Positions 1-64,000 of a stretch of DNA of 64,000 bases are shown here, piece after piece. How positions within the stretch are numbered: position 1 is the stretch's first letter; each line of letters starts with the position of its first letter. Position numbers and translations under genes: made by a program. The DNA is from Bacteroidota bacterium (GTDB taxonomy: Bacteria; Bacteroidota; Ignavibacteria; Ignavibacteriales; Ignavibacteriaceae), in NCBI GenBank assembly GCA_020161395.1, contig JAIUOE010000001.1, forward strand, positions 434,001 to 498,000, given 5' to 3'. Under the pieces are notes generated by a model. That model did no database searches and was not told the origin of the DNA. It saw only the letters and a program-made list of their open reading frames with translations.

Positions 1-542
1 GATTGATTACTTTCAGGATTCCGAACTATGTCGTAAAGCAGTTGTACTGGGAATTTTTCAGAGATGTCAGAACTTCATCAAGCGAACTGCCATTTGACTC
101 CGGTGAGATTGGAACTGCTTTAAAAGAAATGTCTGTAAACGGCAACATTCAACGCCTGGTTGAGTTCGCTCAAAAAGTAATCTCCTCCGCTTCATTTCGC
201 GATTTGCAGAACTTTAGTGAAAAACATATAAAAATGATTTTTCTCTCTCTTCTTGCCGGTAACAACGCATATTTCGTTTCCAGTGAATTGGAGACTTCCA
301 CAGGTTATGTCGATCTTTATCTCAAAAGGACCCGCAACAATCCCGGAAACTGGGATCATCTGATTGAACTGAAATATGTAAAATCGTCTCAACAAAAAGA
401 TATCATGAGCATTTCGAAAAATGGCAAAATACAAGTTTTGGAATACCGTAATTCCCTCCCGGGTGTTGACCTCTCAAATCTTAAGACATGGTTGTTAATC
501 TTTATTGGAAAAACTGAGTTGGAGATTGTTGAGGTGGGGTGA
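1..542 (+). CDS. PD-(D/E)XK nuclease-domain protein, C-terminal part (5' truncated by window)
   Basis: Only the last 179 or so codons are present. The frame is open from base 3, closes with TGA at 540-542, and the start lies before the window. The visible part shows a PD-(D/E)XK nuclease pattern: a Glu near residue 95, Asp104 in YVDLYL, and Glu122/Lys124 in IELKY. This layout fits the PDDEXK_9 domain (Pfam family often joined to an N-terminal AAA-ATPase-like domain, DUF1703 group), which is usually at the C-terminus. The ATPase part would be off-window, so I cannot confirm it. Such proteins are common in Bacteroidota accessory regions and their role is poorly defined. Family call is reasonably sure; function is not. 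Confidence 0.65.
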   Translation, partial: LITFRIPNYVVKQLYWEFFRDVRTSSSELPFDSGEIGTALKEMSVNGNIQRLVEFAQKVISSASFRDLQNFSEKHIKMIFLSLLAGNNAYFVSSELETSTGYVDLYLKRTRNNPGNWDHLIELKYVKSSQQKDIMSISKNGKIQVLEYRNSLPGVDLSNLKTWLLIFIGKTELEIVEVG

Positions 543-691
543 TAAGTAACAACTCAATACTTTAAGCTCCAATAAACTCCTCCATTACATCAGGACTCTT
601 GTCTTAAGGTGGAAAAACATGCCTGTTCTGAAAGCCAAAACAGGCTTAAACTAATTAACTGAATTTCGGATATAAGAGAAGACTAAATCGG

Positions 692-2359
692 TTAACTCAA
701 ATTATTGAATTCCGCCTTGATTCTGTTAACTTCCTTTAAAAAGCCAGCCACATCCTGAATGAATTTTTCTCCATTGTCATCCAAAGATGCAATAACAGCA
801 AATTCCTGGAGTTTTCTTCCTTCGCCAGCCGAGATTTTGTTGCCATTAAATCTATCCATGAAAAATCTTCGCTTCATCATTTTTTTTCTTCCTCTGAAAC
901 CGCCACGATGAACAAGGTATCTTTTCCCATTTTCATCTTTGACAAATGCAGCTTGCATACTCAGATCACTTTTTAATGGAATGTTTAATTCCACCTCGGC
1001 TAAACTCCAGTGTTTATATTCACCGGTACCAAGAATATTCCAATATCTATCCTTACGCGTACCGGGCATATCCGTATGCAAATTGTACAAATACCAAACC
1101 TCTTCTCCATCGGTGACATCGAGTTGACAAACTGACCACTGATTAATCGGCAACTTACCGACTTGATCCGCTTCATCCGAGTTTTCAAGGAATTTATCTC
1201 TTAAGTCAGTTTGTAAAAGTTCAATTTCAATGGGATCATCAACAACCGCAAAGTGTTGGGAAGGAACGGAAACCAACTCTTCAACCTTACCTTTCTCAAG
1301 TAAAATTTCTTCTACTTTCGCTGTTGCCTTTTGAACAGACGGCAACTTTGAAGGAGCCAAATTATATCGGTTTATCAGGTAGTCTAACCAATCTTTGCCA
1401 GGATAACTCTCATTTTTAACGGCCAAATTAAACAAGTCCTCAAGATAGCAACCCTTAAAACGATCATCTGGAGCTATCTTTCCCCAGATATCAAATACTG
1501 AATCCCCGAGAGATTTAAGCTGTTGAGATATAATATCTTTGTTGATACTTTGATTTGCCCTGGGCGTTACCATAAGCAAAGAGACAACATCAGCTTTTTG
1601 CTCTTTCGCTTTTTCCATTTCTGAAGCAAGGATTTGAAGTTTTGTTATCTGCCTGAATGGCTCAAATGCAAGTTCATAAGGATCAATATTTTCGGGAAGG
1701 TTAAGGATTGAAAAAAATCGAAGATATTTTTCGATCTTTTCCTGTATTTCGGGTTTCATTATTCTTCCAAAGAATCCTGTGGACTCGACATATTTCCACT
1801 CACCTATTACGGTTTGAATTTTGCCATCGTTTCTTTTAAACCGAAAGTAGAAATCTGCATAGGCAGTGTGTGGTTGGGGTTTATCGTTGTAATAGATAGG
1901 ATGGGATCGTAAATAATCCTTTTCACCACCCCATTCAAACCCTATGTAAATCGGTTTATGCTTGGTGATGCTTTTTCCATAGATATTCAGACTCATCACC
2001 TCTCTAACATCATATCCTATAGAGTTCAGTAATTGTTTAAGTTTCTCAGGATGATTGTTAAAGGCAAACCAAAAATTTAAGCAAGCTATTTCAGACCTGC
2101 AGAGGTTATTATCTACAACCAATTTTCTTTTGTATTTACCCTTGGGGTAATGCTGATCATTCCTTGAAAGAAAATCGATAACATCTGCTCTTATACTTGC
2201 TTCAATACTTTCCACTGAGTATTTTGAGTCTATCCGATGCCGTGTTTCTGCGCCGTGATAATAGCCCGCAACCCGGTGCCCATTGGGAAAAAGTTCCTTT
2301 CCTAATTCACTCTTTAAAAGTTCGGCATATCTTGCTTTCTCTATTTCATCGAAATACAT
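692..2359 (-). CDS. Restriction-endonuclease-like protein (PGN_0703-type PD-(D/E)XK)
   Basis: About 555 residues. A Met six codons further upstream is in frame, but the ATG at 2359 has GGAGG seven bases before it, so I take it as the start. The N-terminal half resembles the PGN_0703-like restriction endonuclease family. It has a conserved SEIACLNFWFAF segment near residue 90, FEWGG near 142, and a nuclease core with Asp169 in YADFYF followed by Glu187-x-Lys189 in GEWKY. The C-terminal 300 residues match nothing I recognise. No methyltransferase is adjacent, so a classical restriction-modification pair is not evident. It sits beside two other nuclease-like genes, which suggests an accessory or defence setting. 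Catalytic residues are seen; substrate is unknown. Confidence 0.55.
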   Translation of the reverse strand: MYFDEIEKARYAELLKSELGKELFPNGHRVAGYYHGAETRHRIDSKYSVESIEASIRADVIDFLSRNDQHYPKGKYKRKLVVDNNLCRSEIACLNFWFAFNNHPEKLKQLLNSIGYDVREVMSLNIYGKSITKHKPIYIGFEWGGEKDYLRSHPIYYNDKPQPHTAYADFYFRFKRNDGKIQTVIGEWKYVESTGFFGRIMKPEIQEKIEKYLRFFSILNLPENIDPYELAFEPFRQITKLQILASEMEKAKEQKADVVSLLMVTPRANQSINKDIISQQLKSLGDSVFDIWGKIAPDDRFKGCYLEDLFNLAVKNESYPGKDWLDYLINRYNLAPSKLPSVQKATAKVEEILLEKGKVEELVSVPSQHFAVVDDPIEIELLQTDLRDKFLENSDEADQVGKLPINQWSVCQLDVTDGEEVWYLYNLHTDMPGTRKDRYWNILGTGEYKHWSLAEVELNIPLKSDLSMQAAFVKDENGKRYLVHRGGFRGRKKMMKRRFFMDRFNGNKISAGEGRKLQEFAVIASLDDNGEKFIQDVAGFLKEVNRIKAEFNNLS

Positions 2360-2366
2360 TTGTTTT

Positions 2367-2371
2367 CCTCC
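2367..2371 (-). promoter_or_regulatory. Ribosome-binding site deciding the start of the PGN_0703-like gene
   Basis: The minus strand reads GGAGG here, seven bases before the ATG at 2359. No comparable site precedes the longer in-frame start at 2377. Confidence 0.6.
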
Positions 2372-2450
2372 ATCCAATAATTTGGTTTAAGGATATTTCC
2401 AAGGGGTTTTACAGGACCTCAGACAGTAATAATTTGTTTTTACAATGACA

Positions 2451-3596
2451 TTAGTCAGTTACCAATTTAAAATTCGTAATTTCCTTTACTGTGTTCTGTC
2501 TCTTTCCGGGAGAAAGGACACCATCTACTTTGATGTAACCCGATTTTTTTCCATGAGCTTTGTACGCAATTTCATACTCATCCGCATTCAAAATAACTTT
2601 TGCATTTACTATTTCGGAGTCAACTAACAAAGCAAGCGTTACCTCTCCCTCCCGTCTGCCGTCTTTCCCCTCGTTTCCATTCAAACTCTCTACGGTTCCA
2701 ATAAATGTATCGGCCGAAGGAGTTTTTTCAGGATACAAGTGGCGTTTGAATTCGTCAATTTTTGCCTTGTACTCATAGTGGAATTTTACCGACGCAGGAA
2801 GAAAAGTTGATTGAATATTCTTCAATCTTTTATTAAAATTAGGGCTATACCTGAATCGCATTTCAAAAGGGATTTCCATTACTGAAGGGAAAAAACTGGA
2901 AAGAGCGTCACAAAGATTGTATGAAAGTTCAGGTGAGTTCGATTTTTGCTGTTTTTCCAGGAGTTCATCGAGTTTGTTGGATGCTATAGCATTTGTTAGT
3001 GAGTAGGATGTTGAGTTAATCAATTCAAAAACACTTCTTCCGAATGGCTTTGTTTCTTCTTCTCCAATACGATTTTCACTAGTGATTTCATCTGAACTCA
3101 AGGGATAGGAAATGTTAAGGATAAAACTGCCTTCCTCTGTATGGCGAAACCTCGCCTTTTTCAACAGTTCATTGGCTTCATTTCTATATAATCTTGGGTG
3201 AAATAATGCCGGATTGATTATTGAACTTCCTGCAGCCAATAGCATCTGCTTTGCTGCTTCGATTGAATCAACAGCATCTTGAAAAGAAATCGAATTTATT
3301 CGGTTGTCGTTGGAATAATATCTTAAACTGATCAGATCATCATTAAGGGTTCTGATCTCATTTATCACCCGGAATTGGGTTTTTTTGGTAAAACTGCACA
3401 ATTTGTCGAGTACCAATGTTGCCTGACTCACAAAATCAGAATTTTCATTGTCTGTCGGAAAGACCAACTGCTTATAGTCATTATCGGGACTATTTAACAC
3501 AAACAATCCGTCTTGAATTGCATCATCGATTAGTTTCCAACCAATTGATAATGCGTAATCTCTTATTTCAATTGGTTTTAAGTCCAGTTTTGCCAT
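2451..3596 (-). CDS. Conserved hypothetical protein, partner of DUF4365 gene
   Basis: About 381 residues with no signal peptide or membrane segment, so probably cytosolic. I do not recognise a named family. A TTG codon one position upstream is also open. The ATG at 3596 is preferred because GAGG lies eight bases before it, inside the end of the preceding gene. Visible points are a conserved-looking HTEEGSFILNISYPL stretch near the middle and a C-terminal part (about 290-381) rich in beta-strand-like sequence that could be an OB-like or SH3-like fold; the fold is a guess. It starts four bases after the stop of the DUF4365 gene, so the two are almost certainly co-translated and functionally coupled. 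Candidate second component of a two-gene defence or toxin module. Confidence 0.6.
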   Translation of the reverse strand: MAKLDLKPIEIRDYALSIGWKLIDDAIQDGLFVLNSPDNDYKQLVFPTDNENSDFVSQATLVLDKLCSFTKKTQFRVINEIRTLNDDLISLRYYSNDNRINSISFQDAVDSIEAAKQMLLAAGSSIINPALFHPRLYRNEANELLKKARFRHTEEGSFILNISYPLSSDEITSENRIGEEETKPFGRSVFELINSTSYSLTNAIASNKLDELLEKQQKSNSPELSYNLCDALSSFFPSVMEIPFEMRFRYSPNFNKRLKNIQSTFLPASVKFHYEYKAKIDEFKRHLYPEKTPSADTFIGTVESLNGNEGKDGRREGEVTLALLVDSEIVNAKVILNADEYEIAYKAHGKKSGYIKVDGVLSPGKRQNTVKEITNFKLVTD

Positions 3597-3599
3597 CAA

Positions 3600-4133
3600 T
3601 TAGACCTCATATTTTGGTACATCATTTTTAGCTATTCTAGTACAAAGGGATATTAGATTTTCAGGTGTAAGCAAATTCTCTTTGGGTATTTTTATTGTTA
3701 TCGTTGATTTGTTATCCGTTGCCGGAGCATTGTAAAGTGAAACCCAATAGGCTGCTTTTTTCAAGACAAGATCTTCCGGGGTGCATTTGAGCCAGTCATC
3801 AGAATTTTTAGGTAATAACAGGACAACAAGAATTCTGCGGGGGTGTCCGCTAAAATCTCTTAGTTTATCATAAAGCTCTACAGGATTCAGTTGAAATTTT
3901 ATGTTGAAGTTGGCATCCAAAGAATAATTATAAGTCGACTTTAGTTGAATTCTCAAAGGAACATCGGTAATGTAGGTGCCGGGGATTTTATCAAAAAACT
4001 CAACTGTTGCATCAGTCCCATAGTCATCACTATGTCTGTTGTTAATGTAACAATTTAACCCTGCTTTCGAGGCAACAGCATGAAGGTAGGCATATCCGAG
4101 TTCAGATTCTATATTATTTTTTGAGAGAGGCAT
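3600..4133 (-). CDS. DUF4365 domain protein (PD-(D/E)XK-like)
   Basis: About 177 residues from the ATG at 4133; the longer frame would need a TTG at 4157. The whole protein fits DUF4365. An N-terminal helix carries Glu9/Glu11 (IESELGYAYLHAVASKAG), Asp41 lies in a YGTDATVEF strand, and QLKST (about 63-67) supplies the Q-x-K form of the nuclease core. DUF4365 is a restriction-endonuclease-like fold found mostly in accessory loci. The gene is first of a two-gene unit with the 381-residue protein downstream. No strong Shine-Dalgarno sequence is visible. A TAAATTTG box about 40 bases upstream could drive it. Family call is good; biological role is unknown. Confidence 0.7.
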   Translation of the reverse strand: MPLSKNNIESELGYAYLHAVASKAGLNCYINNRHSDDYGTDATVEFFDKIPGTYITDVPLRIQLKSTYNYSLDANFNIKFQLNPVELYDKLRDFSGHPRRILVVLLLPKNSDDWLKCTPEDLVLKKAAYWVSLYNAPATDNKSTITIKIPKENLLTPENLISLCTRIAKNDVPKYEV

Positions 4134-4173
4134 AAAATTAAACTTAATTTTGTACAATATTTTTCGAACTTCA

Positions 4174-4181
4174 CAAATTTA
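4174..4181 (-). promoter_or_regulatory. Candidate TAnnTTTG promoter box for the DUF4365 unit
   Basis: The minus strand reads TAAATTTG, matching the Bacteroidota-type -7 box, about 40 bases before the DUF4365 ATG. A TTTG lies only 13 bases further upstream, closer than usual, so the match is partial. Confidence 0.3.
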
Positions 4182-4230
4182 CTAATAATTTCTTCAAATC
4201 CTGCTTTTTTGTAAATATAGTTTTTTCAAT

Positions 4231-4260
4231 TTTCTCATCGGCAACCATTCATTATCTTTG
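4231..4260 (+). promoter_or_regulatory. Candidate promoter of the aspartate-semialdehyde dehydrogenase gene
   Basis: TATCTTTG at 4253-4260 matches the TAnnTTTG -7 box. TTTC at 4231-4234, 18 bases upstream, is a near match to the -33 TTTG element. The ATG follows about 50 bases later. Confidence 0.4.
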
Positions 4261-4313
4261 CAGTTTCAATATTTAACAATTAATCTCACTTTTTACTAAC
4301 AAAATGAAATTAC

Positions 4314-5351
4314 ATGTCAAAAATCAAAACAGCAGTTCTCGGTGCCACGGGCAGTGTGGGGCAGAAATTTATTCAACTTCTTGAGGATCATCCTTTTTTT
4401 GAACTGTGTGAACTTGGAGCTTCCGACCGCTCGGCGGGGAAGAAATACAAGGATGCAGTAAACTGGTTTATGGCTTCCCCGATCCCGAAAGGAGTGGGAG
4501 ACATTGTCGTTAAAAACTGCGAACCACCATTTGAGAGCAGGATTGTTTTTTCGGGACTTGATTCTTCCGTGGCGGGTGAAATTGAAGAGAATTTTGCCAA
4601 AGCGGGTTATATTGTCGTTTCCAACTCGAGGAATCACCGGTTTGATCCCGATGTGCCTCTTCTTGTTCCGGAGGTTAATGCAGATCACCTCCAGCTACTT
4701 TCGATCCAGAAGTACAACGGCGGTGCAATAGTTACCAATCCCAACTGCTCCACAATCGGAATGGTGATGGCACTTAAACCTCTTTTTGACAATTTTGGAC
4801 TTGAAGCGGTGAATGTTGTCACGATGCAGGCTCTTTCGGGCGCAGGTTATCCCGGAGTTTCGGGACTTGATTCCACAGACAATGTCATTCCGTTTATCAG
4901 CGGTGAAGAGGAAAAACTTGAAACCGAGCCTCTAAAAATTCTCGGAGCTTTTAACGGGTCGGGGATTACCAATACTGACATCAAAATAAGTGCATCCACT
5001 AACAGGGTGCCGGTCCTTGACGGGCACACTGAATCGGTACAGGTTAAATTGAAAAACAAAGCTTCGAAGGCTGATATTTTGAAAGTTTGGGAGGAGTTCT
5101 CTGCAGAGCCGCAGGCTCTTCAACTCCCGTTTGCACCCCTAAAGCCGTTGCATTATTTCCATGAAGATAAATATCCTCAGCCGAGACTTCACAGAAACAT
5201 CGACAAGGGAATGGCAACCTCGATCGGAAGGCTTCGTGACTGCAACCTGTTCGATTACAAGTTCACAGTTCTTTCCCACAATACCGTCAGGGGTGCTGCC
5301 GGTGGTGCAATACTTTGTGCCGAATTGATGTTGAAAAAAGGTTTGATATAA
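4314..5351 (+). CDS. asd: Aspartate-semialdehyde dehydrogenase
   Basis: 345 residues, full length. The enzyme reduces aspartyl-4-phosphate to aspartate semialdehyde with NADPH, the branch point to lysine/diaminopimelate, threonine and methionine. The N-terminal Rossmann motif GATGSVGQ is at residues 10-17, and the catalytic cysteine is Cys145 in TNPNCSTIG. The C-terminal HNTVRGAAGG stretch is typical of the family. Overall it resembles the archaeal/fungal-type branch (short AVLGATGSVGQ start, VVTMQALSGAGYPGV segment) rather than the E. coli branch. It stands alone, with its own candidate promoter upstream and a strong hairpin terminator directly after the stop. Cytosolic. Confidence 0.93.
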   Translation: MSKIKTAVLGATGSVGQKFIQLLEDHPFFELCELGASDRSAGKKYKDAVNWFMASPIPKGVGDIVVKNCEPPFESRIVFSGLDSSVAGEIEENFAKAGYIVVSNSRNHRFDPDVPLLVPEVNADHLQLLSIQKYNGGAIVTNPNCSTIGMVMALKPLFDNFGLEAVNVVTMQALSGAGYPGVSGLDSTDNVIPFISGEEEKLETEPLKILGAFNGSGITNTDIKISASTNRVPVLDGHTESVQVKLKNKASKADILKVWEEFSAEPQALQLPFAPLKPLHYFHEDKYPQPRLHRNIDKGMATSIGRLRDCNLFDYKFTVLSHNTVRGAAGGAILCAELMLKKGLI

Positions 5352-5370
5352 TCATCACTCATTAAAAGCA

Positions 5371-5402
5371 AAAGTGCCGAAGGTTCTTCTCCGGCACTTT
5401 TT
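5371..5402 (+). terminator. Rho-independent terminator after asd
   Basis: A perfect 9-bp stem (AAAGTGCCG / CGGCACTTT) with a 12-base loop runs into a short T run. The A-rich left arm lets it also serve the convergent exonuclease gene. Confidence 0.85.
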
Positions 5403-5436
5403 CATTTTAAACGCTTCAGATTGATTTGGGGCGGGG

Positions 5437-6213
5437 CTATTTTTTCAGAATTTCTCTCAGCACTCTTTTGGTGTCTTCCGGGAAGTCATTTTTTATCATC
5501 CACTCGGCGTACGCTCTTTCATCTTTCACCCGTTTACCGATATGTCTCCCAAAATTATAGACAACTTCCCCTTTCCCGTCATAAACCAGTTTCCCTGAAA
5601 TGTCGGCATTTTTGCTTCTACCCACTCCCAGATATTGTGCAATCTCTTCGGGGGTATCTCCGATGTCGGTGTATTTTTCCAGTTGAGCGATAAACACCTC
5701 CATCGTGGCGGTGATGTCTGCCTCGGCAGAGTGTGCACCCGTCATTTTCCTGCCACAGTAAAAGCGGTACGCATCGACCAGTCGGCGGGTGTCGGCGGGG
5801 TTACCGGGATTCCTTGGTTCCTTCTTTGCATAGAGAAGATACGGATCGATTGCAACAGTGCCTTCCGCGGGGAATTCGATTCCACATCTTTTAAATTCCT
5901 GTCTGATGAGAGGAAGATCGTAATTTAAAAGATTGTATCCTGAAATGTCGCAGCCCTCGAAAATCTTTAGAAGTGAATTTGCGATTTCGGGAAATGTCTT
6001 TTCATTAGCAACCATCAAATCATAAATTCCATGAATTTTGCTCGCTTCGGCGGGGATGCTTCTCTCGGGATTCACCAGGACCGTCTTAATTTCCTGCCGG
6101 TTATCCGGATACAGTTTTAAGAGGGAAATCTCGACAATTCTGTCCTTTTCAACATCTATACCCGTGGTTTCCAGGTCGAAAAACACAATGGGCCGTTTTA
6201 ATTTTAATCTCAT
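5437..6213 (-). CDS. DEDDh 3'-5' exonuclease (DNA polymerase III epsilon-like)
   Basis: 258 residues. The N-terminal 170 or so residues form an RNase T/epsilon exonuclease domain. ExoI is FFDLETTG (Asp13, Glu15), ExoII is the YNLLNYDLP segment near residue 93-101, and ExoIII is GAHSAEAD with the catalytic His and Asp near 160. These four acidic residues plus His define the DEDDh group, which removes 3' nucleotides using two metal ions. The C-terminal 60 residues (FGRHIGKRVKDE then YAEWMIKNDFPEDTK) form a small conserved tail seen in many Bacteroidota exonucleases. It is a stand-alone enzyme, not fused to polymerase, so it may act in repair or RNA/DNA trimming rather than as the replicative proofreader. 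It is convergent with asd. Confidence 0.85.
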   Translation of the reverse strand: MRLKLKRPIVFFDLETTGIDVEKDRIVEISLLKLYPDNRQEIKTVLVNPERSIPAEASKIHGIYDLMVANEKTFPEIANSLLKIFEGCDISGYNLLNYDLPLIRQEFKRCGIEFPAEGTVAIDPYLLYAKKEPRNPGNPADTRRLVDAYRFYCGRKMTGAHSAEADITATMEVFIAQLEKYTDIGDTPEEIAQYLGVGRSKNADISGKLVYDGKGEVVYNFGRHIGKRVKDERAYAEWMIKNDFPEDTKRVLREILKK

Positions 6214-6299
6214 TTTGCCTTTCGCAAATTATCATACAGGCAAAAATATCAAAGATTTTGCTCCCCCACGAAAAAATAATGTTGAGAGGGTGCTTTTTA

Positions 6300-6331
6300 T
6301 TTGTATATACAATCATAATATATTATATTTG
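6300..6331 (+). promoter_or_regulatory. Promoter of the MarR-family gene
   Basis: TTTG at 6300-6303 and TATATTTG at 6324-6331 match both Bacteroidota-type boxes with a 20-base gap. The predicted transcription start falls within a few bases of the ATG at 6338, so the message would have almost no leader. Confidence 0.6.
6301..6312 (+). promoter_or_regulatory. Palindromic operator candidate overlapping the marR promoter
   Basis: TTGTATATACAA is a perfect 12-bp palindrome that overlaps the -33 box. A related TTGT...ACAA site lies before the downstream gene. MarR dimers commonly bind such AT-rich palindromes and repress themselves. Confidence 0.5.
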
Positions 6332-6337
6332 TGGTAT

Positions 6338-6769
6338 ATGGAAGAAAAAAGTTCTAAATTCTGCAAGTGCCTTTACTATTCGTCCAATACACTGGCGCGG
6401 ATAGTCACAAAAATGGCTGATGAGGAGTTCGCCCGTACAGGGTTGACGACTTCATTTGCTTTTCTCGTTATGTCCGTTGTGGAGCAACCGGGCATTCAAC
6501 CGATGGATTTGAGTAAAATCATGATGCTCAATCCTTCAACAATAACCCGTTTGATAGAGAAACTGGAACAAAAAGGTCTCGTTTCGAGAGAAACCGAGGG
6601 AAAGTTCACAAGAATTTATCCCACCGAAGCAGGCAGGGAGATGGAACCCGTCGTAAAAGAGTGCTGGATGAATTTTTACAAACGGTACACAAACACATTG
6701 GGAGAGACTCACGCCAATCTGCTGACGGTCTCGATCTATGATGCTGCCATGAAACTTGATAAAATCTGA
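6338..6769 (+). CDS. MarR family transcriptional regulator
   Basis: 143 residues from the ATG at 6338; the longer frame overlaps a promoter and the divergent gene and is rejected. It is a typical MarR winged-helix protein. The N-terminal dimerisation helix is followed by a helix-turn-helix in PMDLSKIMMLNPSTITRLIEKLEQKG, the wing is near SRETEGKFTRIYPTE, and a long C-terminal helix closes the fold. The N-terminal CKCLYYSSNTLARIV segment has two cysteines (FCKC) that could sense oxidants or electrophiles; this is inference. It lies directly upstream of an NmrA-like oxidoreductase in the same direction. Palindromes before both genes suggest it represses itself and that enzyme. Confidence 0.85.
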   Translation: MEEKSSKFCKCLYYSSNTLARIVTKMADEEFARTGLTTSFAFLVMSVVEQPGIQPMDLSKIMMLNPSTITRLIEKLEQKGLVSRETEGKFTRIYPTEAGREMEPVVKECWMNFYKRYTNTLGETHANLLTVSIYDAAMKLDKI

Positions 6770-6781
6770 TTTTTTTAAAAA

Positions 6782-6802
6782 TATATTTGTATGTAAAAAC
6801 AA
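6782..6802 (+). promoter_or_regulatory. Promoter and operator candidate for the NmrA-like gene
   Basis: TATATTTG at 6782-6789 matches the -7 box. It overlaps a 16-bp imperfect palindrome at 6787-6802 with TTGT and ACAA arms, echoing the site before marR. The ATG follows at 6828. The upstream -33 box is weak (CTTG at 6755-6758). Confidence 0.4.
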
Positions 6803-6827
6803 CCATCAACAAAAATAAGGTATAGCC

Positions 6828-7712
6828 ATGTTCGTAATAACCGGAGCAACCGGAAACACCGGCAAGATAATTGCAACAAAACTTCTTGAAGCAGGAAAAA
6901 AGGTAAAACTGATCGGCAGAGATCCTGAGAAAGCAAAAGAACTTATCTCCATGGGAGCAGAATTTGCACAGGGAACACTCGAAAATGTGGAATTTCTTAC
7001 AACCGCCTTTCGCGGGGCAGAGGCAGTTTATGCCATGATTCCGCCTGCCTACACCGAACCGGATTTTTATGCATTTCAACAAAAAACAGCAGACAATCTC
7101 GCTGCCGCAATCAAAAACTCAGGGGTCAAATATGTGGTAACTCTAAGCAGCCTCGGTGCCCAACTCCCGGAGGACACAGGAGTTGTCTTCGGATTGCATT
7201 ATATGGAAGAGGAATTCAATAAAATTGAGGGGCTGAATGTTCTACATCTCAGACCCACATTTTTTATGGAAAACCTTTTTGGTCAGATTCCCCTCATAAA
7301 GGAGAGTGGCATTATGGGTTCCCCCGTCCTTTCAAACCTTAAGATGCCGATGATTGCGACTGTCGATATCGGAAACTACGGTGCCAAAAGACTTCTTGCG
7401 CTCGATTTTTCCGGTAAGTCTGCACAGTATCTTCTCGGTGAAAGAGACCTGACCTATCCTGAGATTGCCTCCATCCTTGGGAAAGCCACAGGCAAACCCA
7501 ATCTCACATATATTGAATTCCCGTTCGAAGGAATGATTGCCTCAATGGTACAGATGGGTGTGGGCGAGAGCATGGCAAACCGCATGGCTCTTTTCCTGCA
7601 GGTTGCCAACACCGGTAGAATTACAGAGGGTGTAATCAGAGATGACGAAAGCACAACCCCAACCAGTATAGAGGATTTCGCCAATACTTTTGCGTATGTT
7701 TATAACATGTAG
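6828..7712 (+). CDS. NmrA/SDR-type NAD(P)-binding oxidoreductase
   Basis: 294 residues. It is an atypical short-chain dehydrogenase fold of the NmrA group, close in layout to NAD(P)H:quinone oxidoreductase 2 (QorB/YtfG type). The N-terminal dinucleotide-binding motif is TGATGNTG (about 4-11), followed by a GRDPEKA segment of the kind that reads the NADPH 2'-phosphate. The Ser/Tyr/Lys triad is not clear, as is common in NmrA proteins, some of which are redox sensors. Its co-oriented MarR neighbour with matching operator-like palindromes suggests induction by quinones or electrophiles. A strong terminator follows. Cytosolic; exact substrate unknown. Confidence 0.8.
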   Translation: MFVITGATGNTGKIIATKLLEAGKKVKLIGRDPEKAKELISMGAEFAQGTLENVEFLTTAFRGAEAVYAMIPPAYTEPDFYAFQQKTADNLAAAIKNSGVKYVVTLSSLGAQLPEDTGVVFGLHYMEEEFNKIEGLNVLHLRPTFFMENLFGQIPLIKESGIMGSPVLSNLKMPMIATVDIGNYGAKRLLALDFSGKSAQYLLGERDLTYPEIASILGKATGKPNLTYIEFPFEGMIASMVQMGVGESMANRMALFLQVANTGRITEGVIRDDESTTPTSIEDFANTFAYVYNM

Positions 7713-7741
7713 CTAAAGCCCGTAAGCTGTTTCCCCAATTC

Positions 7742-7779
7742 AGAGGCTGTTCAAACCACATTTTGAACAGCCTCTTTTT
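7742..7779 (+). terminator. Rho-independent terminator after the NmrA-like gene
   Basis: A perfect 14-bp stem (arms 7742-7755 and 7762-7775, AGAGGCTGTTCAAA and its complement) with a 6-base loop is followed by TTTT. Confidence 0.9.
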
Positions 7780-7850
7780 GTTTCTCCCTGAACACCTTGA
7801 GCTGAGTCTCACAAAAAACATTACCCAATCCTGTAACTCAAATCACAACC

Positions 7851-7925
7851 CCCGTATTAATGAATATTTTTGCTTGTTATTTAAATTATTTTTACGATTT
7901 TAATACCCGTATTTAATAATATTTA
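7851..7925 (+). repeat. Pair of imperfect direct repeats before the BNR/cohesin-like gene
   Basis: CCCGTATTAATGAATATTTT at 7851-7870 and CCCGTATTTAATAATATTTA at 7906-7925 are near copies 55 bases apart. The second ends 13 bases before the ATG of the secreted protein gene. They could be regulator sites; no known motif is recognised. Confidence 0.35.
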
Positions 7926-7938
7926 ATCGAGATATAAA

Positions 7939-10170
7939 ATGAAGAAGACACTTTTACTCATTGCAATGCTTTGTCTTAGTCTGAACGCCCAGTTATGGAG
8001 AGGACAAACAATTAATCCACCCTACAGACTTAACGATGTTGATTTTCAAGCTGATCTTGGAATGGCAGTTGGAGAGGGTGGAGCCGTTTTTATAAAAATT
8101 GGAGCCTCACCGTGGCAAATATTCAGGACAGGAGCTCAAACAGAATGGCTTAACTCCGTGGATATTCACGGTTCCCAAGCCTGGGCGGTTGGCGAAAATG
8201 GAGTGGTGTTGAAATTTGAATTTAACTCACAAACCTGGTCTCAAATTCAGTTGAACACCAGCGAGAATCTCAAAAAGGTTTATTTTGCCGGTCCCGATAT
8301 CGGCTACATCGTCGGATATGGAAGTACACTGTTCAAGACCACCAACGCCGGAGCAACCTGGACAAGGCAAAACTTCAATTCCAGTGATTACCAGTTGACA
8401 TCCATTGCATACGGAACCGACATGTTCGGTGCCATGGGTTCGCTTGCCGCTTCTGCCACGGTAAGCAGATTGCTCGTTACTGAAAATGGAGGTGCCGGGT
8501 ATCTTCCGCTTTCACTTCCTTATGTCGGTGGAATTTTTAATATTTCTGTTCCCAATGATCAGGTGATTTACGCTGCTGGCGAATTTGGACTGCTGAAATC
8601 GACCAACCGGGGACTTTCCTGGATCAACCTGACGCCCAACATTCCGGGTTACATCTACCCGGGTGACATGTTTTTTTATGACACCATGAGGGGTGTTATA
8701 GTTTTGAACAACGGTATTATTCATAAAACCACTGACGGTGGAGCAACCTGGTCGTTTGAAAATGTTTTCCCGTTTGCAAGTAATGTTGCTTTGGGCATTT
8801 ATACACAGGATCTTGAAAACATTCATGTGGTTGGTTACGGACAGGAGCAGGCCTGGGAGAGGAGAACGCCTATTGAACTGTCGCTCGACAATGTGGCTCT
8901 TTTCTCCGGTGACACAGTTAAAATACCCCTAAGGATAAAGAATCCTAACAGTTATCCATTGTTCTCCGGACAGATTTATCTCAACAATTTTTCCCCGAAA
9001 CTCAAGTTTATTGGAGTAAAACCGGATGTCGGCACTCTAATGAACACATCAGGATGGTCATTTTACACAAATCAGACTAACGAAAACCTTCGATTTATCT
9101 CTTATGGCTCCGATTATATCAACACCAACGGAATTTTGTGTTATCTCCAGTTCAAGGCAACTCCTGCAGATCCGACAAAAAGAGACTCCGTTTTCATAAG
9201 TTTCGACTCCGCCTATTTTAATACAAACAACTACCCGGTATTTACAAAACCGGGCAGAGTGTTAATAAAGACCCGCTTCCCCGGCGATGTCGATCTGAAC
9301 GGGGTTGTTCAGGCATTTGATGCATCAATGGTGCTAAGGTACCTTGTGAATCAAATTACTTTGGACGAAGAACAGCTTGGAAATGCAGAAGTTACGAATA
9401 ACACTACTATCACGGCGGCTGATGCCTCGACAATCGCACAATATGTTGCCGGACTGATTCCTTCGCTACCGTGGGGAAATTTCCCGCAGGCTGCCGGTAC
9501 ACCTCAGATTGTGGATGTTAACGCACCTTCGGGACAGATTATTGAAGTGCCGGTATTTTTAAACAATCCGGAAAACCTTTACACTCTCCAGGGAAATATT
9601 TCGTTCGATGCCGGTGCGTTTAACTTTGAAGGATTGCAGTTTGCCCCTCAATTTTCGGGTGCACTAAGAGAAGTACGAAACGAGGATGGAGTGGTTAAAT
9701 TTGCCGTTGCCTCGCTTCAGGAAGTTCCATTAACACCCGGTGTTCCTGCTTTTAAACTCCGTCTTTCATATAACGGCAGCTTGAACAGCAGCCAAAGCAG
9801 TGTAAGTTTTACAAATTTCAGACTGAACGAGAATATTTTTATACCCGACGCCGGGCAGTCGATCATCCATATCATAACCGGAATCACCGGGGATGAAAAT
9901 ATCCCTCTCGAATTTGCGCTTAAACAGAATTATCCCAATCCGTTTAATCCATCAACAATGATCGCCTTTGCTCTGCCAAAAGCGAGCTTCGTGTCTCTGA
10001 TTATCTACAACTCTTCAGGAGAAAAAGTGACTGAACTGATAAACAGGCATCTTGAAGCCGGCTACCATGAGATCGGATTCAGCGCTGCAGATTTGCCGAG
10101 CGGTATATATCTCTATAAACTGACCGCAGGGAATAACACTTCCACAAGAAAAATGATCCTGATGAAATAG
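7939..10170 (+). CDS. T9SS-exported BNR-repeat protein with cohesin-like and dockerin-like modules
   Basis: 743 residues. A signal peptide (MKKTLLLIAMLCLSLNAQ) is followed by five or so BNR/Ycf48-like propeller repeats (TNAGATW, STNRGLSW, TDGGATW; about 20-310). Next come a cohesin-like beta-sandwich (about 313-445, SGDTVKIPLRIKNP), a type I dockerin-like pair of EF-type loops (GDVDLNGVVQAFDASMVLRY and NTTITAADASTIAQYV, about 450-510), and a second cohesin-like sandwich (about 523-640). The C-terminal T9SS type A sorting domain contains QNYPNPFNPST (about 665-675) and ends KMILMK. It should be exported through the outer membrane and anchored or released. The cohesin calls rest on sequence feel, not a search. 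The gene has its own upstream region and appears monocistronic. Confidence 0.75.
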   Translation: MKKTLLLIAMLCLSLNAQLWRGQTINPPYRLNDVDFQADLGMAVGEGGAVFIKIGASPWQIFRTGAQTEWLNSVDIHGSQAWAVGENGVVLKFEFNSQTWSQIQLNTSENLKKVYFAGPDIGYIVGYGSTLFKTTNAGATWTRQNFNSSDYQLTSIAYGTDMFGAMGSLAASATVSRLLVTENGGAGYLPLSLPYVGGIFNISVPNDQVIYAAGEFGLLKSTNRGLSWINLTPNIPGYIYPGDMFFYDTMRGVIVLNNGIIHKTTDGGATWSFENVFPFASNVALGIYTQDLENIHVVGYGQEQAWERRTPIELSLDNVALFSGDTVKIPLRIKNPNSYPLFSGQIYLNNFSPKLKFIGVKPDVGTLMNTSGWSFYTNQTNENLRFISYGSDYINTNGILCYLQFKATPADPTKRDSVFISFDSAYFNTNNYPVFTKPGRVLIKTRFPGDVDLNGVVQAFDASMVLRYLVNQITLDEEQLGNAEVTNNTTITAADASTIAQYVAGLIPSLPWGNFPQAAGTPQIVDVNAPSGQIIEVPVFLNNPENLYTLQGNISFDAGAFNFEGLQFAPQFSGALREVRNEDGVVKFAVASLQEVPLTPGVPAFKLRLSYNGSLNSSQSSVSFTNFRLNENIFIPDAGQSIIHIITGITGDENIPLEFALKQNYPNPFNPSTMIAFALPKASFVSLIIYNSSGEKVTELINRHLEAGYHEIGFSAADLPSGIYLYKLTAGNNTSTRKMILMK

Positions 10171-10173
10171 AGA

Positions 10174-10301
10174 CCCGAGTATCTGAGTACCTGAGTGACT
10201 TGAGTACTTGAGTACTTGAGTGAGTGAGATCCTGAGATTCCAACCTTCTTTGGTTTTCATCCACTCCGGTACTCCGGTACTCCGGTGCTCAAGTACTCAT
10301 T
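10174..10301. repeat. Iterated 8-bp units forming an intergenic inverted repeat
   Basis: Just after the T9SS gene, variants of GAGTACTT repeat about six times, followed after a spacer by three copies of CGGTACTC and then CTCAAGTACTCA. The last part is complementary to TGAGTACTTGAG in the first block, so the region can form a long hairpin. Together with the stretch to 10473, which shows no ORF, this fills the 303-base gap before the next gene. Confidence 0.6.
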
Positions 10302-10473
10302 TCATACCTGATTCATTCCGAAGACAATGTAATTATACCTTTCATTTATTAAATCTCCATATTATTATCATCGGATTATAGATTTGCGATATCTTTTTGA
10401 CGAATTAATCGATTATTGTATTTTAATATATAGAATAATCAAAGTCAAAAATCTCATCATCAGGAGAACAGCA

Positions 10474-11325
10474 ATGAAAATGATCGCATTATTTATACTA
10501 TTGGCATCAACTCTGGCATTCAGTCAGATACCAAACGGTGATTTTGAAACATGGAACAGCGACGGTCCTTCGGGCTGGGCAACACCAAACGCCCCAATGT
10601 TGCCGCAGTTGGTTACTCAATCATCAAACGCAAAAACAGGCAGTTTTGCCGTACAAGGGGAAGTGGTTCAGTGGTCACCTGGCCTTGTCGTCGCTCCCTT
10701 TATTCAGTCGGGTGACGACGCATCAGGCTTTCCATACACCCAAAGGCCTGTCAAGTTTACCGGCAACTATATTCTAAATCCTTCGGGAGGCGACAGGCTT
10801 TCCGTATCAGTGCTGTTAATGAAAAACGGAGAACTGGTTGGAATCGCAGCCCGTACATATTCCTCCACAACACAGACCTATCTGCCGCTTGAAGTACCTT
10901 TCCAATACATGAACGATGACACACCGGACACCTGTGTGGTTACAATCAGCATTATCGGTCCGGTATCTGGAAGTGACTACCACCTTGGCACCACATTTCT
11001 TGTTGACGACCTGAAATTTTCCGATTCCCCGGTTGCGGTGGAAGATGAACTTAACAACCCGAAGGTTTTCAGTTTGATGCAAAACTATCCAAATCCTTTC
11101 AATCCGTCGACGGTTATCAGATTTAATCTGCAGGCAAGCGGAATGGTTGAACTGGGAATATTCAATGCAGCAGGTGAAAAAGTGGCGGAACTCGTGAACG
11201 GTCAGATGGATTCAGGCAATCACGAAGTCAGTTTTAACGCACAGAATCTGCCGAGTGGCACCTATTTTTATCGCCTTACATCAGGAAACATCACTGAAAC
11301 CAGGAAAATGCTCCTGTTAAAGTAA
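10474..11325 (+). CDS. T9SS-exported hypothetical protein
   Basis: 283 residues from the ATG at 10474, which has AGGAGA seven bases upstream and begins a good signal peptide (MKMIALFILLASTLAFSQ). The frame upstream is open but lacks these signs. The mature start IPNGDFETWNSDGPSGW resembles the opening of carbohydrate-binding or discoidin-like jelly-roll domains in Bacteroidota secreted proteins, covering about 20-185. The last 85 residues are a T9SS type A sorting domain with QNYPNPFNPST and a final KMLLLK. No catalytic motif is visible. It follows another T9SS cargo gene but is separated by a repeat-rich gap and has its own terminator, so it is probably transcribed alone. Confidence 0.75.
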   Translation: MKMIALFILLASTLAFSQIPNGDFETWNSDGPSGWATPNAPMLPQLVTQSSNAKTGSFAVQGEVVQWSPGLVVAPFIQSGDDASGFPYTQRPVKFTGNYILNPSGGDRLSVSVLLMKNGELVGIAARTYSSTTQTYLPLEVPFQYMNDDTPDTCVVTISIIGPVSGSDYHLGTTFLVDDLKFSDSPVAVEDELNNPKVFSLMQNYPNPFNPSTVIRFNLQASGMVELGIFNAAGEKVAELVNGQMDSGNHEVSFNAQNLPSGTYFYRLTSGNITETRKMLLLK

Positions 11326-11372
11326 CATAACCCCTGACTGCCGGGTGCATAAAAACCGGTAATTCAAAACAG

Positions 11373-11416
11373 AAAAGGAATTGAAGACTTCTCTCCGGGG
11401 CTCAATTCCTTTTTTT
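11373..11416 (+). terminator. Rho-independent terminator after the T9SS hypothetical
   Basis: A 12-bp stem (AAAAGGAATTGA with TCAATTCCTTTT) with a 17-base loop leads into a run of seven Ts. Confidence 0.85.
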
Positions 11417-11544
11417 ATTTATTCCATACTCCGCTTTTGTTTCCCAATCAAAGTCAATCGCCTGCCACATTCCTGTTTAGTGCATAGTTCCCCCGATTTT
11501 CTTAAATTTAGAATTGTATTATTCTAAAAAACGGATTGACTATT

Positions 11545-13602
11545 ATGATTTCAAAATATCGATTTTTCTCACTATTGGTTATACTGCTCATCATGTCGCA
11601 TACGATTATCAAAGCACAGAAAGAAGATGAATTTCTAAACGCCTACTCCGACAAAAAACTTGGTTCGTTTGTCGAGAAAGGGAACACGGTTTTTCGGGTG
11701 TTTGCCCCCAGAGCGGTATCTGCAACACTAAAGACTTTCAAAAAGGTCGATGATGACTACGGTCAGGAACTGAAGATGCAGAAGGACAACGATGGTGTCT
11801 GGGAGGCAACCATTCAGGGAGAGCAATATGGTTTATACTATGGTTATATCATCATAAATCCCGAGGACAGCGTACTTGAAAAATCAAAAGTGGTGATTCT
11901 CGATCCCTACGCAAAGGCAGTTGCAACATTCAATACATATATGAATCCCAGACTGGGGATTGTCGTTAAAGATGGCGGATTCGACTGGGGAAAAGACAAA
12001 TGGATTCAGAGAGACTGGAGAGACCTCATTGTTTACGAAATGCATCTAAGAGACCAGACTGCACACCCCTCCTCAGGTGCAAAAAATCCGGGTACCTACA
12101 AGGGACTCATCGAAAAAGGGAAAAAGGGAGGTATCGACTACATCAACTCACTGAATGTGAATACTGTGGAGCTCCTTCCGGCACAGGAATTCGGGAACAT
12201 TGAAATACCGTACAGAGATGCTGAACACAACAGATTTAACACATGGAATCCTTATGAGAGAAATCACTGGGGCTACATGACCGCCGCGTTCTTTGCTCCA
12301 GAAGCATATTATGCTGAAAACTGGGCAAAATTGAGATGGAATCAGTGGATGGGTCACGAAGACAAAGCCCGGCATGATTTCAAACAGATGGTGAAAGCCT
12401 TTCACAAGGAAGATATCGCCGTAATGATGGATGTGGTCTACAATCATATTTCCGAATATGAACTGGGTAGCTTTAAAGAGATCGACAAAAAATACTACTT
12501 CAGACTGAATGATGACGGCAGTTTTAAGGCTGAGAGCGGTTGCGGAAATGACTTCAGAACAGAAGCTCCCATGGCGAGAAGGCTCATTATCGAAAGTTTG
12601 AAATACTGGATGACAGAATATCACATCGATGGTTTCCGATTCGATCTTGGAAAACTGATCGACTGGAAAACGATTGAAGAGATTATCAAAGAGCTGAGGA
12701 AAATAAATCCAAAGGTTGTTATCGTCTGTGAACCATGGGGTGGCGGTTACGATCCAAAAGGTTTCTCCGAAAGAGAATGGGGCTCGTGGAACGATCAGAT
12801 CAGAAACGGTGTGAAGGGTGAAAATCCGAAGAACAACCTTGGATGGATCTTCCAGAAATGGTTCGGCGACAATTCACCTGCCAGACTGAAGAGTTATGTA
12901 AACGGCACACTGATCAGAGATGAAAAAGGGCTCTTTGTAAAAAAAGAACATTCTGTGAATTATCTTGAGTCTCACGATGGTTACACTCTTGGAGATTTTA
13001 TCAGAATCGGACTTGGAGACCTTAAGGAAGGTGCAACGGTTCTCGACATAGATAAAAACGCCAAACTTACCACCGAACAGATGAAACTTAATAAACTCGG
13101 TGCTCTTTTCCTCTTCACCTCACAGGGTATGACCATGATACATGCGGGTCAGGAATTCGGGCGTTCGAAGGTGGTGCCTGCTGATGTTGATGTTAACGAT
13201 CCGCTAAGAGGAAAGGTTGATCATAATACTTATGATAAAGACAACGAAGTAAACTACATCAACTACCGCCATGCCGAGATGAACAAAGAGCTGGTCGACT
13301 ATTATGCCGGTCTGGCAAAGCTTCGCTCCTCGTTCAAGGCATTTAGAAGAGCTGGCTACGAAGAAGTGAAATTCATGGACTTGAAAGATGAATTCACCCT
13401 TGGGTATGAAATTAACCACAACAAAGAACATTTTGTGGTGCTCTTCAACGCAAACCGGGACAAAAAAGCTGAATTCTCACTTCCCAAGGGGGAATTCGAG
13501 GTGCTGGTTAATGACAAAAAAGCGGGCACAAAAAGTCTCGGGAAAGCAAAAGGGAAAATCACACTTCCTGCTTCCTCAGGTGTGGTTCTGAGAAAAAAAT
13601 AA
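11545..13602 (+). CDS. Secreted pullulanase/debranching-type glycoside hydrolase (GH13)
   Basis: 685 residues from the ATG at 11545; the frame also allows a TTG three codons earlier. An N-terminal signal peptide (about 1-25) is followed by a CBM48-like domain (about 40-125, GNTVFRVFAPRAVSATL) and a GH13 barrel. Catalytic regions: DVVYNH (I), GFRFDLGK with nucleophile Asp367 (II), VIVCEPWGGG with acid/base Glu396 (III) and NYLESHDG with Asp478 (IV). The NHWGYMTAAFFAPE stretch corresponds to the YNWGY segment of type I pullulanases and isoamylases. It hydrolyses alpha-1,6 branches of starch or glycogen-like glucans. Unlike its neighbours it has no T9SS sorting domain, so it is predicted periplasmic. 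A strong terminator follows. Confidence 0.87.
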   Translation: MISKYRFFSLLVILLIMSHTIIKAQKEDEFLNAYSDKKLGSFVEKGNTVFRVFAPRAVSATLKTFKKVDDDYGQELKMQKDNDGVWEATIQGEQYGLYYGYIIINPEDSVLEKSKVVILDPYAKAVATFNTYMNPRLGIVVKDGGFDWGKDKWIQRDWRDLIVYEMHLRDQTAHPSSGAKNPGTYKGLIEKGKKGGIDYINSLNVNTVELLPAQEFGNIEIPYRDAEHNRFNTWNPYERNHWGYMTAAFFAPEAYYAENWAKLRWNQWMGHEDKARHDFKQMVKAFHKEDIAVMMDVVYNHISEYELGSFKEIDKKYYFRLNDDGSFKAESGCGNDFRTEAPMARRLIIESLKYWMTEYHIDGFRFDLGKLIDWKTIEEIIKELRKINPKVVIVCEPWGGGYDPKGFSEREWGSWNDQIRNGVKGENPKNNLGWIFQKWFGDNSPARLKSYVNGTLIRDEKGLFVKKEHSVNYLESHDGYTLGDFIRIGLGDLKEGATVLDIDKNAKLTTEQMKLNKLGALFLFTSQGMTMIHAGQEFGRSKVVPADVDVNDPLRGKVDHNTYDKDNEVNYINYRHAEMNKELVDYYAGLAKLRSSFKAFRRAGYEEVKFMDLKDEFTLGYEINHNKEHFVVLFNANRDKKAEFSLPKGEFEVLVNDKKAGTKSLGKAKGKITLPASSGVVLRKK

Positions 13603-13623
13603 AAACTGACCCGGTAATCCGGA

Positions 13624-13677
13624 GGATGAAAGGAACCTGAGCCTGTCTCCCGTTCCTTTCATCCTTTTATTTTTTTA
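13624..13677 (+). terminator. Rho-independent terminator after the GH13 gene
   Basis: A 13-bp stem (GGATGAAAGGAAC with its complement) with a 15-base loop is followed by TTTTATTTTTTT. Confidence 0.9.
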
Positions 13678-13795
13678 TCCCGATCCGGTTGCTGTTTGAG
13701 CAAATTGCGATAAAACACTCATTAGGGAACAATTTGACTCAAATTTCCATTTTATATTAATAATAGTGTATATTGGTACAAAATTCTAATTTTTT

Positions 13796-13800
13796 AGGAG
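13796..13800 (+). promoter_or_regulatory. Ribosome-binding site of the DNA methyltransferase
   Basis: AGGAG lies five bases before the ATG at 13806. It supports that start over the one 33 bases upstream. Confidence 0.65.
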
Positions 13801-13805
13801 AAGAC

Positions 13806-14804
13806 ATGCCTGCACCAAAGGCAAAAAGAAACAAGACAATTTCACTGACAGAAGAGCAACTCGAGAATTATTCTGCGAAGTTAATCGATATCAACGAAAC
13901 CGTTACCCTTGACAAGATACTTGATAAAACCATTAACCGTAATCTTTTTGATATTATCAAGTACCTTCCTGATGAGTTTGTTGATTTATTGATTATCGAC
14001 CCGCCATACAATCTCGATCGTGATTTTGGTTCTGCAAAGTTCAGAAAACTTCCTGTGGAGGAGTACTCGATGTATCTCAGGAGCTGGCTCCCTCAGTTGC
14101 TAAAACTCCTGAAACCCGAAGCCACTATTTATATCTGTGGTGATTACCTGAGCTCTCTCTCCATATTTTCCGTGGCAAGCGAATACTTCAAATTGCGAAA
14201 CAGAATCACCTGGCAGAGAGACAAAGGGCGCGGAGCGAGCAAAAACTGGAAGAATTCGATGGAAGATATCTGGTTTTTCACGATGGGAAATGACTATACC
14301 TTCAACCTCGATGCCGTAAAGGAGAAAAGAGCTGTTATCGCCCCCTACAAAGAAGACGGGGAACCGAAGGACTGGATGGACTCAGACGAGGGAAGATTTA
14401 GAATGAGTCACCCTTCAAACATTTGGACTGATATCACAATTCCATACTGGTCGATGGCCGAAAACACGGAGCATCCGACACAGAAGCCCGAAAAGCTGAT
14501 GGCAAAACTGATTCTTGCATCCTCGAACGAGGGGGATGTGATTTTTGATCCTTTCCTGGGCTCCGGAACCACTTCGGTTGTTGCCAAAAAATTGAACAGG
14601 CACTTCGTCGGAATCGAGATTGACAGAAAATATGCAGCGACGGCTGAATACCGGCTCGAACTGGCTGAATCCGATGACACTATTCAGGGCTACTTCGAAG
14701 GTGTATTCTGGGAGAGAAACTCACTGAAGCATCAGAAAAAATCGAAGAAGAAAAGTGACGGCGAAGATAATGAGGAAGAAGGCGGTTTCTTCAACTTTAT
14801 GTAA
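13806..14804 (+). CDS. Beta-class DNA methyltransferase (orphan)
   Basis: 332 residues. Catalytic motif IV DPPYNL (residues 65-70) comes before the S-adenosylmethionine motif I DPFLGSGTT (248-256). This order defines the beta class of N6-adenine or N4-cytosine methyltransferases. HPTQKPEKLM (motif X) just before motif I supports this. The region between (about 100-230) would hold target recognition. The tail is short, acidic and lysine-rich. No restriction endonuclease is adjacent; neighbours are a GH13 enzyme and an outer membrane protein. It may therefore be a solitary methyltransferase used for regulation or self-marking. Recognition sequence cannot be read from the protein. Confidence 0.88.
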   Translation: MPAPKAKRNKTISLTEEQLENYSAKLIDINETVTLDKILDKTINRNLFDIIKYLPDEFVDLLIIDPPYNLDRDFGSAKFRKLPVEEYSMYLRSWLPQLLKLLKPEATIYICGDYLSSLSIFSVASEYFKLRNRITWQRDKGRGASKNWKNSMEDIWFFTMGNDYTFNLDAVKEKRAVIAPYKEDGEPKDWMDSDEGRFRMSHPSNIWTDITIPYWSMAENTEHPTQKPEKLMAKLILASSNEGDVIFDPFLGSGTTSVVAKKLNRHFVGIEIDRKYAATAEYRLELAESDDTIQGYFEGVFWERNSLKHQKKSKKKSDGEDNEEEGGFFNFM

Positions 14805-14810
14805 ACTTTA

Positions 14811-14846
14811 AGCCAAGACCCGGAGAACAATCTTCGAGTCTTGGCT
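14811..14846. terminator. Hairpin between convergent methyltransferase and Omp85 genes
   Basis: A perfect 9-bp stem (AGCCAAGAC / GTCTTGGCT) sits between the two stop codons. No clear T run follows, so termination is likely but not certain. Confidence 0.55.
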
Positions 14847-14851
14847 CCACA

Positions 14852-17425
14852 TTAAAAATTCACTTTGGTGGAGAGAGACAGATTAACAGTCTCCTGCGAG
14901 AACGCAATTGAGGAGGCAATCACCAAAGCCCTGTCAAAGATATGCGACCAGATCCCCACTCCATTACTCACATGCCAGAGCGTCGAAGATTCTCCATTCC
15001 GGAAAACCCGTCCTGCTTCAGTAAAAAGGTATAACCCGATATTTGATGTTACCAGAGTTTTAAGCCGTCCCAAAGAAATTCGGAGTTCTGCACACCCGTA
15101 CAACGAAGCATCCCCGGAAAATCGCTCGTTTCTGAATCCCCTGAGATTTTTCGACCCGCCGAGAAATGCAGACATAAAAAAGGGGAAATCGCCCAAAACC
15201 CTTTCACCCGTAACCCTTAGTGCCAGGGCAGAGTTCTTCAGGAACGGAACCGGTATGTATCCCCGGACATCGAAATTTCCTGAGTAGATCTCTCCTCTTT
15301 TGTAGAAGAATTTTGGAGTATAATAGCCTGATGCCTTAAAGTAGTAACCCTCGAGAGGAAGATCGGGATGATCCCTTTTATCAATCAACAACCCTGTACC
15401 GAAGGTAATGGTGGTAAGTACACCAAGTCCATATTGTCCCGCCGGAAGATTCACCAGAACACCCGGAAAATTTACTTCCGTATCATTCCGCGACAGCCTC
15501 ACCTGGTAGAAATTATGTAATCCGGAAAAAAGATCATAGTCAAGAGAAACTTCTGCCGCATAGTGAACCCTGGAGATATTATACCCCCCTTTTGAAGAAA
15601 ATTCCGGATCGTATGCAGTTTCATTCCCGTACCCGTAGTACCTGTTAAAATCGATGGATTTTCGGAATGCTTTGAAGCCTATTGTCGTCCCTTCGATAAT
15701 GGAATTGAACCAGCCTTCGAATTCGGCATCATAGTCCTTTGGTTTTGTGGCATACGATACGACAAATGAAATTTTTGAGTCCCAGGGTTTCTTTCGAAAG
15801 TCATAATTAGTGAAAACGGGACCGCCCCCGAACTGGAGTCCGAGTGTGCTCGAAAGATCAAAAACCGGATTAAAACTCATCCCCCTGCCGTGCTGTGGAA
15901 CCACGGGATCAAAAAAATCCTTAACTTCGTTTTCTGAAAATGGTTTCTGTACTCTAAAAACTGTTCCGGGACCATCAATCACCACAGTTGCGGGGTCATC
16001 GTCGAAGAAGATGTTTTTGTTCTCTGCCCTTCTGAACGGAAGAAAATTGAGGAACCAGCCCCCGACCTCGGAAGAGTCGATAAAACTGTCTTTCCCTTTA
16101 CCTCCGTCGATTCTGATAAGGGGACCTGATTCTGCATATCCGGTGATCTTAACTTTGTCATCCCCGCCAACCAAATGAATTCTGATATCTTCCGTGATAC
16201 GGCTGTCGAATTTCTTTTTGTAGTGCACGGTCGTCTTCCCCTCCTGACCCGACTCCTGATTTAAGAAAGCAATAACCGTTGAAGTGTCAGTTCTGATTAT
16301 TTCAACTTTGTCATTAAAGTCTGTTGAAAAAATGTCAACCACCTTGTTGATATAATTATAGTAACCCGCTGAAAATTCCTTCAGATTACCTCTTCTTTCA
16401 ACGAGTATATTTTTCAGATATGAAGCGGAACCGGGAAGTAACTCCTTAGGAAACCGGCTTAGAGCCGTGTCAAAAAGTTCATTTGTCAGTTTAGCCACTA
16501 CGAAATCTGCAACAGAATCCCAGTCCTGACGGGAAATTTCGGAGAGGAACATTTTGTCGAGGAACCCGCCTGTTCGGGTTGCACGGTCGGGAGGCGGGAA
16601 GGAACCATCGAATGAGGTCCACTCGGGAATAACAAAGGAAGCCGCCTTTGGATAGAGTCCGTCGAATCGTGAGAATGCCTTGTCCCTGTTTTTTGGAAGA
16701 GGTTTCCAGAGGGGGTTGCCTGGTTCGCCCGGCTTCATCCATTCCCACTGATCAGGTCCTCTGTTCCAGTCATTCACAAACACATCGAACAACCTTTCCT
16801 TCAGAAATGCATTGCCGTCAACTTTTTCATTTTGTGCTGTAAGCAGTCTTTGAATCAGATTTTCTGTCGAAATTATGGTGGTGTCAATCGACTTTGAGTC
16901 AATTTCAAGGGTACCGGGCAAGTTCCTGAACCCGTCCCTGAAGTCGCCCAACCTGACATCATCCGGTATAAAACAGAGTAACGGGGTTGAATGGAGGATG
17001 CCAAGGGAATCCATCATTGGTGAGAGTATCAGGGTGACCGCCGGGGGAGCGGCAGCCGTCATTTCCTGAAAAAATTTTCCGGCAAATGTGTTCCGGAGAT
17101 CGGGGTGAAGTGTAACCGTTGTAAACTTGTTTAGAGAGCGAAATTTCCAGATTTTGCCGCCACTTCCCTGCAGGAAAAGAGAGAGGGTTCCGGTGGAGTC
17201 TTCCTTTTTGAACGGTGTCAAACCACCATCGAACTGATTCAGATCGAGAACGGGAATTTTTGCGGGGGTTGTCCAGAGGTCACGCCATAAGTCTCCGTAG
17301 AGCATCCGGTGAATGCTTCCCGAGTTGTATTCGGCTCCGGCAGGAATTGTTACTGAATCAGGTTTCTGTGGTGATGCCGCAGAGATACACAAAAGGGAAA
17401 AAACCAGAACTTGGAATATTTTCAA
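14852..17425 (-). CDS. Omp85 (BamA/TamA) family outer membrane protein with large N-terminal domain
   Basis: 857 residues. A signal peptide (MKIFQVLVFSLLCISAAS) is followed by an N-terminal region of about 480 residues without evident POTRA repeats. It contains YGDLWRDLWTTPAKIPVLDL and GGLTPFKK stretches. To my reading these resemble the domain that precedes the barrel in Bacteroidota phosphoesterase-Omp85 fusions, but no metallophosphoesterase motif is present. The last 330 or so residues form a 16-strand-type beta barrel with the Omp85 signature GGSKNLRGFRNERF and a terminal Phe (KVNF), the outer membrane targeting mark. Its role may be protein or lipid translocation, or surface display. 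It is convergent with the methyltransferase and follows ClpB in the same direction across a hairpin. Confidence 0.75.
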   Translation of the reverse strand: MKIFQVLVFSLLCISAASPQKPDSVTIPAGAEYNSGSIHRMLYGDLWRDLWTTPAKIPVLDLNQFDGGLTPFKKEDSTGTLSLFLQGSGGKIWKFRSLNKFTTVTLHPDLRNTFAGKFFQEMTAAAPPAVTLILSPMMDSLGILHSTPLLCFIPDDVRLGDFRDGFRNLPGTLEIDSKSIDTTIISTENLIQRLLTAQNEKVDGNAFLKERLFDVFVNDWNRGPDQWEWMKPGEPGNPLWKPLPKNRDKAFSRFDGLYPKAASFVIPEWTSFDGSFPPPDRATRTGGFLDKMFLSEISRQDWDSVADFVVAKLTNELFDTALSRFPKELLPGSASYLKNILVERRGNLKEFSAGYYNYINKVVDIFSTDFNDKVEIIRTDTSTVIAFLNQESGQEGKTTVHYKKKFDSRITEDIRIHLVGGDDKVKITGYAESGPLIRIDGGKGKDSFIDSSEVGGWFLNFLPFRRAENKNIFFDDDPATVVIDGPGTVFRVQKPFSENEVKDFFDPVVPQHGRGMSFNPVFDLSSTLGLQFGGGPVFTNYDFRKKPWDSKISFVVSYATKPKDYDAEFEGWFNSIIEGTTIGFKAFRKSIDFNRYYGYGNETAYDPEFSSKGGYNISRVHYAAEVSLDYDLFSGLHNFYQVRLSRNDTEVNFPGVLVNLPAGQYGLGVLTTITFGTGLLIDKRDHPDLPLEGYYFKASGYYTPKFFYKRGEIYSGNFDVRGYIPVPFLKNSALALRVTGERVLGDFPFFMSAFLGGSKNLRGFRNERFSGDASLYGCAELRISLGRLKTLVTSNIGLYLFTEAGRVFRNGESSTLWHVSNGVGIWSHIFDRALVIASSIAFSQETVNLSLSTKVNF

Positions 17426-17479
17426 AAGCGGTCTGAATAATTATTAAATGAAGAGCAAATATAAGTAATGGGAAATTAT

Positions 17480-17509
17480 CAGAGGCTGCCTTAATGATGA
17501 CAGCCTCTG
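17480..17509 (-). terminator. Hairpin downstream of clpB
   Basis: CAGAGGCTG pairs with CAGCCTCTG (9 bp) about 20 bases after the ClpB stop. No strong T run is seen on the minus strand. Confidence 0.5.
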
Positions 17510-17528
17510 CTCAAAACAAGACGGAAGG

Positions 17529-20147
17529 TTATGATTTTTTGAAGATGATTCTTCCTCTGTCGTCAACCTCTGCTGAAACGGTATCACCATCTGAGATGTT
17601 TCCTGTAATCAGTTCCTGTGCCAGAGGATTGATAACATATTTCTGAATGGTTCTTTTTAGCGGTCTGGCACCGAAGGTCAGGTCATAACCGAGGTCTGCA
17701 ATCCAGTCTTCAGCCTCCTGCGAAATCGAGAAGGCAATCTCTTTTTTGGAGAGCATTTCCCTTACGGCCTCCAGTTGAATCTCCACAATCCTTCTGATCT
17801 CGGAATGTCTGAGAGGTTTGAAAAGAATTACATCATCTATTCTGTTGAGGAATTCGGGTCTGATAGTTTTCCTCAGAAGATCCGAGAGTTGCATTCTTAA
17901 AGTGCCCATCACCCTGTCGATATCGGTATCCTCCAGATTTGTGAGACTTTCCTGAATGATGTGTGAACCAAGATTCGAAGTCATAATTATGATTGTGTTC
18001 TTGAAATCAACTGTTCGTCCCTGATTGTCGGTGAGTCTTCCGTCATCAAGTACCTGAAGCAGGACATTGAAAACATCCGGGTGAGCCTTCTCAATTTCAT
18101 CCAGGAGAATGACGGAGTAGGGTCTTCTCCTGACTGCTTCAGTCAGTTGTCCGCCTTCTTCGTAGCCGACATATCCGGGAGGTGCTCCGATAAGACGGGT
18201 AACGGAGAATTTCTCCATATACTCCGACATATCAATCCTTATCATTGCGTGTTCATCGTCAAAAAGGGCTTCAGCGAGGGCTTTAGCGAGTTCAGTTTTG
18301 CCGACACCGGTGGTACCAAGGAAAATAAAAGATCCCGTGGGTTTGTTGGCGTCCTGCAGTCCCGCTCTGGATCTTCTGACGGCATTCGAGACGGCATAAA
18401 CCGCTTCCTCCTGCCCGACGACCCTTTTGTGGAGCTGGGTTTCGAGGTTGATTAACTTGGCTCTCTCACCCTCGAGCATTTTGGTAACCGGAATACCTGT
18501 CCAGCGTGAAACGATTTCTGCGACATCGTCGGCTTCCACTTCCTCTTTCAGAAGCCGTTTCTCCGATTGCACCTTGTTGAGGTTGCCGGTTTCCTCTTTC
18601 AGTTGTCTTTCGAGCTGGGGAAGTGTACCGTATCTGATTTCAGCCACTTTTGAGAGATTGCCCTCCCTTTCAAACATCTCAGAGTCGGCACGGAGTTTTT
18701 CGATCTGCGATTTTATTTCGCGGATATGCTGAATTTCCTCTTTTTCCTTCTCCCAGTGGAGTCTTATGCCGCTTCTTTCCTCGGTGAGTTCTGCGAGCTC
18801 CTCATTGAGGTCTTCGAGTCTTTTCACCGATGAATCGTCTTTTTCTCTTGAGAGAGCAACCTTTTCGATTTCGAGCTGCTTGATTTTTCTCTCGAGAATG
18901 TCGAGTTCCTCCGGCATCGAATCGATTTCAATTCGAAGCCGTGAAGCGGATTCATCGATCAGGTCAATTGCCTTGTCGGGCAGAAACCTGTCGCTGATGT
19001 ATCTATTGGAGAGTTGAACAGCGGCAACGATGGCACCGTCTGTAATTCTGACACCGTGATGCACCTCATATCTTTCCTTCAATCCTCTCAGGATTGAGAT
19101 TGAGTCTTCCTCATTCGGTTCGGACACGATAACGGGCTGAAACCGTCTTTCGAGGGCGGCGTCCTTTTCGATATACTTTTTGTACTCATCGAGAGTGGTT
19201 GCACCAATGCAGTGAAGCTCTCCACGAGCCAAAGCGGGTTTTAGTATGTTTGCTGCATCCATTGCCCCGTCGGTTTTTCCGGCACCGACAAGGGTGTGAA
19301 GTTCATCAATAAAAAGGACGATTTGTCCGTTGGAATTCTGAACTTCCTTGATAACTGCCTTAAGTCTCTCCTCGAACTGTCCTCTGTATTGCGTACCGGC
19401 AATAAGAGCTCCGATGTCGAGAGCAACAAGCTGTTTTGTCTTGATGGTTTCAGGAGCATCACCCGAAACAATTCGTTGTGCGATTCCTTCGGCGATGGCG
19501 GTCTTTCCAACTCCGGGTTCACCAATCAGCACAGGATTGTTTTTGGTTCTTCTTGAGAGCACCTGCATTACCCGTCTGATCTCGTCATTTCTGCCGATCA
19601 CGGGATCGAGTTTACCAGCACGGGCGAGATCATTCAGGTTTCTGCCATATTTTTGAAGCGATGCGTATGTATCTTCTGCATTTTGGGATGTTACTCTGCT
19701 CCCTCCTCTGATTCCTTCAACTGCACTGGAGAGGTCCTCTTTCGATACGCCCGCATCTTTCAGGAGTCTTCCCGCCTCCCCTGAATCACCTGAGATGGCA
19801 AGGAGCAAATGCTCGGTTGAGACAAACTCATCTTTGAACTCACTTGCGAGTTTCATTGCATTTTCAAAAAGATTTGAGGAGTTTGGCGAGAGTTTGAGGT
19901 CGCTTGCAGCACTTCCGGAGACTTTTGGAAGTTTATCCATCTCCGCAGATACCTTGATTCGAAGGCGGTCGGTGTTTGCTCCCGTTTTTTGGATCAGGGA
20001 ATCGGCAATCCCACCCCTCTCCTCGATGAGAGCTGCGAGAATGTGTACGGGTTCCACAATCTGGTTTCCGTAACTGCCGGCAATTTCAAGCCCCTTTTGG
20101 ATGGCTTCCTGAGCTTTTACTGTAAATTTATTGATATTGAATGACAT
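17529..20147 (-). CDS. clpB: ATP-dependent disaggregase ClpB
   Basis: 872 residues, the normal length. ClpB, with DnaK, pulls proteins out of heat-induced aggregates. An N-terminal Clp domain (1-150) is followed by AAA module 1 (Walker A GEPGVGKT at 209-216, Walker B IDELH at 280-284). A coiled-coil middle domain (about 400-530, rich in Glu/Lys/Leu) comes next. Then AAA module 2 (Walker A GTTGVGKT at 611-618, [20 protein letters not shown] after it) and the D2-small domain close the protein. The middle domain and lack of an IGF/L loop separate it from ClpA and ClpC. The ATG at 20147 has GGAGG seven bases upstream; an earlier Met lacks this. I see no CIRCE element (HrcA site) in the 160-base upstream gap. 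Confidence 0.97.
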
Positions 20148-20154
20148 TTTTATT

Positions 20155-20159
20155 CCTCC
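20155..20159 (-). promoter_or_regulatory. Ribosome-binding site deciding the clpB start
   Basis: The minus strand reads GGAGG seven bases before the ATG at 20147. It lies inside the longer open frame, which is therefore rejected. Confidence 0.65.
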
Positions 20160-20307
20160 AAACAAACCGCAGACAGAAAAAACAAGGCTGCGGAATTTGT
20201 TCTATTTTATGAGAGATTAATGAAAAATGATTTTTTTTGAGTTCAACAATCATTTCCATTAATTACAATCTGAAAATTAGACAAATTTCAGGATTAAAAA
20301 GTTCCTT

Positions 20308-22560
20308 TTAGACATCTGATTTTACGGGAAGCTGTAAAATAAACCGGGAACCGATACCGGATTCACTCTCGACATGGATTGTACCGCTGTTTTTTTCAGC
20401 AAATTCCTTACACAGACCAAGACCAAGGCCGGTACCCTTTTCGCCTCTGGTACCTTTTTGGGATTTGATAACATTGGCATTAAAAATGTTGGCTCTGGTT
20501 TCCTCATCCATTCCGATACCGTTATCTTTCACTTCAATAAAAATTCTGTTCCCCTCAAGTCTTGAATTCAACTCGATTCTGCCATTCTCGTCGGTATATT
20601 TCAGGGCATTGTTTACAAGATTCCGCATGACAATCTCGAGCATGGCACGGTCAGCAAAAGCTACAGCAGATTCCGGTATGTTGTTTGTCAATCTGACTTT
20701 CTTTTCAGATGCCTGAACATCGAAAAGTTTTACTATCCTGGCAGCCACTTCCCACACTGACACTTCCGATGGATTAAAATCGAGCTTTCCGATTCTTGAA
20801 GCCGAGAGGTAGAGAAGATTCTCGAGAAGATCGAATGATTTTTGTGCGGTATCGTGCAGAATGGTTATATATTGGATTTTCTGTTTGTCGGACAGATCGT
20901 AGTAATCTTCCTTCAATACCTCACTCAACCCGAGGAAACTCTGAAACGGACTTCTAAGATCATGTGCGATGATTGAAGAGAGTTTGTCCCTCGCCTCATT
21001 TAATTCGACCAATTCCCTGTTCTTTGCTGAAAGTTCATTCGATTGCCGCTCTATCATCTCCTTGTTTTTTTGCAGTTCAATATTGGTTTGTTCCTTCTTT
21101 TTATTCATCCTGTAGAGCAACCATGCTACTGCAACAAGAAGGAGGAGCAGGACACCAACACTCGAGATTATCAACCTTTGAGTTTCATTCTCAAAAGTTT
21201 TCCTCTGCAGGTCTGTCTCGTATTTCTGGAACTGGAATTTATTCTTCAAGCCGAAGAGTTTTCTGCTCATTTCCTCGTCCTGGATTTGTTGAGCAAAAAG
21301 AATATGCTTTTTAATGTATAAATAAGCAGAGTCTGTCTGCCCCGAGCGTTCATAGATTTCGCTAAGGAGTTTGAAAATATCCCTTAGCAGCACTTTATTG
21401 TTGATGGACTCGGCATCCTTAATACCCGATGAAAGATATTGTTCCGCAGCAACGATATCATTTTGCGCAAGCCTCACCTCTCCAAGACCTTTAAGCGCCT
21501 CTGCCTCTCTGAGCATTATTTTTTCTTTTTGAGCAAGCTGATACATCTGTGTAAAATGCCCCTCGGCTACTTCATAATTTTTCTGCTTGAGATAAAAATT
21601 ACCTATCCCCTTTAGTGAGAGAATCTCCCCCGGTACATATTTTGCTTTTTTATAGGTCTCGAGAGAGAGTTTCAAATAGTAGATTGAAGAGTCGATATTG
21701 ATTGGTTCGAATGCGTATCCAAGTCCCTGGTATGCATAACCGACGACCTGTGTATCCTTTGATTCGATAGCGTAGGGCAGACTTTCCCTGTAATACTGAA
21801 TAGCTTCCTCGTGCTGGGATGTCTGGTCATATACCTGTCCAATATTTGACAGACTGATTGTGATTCCGTAATTATTGTCTATCTCTTTTTGCAAAGCAAG
21901 AGATTTCATATAGTATTCAAGAGCTTTATCGTAGATTGCCCAGTTGAAGTAAATTGTCCCCAGATTGTTCAGGGTCGAGGCATGGTGGTCGTTGTTGGAA
22001 AGTTTGCTTCTTACATCGAGAGCCTTATTGAAGAAGATAATGGCACTGTCGAAGTTCGATTCCTGCCAGTACATGAATCCCACATTATTCAGAGCCGACC
22101 CGACACCTGTTGAATCTCCTGAAACTTCGCATACAGCGGCAGCCTTTTTAAATGATGCTATGGCATTGTTGCGGTCCTTAAGTCTGAAAAAGGTCTTCCC
22201 CTGATTATCAAGTCCCTTTCCCAGTTGAAGACTCAAGCCGTGTTCCTCCGCAATTGCCACCAGTTTTTTATAGGAATTGAGTGCAGATTTATAATCACCC
22301 GTGACATAGTGATATTCTCCCGCAAATGACAGAGCCTCAACCTGCTCTTCGGGGCGGTCGCCTCTGTTCGACATATTTATCAGAGAATCGAGAAGTTTTG
22401 GATAGACGGGGTCGTCACCCGGAGTTTTTCTAATTTCCTCCTTTAGCGACCTGAATTCAGATGAAATGGAATGTACCTCACCCGTGTCACAACCGGTTGT
22501 GAAAAGCAGAACAAGAAATATGGTGAGAGCCGGTAAAAATACCGGAAATAGTCTGTGCAC
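20308..22560 (-). CDS. TPR-containing sensor histidine kinase, predicted lipoprotein
   Basis: 750 residues. The N-terminus has a lipoprotein-type signal (LLFTTGCDTG, lipidation Cys24). It is followed by eight or nine tetratricopeptide repeats (about 70-430, for example ALNNVGFMYWQESNFDSAIIFFNKAL). A single membrane segment (about 464-483) leads to a coiled coil and the kinase core: H-box IIAHDLRSP with His533, N-box NLVNNALKYT near 650, and G-boxes DNGIGM and GTGLGLGLC. The TPR sensor is thus periplasmic, an arrangement common in Bacteroidota. The lipobox plus later membrane helix means it would be tethered twice if lipidated. No response regulator is next to it, so its partner is encoded elsewhere. 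Its start faces the sigma-54-type promoter 315 bases away. Confidence 0.88.
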   Translation of the reverse strand: MHRLFPVFLPALTIFLVLLFTTGCDTGEVHSISSEFRSLKEEIRKTPGDDPVYPKLLDSLINMSNRGDRPEEQVEALSFAGEYHYVTGDYKSALNSYKKLVAIAEEHGLSLQLGKGLDNQGKTFFRLKDRNNAIASFKKAAAVCEVSGDSTGVGSALNNVGFMYWQESNFDSAIIFFNKALDVRSKLSNNDHHASTLNNLGTIYFNWAIYDKALEYYMKSLALQKEIDNNYGITISLSNIGQVYDQTSQHEEAIQYYRESLPYAIESKDTQVVGYAYQGLGYAFEPINIDSSIYYLKLSLETYKKAKYVPGEILSLKGIGNFYLKQKNYEVAEGHFTQMYQLAQKEKIMLREAEALKGLGEVRLAQNDIVAAEQYLSSGIKDAESINNKVLLRDIFKLLSEIYERSGQTDSAYLYIKKHILFAQQIQDEEMSRKLFGLKNKFQFQKYETDLQRKTFENETQRLIISSVGVLLLLLVAVAWLLYRMNKKKEQTNIELQKNKEMIERQSNELSAKNRELVELNEARDKLSSIIAHDLRSPFQSFLGLSEVLKEDYYDLSDKQKIQYITILHDTAQKSFDLLENLLYLSASRIGKLDFNPSEVSVWEVAARIVKLFDVQASEKKVRLTNNIPESAVAFADRAMLEIVMRNLVNNALKYTDENGRIELNSRLEGNRIFIEVKDNGIGMDEETRANIFNANVIKSQKGTRGEKGTGLGLGLCKEFAEKNSGTIHVESESGIGSRFILQLPVKSDV

Positions 22561-22874
22561 AAGATTCCTGCTGAATTGAGTAACCGGAAATAAACTAAAA
22601 ATCTTTTCGGCGACCTGAAATTTACTAAAATTTTAGCAATGAACGGATACCAAAAACCCGGTAAAAGAAGGCAATATTTAAGCCTTTTGCAGAGTGTTGA
22701 ATCTGTATTTTACCTGTTGAATTCTTAAACAGGGTTAATCCCTTGTTTTATAAGCAGTTAACTGGTTTCCTCATTTTGTGTGTTGAATATTTCCACATTT
22801 TTCCAAAACACTCATTTGGCTAAAAATCCGGTAACCTGTTGTTATTAAATGAGTTAGAGTCTTGTGAATTTTTT
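22561..22874. other. Intergenic region between histidine kinase and sigma-54 promoter
   Basis: AT-rich region with no convincing ORF. It should hold the promoter of the histidine kinase gene (leftward) and upstream activator sites for the sigma-54-type promoter (rightward). Confidence 0.5.
22695..22788 (+). promoter_or_regulatory. Candidate enhancer-binding sites upstream of the sigma-54 promoter
   Basis: TGTTGAAT occurs three times, at 22695, 22715 and 22781. The first two are 20 bases apart, two helical turns. The second overlaps an inverted repeat CCTGTT-N9-AACAGG at 22713-22733. The distance to the promoter (about 90-190 bases) fits activators of sigma-54 RNA polymerase. Confidence 0.4.
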
Positions 22875-22890
22875 TGGCACGCTATTTGCA
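22875..22890 (+). promoter_or_regulatory. Sigma-54 (RpoN) -24/-12 promoter
   Basis: TGGCACG at 22875-22881, then CTAT, then TTGCA at 22886-22890 match the full consensus TGGCACGNNNNTTGCW with no mismatch. GG and GC are exactly ten bases apart. The predicted start is about 22901, 38 bases before a small gene with a good ribosome-binding site. Confidence 0.8.
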
Positions 22891-22938
22891 TATATATAAG
22901 CAGGAATGTAAAACAAGTGCTCGGGAAGGAGACTCAAA

Positions 22939-23097
22939 ATGGTAGTTATATTAGTATTATTGACATTTGCTGTATTGATTGTTTTAGACGGACGCAGAAG
23001 CCGTAAACAGGTTACAGCGCATGACATAGTCATGGATCACGGAGGCTTGGGTCTCACGATGGCTGATGGAAAGCCTGAAGAGAAGAAGAAACAATAA
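22939..23097 (+). CDS. Small single-pass membrane protein under sigma-54 control
   Basis: 52 codons from ATG to TAA, below usual annotation cut-offs. GGAAGGAG lies seven to eight bases before the ATG, an excellent ribosome-binding site. The peptide starts with a hydrophobic helix (MVVILVLLTFAVLIVLDG, residues 1-18), then a basic stop-transfer patch (RRSRK, 19-23), then a polar tail with HDIVMDHGGLGLTMADG and a lysine-rich end. The topology predicted is N-out or buried N-terminus with the tail in the cytosol. It has no neighbour in the same transcript before a hairpin at 23137. I do not recognise the family. Hydrophobic leader sequences of similar look occur as membrane anchors of larger proteins, so it could be a stand-alone anchor. 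The coding call rests on the promoter, ribosome-binding site and peptide pattern. Confidence 0.72.
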   Translation: MVVILVLLTFAVLIVLDGRRSRKQVTAHDIVMDHGGLGLTMADGKPEEKKKQ

Positions 23098-23136
23098 GTT
23101 TTAGAAAATAAACCTGCCTGATTAATTAATCGCACA

Positions 23137-23166
23137 GAAGCAGGGCGGTGGTCTCCGTCCTGCTTC
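23137..23166. terminator. Hairpin between the small membrane gene and the deiminase gene
   Basis: GAAGCAGG at 23137-23144 pairs with CCTGCTTC at 23159-23166, with GCGG/CCGT extending the stem. Genes converge here. The T run is poor (AACTATTTT), so this is a probable rather than certain terminator. Confidence 0.55.
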
Positions 23167-23184
23167 AACTATTTTAAAGCGTGT

Positions 23185-25200
23185 CTATTTTGAGAGAATC
23201 ATTTTCTTAACAGAGGTGAAGCCCGTTCCGCCTCCTGTTTCCATGACATTCAATCTGTAGAAGTAAACCCCTGCCGGCATGTTTAATGCGTTGAACTCCA
23301 CCTTGTGAATCCCTTTTCCCGCCGGACCATCGTGAAGTTGCACCACTTTCTCACCGAGAGCGTTATAAACAGCGAGATTCGCTATTCCGTCCTCTTTCAT
23401 GCTGTAGAATATAACAGTCGATGGATTAAACGGATTGGGGTAGTTCTGATAAAGTGTGAAATCAAACAGCTCGACTGATACATCGCCTCCGTTGTAAATC
23501 TTAAATGAACCGTCGTGATCAATTTGTCGAAGACGGTAACTGAAGACCCCTGTACCGGGGTTTCTGTCCGTGAAGGAATATTCTGTTGTTGAAGTGGTGG
23601 TCCCTTTTCCGGGAACACTTCCCGCTGTTATCCAGTCGCTTCCTCCCTTTACGGTTCTCTCAACAACAAACTCTCTGTTATTCAGTTCCGAAGCTGTTGC
23701 CCATTTAAGGACTACGACACCGTTTTGTGTGAAGAGATCGAACGAAACGAGTTCCACAGGGAGTGAGCCGTCAGCGGTAAAATTGAAGTTGTTTGCAGGA
23801 GCGGTAACGGGTTTTGTACTAGTCCTGTTTGCAGTGACAGCCTCGATGTAGTAATAAATTTTTGTTCCTGTCGGAACTTCCGGAATATAACCCGCAACTG
23901 TGTCACCTGATACGGTCTGCATCGGTACCTGGCTCCAGGCCGCGGTTGTGTCTAGGGTGTAATAAAGCTTTTTGGAGACAAGGGGCAACTTGCTTTTCAT
24001 GTACGCTTTTATCTGATAACCGCTTCCCGGTTCAGCTTTTCTGAACGGAAGTCTGTCGTGAACGATGTGGATCTGATCAACAACTCCGATTTCCTTTGTA
24101 ATGCAATGAATGGCACCACTCGCAGGGATGATGGAATTGCAGTTAATCCCCACCACATTATAACCGGGGAGCGCCTCTCTGTATATCCTCAAGGCTGTGG
24201 AGTCGTAACGCAGGTCATAAGTTGGGACAATTACAGTTTTATTCACAAAAACGGAGTTTGTGAAAGTTCTGTAGTCGCCACCCTGGCTGGGATACTGGTT
24301 ACTGCCGTCCGGTGGCATGGGAATTCTGACAACCTTATAAGGTCTTCCGAAAGGTGTGAGGAAATTATTGAGAATATACTGGAGATTCAACTCGATCTGT
24401 GGACCATCGGAAATACCCTGAGGGTACTGCCCTACAAGAAGTGTCTCTTCGTCGAGCAGTTTCATGTGCATGTCTATATGATGAATACCGTCATAAGGGA
24501 GGACATCCATCTTTACATACCGGTTGATTCCCATGTAGTCAGCCATGATCGCATTGATTTGTGCATCGGTTTTGTTTGTGTTTTCATTTACAATAAGTTT
24601 TGATGAAAAAGCCGTCCCCAACCCGTCCGTCATAAAGTTACCGCCTGTTGCGACCAAACGATACGGTTCATTTATTGTCTGATACAAAGGCAAACCCGAC
24701 CATGTCGAAAAGACCTGAGAAATGACATCATCACTCGGTCTCGGGCGGTTATAGACCCAGTCAACCAGCACCAGTGAATCGACACCACCGCCATAGACCG
24801 CCCATGGACCATAATCCCTGATCCATATTGAGTTGAAAGCTGCCTGAATAAACTTAAGATTCCTGATTGGAACTCCGCCCGAAGTAAGATAAGTCTTCAC
24901 CGAGTTTGAATCGCTGCAGACAATAACAACGAGGCACTCCTCCTGGGCGTAATCAACTATCTGACGGAGAATCGACTGATAACTTGTCCAGGTGATCAAA
25001 ATCGAACTCAAGGTTTCCCACTCTGCCATCGTCCTTACGGGGAATGGCGGGGGTGTAGTAAAAGCCTCGGTTGATGAAGGAAAGCGATAATTTTTCATCA
25101 TCTCCTGTTCGGCAGGAGTCATCCCTTTTGGCAGGTCCTGCGAAACAACCTGAACTTGAAGGAGAAAAAAGGAGAGGAGCAGAATCTGTTTTAAATTCAT
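23185..25200 (-). CDS. Secreted peptidylarginine deiminase (PPAD-like) with T9SS sorting domain
   Basis: 671 residues. Signal peptide (about 1-20) precedes a PAD_porph-family deiminase domain (about 50-400) that turns arginine to citrulline and ammonia. Catalytic residues are all visible: Asp129 in WIRDYGPW, His241 and Asp243 in HHIDMH, Asn315 in FTNS and Cys366 in GAIHC. Arg152 and Arg154 in YNRPRPSDD match the two arginines that, in Porphyromonas gingivalis PPAD, grip the carboxylate of a C-terminal arginine. Agmatine deiminases lack that pair as far as I know. After an Ig-like linker region, a Fn3-like domain (LPVELVSFDLF, about 490-590) and the T9SS domain (QNYPNPFNPST, near 597) follow, ending KMILSK. 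It should be surface-exposed or released and citrullinate peptides. It ends by a hairpin shared with the convergent small gene. Confidence 0.85.
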   Translation of the reverse strand: MNLKQILLLSFFLLQVQVVSQDLPKGMTPAEQEMMKNYRFPSSTEAFTTPPPFPVRTMAEWETLSSILITWTSYQSILRQIVDYAQEECLVVIVCSDSNSVKTYLTSGGVPIRNLKFIQAAFNSIWIRDYGPWAVYGGGVDSLVLVDWVYNRPRPSDDVISQVFSTWSGLPLYQTINEPYRLVATGGNFMTDGLGTAFSSKLIVNENTNKTDAQINAIMADYMGINRYVKMDVLPYDGIHHIDMHMKLLDEETLLVGQYPQGISDGPQIELNLQYILNNFLTPFGRPYKVVRIPMPPDGSNQYPSQGGDYRTFTNSVFVNKTVIVPTYDLRYDSTALRIYREALPGYNVVGINCNSIIPASGAIHCITKEIGVVDQIHIVHDRLPFRKAEPGSGYQIKAYMKSKLPLVSKKLYYTLDTTAAWSQVPMQTVSGDTVAGYIPEVPTGTKIYYYIEAVTANRTSTKPVTAPANNFNFTADGSLPVELVSFDLFTQNGVVVLKWATASELNNREFVVERTVKGGSDWITAGSVPGKGTTTSTTEYSFTDRNPGTGVFSYRLRQIDHDGSFKIYNGGDVSVELFDFTLYQNYPNPFNPSTVIFYSMKEDGIANLAVYNALGEKVVQLHDGPAGKGIHKVEFNALNMPAGVYFYRLNVMETGGGTGFTSVKKMILSK

Positions 25201-25207
25201 ATTTCTA

Positions 25208-26389
25208 TCAGAAAGAAAGTTTTAGTATTGAGAAATCATCGGGCAGATTACTGTCGCGATTTAGCATTTTAATATGTGTGTAGAGCTTATCGAGTTCGGA
25301 ATTGTCGACTGACTGTTCCTTTCCGATCAGATCCCTCATCTCCTCGAGCGTCCACATTTTTCCCGGCGTCACTTCCACTTCATATACACCATCAGAAAAG
25401 ACATAGAATTTAGCACCTTCGGGAACATTCACCCGGGCAGATTTGTAGGGGAAATTAGGGAGATGCCCCACAATCAGATTCTTGGTTATAAGTTCTTTCA
25501 CCTCACCATCGGGAACAAACAGGAGGGCAGGGGGATGTCCCGCACTTCCATAAACGAGTTCACGGGTTGTCCTGTTGAACACACCGTACCAGATGGTAAA
25601 ATAGAGATTATTCTGTTTTTCCATCACAAATGTTTCGTTGAGTGTGTTGAGAACAGAAACGGGGTCTCTAAAATCGGTATTGGGAAGAGTCTGGCTTCTT
25701 AAAACATTCAGCGCGGAAACGGAGAGAAGTGCGGGTCCCACACCATGGTCGCAGACATCCAGAAGATATACGGCAAAATGATCATCATCAATCCAGTGAT
25801 ACCCAAAAGAGTCACCTCCGAGATCAGCCGAAGGGACAAATCTCCACTCCGAGAGGACGATCCCCTTTTTCAAAGGGTCGGGCAGGAGTGAAATCACATA
25901 TTCCGCCGCACGGTTAAGTTCGTTTGCAAGCGCCTCTTTGCTTTCAAGGAGAGCCTGATACATTTCATTTCTCTCCATCAGGGCGATATAACCTTTGGAG
26001 TGATACCTGATTCTTGCGATAAGCTCGATCTTGTCGGGAAGCTTCACGAGATAGTCATTTGCCCCCACTTCGAATGCATCGGCTTTTGTTACAGCCTCCT
26101 CTTTTGAAGAGAGAACAATCAGGGGAACATCCTTCAGCCTCGGATGCCCCCTGAAGAATTTTACAAGTGTGAGGCCGTCAATATCAGGCATCACAAGGTC
26201 CTGTAAAATAACCGTTGGTTCTATCTCTTCCGCTTTGGAGAGTGCAAGGGCAGGCTCCTGACAGAAGTGGAACTCAATATCCTTTTCGGTGGAAAGCATC
26301 ATTGAGACTGCACTACCGACTATTTGTTGATCATCAATCAGAAGGACTTTTATTTTATATTTTTTAAGTTCCTTGTTCTGCTGTATCAT
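25208..26389 (-). CDS. Response regulator with SpoIIE-type PP2C phosphatase output
   Basis: 393 residues. The receiver domain (about 13-130) has phospho-acceptor Asp64 (LQDLVMPDIDG), the acidic pair near residue 19-20 and a switch Ser in IVLSS. After a helical linker comes a SpoIIE/PP2C-type serine phosphatase domain (about 175-393). Metal-binding acidic residues are present: Asp189 and Asp193 in SADLGGD, Asp211 in DVCDHG, then SAGHPPALL, FSDGVYE and DDFSIL, so it should be active. Such proteins usually dephosphorylate anti-anti-sigma (STAS) proteins. It is the last gene of the chemosensory operon and shares one base with cheB. It occupies the place of WspR, so it is probably the pathway's output. 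No STAS or anti-sigma gene is in the window. Confidence 0.9.
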   Translation of the reverse strand: MIQQNKELKKYKIKVLLIDDQQIVGSAVSMMLSTEKDIEFHFCQEPALALSKAEEIEPTVILQDLVMPDIDGLTLVKFFRGHPRLKDVPLIVLSSKEEAVTKADAFEVGANDYLVKLPDKIELIARIRYHSKGYIALMERNEMYQALLESKEALANELNRAAEYVISLLPDPLKKGIVLSEWRFVPSADLGGDSFGYHWIDDDHFAVYLLDVCDHGVGPALLSVSALNVLRSQTLPNTDFRDPVSVLNTLNETFVMEKQNNLYFTIWYGVFNRTTRELVYGSAGHPPALLFVPDGEVKELITKNLIVGHLPNFPYKSARVNVPEGAKFYVFSDGVYEVEVTPGKMWTLEEMRDLIGKEQSVDNSELDKLYTHIKMLNRDSNLPDDFSILKLSF

Positions 26390-27405
26390 TATTTAAATTC
26401 CTTTCTTCCATAAAGAAGTGACAGTTCGAAAGCTATTTTAGCGGGATCAAGTATTTTTTTTGCTGCGTTAATGTCTGCCGCAGCTTTGGGCATTCCGTAA
26501 ACTATTGAGGACGCCTCATCCTGAGCGATGGTCAGCCATCCACTTTCCTTTAACTTGAGCAAACCTTCGGCACCATCCTTCCCCATTCCGGTCAGAAGAA
26601 CAGCGGTGTCTTTTGCTCCCCAGTTATCGCACAGTGAATGGTAAAAAGCATCCACCGAGGGGCGGTACGGATAATCTTTTGGTTCCGTAACATACGCAAA
26701 CTTGCCGTGATTGTCCAGAATCAGATGGTCATTCGTTCCGGCGAGCAACACCTTCCCCGGTTCGGGTGCCTCTCCATGAACGGCAATGTTTACACTCAAC
26801 TGAGTCTGCTTGTCCAGCCAGCTCGCAAGTTCCTCCGCAAACCGCTGGTCCACATGCTGAATAACAACGATGGCAGCGGAGAATTTTTCGGGAAGTGCAG
26901 AGAAAATGGTGGCAAGTGCTTTGGGACCCCCTGTGGAGGAACCAATGGCGACAAGAGGAAAGTCCATCTTTGCCGGTTTTGGCGGAATAACAGGCTTAAA
27001 GTAACTTTTCCCCTGGATCAGTCTTTTCAAAGAGTTTATTTTGTTGATCAGTTCCTGGGCACCAGTGGCGTTTCCCGAAAAATCGAAAACAGGTGTGGCA
27101 ACAGCATCGAGGGCACCGTGCCCCATTGCTTCAAAAACCTTCGATGAGTTTGCGCCAACCGATGCTGTAACCACAAGGATTGCGCACGGTGATTTTTTCA
27201 TAATTTCCGCGGTAGCCTGAACACCATCCATCTCGGGCATAATCAGATCCATCAGAATCAGATCAGGTCTGTCTTTTATTGCGAACTCAACCGCCTGTTT
27301 GCCGTTATAAGCAACCCAGGCAATTTCGAGGCCATCGATGGCTGAAACCACCCTCCTGAGCGCTTCGACAGCGAGGGAAAGATCATTAACAATTCCTATT
27401 CTCAT
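26389..27405 (-). CDS. cheB: Chemotaxis-type response regulator methylesterase CheB (WspF-like)
   Basis: 338 residues. The receiver domain (1-115) carries Asp53 in LMDLIMPEMDG. The methylesterase domain (about 148-335) has the catalytic triad Ser157 (GSSTGG), His184 (VIQHVD) and Asp277 (GMGKDGAEG). It removes methyl groups from chemoreceptor glutamates or deamidates glutamines, giving adaptation. Position after the CheA hybrid and before the output regulator matches WspF. It overlaps cheA by four bases (start inside the cheA stop) and the next gene by one base, so translation is coupled. Length and motifs are normal. Confidence 0.95.
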   Translation of the reverse strand: MRIGIVNDLSLAVEALRRVVSAIDGLEIAWVAYNGKQAVEFAIKDRPDLILMDLIMPEMDGVQATAEIMKKSPCAILVVTASVGANSSKVFEAMGHGALDAVATPVFDFSGNATGAQELINKINSLKRLIQGKSYFKPVIPPKPAKMDFPLVAIGSSTGGPKALATIFSALPEKFSAAIVVIQHVDQRFAEELASWLDKQTQLSVNIAVHGEAPEPGKVLLAGTNDHLILDNHGKFAYVTEPKDYPYRPSVDAFYHSLCDNWGAKDTAVLLTGMGKDGAEGLLKLKESGWLTIAQDEASSIVYGMPKAAADINAAKKILDPAKIAFELSLLYGRKEFK

Positions 27406-30101
27406 TTTGCCTCTCCGATCAGATCGATCACCGCATTAACAAGTGATTCGTCATGAAACGAACTTTTGGTAAGATAATAGTTTGCTCCGGCATTCAAACC
27501 CCGGAGACGGTCTTCTTCCCTGTCTTTATATGACACAATCATGACAGGTATGGTTTTAAATTTAGGATCAGATTTTATTTTTTCAACGAGTTGAATTCCA
27601 TTCATTCTTGGCATATCGACATCGGTGATCACGAGGTCGAAGTCTTCTCTTTGCAGCGAATTAAAGCCGTCGACTCCGTCAACAGCCGTTGTAACACTGT
27701 AACCGTTGTTTTCGAGAAGTTTTCGTTCCACTTCCCTGACCGTGAGAGAATCATCCACCACCAGTATTTTTCTGGTTTTACCTGATACCATAAAACTTGA
27801 GGTTACTTTGTCGAGCTTCGAACCGTGAATATATTTCTCGATGGAACGAACAAGATCGTCGGGATCTATTATCAGGGCAACAGATCCCTCCTCGAGAATT
27901 GCAGCAGCAGAAATATTTGGTATTTTGCCAAGTTTTCCATCCATGGCAGAGACAACGAGGTCTCTCTCTCCGAGGAAGGCATCGACAGCAACAGCATACT
28001 TTGCCGTTCTGTCACCAATAACAGCGAGATTGATAAAAGTCCCCTTTTCACTTTCGCCGGGGAGATTCATCAATCTTGCACAATTTACTATACCGAGGTT
28101 CTCATTATTCCATTTAATAAACTGTCTGTCTTCCACCGTCAGTATTTCCTCTTCCCTGATGCTGAGGAGTGTTTCAACCCTCGCGAGAGGGATGGCGTAA
28201 AGTTCCGAGTTAACCTTAAACAGCAGGGCTCTGATAACAGAGAGGGTAACGGGCAGTTGAAGTGTAAAGACACTCCCTTTTCCGGGTTCCGATTCGATCT
28301 TGGTTTTTCCACCTACCTGATGGATAAGGTTCATTACGATGTCGAGACCGACACCCCTTCCCGAAACCTTGGTCACTCCGGCTTTTGTGGAGAACCCTGG
28401 GAGAAACAGGAAGTCGAGGATCTCGGATTTACTGAGGCTTCCTGCCATTTCAGCGGTAACATACCCCTTCTCGACAATTTTTTTCCTCAACGATTCATCA
28501 TCTATTCCCTTGCCGTCATCCGATACGGAGATTGTGAGGAATCCTGCTCTGTGACCTGCTTCGAGGAGGATTTTGCCCGTCTCTTTCTTTCCGGCTTCGA
28601 TCCTCTCCTCGGGTGATTCGATTCCGTGGTCGGCGGCATTTGCAATCAGATGTGACAGAGGAGCCTCAATCTTATCCAGAATGTCCCTGTCGATCATCGT
28701 ATCCTCTCCAACTATTTCCAGCCGGATTTTTTTACCCGAATCTTTTGCAAGGTCCCTTACCATTCGTGGAATTCCGTGCAAGCCGTCGGCAATTGGTCTC
28801 ATTTTCGATTCAATCACCTGATTTCCGAGTGACTCGGAAAGCCTTTCGATGTTTCTTGAGAAGACATCAAACTTGTCGATCATGGTATTGATGTTCCACT
28901 CGAGTCTTTCGAGCACCTCCTGCGTACTGTCGAGTTCTGCCGCTACCTCCGGGAACACCCCAAGGTTTTCCATGGCTGCATTAAGTCCTTCCTGACTCCT
29001 CACCGCTTCCCTCAGAGTCTGCTTTGTTGCAAGCAGATACCCCTGAAAAGGTTTGGTAAACTTTGCCTGAATCTTTATTTCACCGGCGAGACCCAAAAGT
29101 CTGTTGAGGTTTTCTGCAAGAACCCTTACAAAGAGGGCGTCCTCCTTTTTCTCCTGACGCTGTGGCTGAGGAGATGGAAATGGAGGTGGAGCAGCCTGAG
29201 TTTGAACCGGCGATGGAGAATCAGATTGCTTATCCCCGCTTTCAGTTGTTGTTTTTGGTTTCTGCGCAGGTTGCGATGGTGCTGTTTCCCCTTTTGACGC
29301 TGCAGTTAGGGCAGAGGAGAGGGAGTTGATTTGATCGATATTATTGTCAATCTCCGAAAAAATCTCATCAACGGGGAGTGCTGCGATCATTTTAAATAAA
29401 TCGTTTCCCTTAAGGAGCAGATCAATATGGCTTCCCGTGAGTCTGATTTCCCCTTTGAGGGAGTGACTGAGCAGGTCTTCCATTGCATGGGCAAGTCCCA
29501 CCGCCTGATGGACGCCGACAATTCTGGCAGCTCCCTTGATCGAGTGGGCGGAACGCATAAGGGGTTCGAGTTTCTCATTTGAAGTTTCACCCTCGGCATC
29601 CACGAGTCCCTTTTCCAACACTTTGGTGTGCGATTCAAGTTCTATCTTAAAGAGATCGACGAGTACAGGATCATAATTGGGTTTTACTTCTTTTTTCTCT
29701 TTTTTCGGGGGTTCCTGTTGAACCGGTGCCAGGGGTTTGCTGAAATAACCGGCAAGATCCTGAATTACACTTCTCTTCTCTGAAAGAAATCCGGCAATAT
29801 CTGCGGGTTCTTTGTTCCCGAACTCTCTGAATATTTCACCTGCAGTTACGAAGAAATTCTCGTGGAGCTCTGAAAGATTTCCGCCTGACTCAATTAACTG
29901 GTTAAGAAACGATTCCATCGACTTGCATAATTCTGCGACCGGATCGATACCAACAACTTTCGCAGCCGACCGGATTGCCTGAACGGTGGAAGCTATCACC
30001 TTCAGATCATCTCCTGTACCGGAGGAAACAGCAGACTCAAACTTCGGAAGGTTGTCCGTGATTACGCTGCGAAATATCTCTAAAAGGGCACTGTTTTGCA
30101 T
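27402..30101 (-). CDS. cheA: Hybrid CheA histidine kinase with receiver domain (WspE-like)
   Basis: 899 residues. Domain order: a degenerate Hpt-like domain (about 1-115) in which the phospho-accepting His is replaced by Gln41 (QAIRSAAKVVG); a normal Hpt (about 145-265) with His186 in AHSIKGAARIVG; a Pro/Gln-rich linker (270-320); CheA dimerisation helices (about 325-430); ATPase with Asn488 (LIANAADHG), SDDGKGI (527-533) and GRGVGLD (581-587); a CheW-like domain (about 620-755); and a receiver (about 776-899) with Asp827 in ITDVDMP. No CheY-binding P2 domain is obvious. The fused receiver may act as a phosphate sink or intermediate, as in WspE and FrzE. It is preceded by the WspD-like CheW by two bases. 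Confidence 0.93.
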   Translation of the reverse strand: MQNSALLEIFRSVITDNLPKFESAVSSGTGDDLKVIASTVQAIRSAAKVVGIDPVAELCKSMESFLNQLIESGGNLSELHENFFVTAGEIFREFGNKEPADIAGFLSEKRSVIQDLAGYFSKPLAPVQQEPPKKEKKEVKPNYDPVLVDLFKIELESHTKVLEKGLVDAEGETSNEKLEPLMRSAHSIKGAARIVGVHQAVGLAHAMEDLLSHSLKGEIRLTGSHIDLLLKGNDLFKMIAALPVDEIFSEIDNNIDQINSLSSALTAASKGETAPSQPAQKPKTTTESGDKQSDSPSPVQTQAAPPPFPSPQPQRQEKKEDALFVRVLAENLNRLLGLAGEIKIQAKFTKPFQGYLLATKQTLREAVRSQEGLNAAMENLGVFPEVAAELDSTQEVLERLEWNINTMIDKFDVFSRNIERLSESLGNQVIESKMRPIADGLHGIPRMVRDLAKDSGKKIRLEIVGEDTMIDRDILDKIEAPLSHLIANAADHGIESPEERIEAGKKETGKILLEAGHRAGFLTISVSDDGKGIDDESLRKKIVEKGYVTAEMAGSLSKSEILDFLFLPGFSTKAGVTKVSGRGVGLDIVMNLIHQVGGKTKIESEPGKGSVFTLQLPVTLSVIRALLFKVNSELYAIPLARVETLLSIREEEILTVEDRQFIKWNNENLGIVNCARLMNLPGESEKGTFINLAVIGDRTAKYAVAVDAFLGERDLVVSAMDGKLGKIPNISAAAILEEGSVALIIDPDDLVRSIEKYIHGSKLDKVTSSFMVSGKTRKILVVDDSLTVREVERKLLENNGYSVTTAVDGVDGFNSLQREDFDLVITDVDMPRMNGIQLVEKIKSDPKFKTIPVMIVSYKDREEDRLRGLNAGANYYLTKSSFHDESLVNAVIDLIGEAK

Positions 30102-30103
30102 GC

Positions 30104-30775
30104 TTATTGAAATTTAATTGATGATCTGAACGATTCACAAATCTTATGCTCATCGAGCAGGGCTGCAGTAATCTCATCGAGTTCGAATATCCCTTTCGAG
30201 AATATTTCGCTCGATTTCTGAGCCGTTGAAGGAAGTTGCTTAATGGTTCCGGATATGATTCGCGATACACCAATCACTTCATCCACTTCGAACACAACTC
30301 TCTCACCCGCTCCTTTAACTGCGATCATTCTTTTATACACTGCCTTTTCTGTCTTAACCTCTTCCCCGGAACGGGAGATGCCGAGCAGAGTATCAAGATT
30401 GAAACAGAGCAACAATTCACCGTCTATATTAACCAGACCTCTGAAAGTACGGTTTGTTCTGAAAGGGACAAAATGTACAGGCTTCAACTCCACAGCTACA
30501 AGAAAGCTGTTTGTGTCAATGGCGAGAAACTCCGTTCCGAGTCTGAAAATTGTTACGGGGAGGTCGCCTCGCTCTTTGGTCTCTTTCTTTTTTGAGAGCG
30601 CCAGTGTCCATGAGTCAAGAAACTCGTGTGGAATCTCACGGTCGAAGAACTCCTTGGCGGAATTTGAATAAACCGGACAGTGTTTGCAGTGAAGGTATTC
30701 TGTGAGACTTTCACAAGATTTGTCTCCAAAAACACCGATTACCTTCCAGCATCTGTTCTCTTTTTTAATTTTCAT
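30104..30775 (-). CDS. CheW-domain adaptor with N-terminal cysteine motif (WspD-like)
   Basis: 223 residues. The N-terminal 45 residues contain four cysteines: Cys9 in CWKVIGVFGDKSC, Cys21, Cys30 and Cys33 in HCKHCPVYS. This motif is characteristic of WspD-type CheW proteins; its function is not established. It looks able to bind a metal, which is inference. A CheW domain follows (about 65-200, TIFRLGTEFLAIDTNSFLVAVEL, then RGLVNIDGELLLCFNLDTLLG). It links receptors to the CheA kinase. The gene shares four bases with the CheR gene upstream (ATGA-type overlap) and is two bases from cheA. Confidence 0.9.
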   Translation of the reverse strand: MKIKKENRCWKVIGVFGDKSCESLTEYLHCKHCPVYSNSAKEFFDREIPHEFLDSWTLALSKKKETKERGDLPVTIFRLGTEFLAIDTNSFLVAVELKPVHFVPFRTNRTFRGLVNIDGELLLCFNLDTLLGISRSGEEVKTEKAVYKRMIAVKGAGERVVFEVDEVIGVSRIISGTIKQLPSTAQKSSEIFSKGIFELDEITAALLDEHKICESFRSSIKFQ

Positions 30776-32037
30776 CTCGACCTCTCCTGAAGCCGTTTTA
30801 TTCTGTCTTTATAGATTGAAGCCTTATCCCTGTCCCCCTTTTTTTCGTAAAGGAGTGAAATATGTACGAGGGATTCAATATGATTTGGCTCGAGATACAA
30901 TACTTTCAAAAAGTTGTTTTCGGCTTCATCCATCAGTCCCGTGGCAAGATCAATCTCTCCCATCAGACAGATAAGATCTTTGTTTGTGGGATCATTAAAG
31001 AGAAGCTGTTCGCACTTTTTCCGGGCGGGTGTCAGTTCCCCCCTGTTGGCAAGTTCCTTGATGTAGTCAAGATCGAATTGCTCCTCCTTGACGACGATTT
31101 CAACACGGCTTGAAGTAAAAAGGGTTGACCTCTGCTGCCTTGGTGGAAGGAAAGGAGAAACCGGTTTTGCTGTTTTGGGCTGGAGACCTTCCCTTGTCTG
31201 CCGAAATTCTGATTTGGGCTTCTGCTGACCAGCCTCAAAAGGAGAAAGGGCGAACGATTTTGCCCGGGGGATTGCCCTGAAACCTGAAGAGGAAAAGAAC
31301 ATTACTTCAGTATGTCCCGCAAAAAGGATGCCGTCTGGCTTCAAAAGTCTCCTTATGTTCGCGACAGAAGTCTCCCTGCTTTTCCCGTCGAGGTAAATAA
31401 CCAGATTCCTGCAGAAGATTATATCATAACCCGATCTGTTTTTGAAGAATGACCCGGAAACAAGATTTTCATTATGAAATGTGACCATCGACCTGATTCT
31501 CCCCGCAATAATAAAAGCATCGTCTGACCTCACAAAATATTTTGCGATCATTGCCTCATCTTCACCCCGGAAAGATGATTTGCCATACACTCCTTTTTTT
31601 GCTTTTTCGATTGCATTCAGGCTGATATCAACCGCATCTATAATTAACAAGTCGGGAGGAAACCCAATATCAAGCAGAGCCATGGCGATTGAATAGGGTT
31701 CTTCACCTGTGGATGAAGGAACTGAAAGAATTTTTAAGGGACGGACCTGACCAGACATAAATTTGGATTGAACCTCTTCCTTAAGAAACACAAATGGCTC
31801 GATGTCCCTGAAAAACCAGGTTTCAGGAACCACGATCATTTCAACAAAAGCCTGTAACTCGCTGCTGCTGCTCCGGAGGAGGATGCCAAAAGCAGTGGTG
31901 TCGCTCAATTCAAGTTGTGACATTCTTCGTTTTACAGCAAGTTCAATGCTTTTAATACCTATTGTTGAATAGTCCAACCCTATTTTGTCGGCGAGCAGTT
32001 GCGTTATCTCCTGAAGACCCTGGTCAATACTAATCAC
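30772..32037 (-). CDS. cheR: Chemoreceptor methyltransferase CheR with C-terminal TPRs (WspC-like)
   Basis: 421 residues. The N-terminal helical CheR domain (1-60) is followed by the SAM-dependent methyltransferase domain. It has PETWFFRD (71-78), the SAM site ILSVPSSTGEEPYSIAM (103-119) and FCRNLVIYL near residue 210. A low-complexity linker (about 270-320, Lys/Gln/Pro) leads to two or three tetratricopeptide repeats (about 335-418). WspC and FrzF share this TPR extension. It methylates receptor glutamates with CheB as opponent. It overlaps cheW by eight bases and the next gene by four, so it sits tightly inside the operon. Confidence 0.94.
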   Translation of the reverse strand: MISIDQGLQEITQLLADKIGLDYSTIGIKSIELAVKRRMSQLELSDTTAFGILLRSSSSELQAFVEMIVVPETWFFRDIEPFVFLKEEVQSKFMSGQVRPLKILSVPSSTGEEPYSIAMALLDIGFPPDLLIIDAVDISLNAIEKAKKGVYGKSSFRGEDEAMIAKYFVRSDDAFIIAGRIRSMVTFHNENLVSGSFFKNRSGYDIIFCRNLVIYLDGKSRETSVANIRRLLKPDGILFAGHTEVMFFSSSGFRAIPRAKSFALSPFEAGQQKPKSEFRQTREGLQPKTAKPVSPFLPPRQQRSTLFTSSRVEIVVKEEQFDLDYIKELANRGELTPARKKCEQLLFNDPTNKDLICLMGEIDLATGLMDEAENNFLKVLYLEPNHIESLVHISLLYEKKGDRDKASIYKDRIKRLQERSR

Positions 32038-32488
32038 TTGTGAGCTCCGTAAACAGGTTCTTTTTCACATAAGCAGGGAGCAGGTCGTTAATGGAGACGA
32101 GCTGGACGATACCGGTTTTAAGATTGATCAGCTTGCCGAGGTAGCTTGCCTCCTCTGTGATGTAACCCGGTGATTGAAGTTCATCGGGCTTTATCCTGAT
32201 AATGTCCATTACCTTTTCACACAGAAGTCCAAGAAGATGAGACTCGCTTTCCACAAAATAATTTACGACTATTATTCGAGTGCTGAGAAGCCTTTTTGTT
32301 GAAAAACCCATGAGAAGGTCACGCAGGTCGATCACCGGAACGATGCTGCCGCGGTAGTTGAATCTTCCTGCAAAATATGCGGGTGCCTTTGGCATGGGAA
32401 AAAGGTTCACGGGCGGAATAATCTCCACCACTTCCTTTGCATCAACGGCATACCTGTTTTCACTTATCTCGAAAGTAAGGCAAAGCAC
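32030..32488 (-). CDS. cheW: CheW adaptor (WspB-like)
   Basis: 152 residues, one complete CheW domain: TFEISENRYAVDAKEVVEI at the start, then the conserved FNYRGSIVPVIDLRDLL (about 43-59) and VMDIIRI (about 93-99). It bridges chemoreceptors and the kinase. It lies four bases after the stop of the receptor gene and overlaps cheR by eight bases. A second CheW-type gene in the same operon fits the Wsp plan (WspB and WspD). Confidence 0.93.
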   Translation of the reverse strand: MLCLTFEISENRYAVDAKEVVEIIPPVNLFPMPKAPAYFAGRFNYRGSIVPVIDLRDLLMGFSTKRLLSTRIIVVNYFVESESHLLGLLCEKVMDIIRIKPDELQSPGYITEEASYLGKLINLKTGIVQLVSINDLLPAYVKKNLFTELTSD

Positions 32489-32491
32489 CTG

Positions 32492-34621
32492 TCAACTCCC
32501 GAACTTGAATTTTGAAACCACCTCACGCAGCGACCTGACAGCTCCGTCGAGTCTGGATGTGATTTCACTGAATTCCGAAATTGATTCCCGGGTGTGCACC
32601 GCCACCGCATTCAACTCGCTCATTGCATCGCTGATCTGGGCAGCGCCATCTGTCTGCATGTGCATTTGTGAACTGACCACTTCGAAACTCGGCAACACAT
32701 CCCTGGTATATTGAATAATCTCATTTATACTTTCGGCAATTCCGGAAATTCTGCCCGCACTTACCCTTGTGGTACCGGCGTAAGCCTCAACTCCCACGAC
32801 ACCTTCCTTAACCGCCTGTTGCATTTCGTGGATCATCTCCTCTATCTCCAGGGCTGCCATGGCGGTTTCCTCTGCCAGCCGTTTTATTTCGGCTGCGACG
32901 ATCGAGAATCCCGCTCCATACTCTCCCGCTTTCTCGGCTTCAATCGATGCGTTAAGAGAAAGAAGATTGGTCTGTGTGGCAATTTTTGTAATGGCTGTGA
33001 TAACATTTGAAATGTTGCCGGTCTTCTGATAGAGCATGGCAAGTTTTTCGGAGATATCTTTCGACCCCTCTTCGAGGGATGCCATCGAACCAGTAATCTC
33101 ATTTAAACCGGCGACACCTGTATCCGCGAGCATCAATGTTTTTCCCGATTTATCCGCCACTTCCTCAACTGTTTTGGAGAGGTGGATGGAACTGCTGTGT
33201 ATCTCTTTCCCGGTGGCATTCACTTCAGCGGTTGAAGCTGCCTGTTCATTTATGGCTGTGTTAAGCGCCTGAATCGATGAGGTTATCTGAGTCACTGAGG
33301 AAGTAACTGCGATGCCCGCTTTTCCGACTTCACCGAGCAGGATTTCAAGATCGAAGATGGTGCTTCTGACTGCACGGAAGAGGTTCCATATCTCATCCCT
33401 GTCTTTCGACTTTTCTTCACCCGAGATCAGGTAGGTGACTTCCATTTTGTGAATTTCTTCCTTCGCAGAGTTTATGTCTCCCTCTGCAAGGTTTTTGGTA
33501 ATCGCGGCAACACCGTACACCGGTTTGATTATTCCACGAGCTGTAAAGTAAATGAAAATCAAAGCGAGAACAAACGACGCTCCTGCTATAAACAACCTGA
33601 AAAGAATGCTTAAGTAGAAAGTATAAATACGGGTATCGATCACCTTTTCAAGTTCATCAAGGGTGGCTGCCCAAAAAAGGAGGCTTTCATCCAGTTGTTC
33701 AGAGGTAAGAAGGGTAAGATCCTCGACACCGTATAACTTGTTGTTCCTGATGATGTTTTCATAGATTTCTATCAGAGAGCCGATCCCTGTTTTATATTTC
33801 TCGACCATCGGGGGAAGAACCTGGGAAAGGGATCCCGATTTCCCGTGGAATTCCGGATCCTGTTCGATTGCACTGTTTACGGAACCGGGAATATCATCAA
33901 ATATAGCCGCCCTTAAGGTTCTGTTAAGATAGATAATCTCTGAAAGCCTGTCGAAACTGTAAACAGTGTCCTGCTCATCCTCGACTGCAAGATAAAACGA
34001 GTTGGAGAGCAGCTCCTGCACTTTCGGCATCCTTAAAACCGCCACATCCATCAGATAGTATGAGTCGCCTTCGGGGTCAAGAATAAGCTTTGACTTTATA
34101 GAGACCAGTTTCATCAGTTTGTAAAAGTCGTTTATCAGTTTGTCGTATTCCTGCTGGACCTGGGCAGTCTGTCCTGTTTTGCTGACGGTGAGGAGTTTCT
34201 CCCATTTTCCCTGCAGTGCCCTCGGTGAAAGGTCGTAGTCCTGTTTTTTTGAGAGCGTTTCCTGGTCAAGTTCTATATTCGCACCCTCTTTGTCCGCCGT
34301 TAAAATCAGTTTGTCAAACTCATCCTTTATTCTGGAATTAAGAGCTGCGATATGCGACTGAAAATCAGCTTTCGAGGAAGTGCCGGCGAATGTGAATGAT
34401 TTGTGTTCGAGGATGTGAACCTTCAATGCGCTAAGGGGGCGGATAAAACTGATGCCGCTTTTCTCCTTTTCTGCAAACTCGACACCCTGCCAAAGGGAAT
34501 TCAGATTTATTGCAAGAAGTATGGTCAAGGGAACTCCAAGCAGCAAACCGATAAAAACGAGTTTTTGCAACACCGTCAGGCGACGCAGAAGGATATTGAA
34601 AGTTAATTGAAGCTTTTCCAT
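32492..34621 (-). CDS. Methyl-accepting chemotaxis protein (chemoreceptor 2 of the operon)
   Basis: 709 residues. First membrane helix is about 17-37 (LVFIGLLLGVPLTILLAINL), a periplasmic helical domain about 40-335, second helix about 342-365, then HAMP-like sequence (RGIIKPVYGVAAITKNLAEGD). The signalling hairpin tip is [22 protein letters not shown] (about residues 560), slightly divergent from the usual NAAIEAARAGE form. The periplasmic part starts like receptors with a WQGVEFAEKEKSGISFIRPL opening; ligand is unknown. No C-terminal CheR-tethering pentapeptide is seen. It follows the other receptor gene with a three-base gap and is followed by cheW. Confidence 0.9.
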   Translation of the reverse strand: MEKLQLTFNILLRRLTVLQKLVFIGLLLGVPLTILLAINLNSLWQGVEFAEKEKSGISFIRPLSALKVHILEHKSFTFAGTSSKADFQSHIAALNSRIKDEFDKLILTADKEGANIELDQETLSKKQDYDLSPRALQGKWEKLLTVSKTGQTAQVQQEYDKLINDFYKLMKLVSIKSKLILDPEGDSYYLMDVAVLRMPKVQELLSNSFYLAVEDEQDTVYSFDRLSEIIYLNRTLRAAIFDDIPGSVNSAIEQDPEFHGKSGSLSQVLPPMVEKYKTGIGSLIEIYENIIRNNKLYGVEDLTLLTSEQLDESLLFWAATLDELEKVIDTRIYTFYLSILFRLFIAGASFVLALIFIYFTARGIIKPVYGVAAITKNLAEGDINSAKEEIHKMEVTYLISGEEKSKDRDEIWNLFRAVRSTIFDLEILLGEVGKAGIAVTSSVTQITSSIQALNTAINEQAASTAEVNATGKEIHSSSIHLSKTVEEVADKSGKTLMLADTGVAGLNEITGSMASLEEGSKDISEKLAMLYQKTGNISNVITAITKIATQTNLLSLNASIEAEKAGEYGAGFSIVAAEIKRLAEETAMAALEIEEMIHEMQQAVKEGVVGVEAYAGTTRVSAGRISGIAESINEIIQYTRDVLPSFEVVSSQMHMQTDGAAQISDAMSELNAVAVHTRESISEFSEITSRLDGAVRSLREVVSKFKFGS

Positions 34622-34624
34622 AAC

Positions 34625-36847
34625 TTAGCTTGTCTTAAATCGTTGTAATTCGTCATTGAGAGTGGAAACTGCGCTGTTCAACTGGCTTGTTGCCGATTTG
34701 AATTCCTGCAGCGACTCTCTCGTCTGTTCGGCTGCAACAGAGAGTTGCTGCATCGACTCGCTTATCTGCTCCGCACCCTCTGTCTGGCGTCTCATTCCGT
34801 AGTTAAATTCCTCGAAATGGGGAGCAAGTTCGTTCACATTGTTGATTACATCGTTAAGTCTCTCGGAGATGGATGAAACAGTAATGCTGTCTCTCCTCAC
34901 CTCTTCAGAGAATTTATCCATTTCCATTACACCGGAGGAAACTGACGACTGCATTTCCCTGACCATGTGTTCGATGTCGTGAGTTGCGATCGCTGTCTGG
35001 TCGGCAAGCCGGCTTATCTCTCTGGCAACCACAGAAAATCCTTTCCCGAACTCACCCGCTTTTTCCGCTTCTATGGCGGCATTTAGCGAGAGGAGGTTCG
35101 TCTGGTCGGATATTTTGTTGATTGTTGTTACGACAGAGGAGATTTTATTCGCTTTGGTGTTTATGATCGAAAGTTTGGCGGATATTGAACCCGTTGCATT
35201 AATCAACTGGTGGATAGCGGACTCGAGCGTCTGAAGATTGTTTCTTCCCTCAAGGGCAGTGGTGGCAGCGGTTGCGACACTGTTGCCAATGTTTTCCTCC
35301 AGCGTTTTTAAAAGACTGTTGGATGTCTGAAGTATCTCTTTTGCTGTGGCAGTGACTTCCTTTATTGATGCTGCCTGTTCAGCCACAGTGGCTTCCAGTT
35401 CCCTCGCTGATGCGGTAATCTGTGTAACTGACGAATTTACCTGAACTCCCGAAGAGCCTACCTGACTGAGAAGAGAGAAGAGGTTTTTAGCCATCTTCTT
35501 CACCGCAGCCACGAGTATCAGTGATTCATCGCTGTCTTCGATTTTGAACAGTTTTGCGAGGCTGAGAGATTTTTTATGTTGTGTTTCAAACTTCTCAAGG
35601 AAATCGTTCCCTGCTTTCAGGTCTCCAATCGCGATTTTCTCAACACTTCCAATCAGTTGAGTCACCGGTTCGGTTATCTTGTTGCTCAGATACCAGCCAA
35701 CAAGAAGTGTGAGAGTCAGGATTCCGAATGTCCATAACAAAATATTCAGAGTGAATCCCTTGGTTATGGCATCTATTCCCTCCTTGGCGGAGTAATATTC
35801 ATCCTCGTAGGTGGAGGCAACAATCACCCAGTCCCAGCTAAAGAAGTGAATTGCGACCGATATTTTCCTCCTTGGCGCGTTGCCACTTCCCGGTTCCGCC
35901 CACATATAAGAGTGGAAAACTGCATCTTCAGATTTAACAGCTTCATCAATCAATGTCTGTACATAATATTTTCCATCGACATCTTTGTTGTACCAGGCAC
36001 TTTCACCCTCTTTTTTACCATCCTGGGTAATCAGGTATTTCCCTTTTCGTTCACCCGTTGCGCCATAAACGGTAACTTTACCTGTCTCACCAACCTTAAC
36101 AGACTGGATGTTTTTTCTGAGCGAGGGAACTGCTTCTATCTGTTCTCCAACACTGAGAACCGCTATAATCTGTTTGTTGTCATCAAAGACGGGTTCGTAT
36201 GAAGCGATGTACCAGGAGCTTCCAACGAGTGAGATTCCCTTGTAGCTCTGACCTTTCAGAATTGCTTCCACCACTTCGTTTTTTGTACCGTCAGGTTTTA
36301 CGGCAGGGATAAATGTTCCGAGTGATCTTTGCTGCGAGTTGGTTGAAACATTGGTTGCCACTCTGATCAGGTCACCTTCGTTGTTCATTCTCTGAAAAAC
36401 GCTTGAAACCACACCCATTGAGTTGTGAATTTCGTCGACAATCGGAACCGGTGTGGAGAACGAAGTGACCTGTCCGAGCCACTTCCCGCCGAGCATCAGT
36501 TTTGGGATGGTAACTTTGATGCTTTTTTTGGTATATTGATCAATAGCTATCCATTCAACCTTGTCACCGCTTAACTTTAGTCCGCCATCGGCTTCAAGTA
36601 TCTGCCATGCAATTTTCTGGGCACGATCAACCTTTTCCTGGATGAGATCGTTGGAAGTGCTGCAGAGTGAGTACATATCCCAGACTATCTGCTTGAGCGC
36701 CTCTCTCCCGAGAGTATCAAGTTCGGCTTCCGTTCTCTCACTTATATTTCCTTTTATGCGGAAAACTGCGATTTGAGTGACAACAAGCGGTAAAAGTGCG
36801 GCGAACAGCACGAGTGCTATTACTTTACGCCTAAGAGTAAGCTTCAC
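34625..36847 (-). CDS. Methyl-accepting chemotaxis protein with Cache sensor domain
   Basis: 740 residues. Membrane helix 1 is about 9-30. A large extracytoplasmic sensor of Cache_3/Cache_2 fusion type (about 35-360) contains [23 protein letters not shown] and [19 protein letters not shown]. Helix 2 is about 372-392, then HAMP ([21 protein letters not shown]). The signalling domain has tip [20 protein letters not shown] near residue 600. Cache domains bind small metabolites directly; the ligand cannot be read. It is the first gene of the operon, with a possible TATATTTG promoter box about 100 bases upstream. Both receptors share the EAEKAGE tip, consistent with one dedicated array. Confidence 0.92.
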
Positions 36848-36944
36848 GGCTTCTCTCCTGAATTTTTAATGATTGATGATGTAACCGGAATACGAATTCT
36901 ATTATAAAACAGAAACTTAATTTCTTAAATAATTGAATCATATA

Positions 36945-36952
36945 CAAATATA
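36945..36952 (-). promoter_or_regulatory. Candidate promoter box of the chemosensory operon
   Basis: The minus strand reads TATATTTG (TAnnTTTG) about 100 bases before the first receptor's ATG. No clear TTTG lies at the expected -33 distance, so support is partial. Confidence 0.3.
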
Positions 36953-37061
36953 AAAACCAACTAAATGATTATTTTTTATCATTATTTTTAAAAGTTTCTT
37001 CAAAAAGAACAATTTTGCATTTTTTCAACCTTTGAAGCGTCACGAAAGAATATAATTCCCT

Positions 37062-39674
37062 ATGTCTCAAACCCCTTTAATGGCTCAGTATTTCAAGATA
37101 AAGCAGGCAAATCCCGATACAGTCCTCCTCTTCAGGATGGGAGATTTCTATGAGACATTCGAAGAAGATGCACGAATTGCATCAAAAGTACTAGGTATCA
37201 CCCTCACCAAAAGAGCAAATGGTGCCGCAGGTGATGTGCCTCTCGCGGGGTTCCCCCACCACGCAGTGGAAAGCTACCTCCCGAAACTCGTGAGAGCGGG
37301 TTATCGTGTGGCAATCTGTGAGCAGGTGGAAGACCCGAAACTTGCAAAGGGAATAGTGAAAAGGGAAGTTATCGAAGTTGTTACACCCGGAGTGGTTTTC
37401 TCGGACAAAGTGCTCGATCTGAAGAAAAACAATTATCTGATGGCTGTGAATTTTGCAGATCCTGTTTCAGGGGTTGCGTTCTGCGACATTTCCACTGGCG
37501 ATTTTTCCCTCTTCGAAGTGGAGACGGCTCACCTCACCGACCAGATCGGTGTGATTGCCCCGGCTGAAGTTCTCTCTCCGCGAAAATCGAAGGATGTTGT
37601 CACCGCCCTCCTCTCTTCCTCTGGCAGCGAAGCAAGAATAACCAAACTTGACGACTGGATTTTTAACCGTGAGTATGCAAAGGAAATTCTTCTGAAACAC
37701 TTCGGAACGGTTAATCTGAAGGGATATGGAGCGAGTGAAATGGAGATCGCTCTGCCGGCTGCAGGTGCAGTGCTCCACTATCTGCAGGAGACACAAAAAG
37801 CGAACCTGACCCACCTGACCAAACTTTCGGTCTATAACCCTTTAGAGTATATGGTCCTCGACTGGTCAACCAAACGAAACCTTGAGATTACCTATTCGAT
37901 GGCAGACGGTGGGAAAGACGGGACACTTTTTGCGGTACTAGATAAAACCGAAACCCCTATGGGTGGACGACTCCTTAAAAAATGGATATCCTCCCCCCTC
38001 ACAAAACTTGAACCGGTACTTCAAAGACAGGAATCTGTTGAGGCTCTCTACAATGTGAAGAAGACGAGGGAGAAACTTAAAAAAAACCTGTCGAACATCG
38101 GGGATCTCGAGAGGTTGATCTCAAGAATCTGCACGGGGAGAGCCACCCCAAGGGAAATTGTCTCACTCAAGTATTCCCTGCTCGAAATCCCGGAGATTAT
38201 CAAAATTTTATACGAGATCGACAATCCCGTTATGAACCGTCTGAGGGAGTCACTCGTACCTCTAAACGATGTAACTGCAAAAATTGATGAGGCAATCTCC
38301 GATAATCCTCCGCTTTCTCTCGCTGACGGAGGGGTAATCAAGCGTGGATACAGCATCGAACTCGATGAAATGAGGGAGATCCTCTATTCGGGGAAGGACT
38401 GGATCACCGACCTCCAGAAAGTGGAACGGGAAAGAACGGGAATATCATCTCTTAAGATAAGTTTCAACCGTGTATTCGGTTACTACATCGAAATCAGTAA
38501 TGTTCACAGGGAAAAGGTACCCCCCGAGTACATAAGGAAGCAGACCCTCGTGAACGCCGAAAGATACATTACTCCCGATCTCAAGGTTTACGAAGAGAAG
38601 GTTTTGCATGCGGAAGATAATATCCGCTCTCTCGAAGCAGAGCTTTTTAACGATGTAAGGATGTACACTTCCTCCTTCACGGAAGTGGTGCAGAAAAATG
38701 CGAAATTGATAGCAATGCTCGACTGTCTAAACTCGTTTGCGGAAGCTGCGGTTGAGTACAACTATGTGAAACCTCTCGTTACCGAGTCAAAAAAGATAGA
38801 AATATACGATTCCCGTCACCCCGTGGTTGAGAGAATACTGCCTCCGGGAGAGAAGTTTACCTCAAACGATTACCTGCTCGACTGTGAAAAGGATCAGATA
38901 ATTGTGCTCACAGGTCCCAACATGGCTGGAAAATCGGTTTATCTCCGTCAACTTGGTTTGCTTGTGCTGCTCGCACAAATCGGTTCCTTTGTCCCTGCAA
39001 AAAAAGCCGAAATCGGAATTGTTGATCGAATTTTCACCCGTGTAGGGGCAAGTGACAACATCACCGCCGGCGAGAGCACATTCCTCGTCGAGATGCAGGA
39101 GGCAGCAAACATCCTGAATAATGCAACCGGCAAAAGCCTCATCCTTCTCGATGAAATCGGGAGGGGCACCAGTACTTTTGACGGACTGTCAATCGCCTGG
39201 TCGATGACCGAGTACCTTCACGAAAATCCCCGTTGCGCTGCAAAAACCCTTTTTGCCACACACTATCACGAATTGAACGAGATGGCGGAGATATTCCCCC
39301 GAATCAAAAACTACAGGGTGCAGGTAAGGGAATACGATGACAAGGTTATCTTCCTTCACAAAGTCTCACCGGGAAGCGCAGACCACTCCTACGGTATTCA
39401 GGTCGCCATGATGGCGGGACTCCCTCTGGAAGTTACCTCGAGGGCAAAAGAGATTCTGGCAAACCTCGAAAGCAAGGAACTGACTCCGTATGAAGTAAAA
39501 AAGGCAAGAAAGATTAAAAAGGAACAGGAAGAACAGGGATTTTATCAACTGTCTCTTTTTGAGTTCACGGATGATGCCTTGAGGAAGGAGATTTCAGACA
39601 TAAAAGTTGAGGAGCTTACTCCCGTTCAGGCATTGAACAAGCTCGATGAACTGAAGAAAAAGCTAAAGGACTGA
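37062..39674 (+). CDS. mutS: DNA mismatch repair protein MutS
   Basis: 870 residues, full length. MutS dimers scan DNA and bind mismatches. The mismatch-wedge motif F29-x-E31 lies in MGDFYETF. The connector, lever and clamp domains fill the middle. The ATPase has Walker A GPNMAGKS (618-625), Walker B LILLDEIGRGTSTFDG, and the conserved TLFATHYHEL. The C-terminal helix-turn-helix tail is short and charged. The ribosome-binding site is weak (GAAAGAA). It diverges from the chemosensory operon and converges with a SUMF1 gene nine bases from its stop. MutL is not nearby. Confidence 0.98.
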   Translation: MSQTPLMAQYFKIKQANPDTVLLFRMGDFYETFEEDARIASKVLGITLTKRANGAAGDVPLAGFPHHAVESYLPKLVRAGYRVAICEQVEDPKLAKGIVKREVIEVVTPGVVFSDKVLDLKKNNYLMAVNFADPVSGVAFCDISTGDFSLFEVETAHLTDQIGVIAPAEVLSPRKSKDVVTALLSSSGSEARITKLDDWIFNREYAKEILLKHFGTVNLKGYGASEMEIALPAAGAVLHYLQETQKANLTHLTKLSVYNPLEYMVLDWSTKRNLEITYSMADGGKDGTLFAVLDKTETPMGGRLLKKWISSPLTKLEPVLQRQESVEALYNVKKTREKLKKNLSNIGDLERLISRICTGRATPREIVSLKYSLLEIPEIIKILYEIDNPVMNRLRESLVPLNDVTAKIDEAISDNPPLSLADGGVIKRGYSIELDEMREILYSGKDWITDLQKVERERTGISSLKISFNRVFGYYIEISNVHREKVPPEYIRKQTLVNAERYITPDLKVYEEKVLHAEDNIRSLEAELFNDVRMYTSSFTEVVQKNAKLIAMLDCLNSFAEAAVEYNYVKPLVTESKKIEIYDSRHPVVERILPPGEKFTSNDYLLDCEKDQIIVLTGPNMAGKSVYLRQLGLLVLLAQIGSFVPAKKAEIGIVDRIFTRVGASDNITAGESTFLVEMQEAANILNNATGKSLILLDEIGRGTSTFDGLSIAWSMTEYLHENPRCAAKTLFATHYHELNEMAEIFPRIKNYRVQVREYDDKVIFLHKVSPGSADHSYGIQVAMMAGLPLEVTSRAKEILANLESKELTPYEVKKARKIKKEQEEQGFYQLSLFEFTDDALRKEISDIKVEELTPVQALNKLDELKKKLKD

Positions 39675-39683
39675 CGGAAAAAC

Positions 39684-40481
39684 CTATCCGACTTTCTTCA
39701 CAACTCTGAATCCAAAAGTGGCAGATCTCGAGTTGGGTGATGTGTAAAATCTGTTTGAGTTTCTTGCGGATTTGCTGTCATAATTCCAGCTTCCACCGCG
39801 GAGCACTTTTCCCGTTCCTTTATCAGGTCCCTTGGGATCAATAACCTGCTCACCCGAGTAGGGAGCATACCAGTCCCAGCACCACTCCCAAAGATTTCCC
39901 GACATGTCAAAAATTCCGAGTTCATTGGGGGATTTTTGCTTCGGCGGACGCATTTTTCCGTTCGAATTCTCTCTGTACCACCCCACCTGTAGAGGATCAT
40001 CATTTCCGCTGAAAAGTTTCATTTTGCCCGACTTTCCACCCCGTGCAGCGTACTCCCATTCCGCTTCGGTCGGAAGCCTGTAGCCGTTCGCTTTGAAATT
40101 GCAGGTGACTTTCTGTCCGCGGATTGTGTAACAGGGATTCAGATTGTATTTGAGGCTCAGGTTGTTGCAAAACTTTACGGCATCGTACCAGCTTATGTTG
40201 TTTGCAGGAAGTGAAGGCTCACGCACTATGGAAATATTGTTTCCCATTACATCCTCCCACAATCCCTGGGTTATCTCGGTTGTCGAGATATAAAAAGCAT
40301 AAACTGTAACATCCCTCATTTCCGATTCATCATCATCACACGGGATTCTGGGATCGAAACAACCCATGGCAAAACTTCCTCCCTCCACAAAAATCAGATC
40401 AAGCGGCTGAGCCCCTCTCTCTTCATTCACAAAGGAGAATGAGAACAGGGAAATAACCAGCGCTGTGAAGAGGAGTTTCAT
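39684..40481 (-). CDS. Secreted SUMF1/formylglycine-generating-enzyme-fold protein
   Basis: 265 residues. A signal peptide (about 1-18) is followed by one SUMF1 (FGE-sulfatase) domain covering the rest: GGSFAMGCFD at the start, YRLPTEAEWEYAARGG in the middle, MSGNLWEWCWDWY and VLRGGSWNYDSKSARNS near the end. The two redox cysteines that true formylglycine-generating enzymes carry after RGGS are absent (NYDSKSARNSNR here). It is therefore probably not a sulfatase activator but a structural or ligand-binding member of the fold. It lies 15 bases after a second SUMF1 gene with PEGA repeats, so the two are likely one operon. Envelope-located. Confidence 0.85.
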   Translation of the reverse strand: MKLLFTALVISLFSFSFVNEERGAQPLDLIFVEGGSFAMGCFDPRIPCDDDESEMRDVTVYAFYISTTEITQGLWEDVMGNNISIVREPSLPANNISWYDAVKFCNNLSLKYNLNPCYTIRGQKVTCNFKANGYRLPTEAEWEYAARGGKSGKMKLFSGNDDPLQVGWYRENSNGKMRPPKQKSPNELGIFDMSGNLWEWCWDWYAPYSGEQVIDPKGPDKGTGKVLRGGSWNYDSKSARNSNRFYTSPNSRSATFGFRVVKKVG

Positions 40482-40496
40482 TCGTGTCGCAAGGGG

Positions 40497-42620
40497 TTAA
40501 TTGCCTTTTCTGACGAGGCGAAGACCGGTGGTCGATTTTTTCTGACCCATACCCAACGAATCACGGGCGGCGACTCTCGATTTACCCTCTGTCGAGTTCC
40601 AGCTTCCGCCTCTTACAACGATTTTTCTTCCTGATTGCGGTCCTTTTGGATTTGCAATTTCGTTCGGATTGTATTTATCGTACCAGTCGTTACAGAATTC
40701 AGCGACATTTCCCGTCATATCGTATAAACCGTTGGAGTTTTTGGTTTTTTGCGCGACAGCATTGGTCTTTCTGCCGGAATTGGAATTTATCCATCCGGCA
40801 ATTTCAGGTGAATTGCTACCGGAAAAACGGAACTGCTTCAGAGAGTCCGAACCTCTCGCGGCAAACTCCCATTCAGCCTCGGTCGGCAGTCTAAATCCGT
40901 TTGCATTAAAATCGCAGATGACGGAATCCCCGTCAATTTTATATGAGGGAGTAAGTCCTTCCTTCTCGCTCAATTTGTTGCAAAATGCCACAGCTTCGAG
41001 CCACGAAATATTTTCGACGGGGAGTTTTGCTTTGTCTCCGCCCGCAGCAAATATTGAGGGGTCGCTCCCGGTTATTTCCTCCCAAAGGGCACGCGAAACC
41101 TCGGTTGTTCCAATATAAAACTGATCTATTGCCACGAGACGGACAGGCTGTTCCATCCTTGCGCTCGAACCCTGTTCTTGCGTGGCACCCATGTAGAAAT
41201 AGCCGCGGTCAATTTTGTTCAACACAAATCTGTTTTTCACCATTTCTGAAACCAGCATGTCATCGCTTCCCGGTTCAAGTTTCAGATCGAAGGCATACGA
41301 CTTGTTTTCAAGAATTGTAATCTCTTTTCTCAATCCTTTATGTCCTTCGCAGGTTACAACAACCGTGTAATCCCCGATGGGCAGTTCTTCAATAATTTTT
41401 GTGCCGGTAAACTCAAATTTCTTCTCAAAATTTTGTATAAGTTTTACCTTGCTCGTAAAAGGAACCGAATTGAACAGGAAAGTCCCTTTTATTCTCTTAA
41501 GATCAATTTTCACATTTGTGGTTTTGTTTTTTGCCACGGAGATGTTTTGTGAAAAAGGGTACCATGATGAATCAATCTGTGCAGTCAGGAGGTGCTCGCC
41601 GGGGGAGAGTTCGACTCTGTTTACAGCGCCGTAATCAACACCATCAACATTTATCCGTACAATATCGGGTTTTCTTGTAACTGCCAAAACTCCCGCATTT
41701 TTCTTCAGGTTCACATTTAACCAGGATGTTTTCCCTTTTTGAATTGTAACTTCGGTGCTGTATGAATCATAAAGATCTGCGGAAAGTGAAACAAGATATT
41801 TTCCGGGTTCAAGTTCAAGGGTTTTGATGCTTTCGTAATTTGCCTTGCCAATCATAACGAGTGCGTTTGCGGGGGTTACATTAAGCTGTAAAACACCCGT
41901 CAGTTTCTCGATATTCGCCCTTATGGAAGTGGTTTTCCCCCGGGTTATGGTTACTTCTGTCCTGTATTCCGAATAATTCGTTCCGGTCACCCTGATCCGG
42001 TGAGTGCCGGCAACAAGTTCATACTGTTGTTGCTGTTCCACTATCTCACCGTCTATTTCGACAATCAGATTTTGTGCATTCGAGTTTATCTTTAGGAATC
42101 CGGTGTTTTTAACCAGTTTCAAGTCGAGGGTATAAAGTTTTGCAGGAGAAGTTCCGTCAATGGTCTGAACCACAGGAAGATATTTGTCCATCTCTACCCT
42201 CACGGTATATTTCTTTACAGGAAGGAGATATCCCGCATCGCTGGTTCCCTTTAATTCATCATCAATATAAACCGAGGCACCCTGGGGTGTGGTTTTTACG
42301 AGCAATCCCGTAATATTCTCAGGTTCCATTATAAAAATGAAGTGGCGGTTGTTCTCCGAAACAGTAAACCTGTTGTTATATGTTTTGTAACCCGCTTTTG
42401 TCAGTTCCACCGAGTATTCACCCACAGGAAGTTTTTTCACTTCCGCAGGCACCACGACCGTTCCGTTTATTTTGCATTGAGCGTCAAAAGGTGAAATCTG
42501 AATTGAAACGCTCTGCACAATGTCCCCGCCCTGAGTGAGAAGAGAATTTGAAAGAACCGGCATGGATAAGAGTATCACTGCCAAAAAAAGCGTTTTTACG
42601 AACATGGTTTGAAGTTTCAT
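40497..42620 (-). CDS. PEGA-repeat protein with C-terminal SUMF1 domain
   Basis: About 707 residues from the ATG at 42620; the longer frame would use a TTG. Another ATG at 42605 is possible, and neither has a clear ribosome-binding site. The N-terminal signal peptide (FVKTLFLAVILLSMPVLSNS) precedes six tandem PEGA-like repeats of about 70 residues (about 35-455). Each has a beta-strand, a short INVDG-type turn, and a closing PVGEYSVELTKAGY-like strand. The SUMF1 domain (about 475-707) has FRLPTEAEWEFAARGS and VVRGGSWNSTEGKSRVAARDS. The formylglycine-enzyme cysteines are missing. PEGA repeats are thought to be envelope or cell-wall-associated scaffolds. Paired with the SUMF1 protein downstream. 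Function unknown. Confidence 0.83.
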   Translation of the reverse strand: MKLQTMFVKTLFLAVILLSMPVLSNSLLTQGGDIVQSVSIQISPFDAQCKINGTVVVPAEVKKLPVGEYSVELTKAGYKTYNNRFTVSENNRHFIFIMEPENITGLLVKTTPQGASVYIDDELKGTSDAGYLLPVKKYTVRVEMDKYLPVVQTIDGTSPAKLYTLDLKLVKNTGFLKINSNAQNLIVEIDGEIVEQQQQYELVAGTHRIRVTGTNYSEYRTEVTITRGKTTSIRANIEKLTGVLQLNVTPANALVMIGKANYESIKTLELEPGKYLVSLSADLYDSYSTEVTIQKGKTSWLNVNLKKNAGVLAVTRKPDIVRINVDGVDYGAVNRVELSPGEHLLTAQIDSSWYPFSQNISVAKNKTTNVKIDLKRIKGTFLFNSVPFTSKVKLIQNFEKKFEFTGTKIIEELPIGDYTVVVTCEGHKGLRKEITILENKSYAFDLKLEPGSDDMLVSEMVKNRFVLNKIDRGYFYMGATQEQGSSARMEQPVRLVAIDQFYIGTTEVSRALWEEITGSDPSIFAAGGDKAKLPVENISWLEAVAFCNKLSEKEGLTPSYKIDGDSVICDFNANGFRLPTEAEWEFAARGSDSLKQFRFSGSNSPEIAGWINSNSGRKTNAVAQKTKNSNGLYDMTGNVAEFCNDWYDKYNPNEIANPKGPQSGRKIVVRGGSWNSTEGKSRVAARDSLGMGQKKSTTGLRLVRKGN

Positions 42621-42890
42621 GGTACCGGAATTGTGTTTATAGTAAAGATTGATTATCAAACCTAAAATTTAACCATTTAGGGGGTATTTGCCAAATCCTG
42701 GAGGGGGAGGGGAAATATGCAAAAGAAGAAACAACAACTTTTGTGAAGTGTTTCATATTCATAAAAGATCAGAGGAAATGAGAACTACTGTTGTACCTAA
42801 TGGCTCTAAAAATCATCTGTGATTTGTTGTACCTTACTCTAATTCAGATTAATTTATTATCTTGAACAACTCAAAAATTGGTATTTGTAA

Positions 42891-43163
42891 ATGATTACAC
42901 AAAAATCTCTTGATAAAGCAGTTTCTGTTTGCCGTGAATTTGGAGTAAAAGAATTAATCCTTTTTGGAAGTGCCGCCAAAAGCTTCACTGATGCGAATGA
43001 TCTCGACATAGCTATAGATGGTCAGGCGAAAGGAGATATCCTTGATCTTGCTGTACGACTGGAAGAAGAACTCGATGTAAAAGTTGATCTTGTTAAGTTG
43101 TACGGTAATGACAGGTTTTCAGATTATATCCGGAAGACTGGAAGGCTGATTTATGTACAGTGA
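42891..43163 (+). CDS. MntA-type nucleotidyltransferase antitoxin
   Basis: 90 residues. A minimal nucleotidyltransferase with the GSx9DxD motif: Gly26-Ser27 in LFGSAAKS, Asp37 and Asp39 in NDLDIAID, and the third acidic residue Asp66 in VKVDLV. In MntA/HepT systems this protein transfers AMP groups to the HepT toxin and silences it. All catalytic acids are present. The next gene overlaps it by 11 bases and encodes the matching HEPN protein. The 270-base gap upstream shows no other gene. Confidence 0.88.
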   Translation: MITQKSLDKAVSVCREFGVKELILFGSAAKSFTDANDLDIAIDGQAKGDILDLAVRLEEELDVKVDLVKLYGNDRFSDYIRKTGRLIYVQ

Positions 43164-43608
43164 TGAGCAGTTGGAGCCAATCCGTATTGAGATTGAGTCA
43201 ATTGAAAAAATCTTAAATGAAATTACAGGTATTATCAGGGAATACTCTGACCATGAACCTGACATCAGAACCAAAGCTGCGTTGGCATCCTTTATTGCAC
43301 AGTTCTACAACGGTGTTGAAAACATCATGAAGCGAATCATGAAGATCAGTGGCAGGCCACTTCCAAAAGGGGAAAACTGGCATGCTGATCTTTTCAATCT
43401 CTTTATTGAACCTGATGATCAAAAGACTCCGGTATTATTCCGAGGGTCAGAAGTGCTTATTTACAAAAAATTGCGCAAGTTCAGACACATAGTCTATCAC
43501 GGTTACTCATTTCGGCTTGAGTATGAACTGATGAAGAGCAATGTTATGGGATTGGAAGATTCTTTTAAATCATTTGTCCAAAATTTAAAAATCAACAATC
43601 TGATCTAA
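43153..43608 (+). CDS. HepT-like HEPN ribonuclease toxin
   Basis: 151 residues, all helical. The HEPN RNase motif R-x4-H-x-Y is present at Arg111-His116-Tyr118 (RHIVYHGY). In the known pairs the toxin cuts RNA or tRNA ends and is neutralised when the partner nucleotidyltransferase AMPylates the Tyr of this motif. It belongs to a longer HepT-like subgroup (about 150 residues against about 110-140 in the DUF86 type). Start overlaps the antitoxin gene by 11 bases, antitoxin first, which is the usual order for this system. Confidence 0.8.
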   Translation: MYSDEQLEPIRIEIESIEKILNEITGIIREYSDHEPDIRTKAALASFIAQFYNGVENIMKRIMKISGRPLPKGENWHADLFNLFIEPDDQKTPVLFRGSEVLIYKKLRKFRHIVYHGYSFRLEYELMKSNVMGLEDSFKSFVQNLKINNLI

Positions 43609-43672
43609 ACGAAGGGCTGCGACACCTCACCAATCGAAGAAATCACCAAGCCGGCATAACCTCCCCGTTTAG

Positions 43673-43680
43673 TATATTTG
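43673..43680 (+). promoter_or_regulatory. Candidate promoter box of the transketolase gene
   Basis: TATATTTG matches the TAnnTTTG box 38 bases before the TTG start. The -33 element is not clear. Confidence 0.35.
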
Positions 43681-43718
43681 TTGTTCTGTTTTTATTATTT
43701 TCTTGATTTGGAGTCGTT

Positions 43719-45698
43719 TTGGATATTCACAATTTATCGATAAATACTGTTCGTACCCTCGCAATGGATGCTGTTCAGAGAGCAAATTCCGGGCATCCGG
43801 GTGCGCCGATGGGTCTTGCCCCGCTCGGGTACTTCCTTTTTAATGAAGTGATGAACTTTAATCCCAAGGAGCCGCACTGGATAAACAGAGACAGATTCGT
43901 TCTCTCCGGCGGACACGGGAGCATGCTACTCTATTCCCTTCTTCATCTTTCGGGGTTTGGTCTTTCGCTCGATGACATTAAAAATTTCAGACAATGGGAG
44001 AGTCTCACACCCGGTCACCCCGAAAGAGGTCACACAGCTGGTGTGGAGGCAACAACCGGTCCGTTGGGTCAGGGGGTTGCCAACGCTGTAGGAATGGCAC
44101 TCGCTTATGAGTTTATGGCTGCGAAATTTAACAAACCGGGATTTGAAATATTCGATCATTTCGTTTATGCCATCTGCGGTGACGGTGACATGATGGAAGG
44201 GATTTCCCACGAAGCTGCATCATTTGCCGGGAACCAGAAACTCAGCCGCCTCATCCTTTTTTATGACGACAACGGAATCTCGATCGACGGAAAAACATCC
44301 CTTTCATTTACCGACGAGACTGAAAAGAGATTTTTAAGTTACGGCTGGAATGTTTATAATGTTTATGATGTGAATGAGCTGGACAGACTCAGGATGGTTC
44401 TTCACGAAACCAGAAGCAGCGACCGCCCCTGTCTCGTGATTACCAAAACGAATATCGGTTTCGGCAGTCCCAACAAACAGGATACAGCAAAAGCTCACGG
44501 TTCACCTCTCGGAGAGAAGGAAATAGAGCTGACCAAAAAGCATCTTGGATGGGAATACTCCGAACCTTTTACGGTACCCGATGAAGTGAGGACACACTTC
44601 GCCACAGCAGTTGAAGAGAAAATAAAAGCCTGGGTTTCCTGGAACAACATTTTTGTTGAATACAAAAAGCAGTATCCCGAAGAAGCGGCACTTCTTGATC
44701 TCGTTTTAGGTGACGGACTCAAAGGAGAATTTCCGGTTGACGAATCGATGTTCCCCGACCTTTCGGAAAAGCTTGCATCCAGAGCCTCATCGCAAAAAGT
44801 GATAAACACTCTGGATAAGGCATACCCGACATTGCTTGGCGGTTCTGCTGATTTAACCGAGTCGAATCTCACCGATTTTAAGGAATTGCCCTCATTTTCA
44901 CCCGCCAACAGAAAAGGGAGGAATCTCCATTATGGCGTTCGCGAGCATGGAATGGGTGCAGTGATGAACGGTATGGCAATGTACGGCGGAATAATTCCTT
45001 TTGGCGGCACTTTCCTCGTTTTTTCCGACTATATGAGGCCCGCTGTCCGTCTTGCTGCAATGCAAAACCTTCAGGTAATTTATGTGTTCACTCATGACAG
45101 CATCGGACTTGGTGAGGACGGTCCGACCCACCAGCCTGTGGAACATATTCAAAGTCTTCGGATGATTCCGGGTCTGACAGTGATCAGACCGGCTGACAGT
45201 CACGAGACAGTTTATGCCTGGAAGGCAGCTCTTGAAAACACGACCGGTCCAACTGCACTTGTTCTTTCCCGTCAGGGTTTGCCCGTTATCAAGGAGAAAG
45301 CACAACCGGCTGAAAATCTCGCTAAAGGTGCTTATGTAGTGAGGGACTGCGAAGGAACTCCCGATGTAATCCTTATCGGAACTGGTTCGGAACTTGAACT
45401 TGCGGTAAAAGCAGGTGAAAAACTGACCGAAGCGGGCAAAAAGGTGAGCGTTGTAAGTTTCCCTTCGTGGGAACTGTTCGAACTCCAGAGTGACGAGTAT
45501 AAACAAAGCATCTTCCCCGATAAAGTGAAGAATCGCGTTTCGGTTGAAGCCGGAACAGGTTTTGGCTGGGAAAGATATACAGGGAGCAGAGGAAAACAAA
45601 TCTCCCTCGATCATTTTGGTGCTTCAGCCCCTGCCGGAATCCTCTATGACAAGTTCGGGATTACGGTTGAAAAAATCGTTGAGGCTGCGAACAAATAA
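43719..45698 (+). CDS. tkt: Transketolase
   Basis: 659 residues. It moves two-carbon ketol units between sugar phosphates in the pentose phosphate pathway, using thiamine diphosphate. The N-terminal domain has the ThDP motif GDGDMMEG with the Asn-x-Asn-like DDNGISID. The central domain has the catalytic Glu in YGVREHGMGA and the GEDGPTHQPVEH loop. The C-terminal domain starts near IKEKAQPAENLAKGAYV. The start is TTG, with GGAG five bases before it at 43710-43713; no ATG lies nearby in frame. A strong terminator follows. It stands alone. Confidence 0.96.
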   Translation: MDIHNLSINTVRTLAMDAVQRANSGHPGAPMGLAPLGYFLFNEVMNFNPKEPHWINRDRFVLSGGHGSMLLYSLLHLSGFGLSLDDIKNFRQWESLTPGHPERGHTAGVEATTGPLGQGVANAVGMALAYEFMAAKFNKPGFEIFDHFVYAICGDGDMMEGISHEAASFAGNQKLSRLILFYDDNGISIDGKTSLSFTDETEKRFLSYGWNVYNVYDVNELDRLRMVLHETRSSDRPCLVITKTNIGFGSPNKQDTAKAHGSPLGEKEIELTKKHLGWEYSEPFTVPDEVRTHFATAVEEKIKAWVSWNNIFVEYKKQYPEEAALLDLVLGDGLKGEFPVDESMFPDLSEKLASRASSQKVINTLDKAYPTLLGGSADLTESNLTDFKELPSFSPANRKGRNLHYGVREHGMGAVMNGMAMYGGIIPFGGTFLVFSDYMRPAVRLAAMQNLQVIYVFTHDSIGLGEDGPTHQPVEHIQSLRMIPGLTVIRPADSHETVYAWKAALENTTGPTALVLSRQGLPVIKEKAQPAENLAKGAYVVRDCEGTPDVILIGTGSELELAVKAGEKLTEAGKKVSVVSFPSWELFELQSDEYKQSIFPDKVKNRVSVEAGTGFGWERYTGSRGKQISLDHFGASAPAGILYDKFGITVEKIVEAANK

Positions 45699-45718
45699 GA
45701 ATATAAATATATTTTTTC

Positions 45719-45766
45719 ACGCCGTTACCCGATGGTTCTGATGCCTTCAAGTAACGGCGTTTTTTA
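45719..45766 (+). terminator. Rho-independent terminator after tkt
   Basis: A perfect 10-bp stem (ACGCCGTTAC / GTAACGGCGT) with a 22-base loop is followed by TTTTTATTTT. It lies three bases from the convergent DUF4922 gene and could serve both. Confidence 0.88.
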
Positions 45767-45768
45767 TT

Positions 45769-46707
45769 TTATTCCATTACTTTAATCAGAACTTCCCTGC
45801 TGACAAAGACCTCAGTCATAAGTTCAGTCAGGATTTCCTGTGTGATCCTGTTGAAATCGTCTTCCACGGGAATTACACCCACTCCGCCGATATCAACTGA
45901 TGCGGGTGAAAGGAGGATTCTCTCTTCCCCTTCTGCGAAATAGCGACGGGGACGGTGCTTCTCCCTCAAAAAGACCACCACCTTAAACCCGTTTCCATCG
46001 TGCCATGCTATGATATTCAATAAGGGCTCTTCGTCGAGATGCATGGCAGCTTTATATTTTTCGTAAATTTTGTAAAACTCTGCGGAAACGGAGTCTGGCT
46101 CTTTTCCTTCGAGAAATATCATTTTCCGGATACCGTCATCAATCCCTGAAACGGTTACGCCTGAAACCGACCGGGAAGCTACCGTGTATTTTGCTTTTAG
46201 TGAATCAAAATCATTTTCAACGGTCATGAAATTTCTTGTTCCCGCCTGAAAATGGAAATGATCGGGAGCGGAGGCGCCGCATTTGGGTCCGTTGTAAAAA
46301 ACCGTATAATCGCCGTCAAGATCTTCTGCAAGAGTGAGGAGCATTTCAAAATTGCCTGAAATCTGCTGTGGAAGATGTTCTTTGTTGGGTATTGTAAAAT
46401 GTTCCGGAAAAATCGGGAAAGGATTTACCAGTATTCTGTATCCGTTTTTATACTCGAGTCTTTCCTGAGCGGGGGGGAGACTCTCCTCGCAAAGGAAACA
46501 TTTCCTCTCTTTAATGCTTTTGGGGTCCACTTTAGCAGAAGTGGAGATCATTCTTCCGGGGTTGTACTGTACTTTCAGCGAAAATCCGTCATACTTGAAT
46601 TCGTGTGTTATCACCGTGGCAAGACTTCCGTAACCGTTAACGCACCAGTCCCAGTCTTTTTTTTGCCTCTCTAAAAGTTCTTTTGCTTCTGTTGAATATT
46701 TTGACAT
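45769..46707 (-). CDS. DUF4922 protein, HIT/GalT-superfamily nucleotidylyltransferase-like
   Basis: 312 residues from the ATG at 46707; the longer frame would start with TTG. DUF4922 proteins belong to the HIT/galactose-1-phosphate uridylyltransferase superfamily. The metal-type CFLC pair is near residue 70. The segment ILVNPFPIFPEHFTIP is followed by the active-site HFHFQ (His-x-His-x-Gln, near residue 150) in APDHFHFQAG. The middle His should carry the nucleotidyl intermediate, as in Ap4A phosphorylase and GDP-hexose phosphorylases. Substrate is unknown. The GDP-L-fucose synthase 800 bases away hints at nucleotide-sugar metabolism, but that is weak. It is divergent from the HAD gene. Confidence 0.8.
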   Translation of the reverse strand: MSKYSTEAKELLERQKKDWDWCVNGYGSLATVITHEFKYDGFSLKVQYNPGRMISTSAKVDPKSIKERKCFLCEESLPPAQERLEYKNGYRILVNPFPIFPEHFTIPNKEHLPQQISGNFEMLLTLAEDLDGDYTVFYNGPKCGASAPDHFHFQAGTRNFMTVENDFDSLKAKYTVASRSVSGVTVSGIDDGIRKMIFLEGKEPDSVSAEFYKIYEKYKAAMHLDEEPLLNIIAWHDGNGFKVVVFLREKHRPRRYFAEGEERILLSPASVDIGGVGVIPVEDDFNRITQEILTELMTEVFVSREVLIKVME

Positions 46708-46783
46708 TTTAATCCGGTTCCATAAAATTGAATCTGCAAAATTATGGATATCTTTGCAGATCAAAAAATTGACAGTGTGAAAA

Positions 46784-47401
46784 ATGACAGAAATAAAGGC
46801 AGTGGTCTTCGACCTCGGGATGGTTTTAATCCCTTTTAATTACGATTTTGCCCTGAACAGACTGAATCTTTTAAAACCGGGCTCGGGTGACAAGGTAATG
46901 GAGTTTGTTAAGGAAAACTACCACCATTTCAGAGCGTTTGAAGCGGGAAAGATGAGTGAGGATGAATTTATTACGATGCTTATGAAAGCGGGTGAGGTTG
47001 AGGGGATTATCGACAGGGAGAAGTTTTGTTATATCTACTCGGAAATATTCTCGATCAATTATGATGTTGTGGAGCTGCTCGAACGACTGAAACAAAATTA
47101 CCGGCTGTTCCTTCTCTCAAACACCAATTCTGTCCATAAAAAATACGGATATGAGAATTTTAAGTTCCTCCGTCACTTTGAGAAACTTTTCCTCTCGCAT
47201 GAGATCGGACATGTGAAGCCCGAACCGGAAATCTACAGGGCAGTCGAAAAATATTCGGGATTGAAACCGGAAGAACATCTTTTTATCGACGACATAATGG
47301 ATTACGCCGAGGGTGCCCGTAATTGCGGGTGGAAGGCAATCCGGTTTATTAATTACAATGATTTAATCGATAATCTCAAAAATCTGGGAATAATGATTTA
47401 A
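46784..47401 (+). CDS. HAD-superfamily phosphatase (YihX-like)
   Basis: 205 residues. HAD subfamily IA with nucleophile Asp10 in VFDLGMVL. The usual second Asp is Gly12, as in the YihX/alpha-D-glucose-1-phosphatase branch (FDLGNV type). Motif II is LLSNTNS, motif III the Lys of HVKPEPEIY, and motif IV the FIDDIMD acidic pair. A helical cap (about 20-90) sits between motifs I and II. It likely dephosphorylates a sugar phosphate or similar small metabolite. It is divergently transcribed from the DUF4922 gene. Two GC-rich hairpin repeats lie immediately downstream. Confidence 0.87.
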   Translation: MTEIKAVVFDLGMVLIPFNYDFALNRLNLLKPGSGDKVMEFVKENYHHFRAFEAGKMSEDEFITMLMKAGEVEGIIDREKFCYIYSEIFSINYDVVELLERLKQNYRLFLLSNTNSVHKKYGYENFKFLRHFEKLFLSHEIGHVKPEPEIYRAVEKYSGLKPEEHLFIDDIMDYAEGARNCGWKAIRFINYNDLIDNLKNLGIMI

Positions 47402-47406
47402 GTTAC

Positions 47407-47486
47407 CCATACAAGACCCCATCCGGGGCCATTGATTCTGGGGGGTATTCATCTCTATCCATACAAAACCCCTGACGGGGTCATTG
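47407..47486. repeat. Two direct copies of a 28-bp GC-rich hairpin repeat
   Basis: Copy 1 (47407-47434) and copy 2 (47459-47486) share CCATACAA, ACCCC, GGGG and CATTG in the same order, 52 bases apart. Each carries an ACCCC...GGGG stem. Read leftward, they end A-rich and could terminate the HAD gene and also lie at the fcl stop. Confidence 0.6.
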
Positions 47487-48449
47487 TTACATCTTGTGTT
47501 GCTTGTACCAGTCGTAAGTAAGTTTTATGCCTTCTTCGAGTGAGGTTTTATGCTTCCAGCCGAGGGCATTAATGCGCGACACATCCATTATTTTTCTTGG
47601 GGTACCGTCGGGTTTGGTTGAGTCATAAACCACTTCGCCTTTAAATCCTGTGACGGAGGCGATTATCGAGGCGAGCTCGGAGATCATAAGATCAACGCCT
47701 GTTCCGACATTCAGGTGTGTAATGCCATTGTCGTAAAGGTCGGAGGCATTAATGTTCTCGATCGCAAATCTGATTGCACCGGCGAGGTCGTCAACAAACA
47801 TGAACTCTCTTTTTGGTGTGCCGGTCCCCCACAACTCAACCTTGTCACTTCCTTCCTTCACCGCGGTATCAAATTTTCTCATCAAAGCGGGGAGAACATG
47901 CGAGGTTTTCAGATCAAAATTGTCGTAGTAGCCGTAAAGGTTTGTCGGCATCATTGAGAAAAAGTTTGAGCCGTATTGTTTGTAATAGCTTTCACAAAGT
48001 TTTATGCCGGTTATCTTAGCGATGGCATACGGTTCGTTGGTATATTCGAGGTAGCCCGAAAGAAGTGATTCCTCTTTTAAGGGCTGGGGAGCAAGTTTAG
48101 GATAAATGCAGGAACTTCCGAGAAAAACCACTTTTGAACAGCCGTTTTGGTGTGCTGCGTGGATGAGGTTTGCCTCGATCATCAGGTTATTGTATAAAAA
48201 TTCGGCACGGTAGGTATTGTTTGCGAGGATTCCTCCCACCTTTGCAGCGGCAATCACCATCACATCGGGTTTCTGTTTTGCCATGAAAGATTCGACGCTC
48301 TCCTGACGCATCAAATCGACCTCGTCTTTGTCGGCGAGAAGAAGATTTGTATATCCGTTGGATTGAAGATTGCGGGTGATGGCTGAACCAACCATACCCT
48401 TGTAGCCTGCGATGAATACTTTTTTGTTTTTGAAGTTCTCTTTTTGCAT
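47487..48449 (-). CDS. fcl: GDP-L-fucose synthase
   Basis: 320 residues. It converts GDP-4-keto-6-deoxymannose to GDP-L-fucose by epimerisation and NADPH reduction. The N-terminal Rossmann motif is GYKGMVGSAI (about 15-24). The catalytic Ser-Tyr-Lys set is visible as LGSSCIYP (near 110) and EPYAIAK (near 140). RREFMFVDDLA-like KREFMFVDDLA (near 215) is typical of the enzyme. GDP-mannose dehydratase (gmd), its usual partner, is not in the window. The product would feed O-antigen or exopolysaccharide. The gene is alone, 51 bases after pdeM. Confidence 0.93.
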   Translation of the reverse strand: MQKENFKNKKVFIAGYKGMVGSAITRNLQSNGYTNLLLADKDEVDLMRQESVESFMAKQKPDVMVIAAAKVGGILANNTYRAEFLYNNLMIEANLIHAAHQNGCSKVVFLGSSCIYPKLAPQPLKEESLLSGYLEYTNEPYAIAKITGIKLCESYYKQYGSNFFSMMPTNLYGYYDNFDLKTSHVLPALMRKFDTAVKEGSDKVELWGTGTPKREFMFVDDLAGAIRFAIENINASDLYDNGITHLNVGTGVDLMISELASIIASVTGFKGEVVYDSTKPDGTPRKIMDVSRINALGWKHKTSLEEGIKLTYDWYKQHKM

Positions 48450-48500
48450 TTACCTTAAATTTCCATGTTTTGACATACAAATATACCAAAAAATGATGTT

Positions 48501-49160
48501 TTAGAACTTAACCGTGAACACTTCCCCGTCGTGAGCCATGAAAACTGTATCGCCTGCCTGAATTTCCGCTTTTGCATTACCCGTAAAGGAACCAAATGCC
48601 TGAAGCACCGCCATCTTTTTGCTGAAGAGGGAACAGCCGAGCCTGAGTCTTTCCCTTCCCCTCCCTTTAAGAGTAATGCCGGGATGGAGGTGACCACACA
48701 GCACATAATAACCCTCCCTTGGTTCGGGATAGTGCTTCAAAAGGAATTTGTCCCTGACAATCAGTTCCTGAAACACCTTTATTTGCGAAATTTCGGGTAT
48801 TCCATCGGATGAAACATCATGATTCCCCATAAGAAGGGTAAACTCCACATCCCTTTTTGCGTTAAACCAGTCGCTTAGCAAAGCCAGCACTTCGGGGGTT
48901 TTTGAAGCTCTGTGGTGGATGAGGTCGCCGAGGAAAGTCACCTTTTTTGCCTGTGTCAGTTGAAGTGCATCCGTTAATCTTTTGAGGTCGTCCCTTGTGT
49001 TTCCCTCGGGAATGGGAATTCCCGTGGCTCTGAACGCTGCACTTTTTCCAAAATGTGTATCTGATACGAGCAGGGTCTCTTCCTCAAGCCAGTAAACAGC
49101 TCTCTGCGGGAGGGCAATAAACGATGAATCGAAAATTTTTATGGATGGAAAATTTAACAT
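48501..49160 (-). CDS. pdeM: Ligase-associated DNA damage response phosphoesterase PdeM
   Basis: 219 residues. A calcineurin-type metallophosphoesterase with metal-binding motifs VSDTHFGKSAAFR (about 32-44), FLGDLIHH (near 78), MGNHD (near 113) and GHLHPG (near 158). The family is named for its link to an ATP-dependent ligase, an Lhr-like helicase and an exonuclease. It follows the Lhr-like helicase gene by 23 bases in the same direction, so they are an operon. The ligase and exonuclease partners are not here. It probably processes DNA ends during repair, inferred from context. Confidence 0.9.
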   Translation of the reverse strand: MLNFPSIKIFDSSFIALPQRAVYWLEEETLLVSDTHFGKSAAFRATGIPIPEGNTRDDLKRLTDALQLTQAKKVTFLGDLIHHRASKTPEVLALLSDWFNAKRDVEFTLLMGNHDVSSDGIPEISQIKVFQELIVRDKFLLKHYPEPREGYYVLCGHLHPGITLKGRGRERLRLGCSLFSKKMAVLQAFGSFTGNAKAEIQAGDTVFMAHDGEVFTVKF

Positions 49161-49183
49161 CAGGTGTGCAATTTACGAAATAC

Positions 49184-51655
49184 TTACTTTTCGGCGGCAG
49201 TTTCGAGTCCCGCTACAAGTCTTGCTATTCTGTCGGCGAGCTTCTCACTCGTCAGCTTTTCCCTCAATCTGTTCACAAGAAGAGGAAAAGCCAAGGGCGA
49301 GATATACGGAATCTTTATGATCTTTATTCTGCTTTCAGCCATTTTTTTTATTGCTGAAATCATCCGTTTTTCTTCAAGTTGTGATTCAAGCACCTCCCTC
49401 GATGCCTGTTGTATCAAAAGATTGCCGGGATCATATTTCGTCAGCACCTCATACAAAAGGGAGCCAGAAGCCTGAATCTGTTTTGGTTTTTTACTGCTGC
49501 CGGGATATCCTTGAAAAATCAGACCTGCAATTCTCGCAATATCGCGGAACTTCCGCCGCGCCATTTCAGAAGTATTGGTCACCTCCAGCACATCCTCTAC
49601 AATATTGTCTGTCGAAAGAAGGTACCCGAGAGCCTCCCCGTCGAGGTCATATTCATGGTTTGAGAGAATCTCGAAGCCGTAATCATTTGTGGAGATAGAG
49701 AAGGATGCCGCGGACATTTTCGACAGCCTGTGGGCAATGAGTGATGCAAGTCCCTCGTGCACCAGCTTCCCTTCAAACGGATAAAAAAAGATGTGGTACC
49801 CCTCGACCGTCTTTTTCGTTTCTATCAGCAGTTCATCTTCGACGGGAATCGCCGACCATTTTTTTTGAAGCTTAAGAAGTGGCGCAATCGCCGACATTTC
49901 GACGCTGTTTATTTCCCCCTCAAGCGCCTCTCTGAGTTTAATTCTTACTTCACTTGCGAGTTCTGTCGAAAGGGGCATCCTGCCTCCCATCCACTGGGGA
50001 ATAGGACCTTTGTTTTTCTCCGAACTTTTCACATAGAGCACCATCTCTTTCATTTTCTGATATTCGAGAGTCCTTCCTGCGAAAATGAACGAGTCCCCTT
50101 TTTTCAGTTTTGCCGCAAAACTTTCCTCCAGGGTGCCAATTGTTCCACCATTCATAAACTTGACCACCACTTCCGATTCAGAAGTTATGGTACCTATCGA
50201 CATTCTGTGCCTTCGTTTCAAGGCTTCATCCACAACTGTGAAAACTCCATCCCGTTTTATCAGTTTGGAATATTCCTTATATGCCCTGAGGGCTCTTCCT
50301 CCCTGAATTACAAACTCCATAGTCCAGTCCCACTCCTCTTCCGTGAGATTGCGGTAGAACCATGACCCCTTCACTTCGGCGAAGAGTTTTGCACTCTCAA
50401 ATCCCGAACCTGCAGCTACTGTGACGATGTGCTGAGCGAGTACATCGAGAGGCTTTTCAATGGGAATGCGGGGCTCTATTTTGTTTTTTGCCATCCCGGC
50501 TCTTGCAGCAGCAAACTCAATCAGTTCAAAGGAGTTTGTGGGAACACAATAAATTCTGCTTTTTGCTCCGGGCTGATGCCCCGATCTCCCCGCCCGTTGC
50601 AGCAGGCGTGCTATCCCTTTGGGGGAGCCGACCTGTATTACCGTGTCAACGGGAGAAAAATCGACTCCGAGGTCGAGACTGGATGTGCAGACGACACATT
50701 TCATTTTCCCCTCGGCAAGGAGTTTCTCCACTGCATTTCTGCTCTCTTTATCCATGGATCCGTGGTGCAAGCCGAGCATCCCCGCCCACTCAGTTTTTTG
50801 ATCGAGAATGTTGTGATACCAGATTTCCGCCTGTGACCGTGTGTTGGTAAAAAGAAGTGAAGAGCCCGATTTTTCAATTATTGAAATCACAGGTTCAAGC
50901 ATTGTAATTCCAAGGTGCCCTGCCCGGGGGAACCTCTCGATCACTTCGGGCAAAACCGTTTCCATCTCCACTTCCTTTGCACTCCCCGACCCGATCACCA
51001 CCTTTTCCCCTGTATGATCTCCGAGTAAAACTTCCAGCGAGGTGGCAGTATTTCCCAGAGTGGCGGATACACCCCATATTTTGACGGCGGGAGCTGCTGA
51101 ACGGATTCTGCTTAGACCAAGTCCCGTCAAAACTCCCCGTTTTGACCCAAGCAGTTCGTGCCACTCGTCAATCACCACTGCTTTGAGTCCCGAAAATCTC
51201 TCCCCAAATCCGGGGTATGATATCATCAGCGAGAGGGATTCAGGAGTTGTAATGAAGATTGTTGGAAGCTTTTCAGATTGTCGTTTCCTCGTGGATTGGG
51301 AAGTGTCACCCGTCCTCATCCCGACACTGAAATGAGGGCAAAGTCCGGCAGTTGCAAGCTCGATCGACTTAAGAGTATCGTTAGCAAGGGCTCTTAGCGG
51401 AGTAATCCAAAGCAGTTTTATTGGCGGCGAGGAAGATAAAATCCGATCCTGCTTTTGTCCCTTTTTTTTCGGAGTTTCGTTTTTGGCGGCTTTTATTTTT
51501 TTGTTGAAGTCAGGGGAGTTCATCTCCTCGATTAATGGTCCGAGGAGAGCTGCGTATGTTTTCCCCGTACCCGTGGAGGTATGAATCAGTCCGCTTTTAC
51601 CCTCACAGTATGCAGTCCATGCCTCCTCCTGAAAAGGGAAAGGTCTCCACTTCAT
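49184..51655 (-). CDS. Ligase-associated DEXH-box helicase (Lhr-like)
   Basis: 823 residues. Superfamily 2 helicase with motif I HTSTGTGKT (about 26-34), motif II DEWHE, motif III SATLGNT, and motif VI LQRAGRSGHQ. After the two RecA domains comes a winged-helix and Lhr-core region, with the DUF4094-like Lhr-specific C-terminal part ending near 823. The protein belongs to the ligase-associated DNA damage response helicase family, shorter than full Lhr (about 1500 residues). Together with PdeM it should unwind or remodel damaged DNA. It is first of the two-gene unit. The 246-base upstream gap holds its promoter and that of the divergent DUF433 gene. Confidence 0.93.
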   Translation of the reverse strand: MKWRPFPFQEEAWTAYCEGKSGLIHTSTGTGKTYAALLGPLIEEMNSPDFNKKIKAAKNETPKKKGQKQDRILSSSPPIKLLWITPLRALANDTLKSIELATAGLCPHFSVGMRTGDTSQSTRKRQSEKLPTIFITTPESLSLMISYPGFGERFSGLKAVVIDEWHELLGSKRGVLTGLGLSRIRSAAPAVKIWGVSATLGNTATSLEVLLGDHTGEKVVIGSGSAKEVEMETVLPEVIERFPRAGHLGITMLEPVISIIEKSGSSLLFTNTRSQAEIWYHNILDQKTEWAGMLGLHHGSMDKESRNAVEKLLAEGKMKCVVCTSSLDLGVDFSPVDTVIQVGSPKGIARLLQRAGRSGHQPGAKSRIYCVPTNSFELIEFAAARAGMAKNKIEPRIPIEKPLDVLAQHIVTVAAGSGFESAKLFAEVKGSWFYRNLTEEEWDWTMEFVIQGGRALRAYKEYSKLIKRDGVFTVVDEALKRRHRMSIGTITSESEVVVKFMNGGTIGTLEESFAAKLKKGDSFIFAGRTLEYQKMKEMVLYVKSSEKNKGPIPQWMGGRMPLSTELASEVRIKLREALEGEINSVEMSAIAPLLKLQKKWSAIPVEDELLIETKKTVEGYHIFFYPFEGKLVHEGLASLIAHRLSKMSAASFSISTNDYGFEILSNHEYDLDGEALGYLLSTDNIVEDVLEVTNTSEMARRKFRDIARIAGLIFQGYPGSSKKPKQIQASGSLLYEVLTKYDPGNLLIQQASREVLESQLEEKRMISAIKKMAESRIKIIKIPYISPLAFPLLVNRLREKLTSEKLADRIARLVAGLETAAEK

Positions 51656-51851
51656 GGTCTTGAACCACTTCTTTACTCGCTTGTGTCCGTAAGAATCGAC
51701 TATCGGGTTTTCCTCACCGTGGAATAATTCTTGAATAATATTAAAATAACGGTTTTACTGCAATAGTTCAAATTTATTTTTGATGAATAAGGATTTTGTC
51801 AGGGCTAATGAATAGTGCGAGAAGGTATTGATTGGTTTGTGTTCAAATAAT

Positions 51852-51885
51852 TTTGTATTTTCGGTGATAAAAAGTGTTAAACTTG
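51852..51885 (+). promoter_or_regulatory. Candidate promoter of the DUF433/DUF5615 pair
   Basis: TTTG at 51852-51855, a 22-base gap, then TAAACTTG at 51878-51885 (one mismatch to TAnnTTTG). The DUF433 ATG follows 17 bases later, with AAGGA before it. Confidence 0.4.
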
Positions 51886-51901
51886 TAAAAAGGAATTTAC
51901 T

Positions 51902-52147
51902 ATGAGTAACAAAGAAATTTTGGAAAGAATAGAGATAAACCCCGGTATCTGCCACGGTAAACCGGTAATTCGCAATACTCGAATTCCGGTTTCACTCATT
52001 CTTGGTTTTCTCGCAGCAGCACAATCATTCGAAGAAATTCTTAATGAATACCCGGGCTTGACAAGAGAAGATATTGTCGCTGCCATAGGTTATGGCAGTT
52101 ATCTTGCCGGTTTCGAAACGCTTAACTACGAAAATCTCGCTTCATGA
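51902..52147 (+). CDS. DUF433 antitoxin
   Basis: 81 residues. A DUF433 protein, a small helical fold with the conserved INPGICHGKPVIRNTRIPVSLIL segment (about 12-34) and a C-terminal YPGLTREDIVAAIGYG part. DUF433 proteins act as antitoxins to PIN-like DUF5615 toxins in VapBC-like pairs. AAGGA precedes the ATG. The stop overlaps the toxin start (ATGA), which means coupled translation. It starts about 250 bases from the divergent helicase. Confidence 0.88.
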   Translation: MSNKEILERIEINPGICHGKPVIRNTRIPVSLILGFLAAAQSFEEILNEYPGLTREDIVAAIGYGSYLAGFETLNYENLAS

Positions 52148-52494
52148 ATGTTTTCGTTGATGAAAATATCCCCCTCAGCATAACTCAACTTCTGACATCA
52201 GCAGGATATACTGTCTGGGATTTGCGAAATACGGAACATCAAGGTTTGGAGGATGACAAAGTCTTTCAACTCGCTCAAGGAAAATCCGCCTTTTTTGTCA
52301 CAACTGACAAGGACTTTTTCCATACTGTTCCATGGAATTTTTCCAGCCACTGTGGTGTAGCAATCCTGGCATTAAGGCAACCAAATACTCACACTCTTAG
52401 AAAGAAAATGGAATGGTTGCTCAATAATTTTCAATTATCCACTCTTCAGAACAAAGTTATCCCCCTTAAAGACAATACATATACAGTAATATAG
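52144..52494 (+). CDS. DUF5615 PIN-like toxin
   Basis: 116 residues. A PIN-like nuclease domain with the acidic residues expected for metal binding: Asp5-Glu6 in VFVDENIP, Asp39 in GLEDDKVF and Asp58/Asp60 in TTDKDFF. It would cut RNA, most likely tRNA or rRNA as for VapC-type PINs, unless held by the DUF433 protein. The ATG overlaps the antitoxin stop by four bases. Length is normal. A 144-base gap with no gene follows. Confidence 0.87.
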   Translation: MNVFVDENIPLSITQLLTSAGYTVWDLRNTEHQGLEDDKVFQLAQGKSAFFVTTDKDFFHTVPWNFSSHCGVAILALRQPNTHTLRKKMEWLLNNFQLSTLQNKVIPLKDNTYTVI

Positions 52495-52638
52495 TTAAAA
52501 ACACCTGACCGATATCACAAGACATCAAAATTTAATCTTACCCCCCTCTCCAAACAATATTTCCCTGAATGGAACCAACCTTGAAAAATAGATGTTATAA
52601 CACATATTGACATTCACAGTTTAAAATCAGGAAACAAA

Positions 52639-53745
52639 ATGGAAAAGAATCTTTTATCAGAAGTAACGGTTGGCAGACTTAATCTTAAGAACAGAATGGT
52701 TATGGCACCGATGACAAGAAGTCGCGCTCCGCAAAATCTTGCCACGGAATTGATGGCAAAATACTACAGTCAGCGTGCTTCTGCCGGATTGATAATCACC
52801 GAGGGAACTCAAATATCGGAACAGGGTGTAGGCTATCCCTGGACACCGGGGATTCATACACCGGAGCAGGCAGAAGCCTGGAAAATGGTAACAGACGCAG
52901 TACATGAAGAGGGGGGCAGAATTTTCGCCCAGATCTGGCATGTAGGCAGAATCTCCCACCCCGTTTTCCACAATGGTAATTTACCCGTTGCCCCTTCGGC
53001 AATAGGAGCCACCGGTAAACATTTTACCCACAAGGGAATGCTCGATCTCGAGACTCCAAGGGCTCTGGAACTTCACGAAATCCCGATGGTAATCAACGAT
53101 TATGCCAAGGCTGCACTTCTTGCCATGGAGGCGGGATTCGACGGTGTGGAAATTCATGGCGCAAACGGATATCTTGTCGACCAGTTTATCAACTCAAACA
53201 GCAACAAAAGAGACGATATTTATGGCGGAAGTGTAGAGAACAGGGGAAGATTCGCTCTTGAAGTGGTGGAAGCTGTAGTTAAAGCCGTTGGTGCAGAGAG
53301 AGTCGGGATAAGACTTTCCCCCGGTGGTGTAACAAGCGGAATGCTTGATGAGAATCCGGTTGAATCGTATGGTTTTGTAATAAAAAACCTGAACCGGTTC
53401 GGTCTCGCGTATCTGCATTTAATGGAACCCCTCGCTCCAATAGACGGACTTCCTCAATATCAGATATTTAAGCAGGGAGTTGCAAAAACATTCAGACCGC
53501 TGTATAACGGAACCATAATAATTAACGGCGGATACAACAAAGAGAAGGGAAATGCGGTAATTGAAGCGGGTGATGCCGATCTCGTCTCTTTCGGTGTACC
53601 TTTCCTCTCAAATCCCGACCTCCCCGAAAGGTTCAGACTCGATGCCCCGTTGAATGAGGTGATGGGTAAAGAGACTTTTTACGGCGGCGGCGAAAAAGGA
53701 TATACGGATTATCCCTCTTTGATGGCTGAAGCTCTGAGGGCTTAA
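52639..53745 (+). CDS. Old Yellow Enzyme-type alkene reductase (NemA-like)
   Basis: 368 residues. FMN-dependent TIM-barrel ene-reductase using NADPH. NRMVMAPMTRSRA (about 18-30) binds FMN, with the MTR pattern of classical OYEs. EIHGANGYLVDQF holds the substrate-binding His and Asn (His175-Gly-Ala-Asn pattern) and the proton-donating Tyr. YGGSVENRGRF is the usual signature after it. It reduces electrophiles such as N-ethylmaleimide, glyceryl trinitrate or enones. GGAAA lies before the ATG. The NmrA/MarR pair 46 kb away is another possible electrophile response, but no shared site is visible. Confidence 0.92.
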   Translation: MEKNLLSEVTVGRLNLKNRMVMAPMTRSRAPQNLATELMAKYYSQRASAGLIITEGTQISEQGVGYPWTPGIHTPEQAEAWKMVTDAVHEEGGRIFAQIWHVGRISHPVFHNGNLPVAPSAIGATGKHFTHKGMLDLETPRALELHEIPMVINDYAKAALLAMEAGFDGVEIHGANGYLVDQFINSNSNKRDDIYGGSVENRGRFALEVVEAVVKAVGAERVGIRLSPGGVTSGMLDENPVESYGFVIKNLNRFGLAYLHLMEPLAPIDGLPQYQIFKQGVAKTFRPLYNGTIIINGGYNKEKGNAVIEAGDADLVSFGVPFLSNPDLPERFRLDAPLNEVMGKETFYGGGEKGYTDYPSLMAEALRA

Positions 53746-53775
53746 GGCTGAATTTTTGATGGCTGAGGTTCTGAT

Positions 53776-53803
53776 AAAGTAGCGGAGTAGCGAAGTCACA
53801 GAG
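53776..53803 (+). repeat. 28-bp intergenic element, copy 1
   Basis: AAAGTAGCGGAG followed by TAGCGAAGTCACAGAG. It matches 23 of 28 bases of the stretch at 60656-60683, which follows the beta-helix gene and contains its stop codon. Confidence 0.5.
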
Positions 53804-53871
53804 TGGCATACATTACCAATAGCCCCCAAAATCATTCGGGGGTCGGAAACGAAACTACAACTAAATTTTAT

Positions 53872-53899
53872 GGCTGTCTCTTAACGGGCAGCCTTTTTT
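53872..53899 (+). terminator. Terminator between the OYE and subtilase genes
   Basis: GGCTG pairs with CAGCC and the hairpin is followed by TTTTTT. The right arm and T run (GGCAGCCTTTTTT) recur at 57403-57415 without the matching left arm. Confidence 0.6.
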
Positions 53900-53967
53900 A
53901 TGAAACAGCGACAACTTCCCTTTTTTTCATATCTTTGGGTTTTACTCTTAACTTATTTGGTGAAGTT

Positions 53968-56900
53968 GTGTTAAAATCTTTCTTTCTCTTCCTTGTCGTT
54001 TCCATTTCTCTTTTTACATCCGGTTATGCACAAAGAGGCGGTGACCTTGTTCCCGGTGAAATCATCATTCAGTTGAAACCTGCTGCGGAAGCATCGAATG
54101 TGGTTCCTGATTTCAAATCATTTGATCTGAAAACGGAGAGACTCCTCTCCCGAAGAATGAACATCTGGCTGATGAGTTACAATACCCAAAAAGCCAGCGG
54201 GGACGATGTTTTATTCTCTCTTAGAAACCACCCTTTGGTGAGCATTGTGCAGTATAACCACTATATGGATATAAGGGATGACCGAAATTACATGGAAAGA
54301 AACCCTGATGCTTCGGCACCAAAAGAGACAGACGAAAGAAGCACCCTCCCGAATGATCCGAGATTCAATGAACAGTATGCACTTAACAACACAGGCCAAA
54401 GCGGCGGAACTCCCGATGCTGATATAGATGCCCCGGAAGCCTGGGACTATGCCACAGGTGGGGTAACAGCGTTGGGAGATACCATAGTGGTAGCTGTGAT
54501 TGACGGCGGGGCACAACTTAACCACCCCGACCTCGACTTTTGGGTGAACCGTTTTGAGATTCCAAACAACAGCATTGACGATGATCAGAACGGTTATGTT
54601 GACGATTATCTCGGTTGGAACGCCTACTCAAACAACGGCACCCCCGGCGGTGACAGTCACGGAACGCATGTCTCGGGAATTGTAGCCGCAAGAGGAAACA
54701 ATGCCCTTGGGGTATCGGGTGTAAACTGGAAAACCAAGGTGATGATTATTGCCGGGTCATCGTCCTCAGAGGCAACCGTTGTTGCTGCGTATGCCTTTGC
54801 ACTTGAACACAGAGCAACTTATAACGAAACAAACGGAGCAAAGGGAGCTTTCGTGGTTTCAACCAACTCCTCTTTCGGTGTGGATTATGGACAGCCTGTT
54901 AATTATCCTATCTGGTGCGCCATGTATGACTCTCTTGGTAAATACGGCATTCTAAGCTGCGGTGCCACCGCCAATCTCGGTATCAACATTGATCTTCAGG
55001 GAGACATCCCGACTGCATGCCCAAGCAACTGGCTTGTAAGCGTTACGAACACAACAAGAACTGACACCCGCAATTCAGGTGCAGGGTACGGTCTGACAAC
55101 GATCGATCTCGGCGCACCCGGAACATCAGTTCTCTCGACTGACCAGACATCCACATACACAACCAAAACGGGAACCTCGATGGCAACCCCCACGGTTGCA
55201 GGTGCAATTGCACTTATGATATCTGCTGCAAATCCCGGACTTCTGCAGGCATACAGAACCAATCCGGGAGCAACGGCTCTCCTCTTCAAACAGTATCTTT
55301 TGGATGCGACCGACCCGATTCCTGCTCTTTTGGGTCAGACTGTAACGGGCGGGAGATTAAATGTTTATAACGCAGTTCTTGCAGTCGGAACTCCACCTGA
55401 CACAGTGCCACCAACCCGGATTACAGATCTTGCAGTTTCAGAACCAACTTCGGGCAGTCTCAAACTGACATGGACAGCACCGGCAGATACCTCACGAAAC
55501 GGTGTGGTCTCATATTTAATCAGAAGAGCAACTTCACCGATATTAACCCAGACAGATTTTGAGAATGCCACTCCTTTGGCTTTTCAGGGAAGTCCAAAAC
55601 CTTCGGGTCAGCAGGAAGCTCTTGTTGCAGGAAATCTTCCTTTCTCGACCACTCAATATTTTGCCATTCGATCACAGGACAACTGGGGCAACACTTCCCT
55701 GATATCAAATTCCGCATCGGGGACAACACTTCAAGCCCCTTCGCTTCTGGTTTCGACGAGGAACCTGATCAGGACAATACAGTCGGGTACATCGGCAGTG
55801 GATTCGATAATTATCACCAATTCTTCGGCAAACCCTTCAACACTTTCATACAGTGTTGAAATGATAAACAACACATTCCCTCAGGGGAGTCTCTCCCTGT
55901 CATTATTGGGGGTCAATAAAGATGACTTTAGTCAGATAATTAAATTTGCTGATAAAAACAAGCCTGAATCAAGATTCGGGTATGCAATCGAGGGTGCCGG
56001 TGGACCCGATTCCGCCGGATACAAATGGACCGACAGCCGGGAACCAAACGGACCTGTATTCAACTGGGAGGATATCTCAACCACAGGAACGGAACTTACA
56101 AACTGGATTCAGACAGGTACCTACAACGCAAAAGATGAAGGCTACGCCGCCGTAAACCTGGGATTCAACTTTAAGTTTTACGGGCTGACCACCTCGACAG
56201 TTTATGCCGGCTCAAACGGTTTTGTGAGTTTTGAAGTACCGACCGTCAACTCTTTCACAAATGCGACAATTCCAAATTCTGCAAATCCGAACGGACTTAT
56301 GGCTGCGTTTTGGGATGACCTGGATGGAACCGATGGCGGACAGGTTTTCTACAAAAACTCCCCTGACAAGACAATTATTCAGTATAAAAACTGGAAAAAC
56401 TACGCGAGTGCAACATCAAGCCTGAACTTTCAGATTATTCTCTTTAATTCGGGGAAAATCGTTTATCAGTATCAAAACATGACAGGCACGCTTACCTCAA
56501 GTTCTGTCGGAATTGAAAATCAGACGGGGAGCACGGGACTTGGTGCCGCCTACAATTCATCTTTCATCCAGAACAACCTCGCTGTGCGGTTTCAGGCTCA
56601 ACCCGAATGGATAACGGCAACAAATCTGGCGGGATTGTTATACAACGGGAACTCCTCAGCGGTCAGACTCGCAATGTCGGCAGTCGGCATCCCGCTCGGG
56701 ACATACACAATGGATCTTCTTGTCAGATCGAATGATCCCGTAAAACCCATTGATACGGTAAAAGTAACGATGATTAACTCTTCGGAAATACCCGTTGAAC
56801 TTGTTTCTTTCACCGGCAGCGTATCCAACGGACAGGTAAGACTGGACTGGACAACCGCAACTGAAACCAATAATTTTGGCTTTGAAATTGAAAGAAACAG

Positions 56901-57348
56901 CGGGAACGGAATTTGGGAGAAAGCGGGCTTTGTGAAGGGAAAGGGAACCACCACCACACGCAACGACTACTCATTTACAGATAACGGAATTGCTGCCGGG
57001 CAATATCAGTATCGCCTGAAACAAATGGACAATGACGGAACCGTCTCCTTTTCAGATATGGTAAATGTGGATCTTACACTCCCTGATAAATTCTCACTTG
57101 ATCAGAACTATCCCAATCCGTTCAATCCATCCACCGTTATAAGATTCAGTTTACCTGTTTCAGTGCCCGTTACGCTTGTCGTATATAATTCGTCAGGTGA
57201 GAAAATCGAAACCCTGATAAACAAACAGATGGAAGCGGGATACCACTCGGTGAACTTCAATGCTTCCCGGTTCCCAAGCGGAATATATCTGTGTGAACTG
57301 CGGGCGGGCAGGTTTGTTTCTGTGAACAAGATGCTTTTAATGAAGTAG
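53968..57348 (+). CDS. T9SS-exported subtilisin-like serine protease (S8)
   Basis: About 1126 residues from the GTG at 53968, which starts a good signal peptide (LKSFFLFLVVSISLFTSGYAQ). No in-frame ATG fits before the mature protein. The upstream extension of the frame overlaps a terminator. A propeptide-like region (about 25-130) precedes the S8 domain: Asp in AVIDGGAQLNHPDL, His in DSHGTHVSG, Ser in GTSMATPTVAG. A Fn3-like domain (PPTRITDLAVSEPTSGSLKLTWTAP), a beta-rich domain with GFNFKFYG and NGLMAAFWDDLDG, and an IPVELVSFTGSVSNG linker domain follow. The T9SS sorting domain has QNYPNPFNPST and ends KMLLMK. It should be secreted to the surface and digest proteins. Confidence 0.88.
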   Translation: MLKSFFLFLVVSISLFTSGYAQRGGDLVPGEIIIQLKPAAEASNVVPDFKSFDLKTERLLSRRMNIWLMSYNTQKASGDDVLFSLRNHPLVSIVQYNHYMDIRDDRNYMERNPDASAPKETDERSTLPNDPRFNEQYALNNTGQSGGTPDADIDAPEAWDYATGGVTALGDTIVVAVIDGGAQLNHPDLDFWVNRFEIPNNSIDDDQNGYVDDYLGWNAYSNNGTPGGDSHGTHVSGIVAARGNNALGVSGVNWKTKVMIIAGSSSSEATVVAAYAFALEHRATYNETNGAKGAFVVSTNSSFGVDYGQPVNYPIWCAMYDSLGKYGILSCGATANLGINIDLQGDIPTACPSNWLVSVTNTTRTDTRNSGAGYGLTTIDLGAPGTSVLSTDQTSTYTTKTGTSMATPTVAGAIALMISAANPGLLQAYRTNPGATALLFKQYLLDATDPIPALLGQTVTGGRLNVYNAVLAVGTPPDTVPPTRITDLAVSEPTSGSLKLTWTAPADTSRNGVVSYLIRRATSPILTQTDFENATPLAFQGSPKPSGQQEALVAGNLPFSTTQYFAIRSQDNWGNTSLISNSASGTTLQAPSLLVSTRNLIRTIQSGTSAVDSIIITNSSANPSTLSYSVEMINNTFPQGSLSLSLLGVNKDDFSQIIKFADKNKPESRFGYAIEGAGGPDSAGYKWTDSREPNGPVFNWEDISTTGTELTNWIQTGTYNAKDEGYAAVNLGFNFKFYGLTTSTVYAGSNGFVSFEVPTVNSFTNATIPNSANPNGLMAAFWDDLDGTDGGQVFYKNSPDKTIIQYKNWKNYASATSSLNFQIILFNSGKIVYQYQNMTGTLTSSSVGIENQTGSTGLGAAYNSSFIQNNLAVRFQAQPEWITATNLAGLLYNGNSSAVRLAMSAVGIPLGTYTMDLLVRSNDPVKPIDTVKVTMINSSEIPVELVSFTGSVSNGQVRLDWTTATETNNFGFEIERNSGNGIWEKAGFVKGKGTTTTRNDYSFTDNGIAAGQYQYRLKQMDNDGTVSFSDMVNVDLTLPDKFSLDQNYPNPFNPSTVIRFSLPVSVPVTLVVYNSSGEKIETLINKQMEAGYHSVNFNASRFPSGIYLCELRAGRFVSVNKMLLMK

Positions 57349-57362
57349 AACCCCGGAACCTC

Positions 57363-57394
57363 AGAACTTCGGAACTTCGGAGTTCTGAAGTTCT
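57363..57394 (+). terminator. Long hairpin after the subtilase gene, built from repeated GAACTTCGG units
   Basis: AGAACTTCGGAAC (57363-57375) pairs with GTTCTGAAGTTCT (57382-57394) over 13 bp with one G-T pair, leaving a TTCGGA loop. A UUCG-type tetraloop is possible. Right after it lie AAAAGG and GGCAGCCTTTTTT. Confidence 0.65.
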
Positions 57395-57726
57395 AAAAGG
57401 GGGCAGCCTTTTTTGTTGTCAGTTGTCAGCAGACCTGGAAGCCACAAGTCTCCACGAATATAAGACAGAACAAAGCTTTCCTGATTCAATTAAATAATTT
57501 ATATTTGTACTATTGGTTATTAATAAATCAATGTTAATTTAATCGAAACGGTAATTTGTCTCTTTGGGACGGATGTTGTTTTCAGTTTAAGTATGCAAGT
57601 GGATTAATTTTCTTCGCTAAGATATGAATCAGCATTAAGACCATTCAGCCGGATTCTGTTTTCGGAACCTAAAGCAGGGTTCCGTGAATATTTTTGATGA
57701 TCTATTAACGATACGCGGAGCAAATT
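57395..57726. other. Intergenic region before the hypothetical/beta-helix operon
   Basis: AT-rich, with no convincing ORF. It holds a solitary terminator-like GGCAGCC with T run near 57403-57415, short TTGTCAG repeats at 57415-57430, and an inverted repeat CGGAACC-N8-GGTTCCG at 57663-57684. The ATG of the next gene follows a GCGGAG site. Confidence 0.5.
57663..57684 (+). promoter_or_regulatory. 7-bp inverted repeat in the leader of the hypothetical/beta-helix operon
   Basis: CGGAACC, eight bases, GGTTCCG, followed by TGAATATTTTT, 43 bases before the ATG. It could be an operator or a leader hairpin. Confidence 0.35.
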
Positions 57727-58905
57727 ATGAAGACCGTACAGTTGCAACTGTTTTTGTTGTTTCTGACATTAAATATATCAGGGCAAGCACCGGATTCAAT
57801 TCTGACCGGTTCATACCTGAATTCCTCACCTAGTAAAAATTTCACCCTCTATGATTACTCAATCTTAAAACCTCTTGGATTCAATACGGTAATACAGCGC
57901 GCTGTAGTATCCATCCCGGAAATCAATCAAGTTTCCAATTTCGACAGCCTCAAGTATTTTCCTTATATTTTTGCGTTAAACGATTCTGTGATAGATACCG
58001 TATTCCATCCATCCAATGCTGACTGGGTATATTATTTTAGCAATGCCCTGTATTCCCGCTGGATCCCGGGTGAAAATATTATACCATATCTGAGCACTGA
58101 AATCGGTCTGAAGCAAAAATTCGGGATGACACTAAGCGATGGTGTGAGTACCGGAACCGATACAGTAAACATCAACACGATATTCATAGACGGACCAAAC
58201 CACGGCCAATACAAAAATTATGTTTACACGAACAAGTATCTAACGAATGATTTGATTTATTATACCGCTGTGTTCAGGCTTAAGATGATTCAGAATACAG
58301 GACCGGGGGATGAGGTCTGTAAGGTACAGGCAATAGCAAAGCGCGGATCCGACTCAACGATTCTTGCAGAGAAAGTCGTAACCAAGAACATGCTCGGTAG
58401 TGAGTACACGGAGATCAGTCTCGACTACAATTACGGGTCACTTCAGTCAGACGCCATGGGAAGGGGTGATCTACAGCTTCCCCCAACCACATTATTACCA
58501 GGAATTGAAGTGGAAGACTCATATCTGAGTGAAGGAACAAGGATTCAGCTCAGGGTTGTCTGGCTCGGGAATGCCGAAATTGCTTTGAAAGATGTTGAAG
58601 TGTTCGACCAAAAACTCTGGGAACATTATTTTATTAACTACCCTTTGGAAAGGGATCTTCAACTGACTGCATACCTGGCTAAAATGCGCAAAATACAACC
58701 TGATATGAATGGTCTGATCACAATGTTAGAGCCCCGTTCAATCGACAGTTATCATTCGAGGATCACGCTCCTGGCCATTTTGAAGGGACTCGGGGCACCG
58801 TCGGAATTGATCGCCGGTTATTATCCTGTAAAGTACAGTCGCGGCGAGGTGAACACAGTTAAATATGATCTGACTGTCAGAACTTCGGGGAGAGTGGGAG
58901 AGTAA
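57727..58905 (+). CDS. Secreted hypothetical protein, first gene of a two-gene unit
   Basis: 392 residues. A signal peptide (about 1-20, LFLLFLTLNISGQ) is followed by beta-rich sequence without a recognised domain. There is no T9SS sorting domain, so it may stay in the periplasm or be held by its partner. The last third (about 310-390, LAKMRKIQPDMNGLITMLEP, then KGLGAPSELIAGYYPVKY) looks more helical and ends abruptly, so the protein may be a truncated version of a longer family. I do not recognise it. Its stop codon TAA shares a base with the ATG of the beta-helix gene (TAATG), so the two are translationally coupled and probably act together. Confidence 0.6.
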   Translation: MKTVQLQLFLLFLTLNISGQAPDSILTGSYLNSSPSKNFTLYDYSILKPLGFNTVIQRAVVSIPEINQVSNFDSLKYFPYIFALNDSVIDTVFHPSNADWVYYFSNALYSRWIPGENIIPYLSTEIGLKQKFGMTLSDGVSTGTDTVNINTIFIDGPNHGQYKNYVYTNKYLTNDLIYYTAVFRLKMIQNTGPGDEVCKVQAIAKRGSDSTILAEKVVTKNMLGSEYTEISLDYNYGSLQSDAMGRGDLQLPPTTLLPGIEVEDSYLSEGTRIQLRVVWLGNAEIALKDVEVFDQKLWEHYFINYPLERDLQLTAYLAKMRKIQPDMNGLITMLEPRSIDSYHSRITLLAILKGLGAPSELIAGYYPVKYSRGEVNTVKYDLTVRTSGRVGE

Positions 58906-60662
58906 TGACAAAGAGAGGAATAATCATATTTTTTGTTTTTATACTCGCAGTGGCGAATGTAAGTGCGGAGAAGCGATATGTAAGCAAAACCGGAAGCAGT
59001 ACCCCACCATATACAAGTTGGGAGACGGCAGCAGACAGTATTATGAAAGCTATGCGAATCTCAAACTTCGGTGATACCATAGTGGCAGGGGATGGGATAT
59101 TCAGAGAAGTTGTACGGTTCAACCCGGGGGTTGTGCTGCTGGGTTCGGGTTGGGATAATACATGGATACAAACTCCCCAGGATTCCACAGCCGGCGTCAT
59201 AATGGAGAATATGTGTTTTCTTGGTAACCTAAAAATTGTCGGTTGGGGGATGATTAACAGTCAGAACTATGCCATTTTCTCGTACAGAAATGAAGGCCAA
59301 GCCAGAAGAATCAAAATCGATAATGTGAAGATTACTTTTTGTGGTGCGGCAATCAATATATTCGCATTTGACTACAGTGATATTGACACGGCTTGGGTAT
59401 CCAATAGCGTGATTGACTCTTGCAGGGATGGCATACTTGTCGAGGTTCACAACATAGAAGTAAATAATAATGTTATCTCAACATATTCACACGCAATTTA
59501 TCTTGCAATTCTTGCAAATGCTAATGTTTACGAGAACATACTCGTGGCTGCCCCATACAATCCTCTAAGCGACAATTTCAATATTACTTTCTATGCCTTC
59601 AACCGGCCCTCACGCATTCATAATAACCTGATCGTTAGTCTGTTCAAAAATGTAACAGAATACAGCATTGGTTCAGATCTTGGGCCCGATACAATAAGCA
59701 ATAATGTGTATGTGGGTAATTTCGGCAAAGGGATTTATACATACAGTAACTCGAATTACCGTGATGCTTTCAACAACTATATTTCAGGTGCGAAATACTA
59801 TGGTTTTGATGATCAAAGCCCCCTAAGGTTCAATAACTTCTGGAACAACGGGGTGAACTGGCGATCGACGGGTGGTCCACCGATCGACACCATCTCCAAC
59901 ATAACCCGGTTTCCGATGTTCGTTGACGAGACTAAAGATTATCATCTTCAGGCTTACTCTCCACTTATTGATTCGGGAGACACGCTCGTAAAAGACCCTG
60001 ACGGAACCAGAAGTGACATAGGTTTGTACGGAGGACGCGAGGGTAAAACATACACTTATCTTGATCTTGCCCCTCTTGAACCGAGAGGTTTCTTCCCTCA
60101 AGTATCGGGTGACACAATATCATTAGCATGGAAAAAAAACCATGAGAGTGATTTCAGAGATTATCATCTCTACGGAGACACCCTCCCCGGATTTACACCC
60201 GATTCCACGAAACTGATATCAACCACAACAGACACAAGTTTTACGATGGTATTGCCGGGCTTCTCAGGGAGTTATTTCATAAAAGCAAAATCAAGAGACC
60301 ATCAGGGGAACATCTCTGAATCAAGTGAGGAGATTCGAATAATTCCGGTTGGGATAAAAGGAGAGGGTCATCAGGTGGTGATGGATTATGAATTGTTCAA
60401 CAACTATCCTAATCCATTTAATCCTTCAACCGTAATAGGATGCAGGTTGAAGTCACCCGGAAGAGTGATACTGACGGTTTACACAATAACGGGGGAGTTA
60501 GTCAGAGTGTTGCATGATGGAGTGTTGCAGGAAGGATATCATGAAACAGTTTTTAACGGAGATGAACTTCCGAGTGGAATATACCTTTACAAGATAGATA
60601 TCAGATCATCAGAAGGGGTACCTGTTTACACCGGTGTGAAGAAGATGATGCTTGTAAAGTAG
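58905..60662 (+). CDS. T9SS-exported right-handed beta-helix protein
   Basis: 585 residues. A signal peptide (about 1-21, IIIFFVFILAVANVSAE) precedes a parallel beta-helix region (about 25-370). It opens with the pectate-lyase-like YVSKTGSSTPPYTSWETAADSI and shows short repeated rungs such as NVISTYSHAIYLAILANANVYEN. It lacks a clear catalytic motif. A Fn3-like domain (about 375-480) and a T9SS sorting domain follow. Its core is NNYPNPFNPST, Asn in place of the usual Gln, and it ends KMMLVK. Likely an adhesin, polysaccharide-binding protein or lyase. It overlaps the upstream hypothetical by one base. Its stop codon lies in a 28-bp repeat element. Confidence 0.82.
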   Translation: MTKRGIIIFFVFILAVANVSAEKRYVSKTGSSTPPYTSWETAADSIMKAMRISNFGDTIVAGDGIFREVVRFNPGVVLLGSGWDNTWIQTPQDSTAGVIMENMCFLGNLKIVGWGMINSQNYAIFSYRNEGQARRIKIDNVKITFCGAAINIFAFDYSDIDTAWVSNSVIDSCRDGILVEVHNIEVNNNVISTYSHAIYLAILANANVYENILVAAPYNPLSDNFNITFYAFNRPSRIHNNLIVSLFKNVTEYSIGSDLGPDTISNNVYVGNFGKGIYTYSNSNYRDAFNNYISGAKYYGFDDQSPLRFNNFWNNGVNWRSTGGPPIDTISNITRFPMFVDETKDYHLQAYSPLIDSGDTLVKDPDGTRSDIGLYGGREGKTYTYLDLAPLEPRGFFPQVSGDTISLAWKKNHESDFRDYHLYGDTLPGFTPDSTKLISTTTDTSFTMVLPGFSGSYFIKAKSRDHQGNISESSEEIRIIPVGIKGEGHQVVMDYELFNNYPNPFNPSTVIGCRLKSPGRVILTVYTITGELVRVLHDGVLQEGYHETVFNGDELPSGIYLYKIDIRSSEGVPVYTGVKKMMLVK

Positions 60663-60683
60663 CGGAGCAACGCAGTTGCAGAG
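60656..60683 (+). repeat. 28-bp intergenic element, copy 2, containing the beta-helix stop codon
   Basis: AAAGTAGCGGAGCAACGCAG then TTGCAGAG. It matches 23 of 28 bases of the stretch at 53776-53803. The TAG at 60660-60662 is the stop of the beta-helix gene. Confidence 0.5.
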
Positions 60684-60691
60684 CCTCATAG

Positions 60692-60764
60692 CCTCAGAAC
60701 TTCAGAGTTTCGGAACTTCGGAGACATATAGATACTGAAGTTCCGGGGTTCTGAAGTTCTGAGG
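60692..60764. terminator. Long two-part hairpin between convergent beta-helix and GH13 genes
   Basis: CCTCAGAACTTCAGA (60692-60706) pairs perfectly with TCTGAAGTTCTGAGG (60750-60764), and inside it CGGAACTTC (60711-60719) pairs with GAAGTTCCG (60737-60745). The units are the same as in the hairpin after the subtilase gene. Confidence 0.7.
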
Positions 60765-60776
60765 TTCTTAAAAAAA

Positions 60777-63700
60777 TCAGCTCTTCTTTTTACCTGAAGT
60801 TGATTTTTTGATCTTTGGTTGAGCCGGTTTCTTTGATTCCGGCTTTTCTGTTTTCTTCGCCTTTGTTAATGGCTTTGCTTCTGCTTTAACCTTTTTGGTC
60901 TTTGTCTTCACTGTTTTTGCCGGCTTGGCTGGCTTTACAGGTTCAGTTTTTGGCTGATAGATTGAATCGTGAAGCTTTGGAATCGCCTGAAGGAACGGCT
61001 CAAGTCTGTATCCTGAGTGGATGGCGAGATCTACGAGACCTTCCACATATTGTGACATCGTCTTAATGCTTTGAGTAAAATCTTTCGATTTGAAAAGTTT
61101 GAAGATGCTAACAGGGTCTTTCGTTTTTTCGGAATTTTTCCTGACTACCCGTTCTGCATGCCTTAATCCATTTAGTGTATAGATCCAGGTCATCAACTGA
61201 ACAAACTGTTCTTTGCTGAAGTATTTTATTCCCTGGAATTCATTCACACCGATGAATGCCTTCACTTCCTTTGTCTGGAGAAGAGTTATTGTGGGCAACT
61301 GGTCATTCAGTGATTCCTGCTTCCCTTCGGGATTAAATATACCTTTTCGGGTATAAACATTCTCACTTGATTCAAGGATTCTTAGGAGGTCAAACTCGTA
61401 TTTGGCTTCCTGATATTTGTCACCAAGTCTGATTATCGACTGCCACAATGGTTTTTCCAAAAGAAGCGAGTCATACAGTTCAACCGGTTTTTCACCTGTT
61501 GCCTCTTCGATGGTGATTAGGAGTCTTTTAACAACTGTGTATAGAATCAGAATATCGGTGTATATCTGGTGTTCCTCTTTTTTGTTCAGGAGCCAGAAAT
61601 TATCGATTCTCGCAGAACCTTTTACACCGTCGCTCTGACTGTCGATGAAATTGGCGTATCCTTTAAGAACCAGCAACTCCTTTTTGAGAGATGACATTAC
61701 AATATTGCCGTTGAACTGTACTTTTTTGTACTCCGCAATCCTGTTCAGAACAATCCCAAACCTCATTGTGAAAGTCGTGCTGAATTCGTTGATTGGCTGA
61801 GGATCAGGAACCAGACCGGCGAACTTCTTCATTTCAAGCAGCATTTCCTTGTTGAAGAATTCCATCACGGCATGATGAACATTGATCAGATTCAGCTCGA
61901 GCAGGGTGAGAGCGAGAGATGGTGTGCCCTGTCCGTGCAGGAACTGATTGAGACGCAACCAGCTTCCATCCGTGTCAAAGACTTCCCTGAAACCGACATA
62001 GACATGATATTCGTAACCGCTTAGTGTCATGCCAAAACCGTCATCGTCGATTTCCCTGCCCGACTTGATGTATTCAAGGCCCGTTATCATATCCTTAAAG
62101 GTGTAGTAATAACCGTCGTATCTTTTCAGTTGAAGTGCAGTTGAAAGAGACTTAAACTCAAGTTCGTTGGGAGAGACTTTCTGATCTTCAACATTTGAGG
62201 CTTCCCAGTTGTCTTCGGTTGCGGCGGAATCGAGATATTGTGGTTTTACCCTCTTGCCGGCGGAATTTTTAATCATCCCCGAAGTACGGAAGAATGAATT
62301 GTTGAAGAAGACGAGAGTTTTTTCCTCACCGAACCTGTTGGTGAACGCAAGAACATTTTCGTTTACATGGCGATAGTCGTCGTGGAAATCGAAGAGTTCA
62401 AAATTCTTTACCTGTGAGAAGAGGTAGCGCTTTTTGAGGAGAGGGAAAATTTCCTTCCGGTGTCTTTCAACGAGGTGGTCGTCAACAAACTCATTGTAAT
62501 ATGCCTTCCGGTATTCCATTCCGTATTTTTCGGTAAAGCCTTCTATCTGACCGTGAGCGAACATCGGAAGTCCGGGAAGTGTCGCCATCATGACGCAGAT
62601 ACCGAAATATTTGTCCCCTTTTCCAAACTGGTTTATAGCGGTTTCTTCGTCAGGGTTACTCATGAAGTTTACATACCGTTTCAGAATCTCGGGATCGAAT
62701 TCAATCGTATTTCTGATGAGATTCCGGTATTTATCGTTTTCTTCCTTCATGAACATGTGCATGAAGGCTGAGTTGTAAACCCTGTGCATACCGAGGCTTC
62801 TTACAAAGTAACCCTCCATCAGCCAGAATGCTTCTGCGAGAAGGAGTGTATTTGGCATCTCCTCATTGAATCTGTCCACCACTTCACGCCAGAATTCCTT
62901 TGGCATCATTTTGTGGAAAGTCTGTTTCGATATTGCATAATCGGAACGGGAGGGGATAGCTCCACCGGCACCCGGAGCAGGGAACCACAGCCTTTGATAA
63001 TGCTTTTTACTTAAAATCATTGCCGCATCGAAGCGAATAATCGAGAACTTCGATGCCACTTTCTGGATGGTTCTTATAAGTTCCTCACGAACGACGGGAT
63101 CGAGAAGATTAAGCTGGGCGGTATCGTTCCACGGCATGTTTGTGCCGTCGTTTCCGTGATAGATGTAGCGGGTTTTCCCGTTTCTTCTGTCGATATGCTG
63201 GAATACAACTGCCGCATCCTGACGGGTGTAATAACGGTCTTCGATTCTGAGTTCTATGTCGGGATTGTCGGAGAGATTAGGACCCGAAAAAGTGTAGTTG
63301 GGATACGGGGGTTCCTGAGCCTGAATGAAATATTCGGGATGGTCGATTATCCACCTTGAGTAAATTCCTGTGTGGTTTGGCACCATGTCGCTGGCAAGTC
63401 TTATCCCGCGGGCAGCACATCTGTCACGAAGATTTTCGTAAGCCCGTTCGCCTCCGAGTTCGGTGGCGATGTCATAATCATAAAGTGAGTAGGCAGACGA
63501 AGCCGCTTCCGGATTTCCGCAAAACTGTTTTATTTTCGCCGAGGCAGTTGATCTTTCCCACACACCGATGAGCCACAGGGCATTGAAATTCCATTTTTGC
63601 AGTGCGTCGAGTTCCTCGTCCGGAATTTTGTCGAGAGTGTCTATTTTTCTCGCGTATTTTCTCGAAAGCTGATCGAGCCAGACAAGGGTGTTCTTGGCGA

Positions 63701-64000
63701 TCATAACAACATTTGGCATCCACTCAATGTCTTCAGTGAACCGCTCTTCCTCGACCATAAAGCTGAGTTCAACATCATCAAAATCGATTGGTGCCGGTTG
63801 CCCTTTTTTGAGCGACTCTTTTAGTTTGGCTGCATATTCCTTGTTGAAATCGTATTTTGGTACCGGTGGGGTTCCTTTTCCGCCTCCGCCACCCTGAAAG
63901 AGTCTTGCGTCTTCCTTAAGGAGATCGGAACCGAGGAGAACGAGGTCTTCCAGGGGGAAATCGAGTCCGAGGGGCCAGAATGCCCTGAAGCTTTTTAACT
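60777..64000 (-). CDS. Large GH13 alpha-amylase-family protein (5' end beyond window)
   Basis: The first internal Met is at 63758, but the frame stays open for 80 further codons to the window edge. That extra part reads as coding sequence (FWPLGLDFPLEDL, then a Gly-rich GGGGG turn), so the gene is 5' truncated; about 1074 residues are visible. GH13 regions: ASDMVPNHTG (I), IIRFDAAM with nucleophile Asp (II), LLLAEAFWL with acid/base Glu (III), and FMSNPDEETA (IV), where the usual His of NHD is Pro. A long helical region (about 570 residues) follows and ends in a Lys/Pro/Ala-rich basic tail. There is no sign of export in the visible part. Probably acts on maltooligosaccharides or trehalose-type glucans; specificity is unknown. 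Confidence 0.85.
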   Translation of the reverse strand, partial: LKSFRAFWPLGLDFPLEDLVLLGSDLLKEDARLFQGGGGGKGTPPVPKYDFNKEYAAKLKESLKKGQPAPIDFDDVELSFMVEEERFTEDIEWMPNVVMIAKNTLVWLDQLSRKYARKIDTLDKIPDEELDALQKWNFNALWLIGVWERSTASAKIKQFCGNPEAASSAYSLYDYDIATELGGERAYENLRDRCAARGIRLASDMVPNHTGIYSRWIIDHPEYFIQAQEPPYPNYTFSGPNLSDNPDIELRIEDRYYTRQDAAVVFQHIDRRNGKTRYIYHGNDGTNMPWNDTAQLNLLDPVVREELIRTIQKVASKFSIIRFDAAMILSKKHYQRLWFPAPGAGGAIPSRSDYAISKQTFHKMMPKEFWREVVDRFNEEMPNTLLLAEAFWLMEGYFVRSLGMHRVYNSAFMHMFMKEENDKYRNLIRNTIEFDPEILKRYVNFMSNPDEETAINQFGKGDKYFGICVMMATLPGLPMFAHGQIEGFTEKYGMEYRKAYYNEFVDDHLVERHRKEIFPLLKKRYLFSQVKNFELFDFHDDYRHVNENVLAFTNRFGEEKTLVFFNNSFFRTSGMIKNSAGKRVKPQYLDSAATEDNWEASNVEDQKVSPNELEFKSLSTALQLKRYDGYYYTFKDMITGLEYIKSGREIDDDGFGMTLSGYEYHVYVGFREVFDTDGSWLRLNQFLHGQGTPSLALTLLELNLINVHHAVMEFFNKEMLLEMKKFAGLVPDPQPINEFSTTFTMRFGIVLNRIAEYKKVQFNGNIVMSSLKKELLVLKGYANFIDSQSDGVKGSARIDNFWLLNKKEEHQIYTDILILYTVVKRLLITIEEATGEKPVELYDSLLLEKPLWQSIIRLGDKYQEAKYEFDLLRILESSENVYTRKGIFNPEGKQESLNDQLPTITLLQTKEVKAFIGVNEFQGIKYFSKEQFVQLMTWIYTLNGLRHAERVVRKNSEKTKDPVSIFKLFKSKDFTQSIKTMSQYVEGLVDLAIHSGYRLEPFLQAIPKLHDSIYQPKTEPVKPAKPAKTVKTKTKKVKAEAKPLTKAKKTEKPESKKPAQPKIKKSTSGKKKS

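Follow-up and report, generated by a model that had tools for sequence, protein, structure and literature searches.

Eight adjacent minus-strand genes in a 64,000-nucleotide stretch of an Ignavibacteriaceae genome (the window) form, to judge from their domain content, an operon of the Wsp family, laid out in the Wsp gene order. The system they encode is probably one in which the output enzyme of Wsp has been exchanged, a phospho-activated phosphatase acting on a STAS protein now standing at the end of the pathway. The genes and the two parts of the output regulator are as follows:

34625..36847, minus strand: chemoreceptor 1, with a Cache_3-Cache_2 sensor and an MCP signalling domain.
32492..34621, minus strand: chemoreceptor 2, with an MCP signalling domain and no further Pfam match at E 0.001.
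32030..32488, minus strand: CheW in the WspB position.
30772..32037, minus strand: CheR methyltransferase with a TPR stretch in the WspC position (TPR_8 24 bits against a cut-off of 25.7).
30104..30775, minus strand: CheW with an N-terminal four-cysteine motif in the WspD position.
27402..30101, minus strand: CheA-receiver hybrid kinase in the WspE position, with two Hpt stretches, HATPase, CheW and a C-terminal receiver.
26389..27405, minus strand: CheB receiver-methylesterase in the WspF position.
25208..26389, minus strand: output regulator, a WspR-type receiver fused to a SpoIIE-type phosphatase (PF07228 120.8 bits, cut-off 25).
25925..26353, minus strand: residues 13-155 of the output regulator, the WspR-type receiver and the first part of the helical stalk.
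25211..25924, minus strand: residues 156-393 of the output regulator, the stalk end and the SpoIIE-type PP2C phosphatase domain.
23185..25200, minus strand: possible ninth gene, a PAD_porph deiminase (peptidylarginine deiminase-type) with a C-terminal secretion tail that scores below its cut-off.

Gene calls and domain matches recovered all eight genes with the domains that a first-pass annotation had assigned to them. The tight packing through overlaps of 1-8 bases that it described applies to four of the seven junctions (8, 4, 4 and 1 bases by the gene coordinates), while the other three are gaps of 3, 3 and 2 bases. The first Hpt stretch of CheA carries Gln41 instead of a histidine, and the second retains His186. 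The PAD_porph gene begins 7 bases beyond the phosphatase stop codon and may belong to the transcription unit as a ninth gene; it occupies the same position in a genome of the same genus (G184) and is absent beside the clusters of L065-L067. Elsewhere in the window genome lie a second chemosensory cluster, on contig C19, and further receiver-SpoIIE genes.

The assignment to the Wsp family, also proposed in the first pass, is borne out by the order receptor, CheW, CheR/TPR, four-cysteine CheW, CheA/receiver, CheB and regulator. The same gene order is found in Mesorhizobium ciceri (L229), and a Cupriavidus metallidurans locus with a receiver-GGDEF output (L226) holds relatives of the window proteins in order: CheR (220.7 bits), WspD (72.8), CheA (623.2), CheB (360.4) and the regulator (171.9), with no CheW among the genes called. 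That locus is wsp by our own reading, the sequence record carrying no gene annotation there. The CheW in the WspD position has the claimed motif, an N-terminal C-x11-C-x8-C-x2-C, which we take to mark WspD. The four-cysteine search pattern fits 78 of 81 WspD-type relatives, a set that was itself retrieved by the motif, and the remaining three also have four cysteines, with the same spacing in L086 and a longer one in L116 and L132. As a c-di-GMP Wsp system in the strict sense, the window operon does not qualify, its output being other than a receiver-GGDEF protein.

The receiver and stalk of the output regulator (residues 13-155) match the WspR structure 3bre at 178.8 bits and the WspR structure 3i5a at 167.8 bits, whereas the same regulator reaches 60.6 bits against PleD and 95.4 bits against RssB over the whole protein. 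On these scores both parts are orthologs of their WspR counterparts, and since they are WspR's own, the domain exchange lies inside WspR. From about residue 156 the GGDEF domain is, by alignment, replaced by a SpoIIE-type phosphatase: identity between SpoIIE-type and GGDEF-type regulators falls from 0.36 over residues 146-155 to 0.09 over residues 156-165, while within the SpoIIE type it holds at 0.43. A monomer structure model built with 44 sequences (pLDDT 91.7), used instead of a poor one built with 5 (pLDDT 61.8), predicts an unbroken helix at residues 120-167, which spans this point. The claim that a SpoIIE-type phosphatase fills the WspR slot is upheld by the PF07228 match and the intact metal aspartates.

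What such a phosphatase would act on is indicated by its family and its neighbours. The known substrates of SpoIIE/RsbU/RssB-type phosphatases are STAS proteins. Profiles were built from 8 of the window genome's 9 STAS matches and from its 3 strong RsbW matches, and may miss distant homologs; by these profiles, 7 of 45 phosphatase-type regulators have a STAS or RsbW gene within 5 kb, as against 0 of 50 others (Fisher p 0.004). Pfam confirms such genes at L231, L233, L235 and L246, and also at L239, where the distance is 8 kb. Of the seven, L233-L235 are closely related to one another, and the stretch examined shows no chemosensory genes for L231-L235, which leaves L066 and L246 as the only intact clusters that have a module at this distance. 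In Rhizobium jaguaris, a receiver-less relative of the phosphatase lies beside RsbW and STAS. The window genome itself has no STAS or RsbW gene adjacent to the operon or within 5 kb, so its partner-switch target is one that we only infer. A candidate is a STAS-STAS-RsbW module on contig C4 (402689-403710), a contig that holds none of the genome's 12 SpoIIE matches; eight of nine neighbouring RsbW proteins are nearest to this C4 RsbW, a modest preference, and the RsbW of L235 is nearer to the C5 copy. The 12 SpoIIE and 9 STAS matches of the genome leave room for other wirings. Of the earlier proposal that the pathway serves an anti-anti-sigma partner switch rather than c-di-GMP, the conserved phosphatase output and the lack of any receiver-GGDEF match in the genome sustain the second half; the co-occurrence with STAS and RsbW that was to accompany the first half appears in a minority of relatives and not beside the window operon. 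It is conceivable, if rather unlikely, that the same Wsp operon and phosphatase act on another Ser/Thr phosphoprotein, such as the target of a Hanks-type kinase. The 38 of 45 phosphatase-type neighbourhoods that show no STAS or RsbW gene in the 5 kb around them (a few of the loci stop short of that distance), together with the window operon itself, favour that substrate, but the phosphatase family, the 7/45 versus 0/50 association and the R. jaguaris neighbourhood all point to STAS.

Whether catalysis matters to the output bears on a second alternative, in which the phosphatase domain is chiefly a protein-binding adaptor, like RssB for sigma S, and catalysis is secondary. The best fold match of the predicted regulator model is P. 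aeruginosa RssB, for which an adaptor role is described together with catalytic activity of its phosphatase domain (PMC12143880, as far as its accessible text goes), and because this nearest fold also acts as an adaptor, the output may not be catalysis. However, the metal aspartates D193, D211 and D333 are kept in 48 of 48 relatives and D384 and D385 in 47 of 48, the remaining row being a gap, which makes a mainly adaptor role improbable; the catalytic residues of the window domain are intact. The first pass had listed Asp189 with Asp193 and Asp211 as the active site: the latter two are conserved, whereas Asp189, present in the window protein, is an aspartate in only 7 of 48 relatives and is not catalytic. 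Receiver residues D19, D20, D64, S94 and K116 are likewise kept in 48 of 48 relatives. It is very unlikely that the operon instead encodes a plain chemotaxis or pilus system in which the receiver-phosphatase serves as a phosphate sink: CheA does bear its own receiver and the genome does hold the chemosensory cluster on C19, yet WspD and WspR orthology and the conserved catalytic residues of the supposed sink speak against it.

The position of the phosphatase gene is shared widely. Across all output types, CheB lies directly upstream of 96 of 108 distinct Wsp-type receivers, and of 39 of 46 in the SpoIIE type, so this last position after CheB is, by gene order, conserved in relatives of several phyla. 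Among 296 genomes of the same phylum, at least 5 carry a Wsp-type receiver, such per-genome counts being lower bounds with at most 13-16 candidates scored in each; these are the same 5 that carry a full-length WspD-like gene, and the receiver-phosphatase follows CheB in all of them, the gene order for which the first-pass annotation had proposed searching related genomes. Of 49 Wsp-linked phosphatase domains, 48 form one clade (97/97) across five phyla, separate from 10 other SpoIIE proteins of the window genome (10 of 11 compared). The phosphatase is therefore not a recent insertion, and the single clade and the conserved position speak, as far as sequence allows, against an unrelated newcomer. 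A CheB-regulator fusion was considered for long frames such as that of L182 and was rejected, as neither the CheB profile nor Pfam found CheB there.

GGDEF has a single match in the genome, on another contig than the window, in agreement with its reported absence from the window, and that protein has neither a GG[DE]EF motif nor a receiver match; EAL has 0 matches in the genome, and no receiver-GGDEF gene co-conserved with the cluster was found elsewhere in it. One Wsp-type receiver was recovered among the 13 of 53 candidates scored in the window genome, and one in G184, where all 48 candidates were scored. It is thus barely credible that the phosphatase gene stands there by chance or arrived recently and that the true Wsp output lies elsewhere: the genome's other receiver-SpoIIE genes would allow it, but the receiver is WspR-type, the place after CheB is conserved, the phosphatases form one clade over several phyla, the candidates scored include no second Wsp-type receiver, the one GGDEF match lacks the motif, and EAL has no match.

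In the five phyla, a SpoIIE phosphatase is borne by 42 of 55 sampled Wsp-type receivers, and the non-phosphatase Wsp-type receivers bear GGDEF, kinase or cyclase; in L250 two outputs stand in tandem. Stalks of one and the same output type have lengths that are multiples of seven apart, L122 (70 versus 69) being the sole exception, as measured in 48/48 SpoIIE, 13/13 GGDEF, 11/13 cyclase and 34/36 kinase rows; of the last, L209 was a mis-hit and L203 was not found, and L091 and L169 are one genome. In the kinase tree, made by a quick method, the five rows nearest the window CheA come from phosphatase-type clusters, and accounting for the four output types takes 9 changes or more. There the SpoIIE label needs 8, at least 6 of them forced by starred branches, with 12 rows of unknown output counted as non-SpoIIE and every locus from L231 on, other than L261 and L262, assigned to SpoIIE by default. 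The receiver tree, with 148 columns for 118 rows and nine long outgroup branches, needs at minimum 12 output changes, SpoIIE alone requiring 6, with at least 2 forced; it splits Wsp-type from other receivers at 88/93, in 92% of 200 bootstrap trees, on a branch that is not starred. Kinase and output are, on these trees, imperfectly co-inherited.

A Wsp-family system with a phosphatase output directed at a STAS protein would work through the following steps. The receptors would signal through CheW and the WspD-like couplers to the CheA hybrid, which would phosphorylate CheB, for adaptation, and Asp64 of the output regulator. Phosphorylated WspR-type receivers would dimerise, and the long helix behind them (predicted residues 120-167) would pair as a coiled coil and set the switch helices of the phosphatase for metal binding, phosphorylation presumably activating rather than inhibiting the enzyme. 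The phosphatase may then dephosphorylate a STAS anti-anti-sigma-type protein and so free the client of an RsbW-like kinase, possibly a sigma factor.

On balance we incline to regard Wsp as a plug-in platform, in which one chassis and receiver-stalk are joined to four or more classes of enzyme (phosphatase, diguanylate cyclase, histidine kinase and adenylate cyclase) by stalks varying in heptad steps, once with tandem outputs (L250), the STAS-wired phosphatase form being the commonest in the five phyla sampled and the c-di-GMP link one lineage's version. Wsp offers natural matched sets, in which four outputs share one receiver, one stalk and one kind of kinase, and the exchange point is narrowed to a handful of residues within a single helix, which makes signal register, length and direction directly testable. 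The exchange is common to several phyla and helps to show how one sensor drives different outputs. For the phyla of Planctomycetes, Verrucomicrobia, Acidobacteria, Syntrophaceae and Ignavibacteria, it also cautions against deducing c-di-GMP signalling from the presence of a Wsp operon or from a 'WspR' label assigned automatically.

No report of a WspR receiver fused to a SpoIIE phosphatase was found among the openly accessible papers that the literature searches listed, and parts of the picture were already known. In the accessible text of a 2012 survey, ACF-class clusters with cheR-TPR include receiver fusions to protein phosphatase, histidine kinase, mononucleotidyl cyclase and GGDEF; WspR orthology across outputs, the exchange point and the spread over phyla are not stated in that portion (PMC3447774). 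Replacement of the WspR output is likewise in print for the Burkholderia Wsp H-system, where WspR is missing and a receiver protein, WspH, takes its place; as far as that text is accessible, the replacement is not a phosphatase and the survey covers Beta- and Gammaproteobacteria (PMC8552884). A link between a chemosensory operon and an anti-sigma partner switch is described, in the accessible parts of both sources, for Shewanella Che1 with CrsR/CrsA (PMC9855816) and for F7 stage-1 clusters with a serine phosphatase (PMC7184735). Both, however, belong to F7, a class that has CheD and CheY, and not to Wsp, and CrsR bears an anti-sigma factor domain (PMC9855816). The RsbU coiled-coil toolkit, in which linker helices let regulatory domains swap among phosphatases, kinases and GGDEF enzymes, is, in its accessible text, a proposal built on other proteins (PMC12143880), whereas the Wsp set keeps one receiver-stalk and operon context with all outputs. 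With P. aeruginosa RssB (3f7a, 3eq2) the window regulator shares the receiver-helix-phosphatase layout and the phosphatase fold, but WspR is by far the nearer relative of its receiver (178.8 bits over the receiver alone, against 95.4 for RssB over the whole protein), and it belongs to a Wsp operon. With Wsp itself (WspA-B-C-D-E-F-R) the window operon shares the gene order, CheR-TPR, the four-cysteine CheW, the CheA-receiver hybrid, CheB, and the receiver and stalk of WspR; it differs in its two receptors, one of them Cache_3-Cache_2, in a CheA with two Hpt stretches, the first without the histidine, and in the SpoIIE-type phosphatase that stands in place of WspR's GGDEF.

The chemosensory operon and the gene immediately downstream of it are laid out as follows:

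36847 to 25208, minus strand: eight-gene operon (two receptors, CheW, CheR-TPR, Cys-type CheW in the WspD position, CheA-receiver, CheB, output regulator), with junctions ranging from an 8-base overlap to a 3-base gap
23185-25200 of the window: deiminase gene (PAD_porph, with a weak match to a C-terminal secretion tail), starting 7 bases beyond the end of the phosphatase gene

The gene calls of the first-pass annotation were matched by Pfam and by NCBIfam, the latter without a match for the Cys-type CheW; the genome containing the window measures 4.07 Mb. Since the deiminase gene lies 7 bases past the last operon gene and occupies the identical position in a genome of the same genus (G184), the transcript may hold nine genes, deiminase included. 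A 12-pair inverted repeat (23137-23166) just past the deiminase gene is called terminator-like on the plus strand only.

Compared with solved structures, the output regulator (25208-26389, minus strand) finds its best matches in two WspR structures (178.8 and 167.8 bits), over residues 13-155 only, against 95.4 bits over the whole length for RssB and 60.6 bits for PleD receivers. Over residues 10-151 it is 58.5% identical to a receiver of Cupriavidus campinensis that shares replicon and strand with the WspD match of that genome. In the receiver tree, 109 Wsp-type rows, including the window and locus L064, which are identical to each other, stand together, apart from nine other receivers encoded by the window genome (88/93, with long outgroup branches). 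Judged by sequence, the output regulator is a WspR bearing another enzyme.

The same gene order, with a receiver-GGDEF gene last, is present among the annotated genes of Mesorhizobium ciceri pMc1192 and in Cupriavidus metallidurans, where the genes are unannotated and CheW was not called; this assigns the window gene set to the Wsp family, with a different output enzyme. Within its own phylum, the full-length Cys-type CheW was found in 5 of 296 genomes (25 further genomes match weakly, over the CheW domain only), and the Wsp-type receiver is present in the same five, where scoring covered no more than 13 candidates in each genome. The cluster ends with CheB followed by the receiver-phosphatase in the window and four other own-phylum genomes; no CheR gene was found in the stretch examined around two of these five clusters (L065 and L066). 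Identity to three more distant own-phylum relatives is 54-57% for the regulator, 40-41% for CheA and 32-35% for the Cys-type CheW. The four-Cys N-terminus of the WspD-like protein (30104-30775), which looks like a putative metal site, fits the pattern in 78 of 81 relatives fetched by the four-Cys motif itself, and the remaining 3 also carry four Cys. In the window CheA (27402-30101) and in that of G184, the first Hpt is without its His, which Gln41 replaces; the own-phylum loci L065-L067 retain this His; the second Hpt of the L067 CheA has Asn in place of His. A further chemosensory cluster, on contig C19 of the window genome, comprises a receptor, CheA-receiver, CheB and a receiver-histidine kinase; the receiver of this kinase falls outside the Wsp type.

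The outputs carried by the 109 Wsp-type receivers are SpoIIE (47), histidine kinase (34), GGDEF (13), adenylate cyclase (11) and a weaker cyclase (2), with 2 rows ending before any output; the sample is uneven, since a single scan supplied 80 of the 239 loci, namely those closest to the window WspD. Pfam confirmed examples of every type, both weak cyclases included. A survey of evenly drawn genomes with a receiver profile (E 1e-45, relaxed to 1e-40 for the own phylum), in which scoring was limited to 13-16 candidates per genome and counts are hence lower bounds, found Wsp-type receivers in at least 12 of 246 genomes in the phylum of Singulisphaera acidiphila, 14 of 240 in that of a Lentisphaeria record, 7 of 247 in that of an Acidobacteria record, 15 of 247 in that of a Syntrophaceae record and 5 of 296 in the own phylum. 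The 55 matched receivers carry SpoIIE (42), GGDEF (7), kinase (5) and cyclase (1) outputs; every phylum group includes its seed genome, picked for having SpoIIE, and without the five seed genomes the SpoIIE share is 37 of 50. One Wsp cluster (L250, 10925-13551) bears two tandem outputs on Wsp-type receivers, an adenylate/guanylate cyclase and then a SpoIIE phosphatase, and at L144 (2042-3280) a second Wsp-type receiver, with a cyclase, lies about 10 kb from the Wsp-cluster receiver-GGDEF gene.

Identity between the SpoIIE and GGDEF types falls from 0.50 (residues 136-145) through 0.36 (146-155) to 0.09 (156-165), while identity within the SpoIIE type at residues 156-165 is 0.43. The BLAST alignment of a receiver-less phosphatase of Rhizobium jaguaris begins at residue 164 (47%), and by eye a few residues earlier. 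Together, these observations place the domain exchange near residue 155, within one predicted unbroken helix (120-167). The coiled-coil stalk of WspR comprises residues 140-171 in the published account (PMC2270323), which maps to about 134-165 in the regulator, provided that chain and residue numbering coincide. Stalk length, measured between the KLPD motif and the first output motif, is 55 in 40 and 48 in 8 of 48 SpoIIE types (the eight short forms include several closely related sequences, and the number of independent events is therefore smaller than the row count), 52 in 11 of 13 GGDEF types (the others 38 and 59), and 55 in 10 and 62 in 1 of the 11 cyclases measured. The kinases, sorted by eye into two kinds, give 68 (16) and 61 (1) in one, and 69 (13), 55 (3) and 70 (1) in the other. 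Departures within each kind are multiples of seven, one helical heptad, with L122 (70) as the sole exception; this is consistent with a coiled coil that has to stay in register.

A recent insertion of the phosphatase gene, which the first-pass annotation had set against its own reading, is ruled against by the phosphatase-domain tree, where 48 of 49 Wsp-linked domains form one clade (97/97) when compared with the window genome's other SpoIIE proteins (ten of eleven included). The sister of this clade is a non-Wsp receiver-phosphatase of the window genome (L081, 395 aa), and in a cyanobacterium (L154, 8763-10208) a Wsp-type receiver has been joined, in a separate second event, to a phosphatase of another SpoIIE lineage. 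In the kinase tree, the window CheA groups with kinases of phosphatase-type clusters from its own class and the Syntrophaceae phylum (SH-aLRT 94% for the step joining L067, 18% for the intermediate step and 94% for the step taking in eleven rows); this grouping and the sparse presence in the own phylum suggest that the operon spread horizontally. Over all types, at least 9 output changes are required on the kinase tree and at least 12 on the receiver tree, and kinase and output are imperfectly co-inherited.

The phosphatase retains D193, D211 and D333 in 48 of 48 relatives and D384/D385 in 47 of 48 (one gap), residues which we take to be the metal ligands of the family. D189, also proposed as a phosphatase residue at first pass, does not hold up, being Asp in only 7 of 48. 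The regulator model built from 44 sequences (pLDDT 91.7) is nearest in fold to P. aeruginosa RssB, followed by other PP2C phosphatases such as SiaA and SpoIIE. In RsbU, ordering of the linker reportedly dimerises and activates the phosphatase via switch helices, and it has been proposed that phosphatases, kinases and GGDEF enzymes exchange regulatory domains with one another (PMC12143880). By analogy, linker ordering in the regulator would promote a dimer, engage the switch helices and yield active phosphatase; because the regulator has a receiver, phosphorylation would be the trigger.

As to the target, the window genome has 12 SpoIIE, 9 STAS and three strong RsbW-type matches, no EAL match, and a single GGDEF match, in a 626-residue protein (L039, 106-1986) with neither a GG[DE]EF motif nor a receiver match, which makes a GGDEF/EAL-type cyclic-di-GMP circuit unlikely. 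Of 45 phosphatase-type regulators, 7 have STAS or RsbW genes, confirmed by Pfam in part of the loci, within 5 kb, versus 0 of 50 others (Fisher p 0.004, ignoring kinship among loci). These genes directly adjoin the regulator at L231 (order regulator, STAS, RsbW) and, convergently, at L232, and RsbW alone does so at L233-L235; the stretch examined around the receiver-phosphatases of L231-L235 contains no chemosensory genes, and these have apparently been recruited out of the cluster. STAS/RsbW genes also stand beside intact Wsp clusters at L246 and L066, and at 8 kb at L239. L066 (494-1973) further encodes, next to the STAS and RsbW genes, a 493-aa protein in which an RsbW-like ATPase domain is fused to one resembling acetyltransferases. 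Eight of nine RsbW proteins neighbouring such phosphatases, one of them from R. jaguaris, whose phosphatase is without the Wsp receiver, most resemble the RsbW of contig C4 in the window genome. This contig carries two STAS genes with RsbW and no SpoIIE match, and its module is a candidate target of the output phosphatase.

In the open-licence literature, covered mostly at listing level, we found no account of receiver and stalk orthology across outputs, of a mapped exchange point and heptad steps, or of the spread of the phosphatase form. Other elements are already known. Regulators of cheR-TPR/ACF clusters include protein phosphatases, kinases, GGDEF proteins and cyclases (PMC3447774, 2012), so the bare occurrence of such phosphatase outputs is not new; ACF-class CheA proteins commonly combine multiple Hpt domains with a C-terminal receiver (PMC10782961); and F7-class clusters tied to an anti-sigma switch or a serine phosphatase (PMC9855816, PMC7184735) anticipate the idea of a chemosensory partner switch. 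Wsp operons with WspH replacing WspR (PMC8552884) likewise make a replaced Wsp output known, and this precedent, with the imperfect congruence of kinase and output, slightly lowers our confidence in these readings. WspR has been reported in Planctomycetes genomes (PMC6461901), and in the light of the present result those labels may cover phosphatases.
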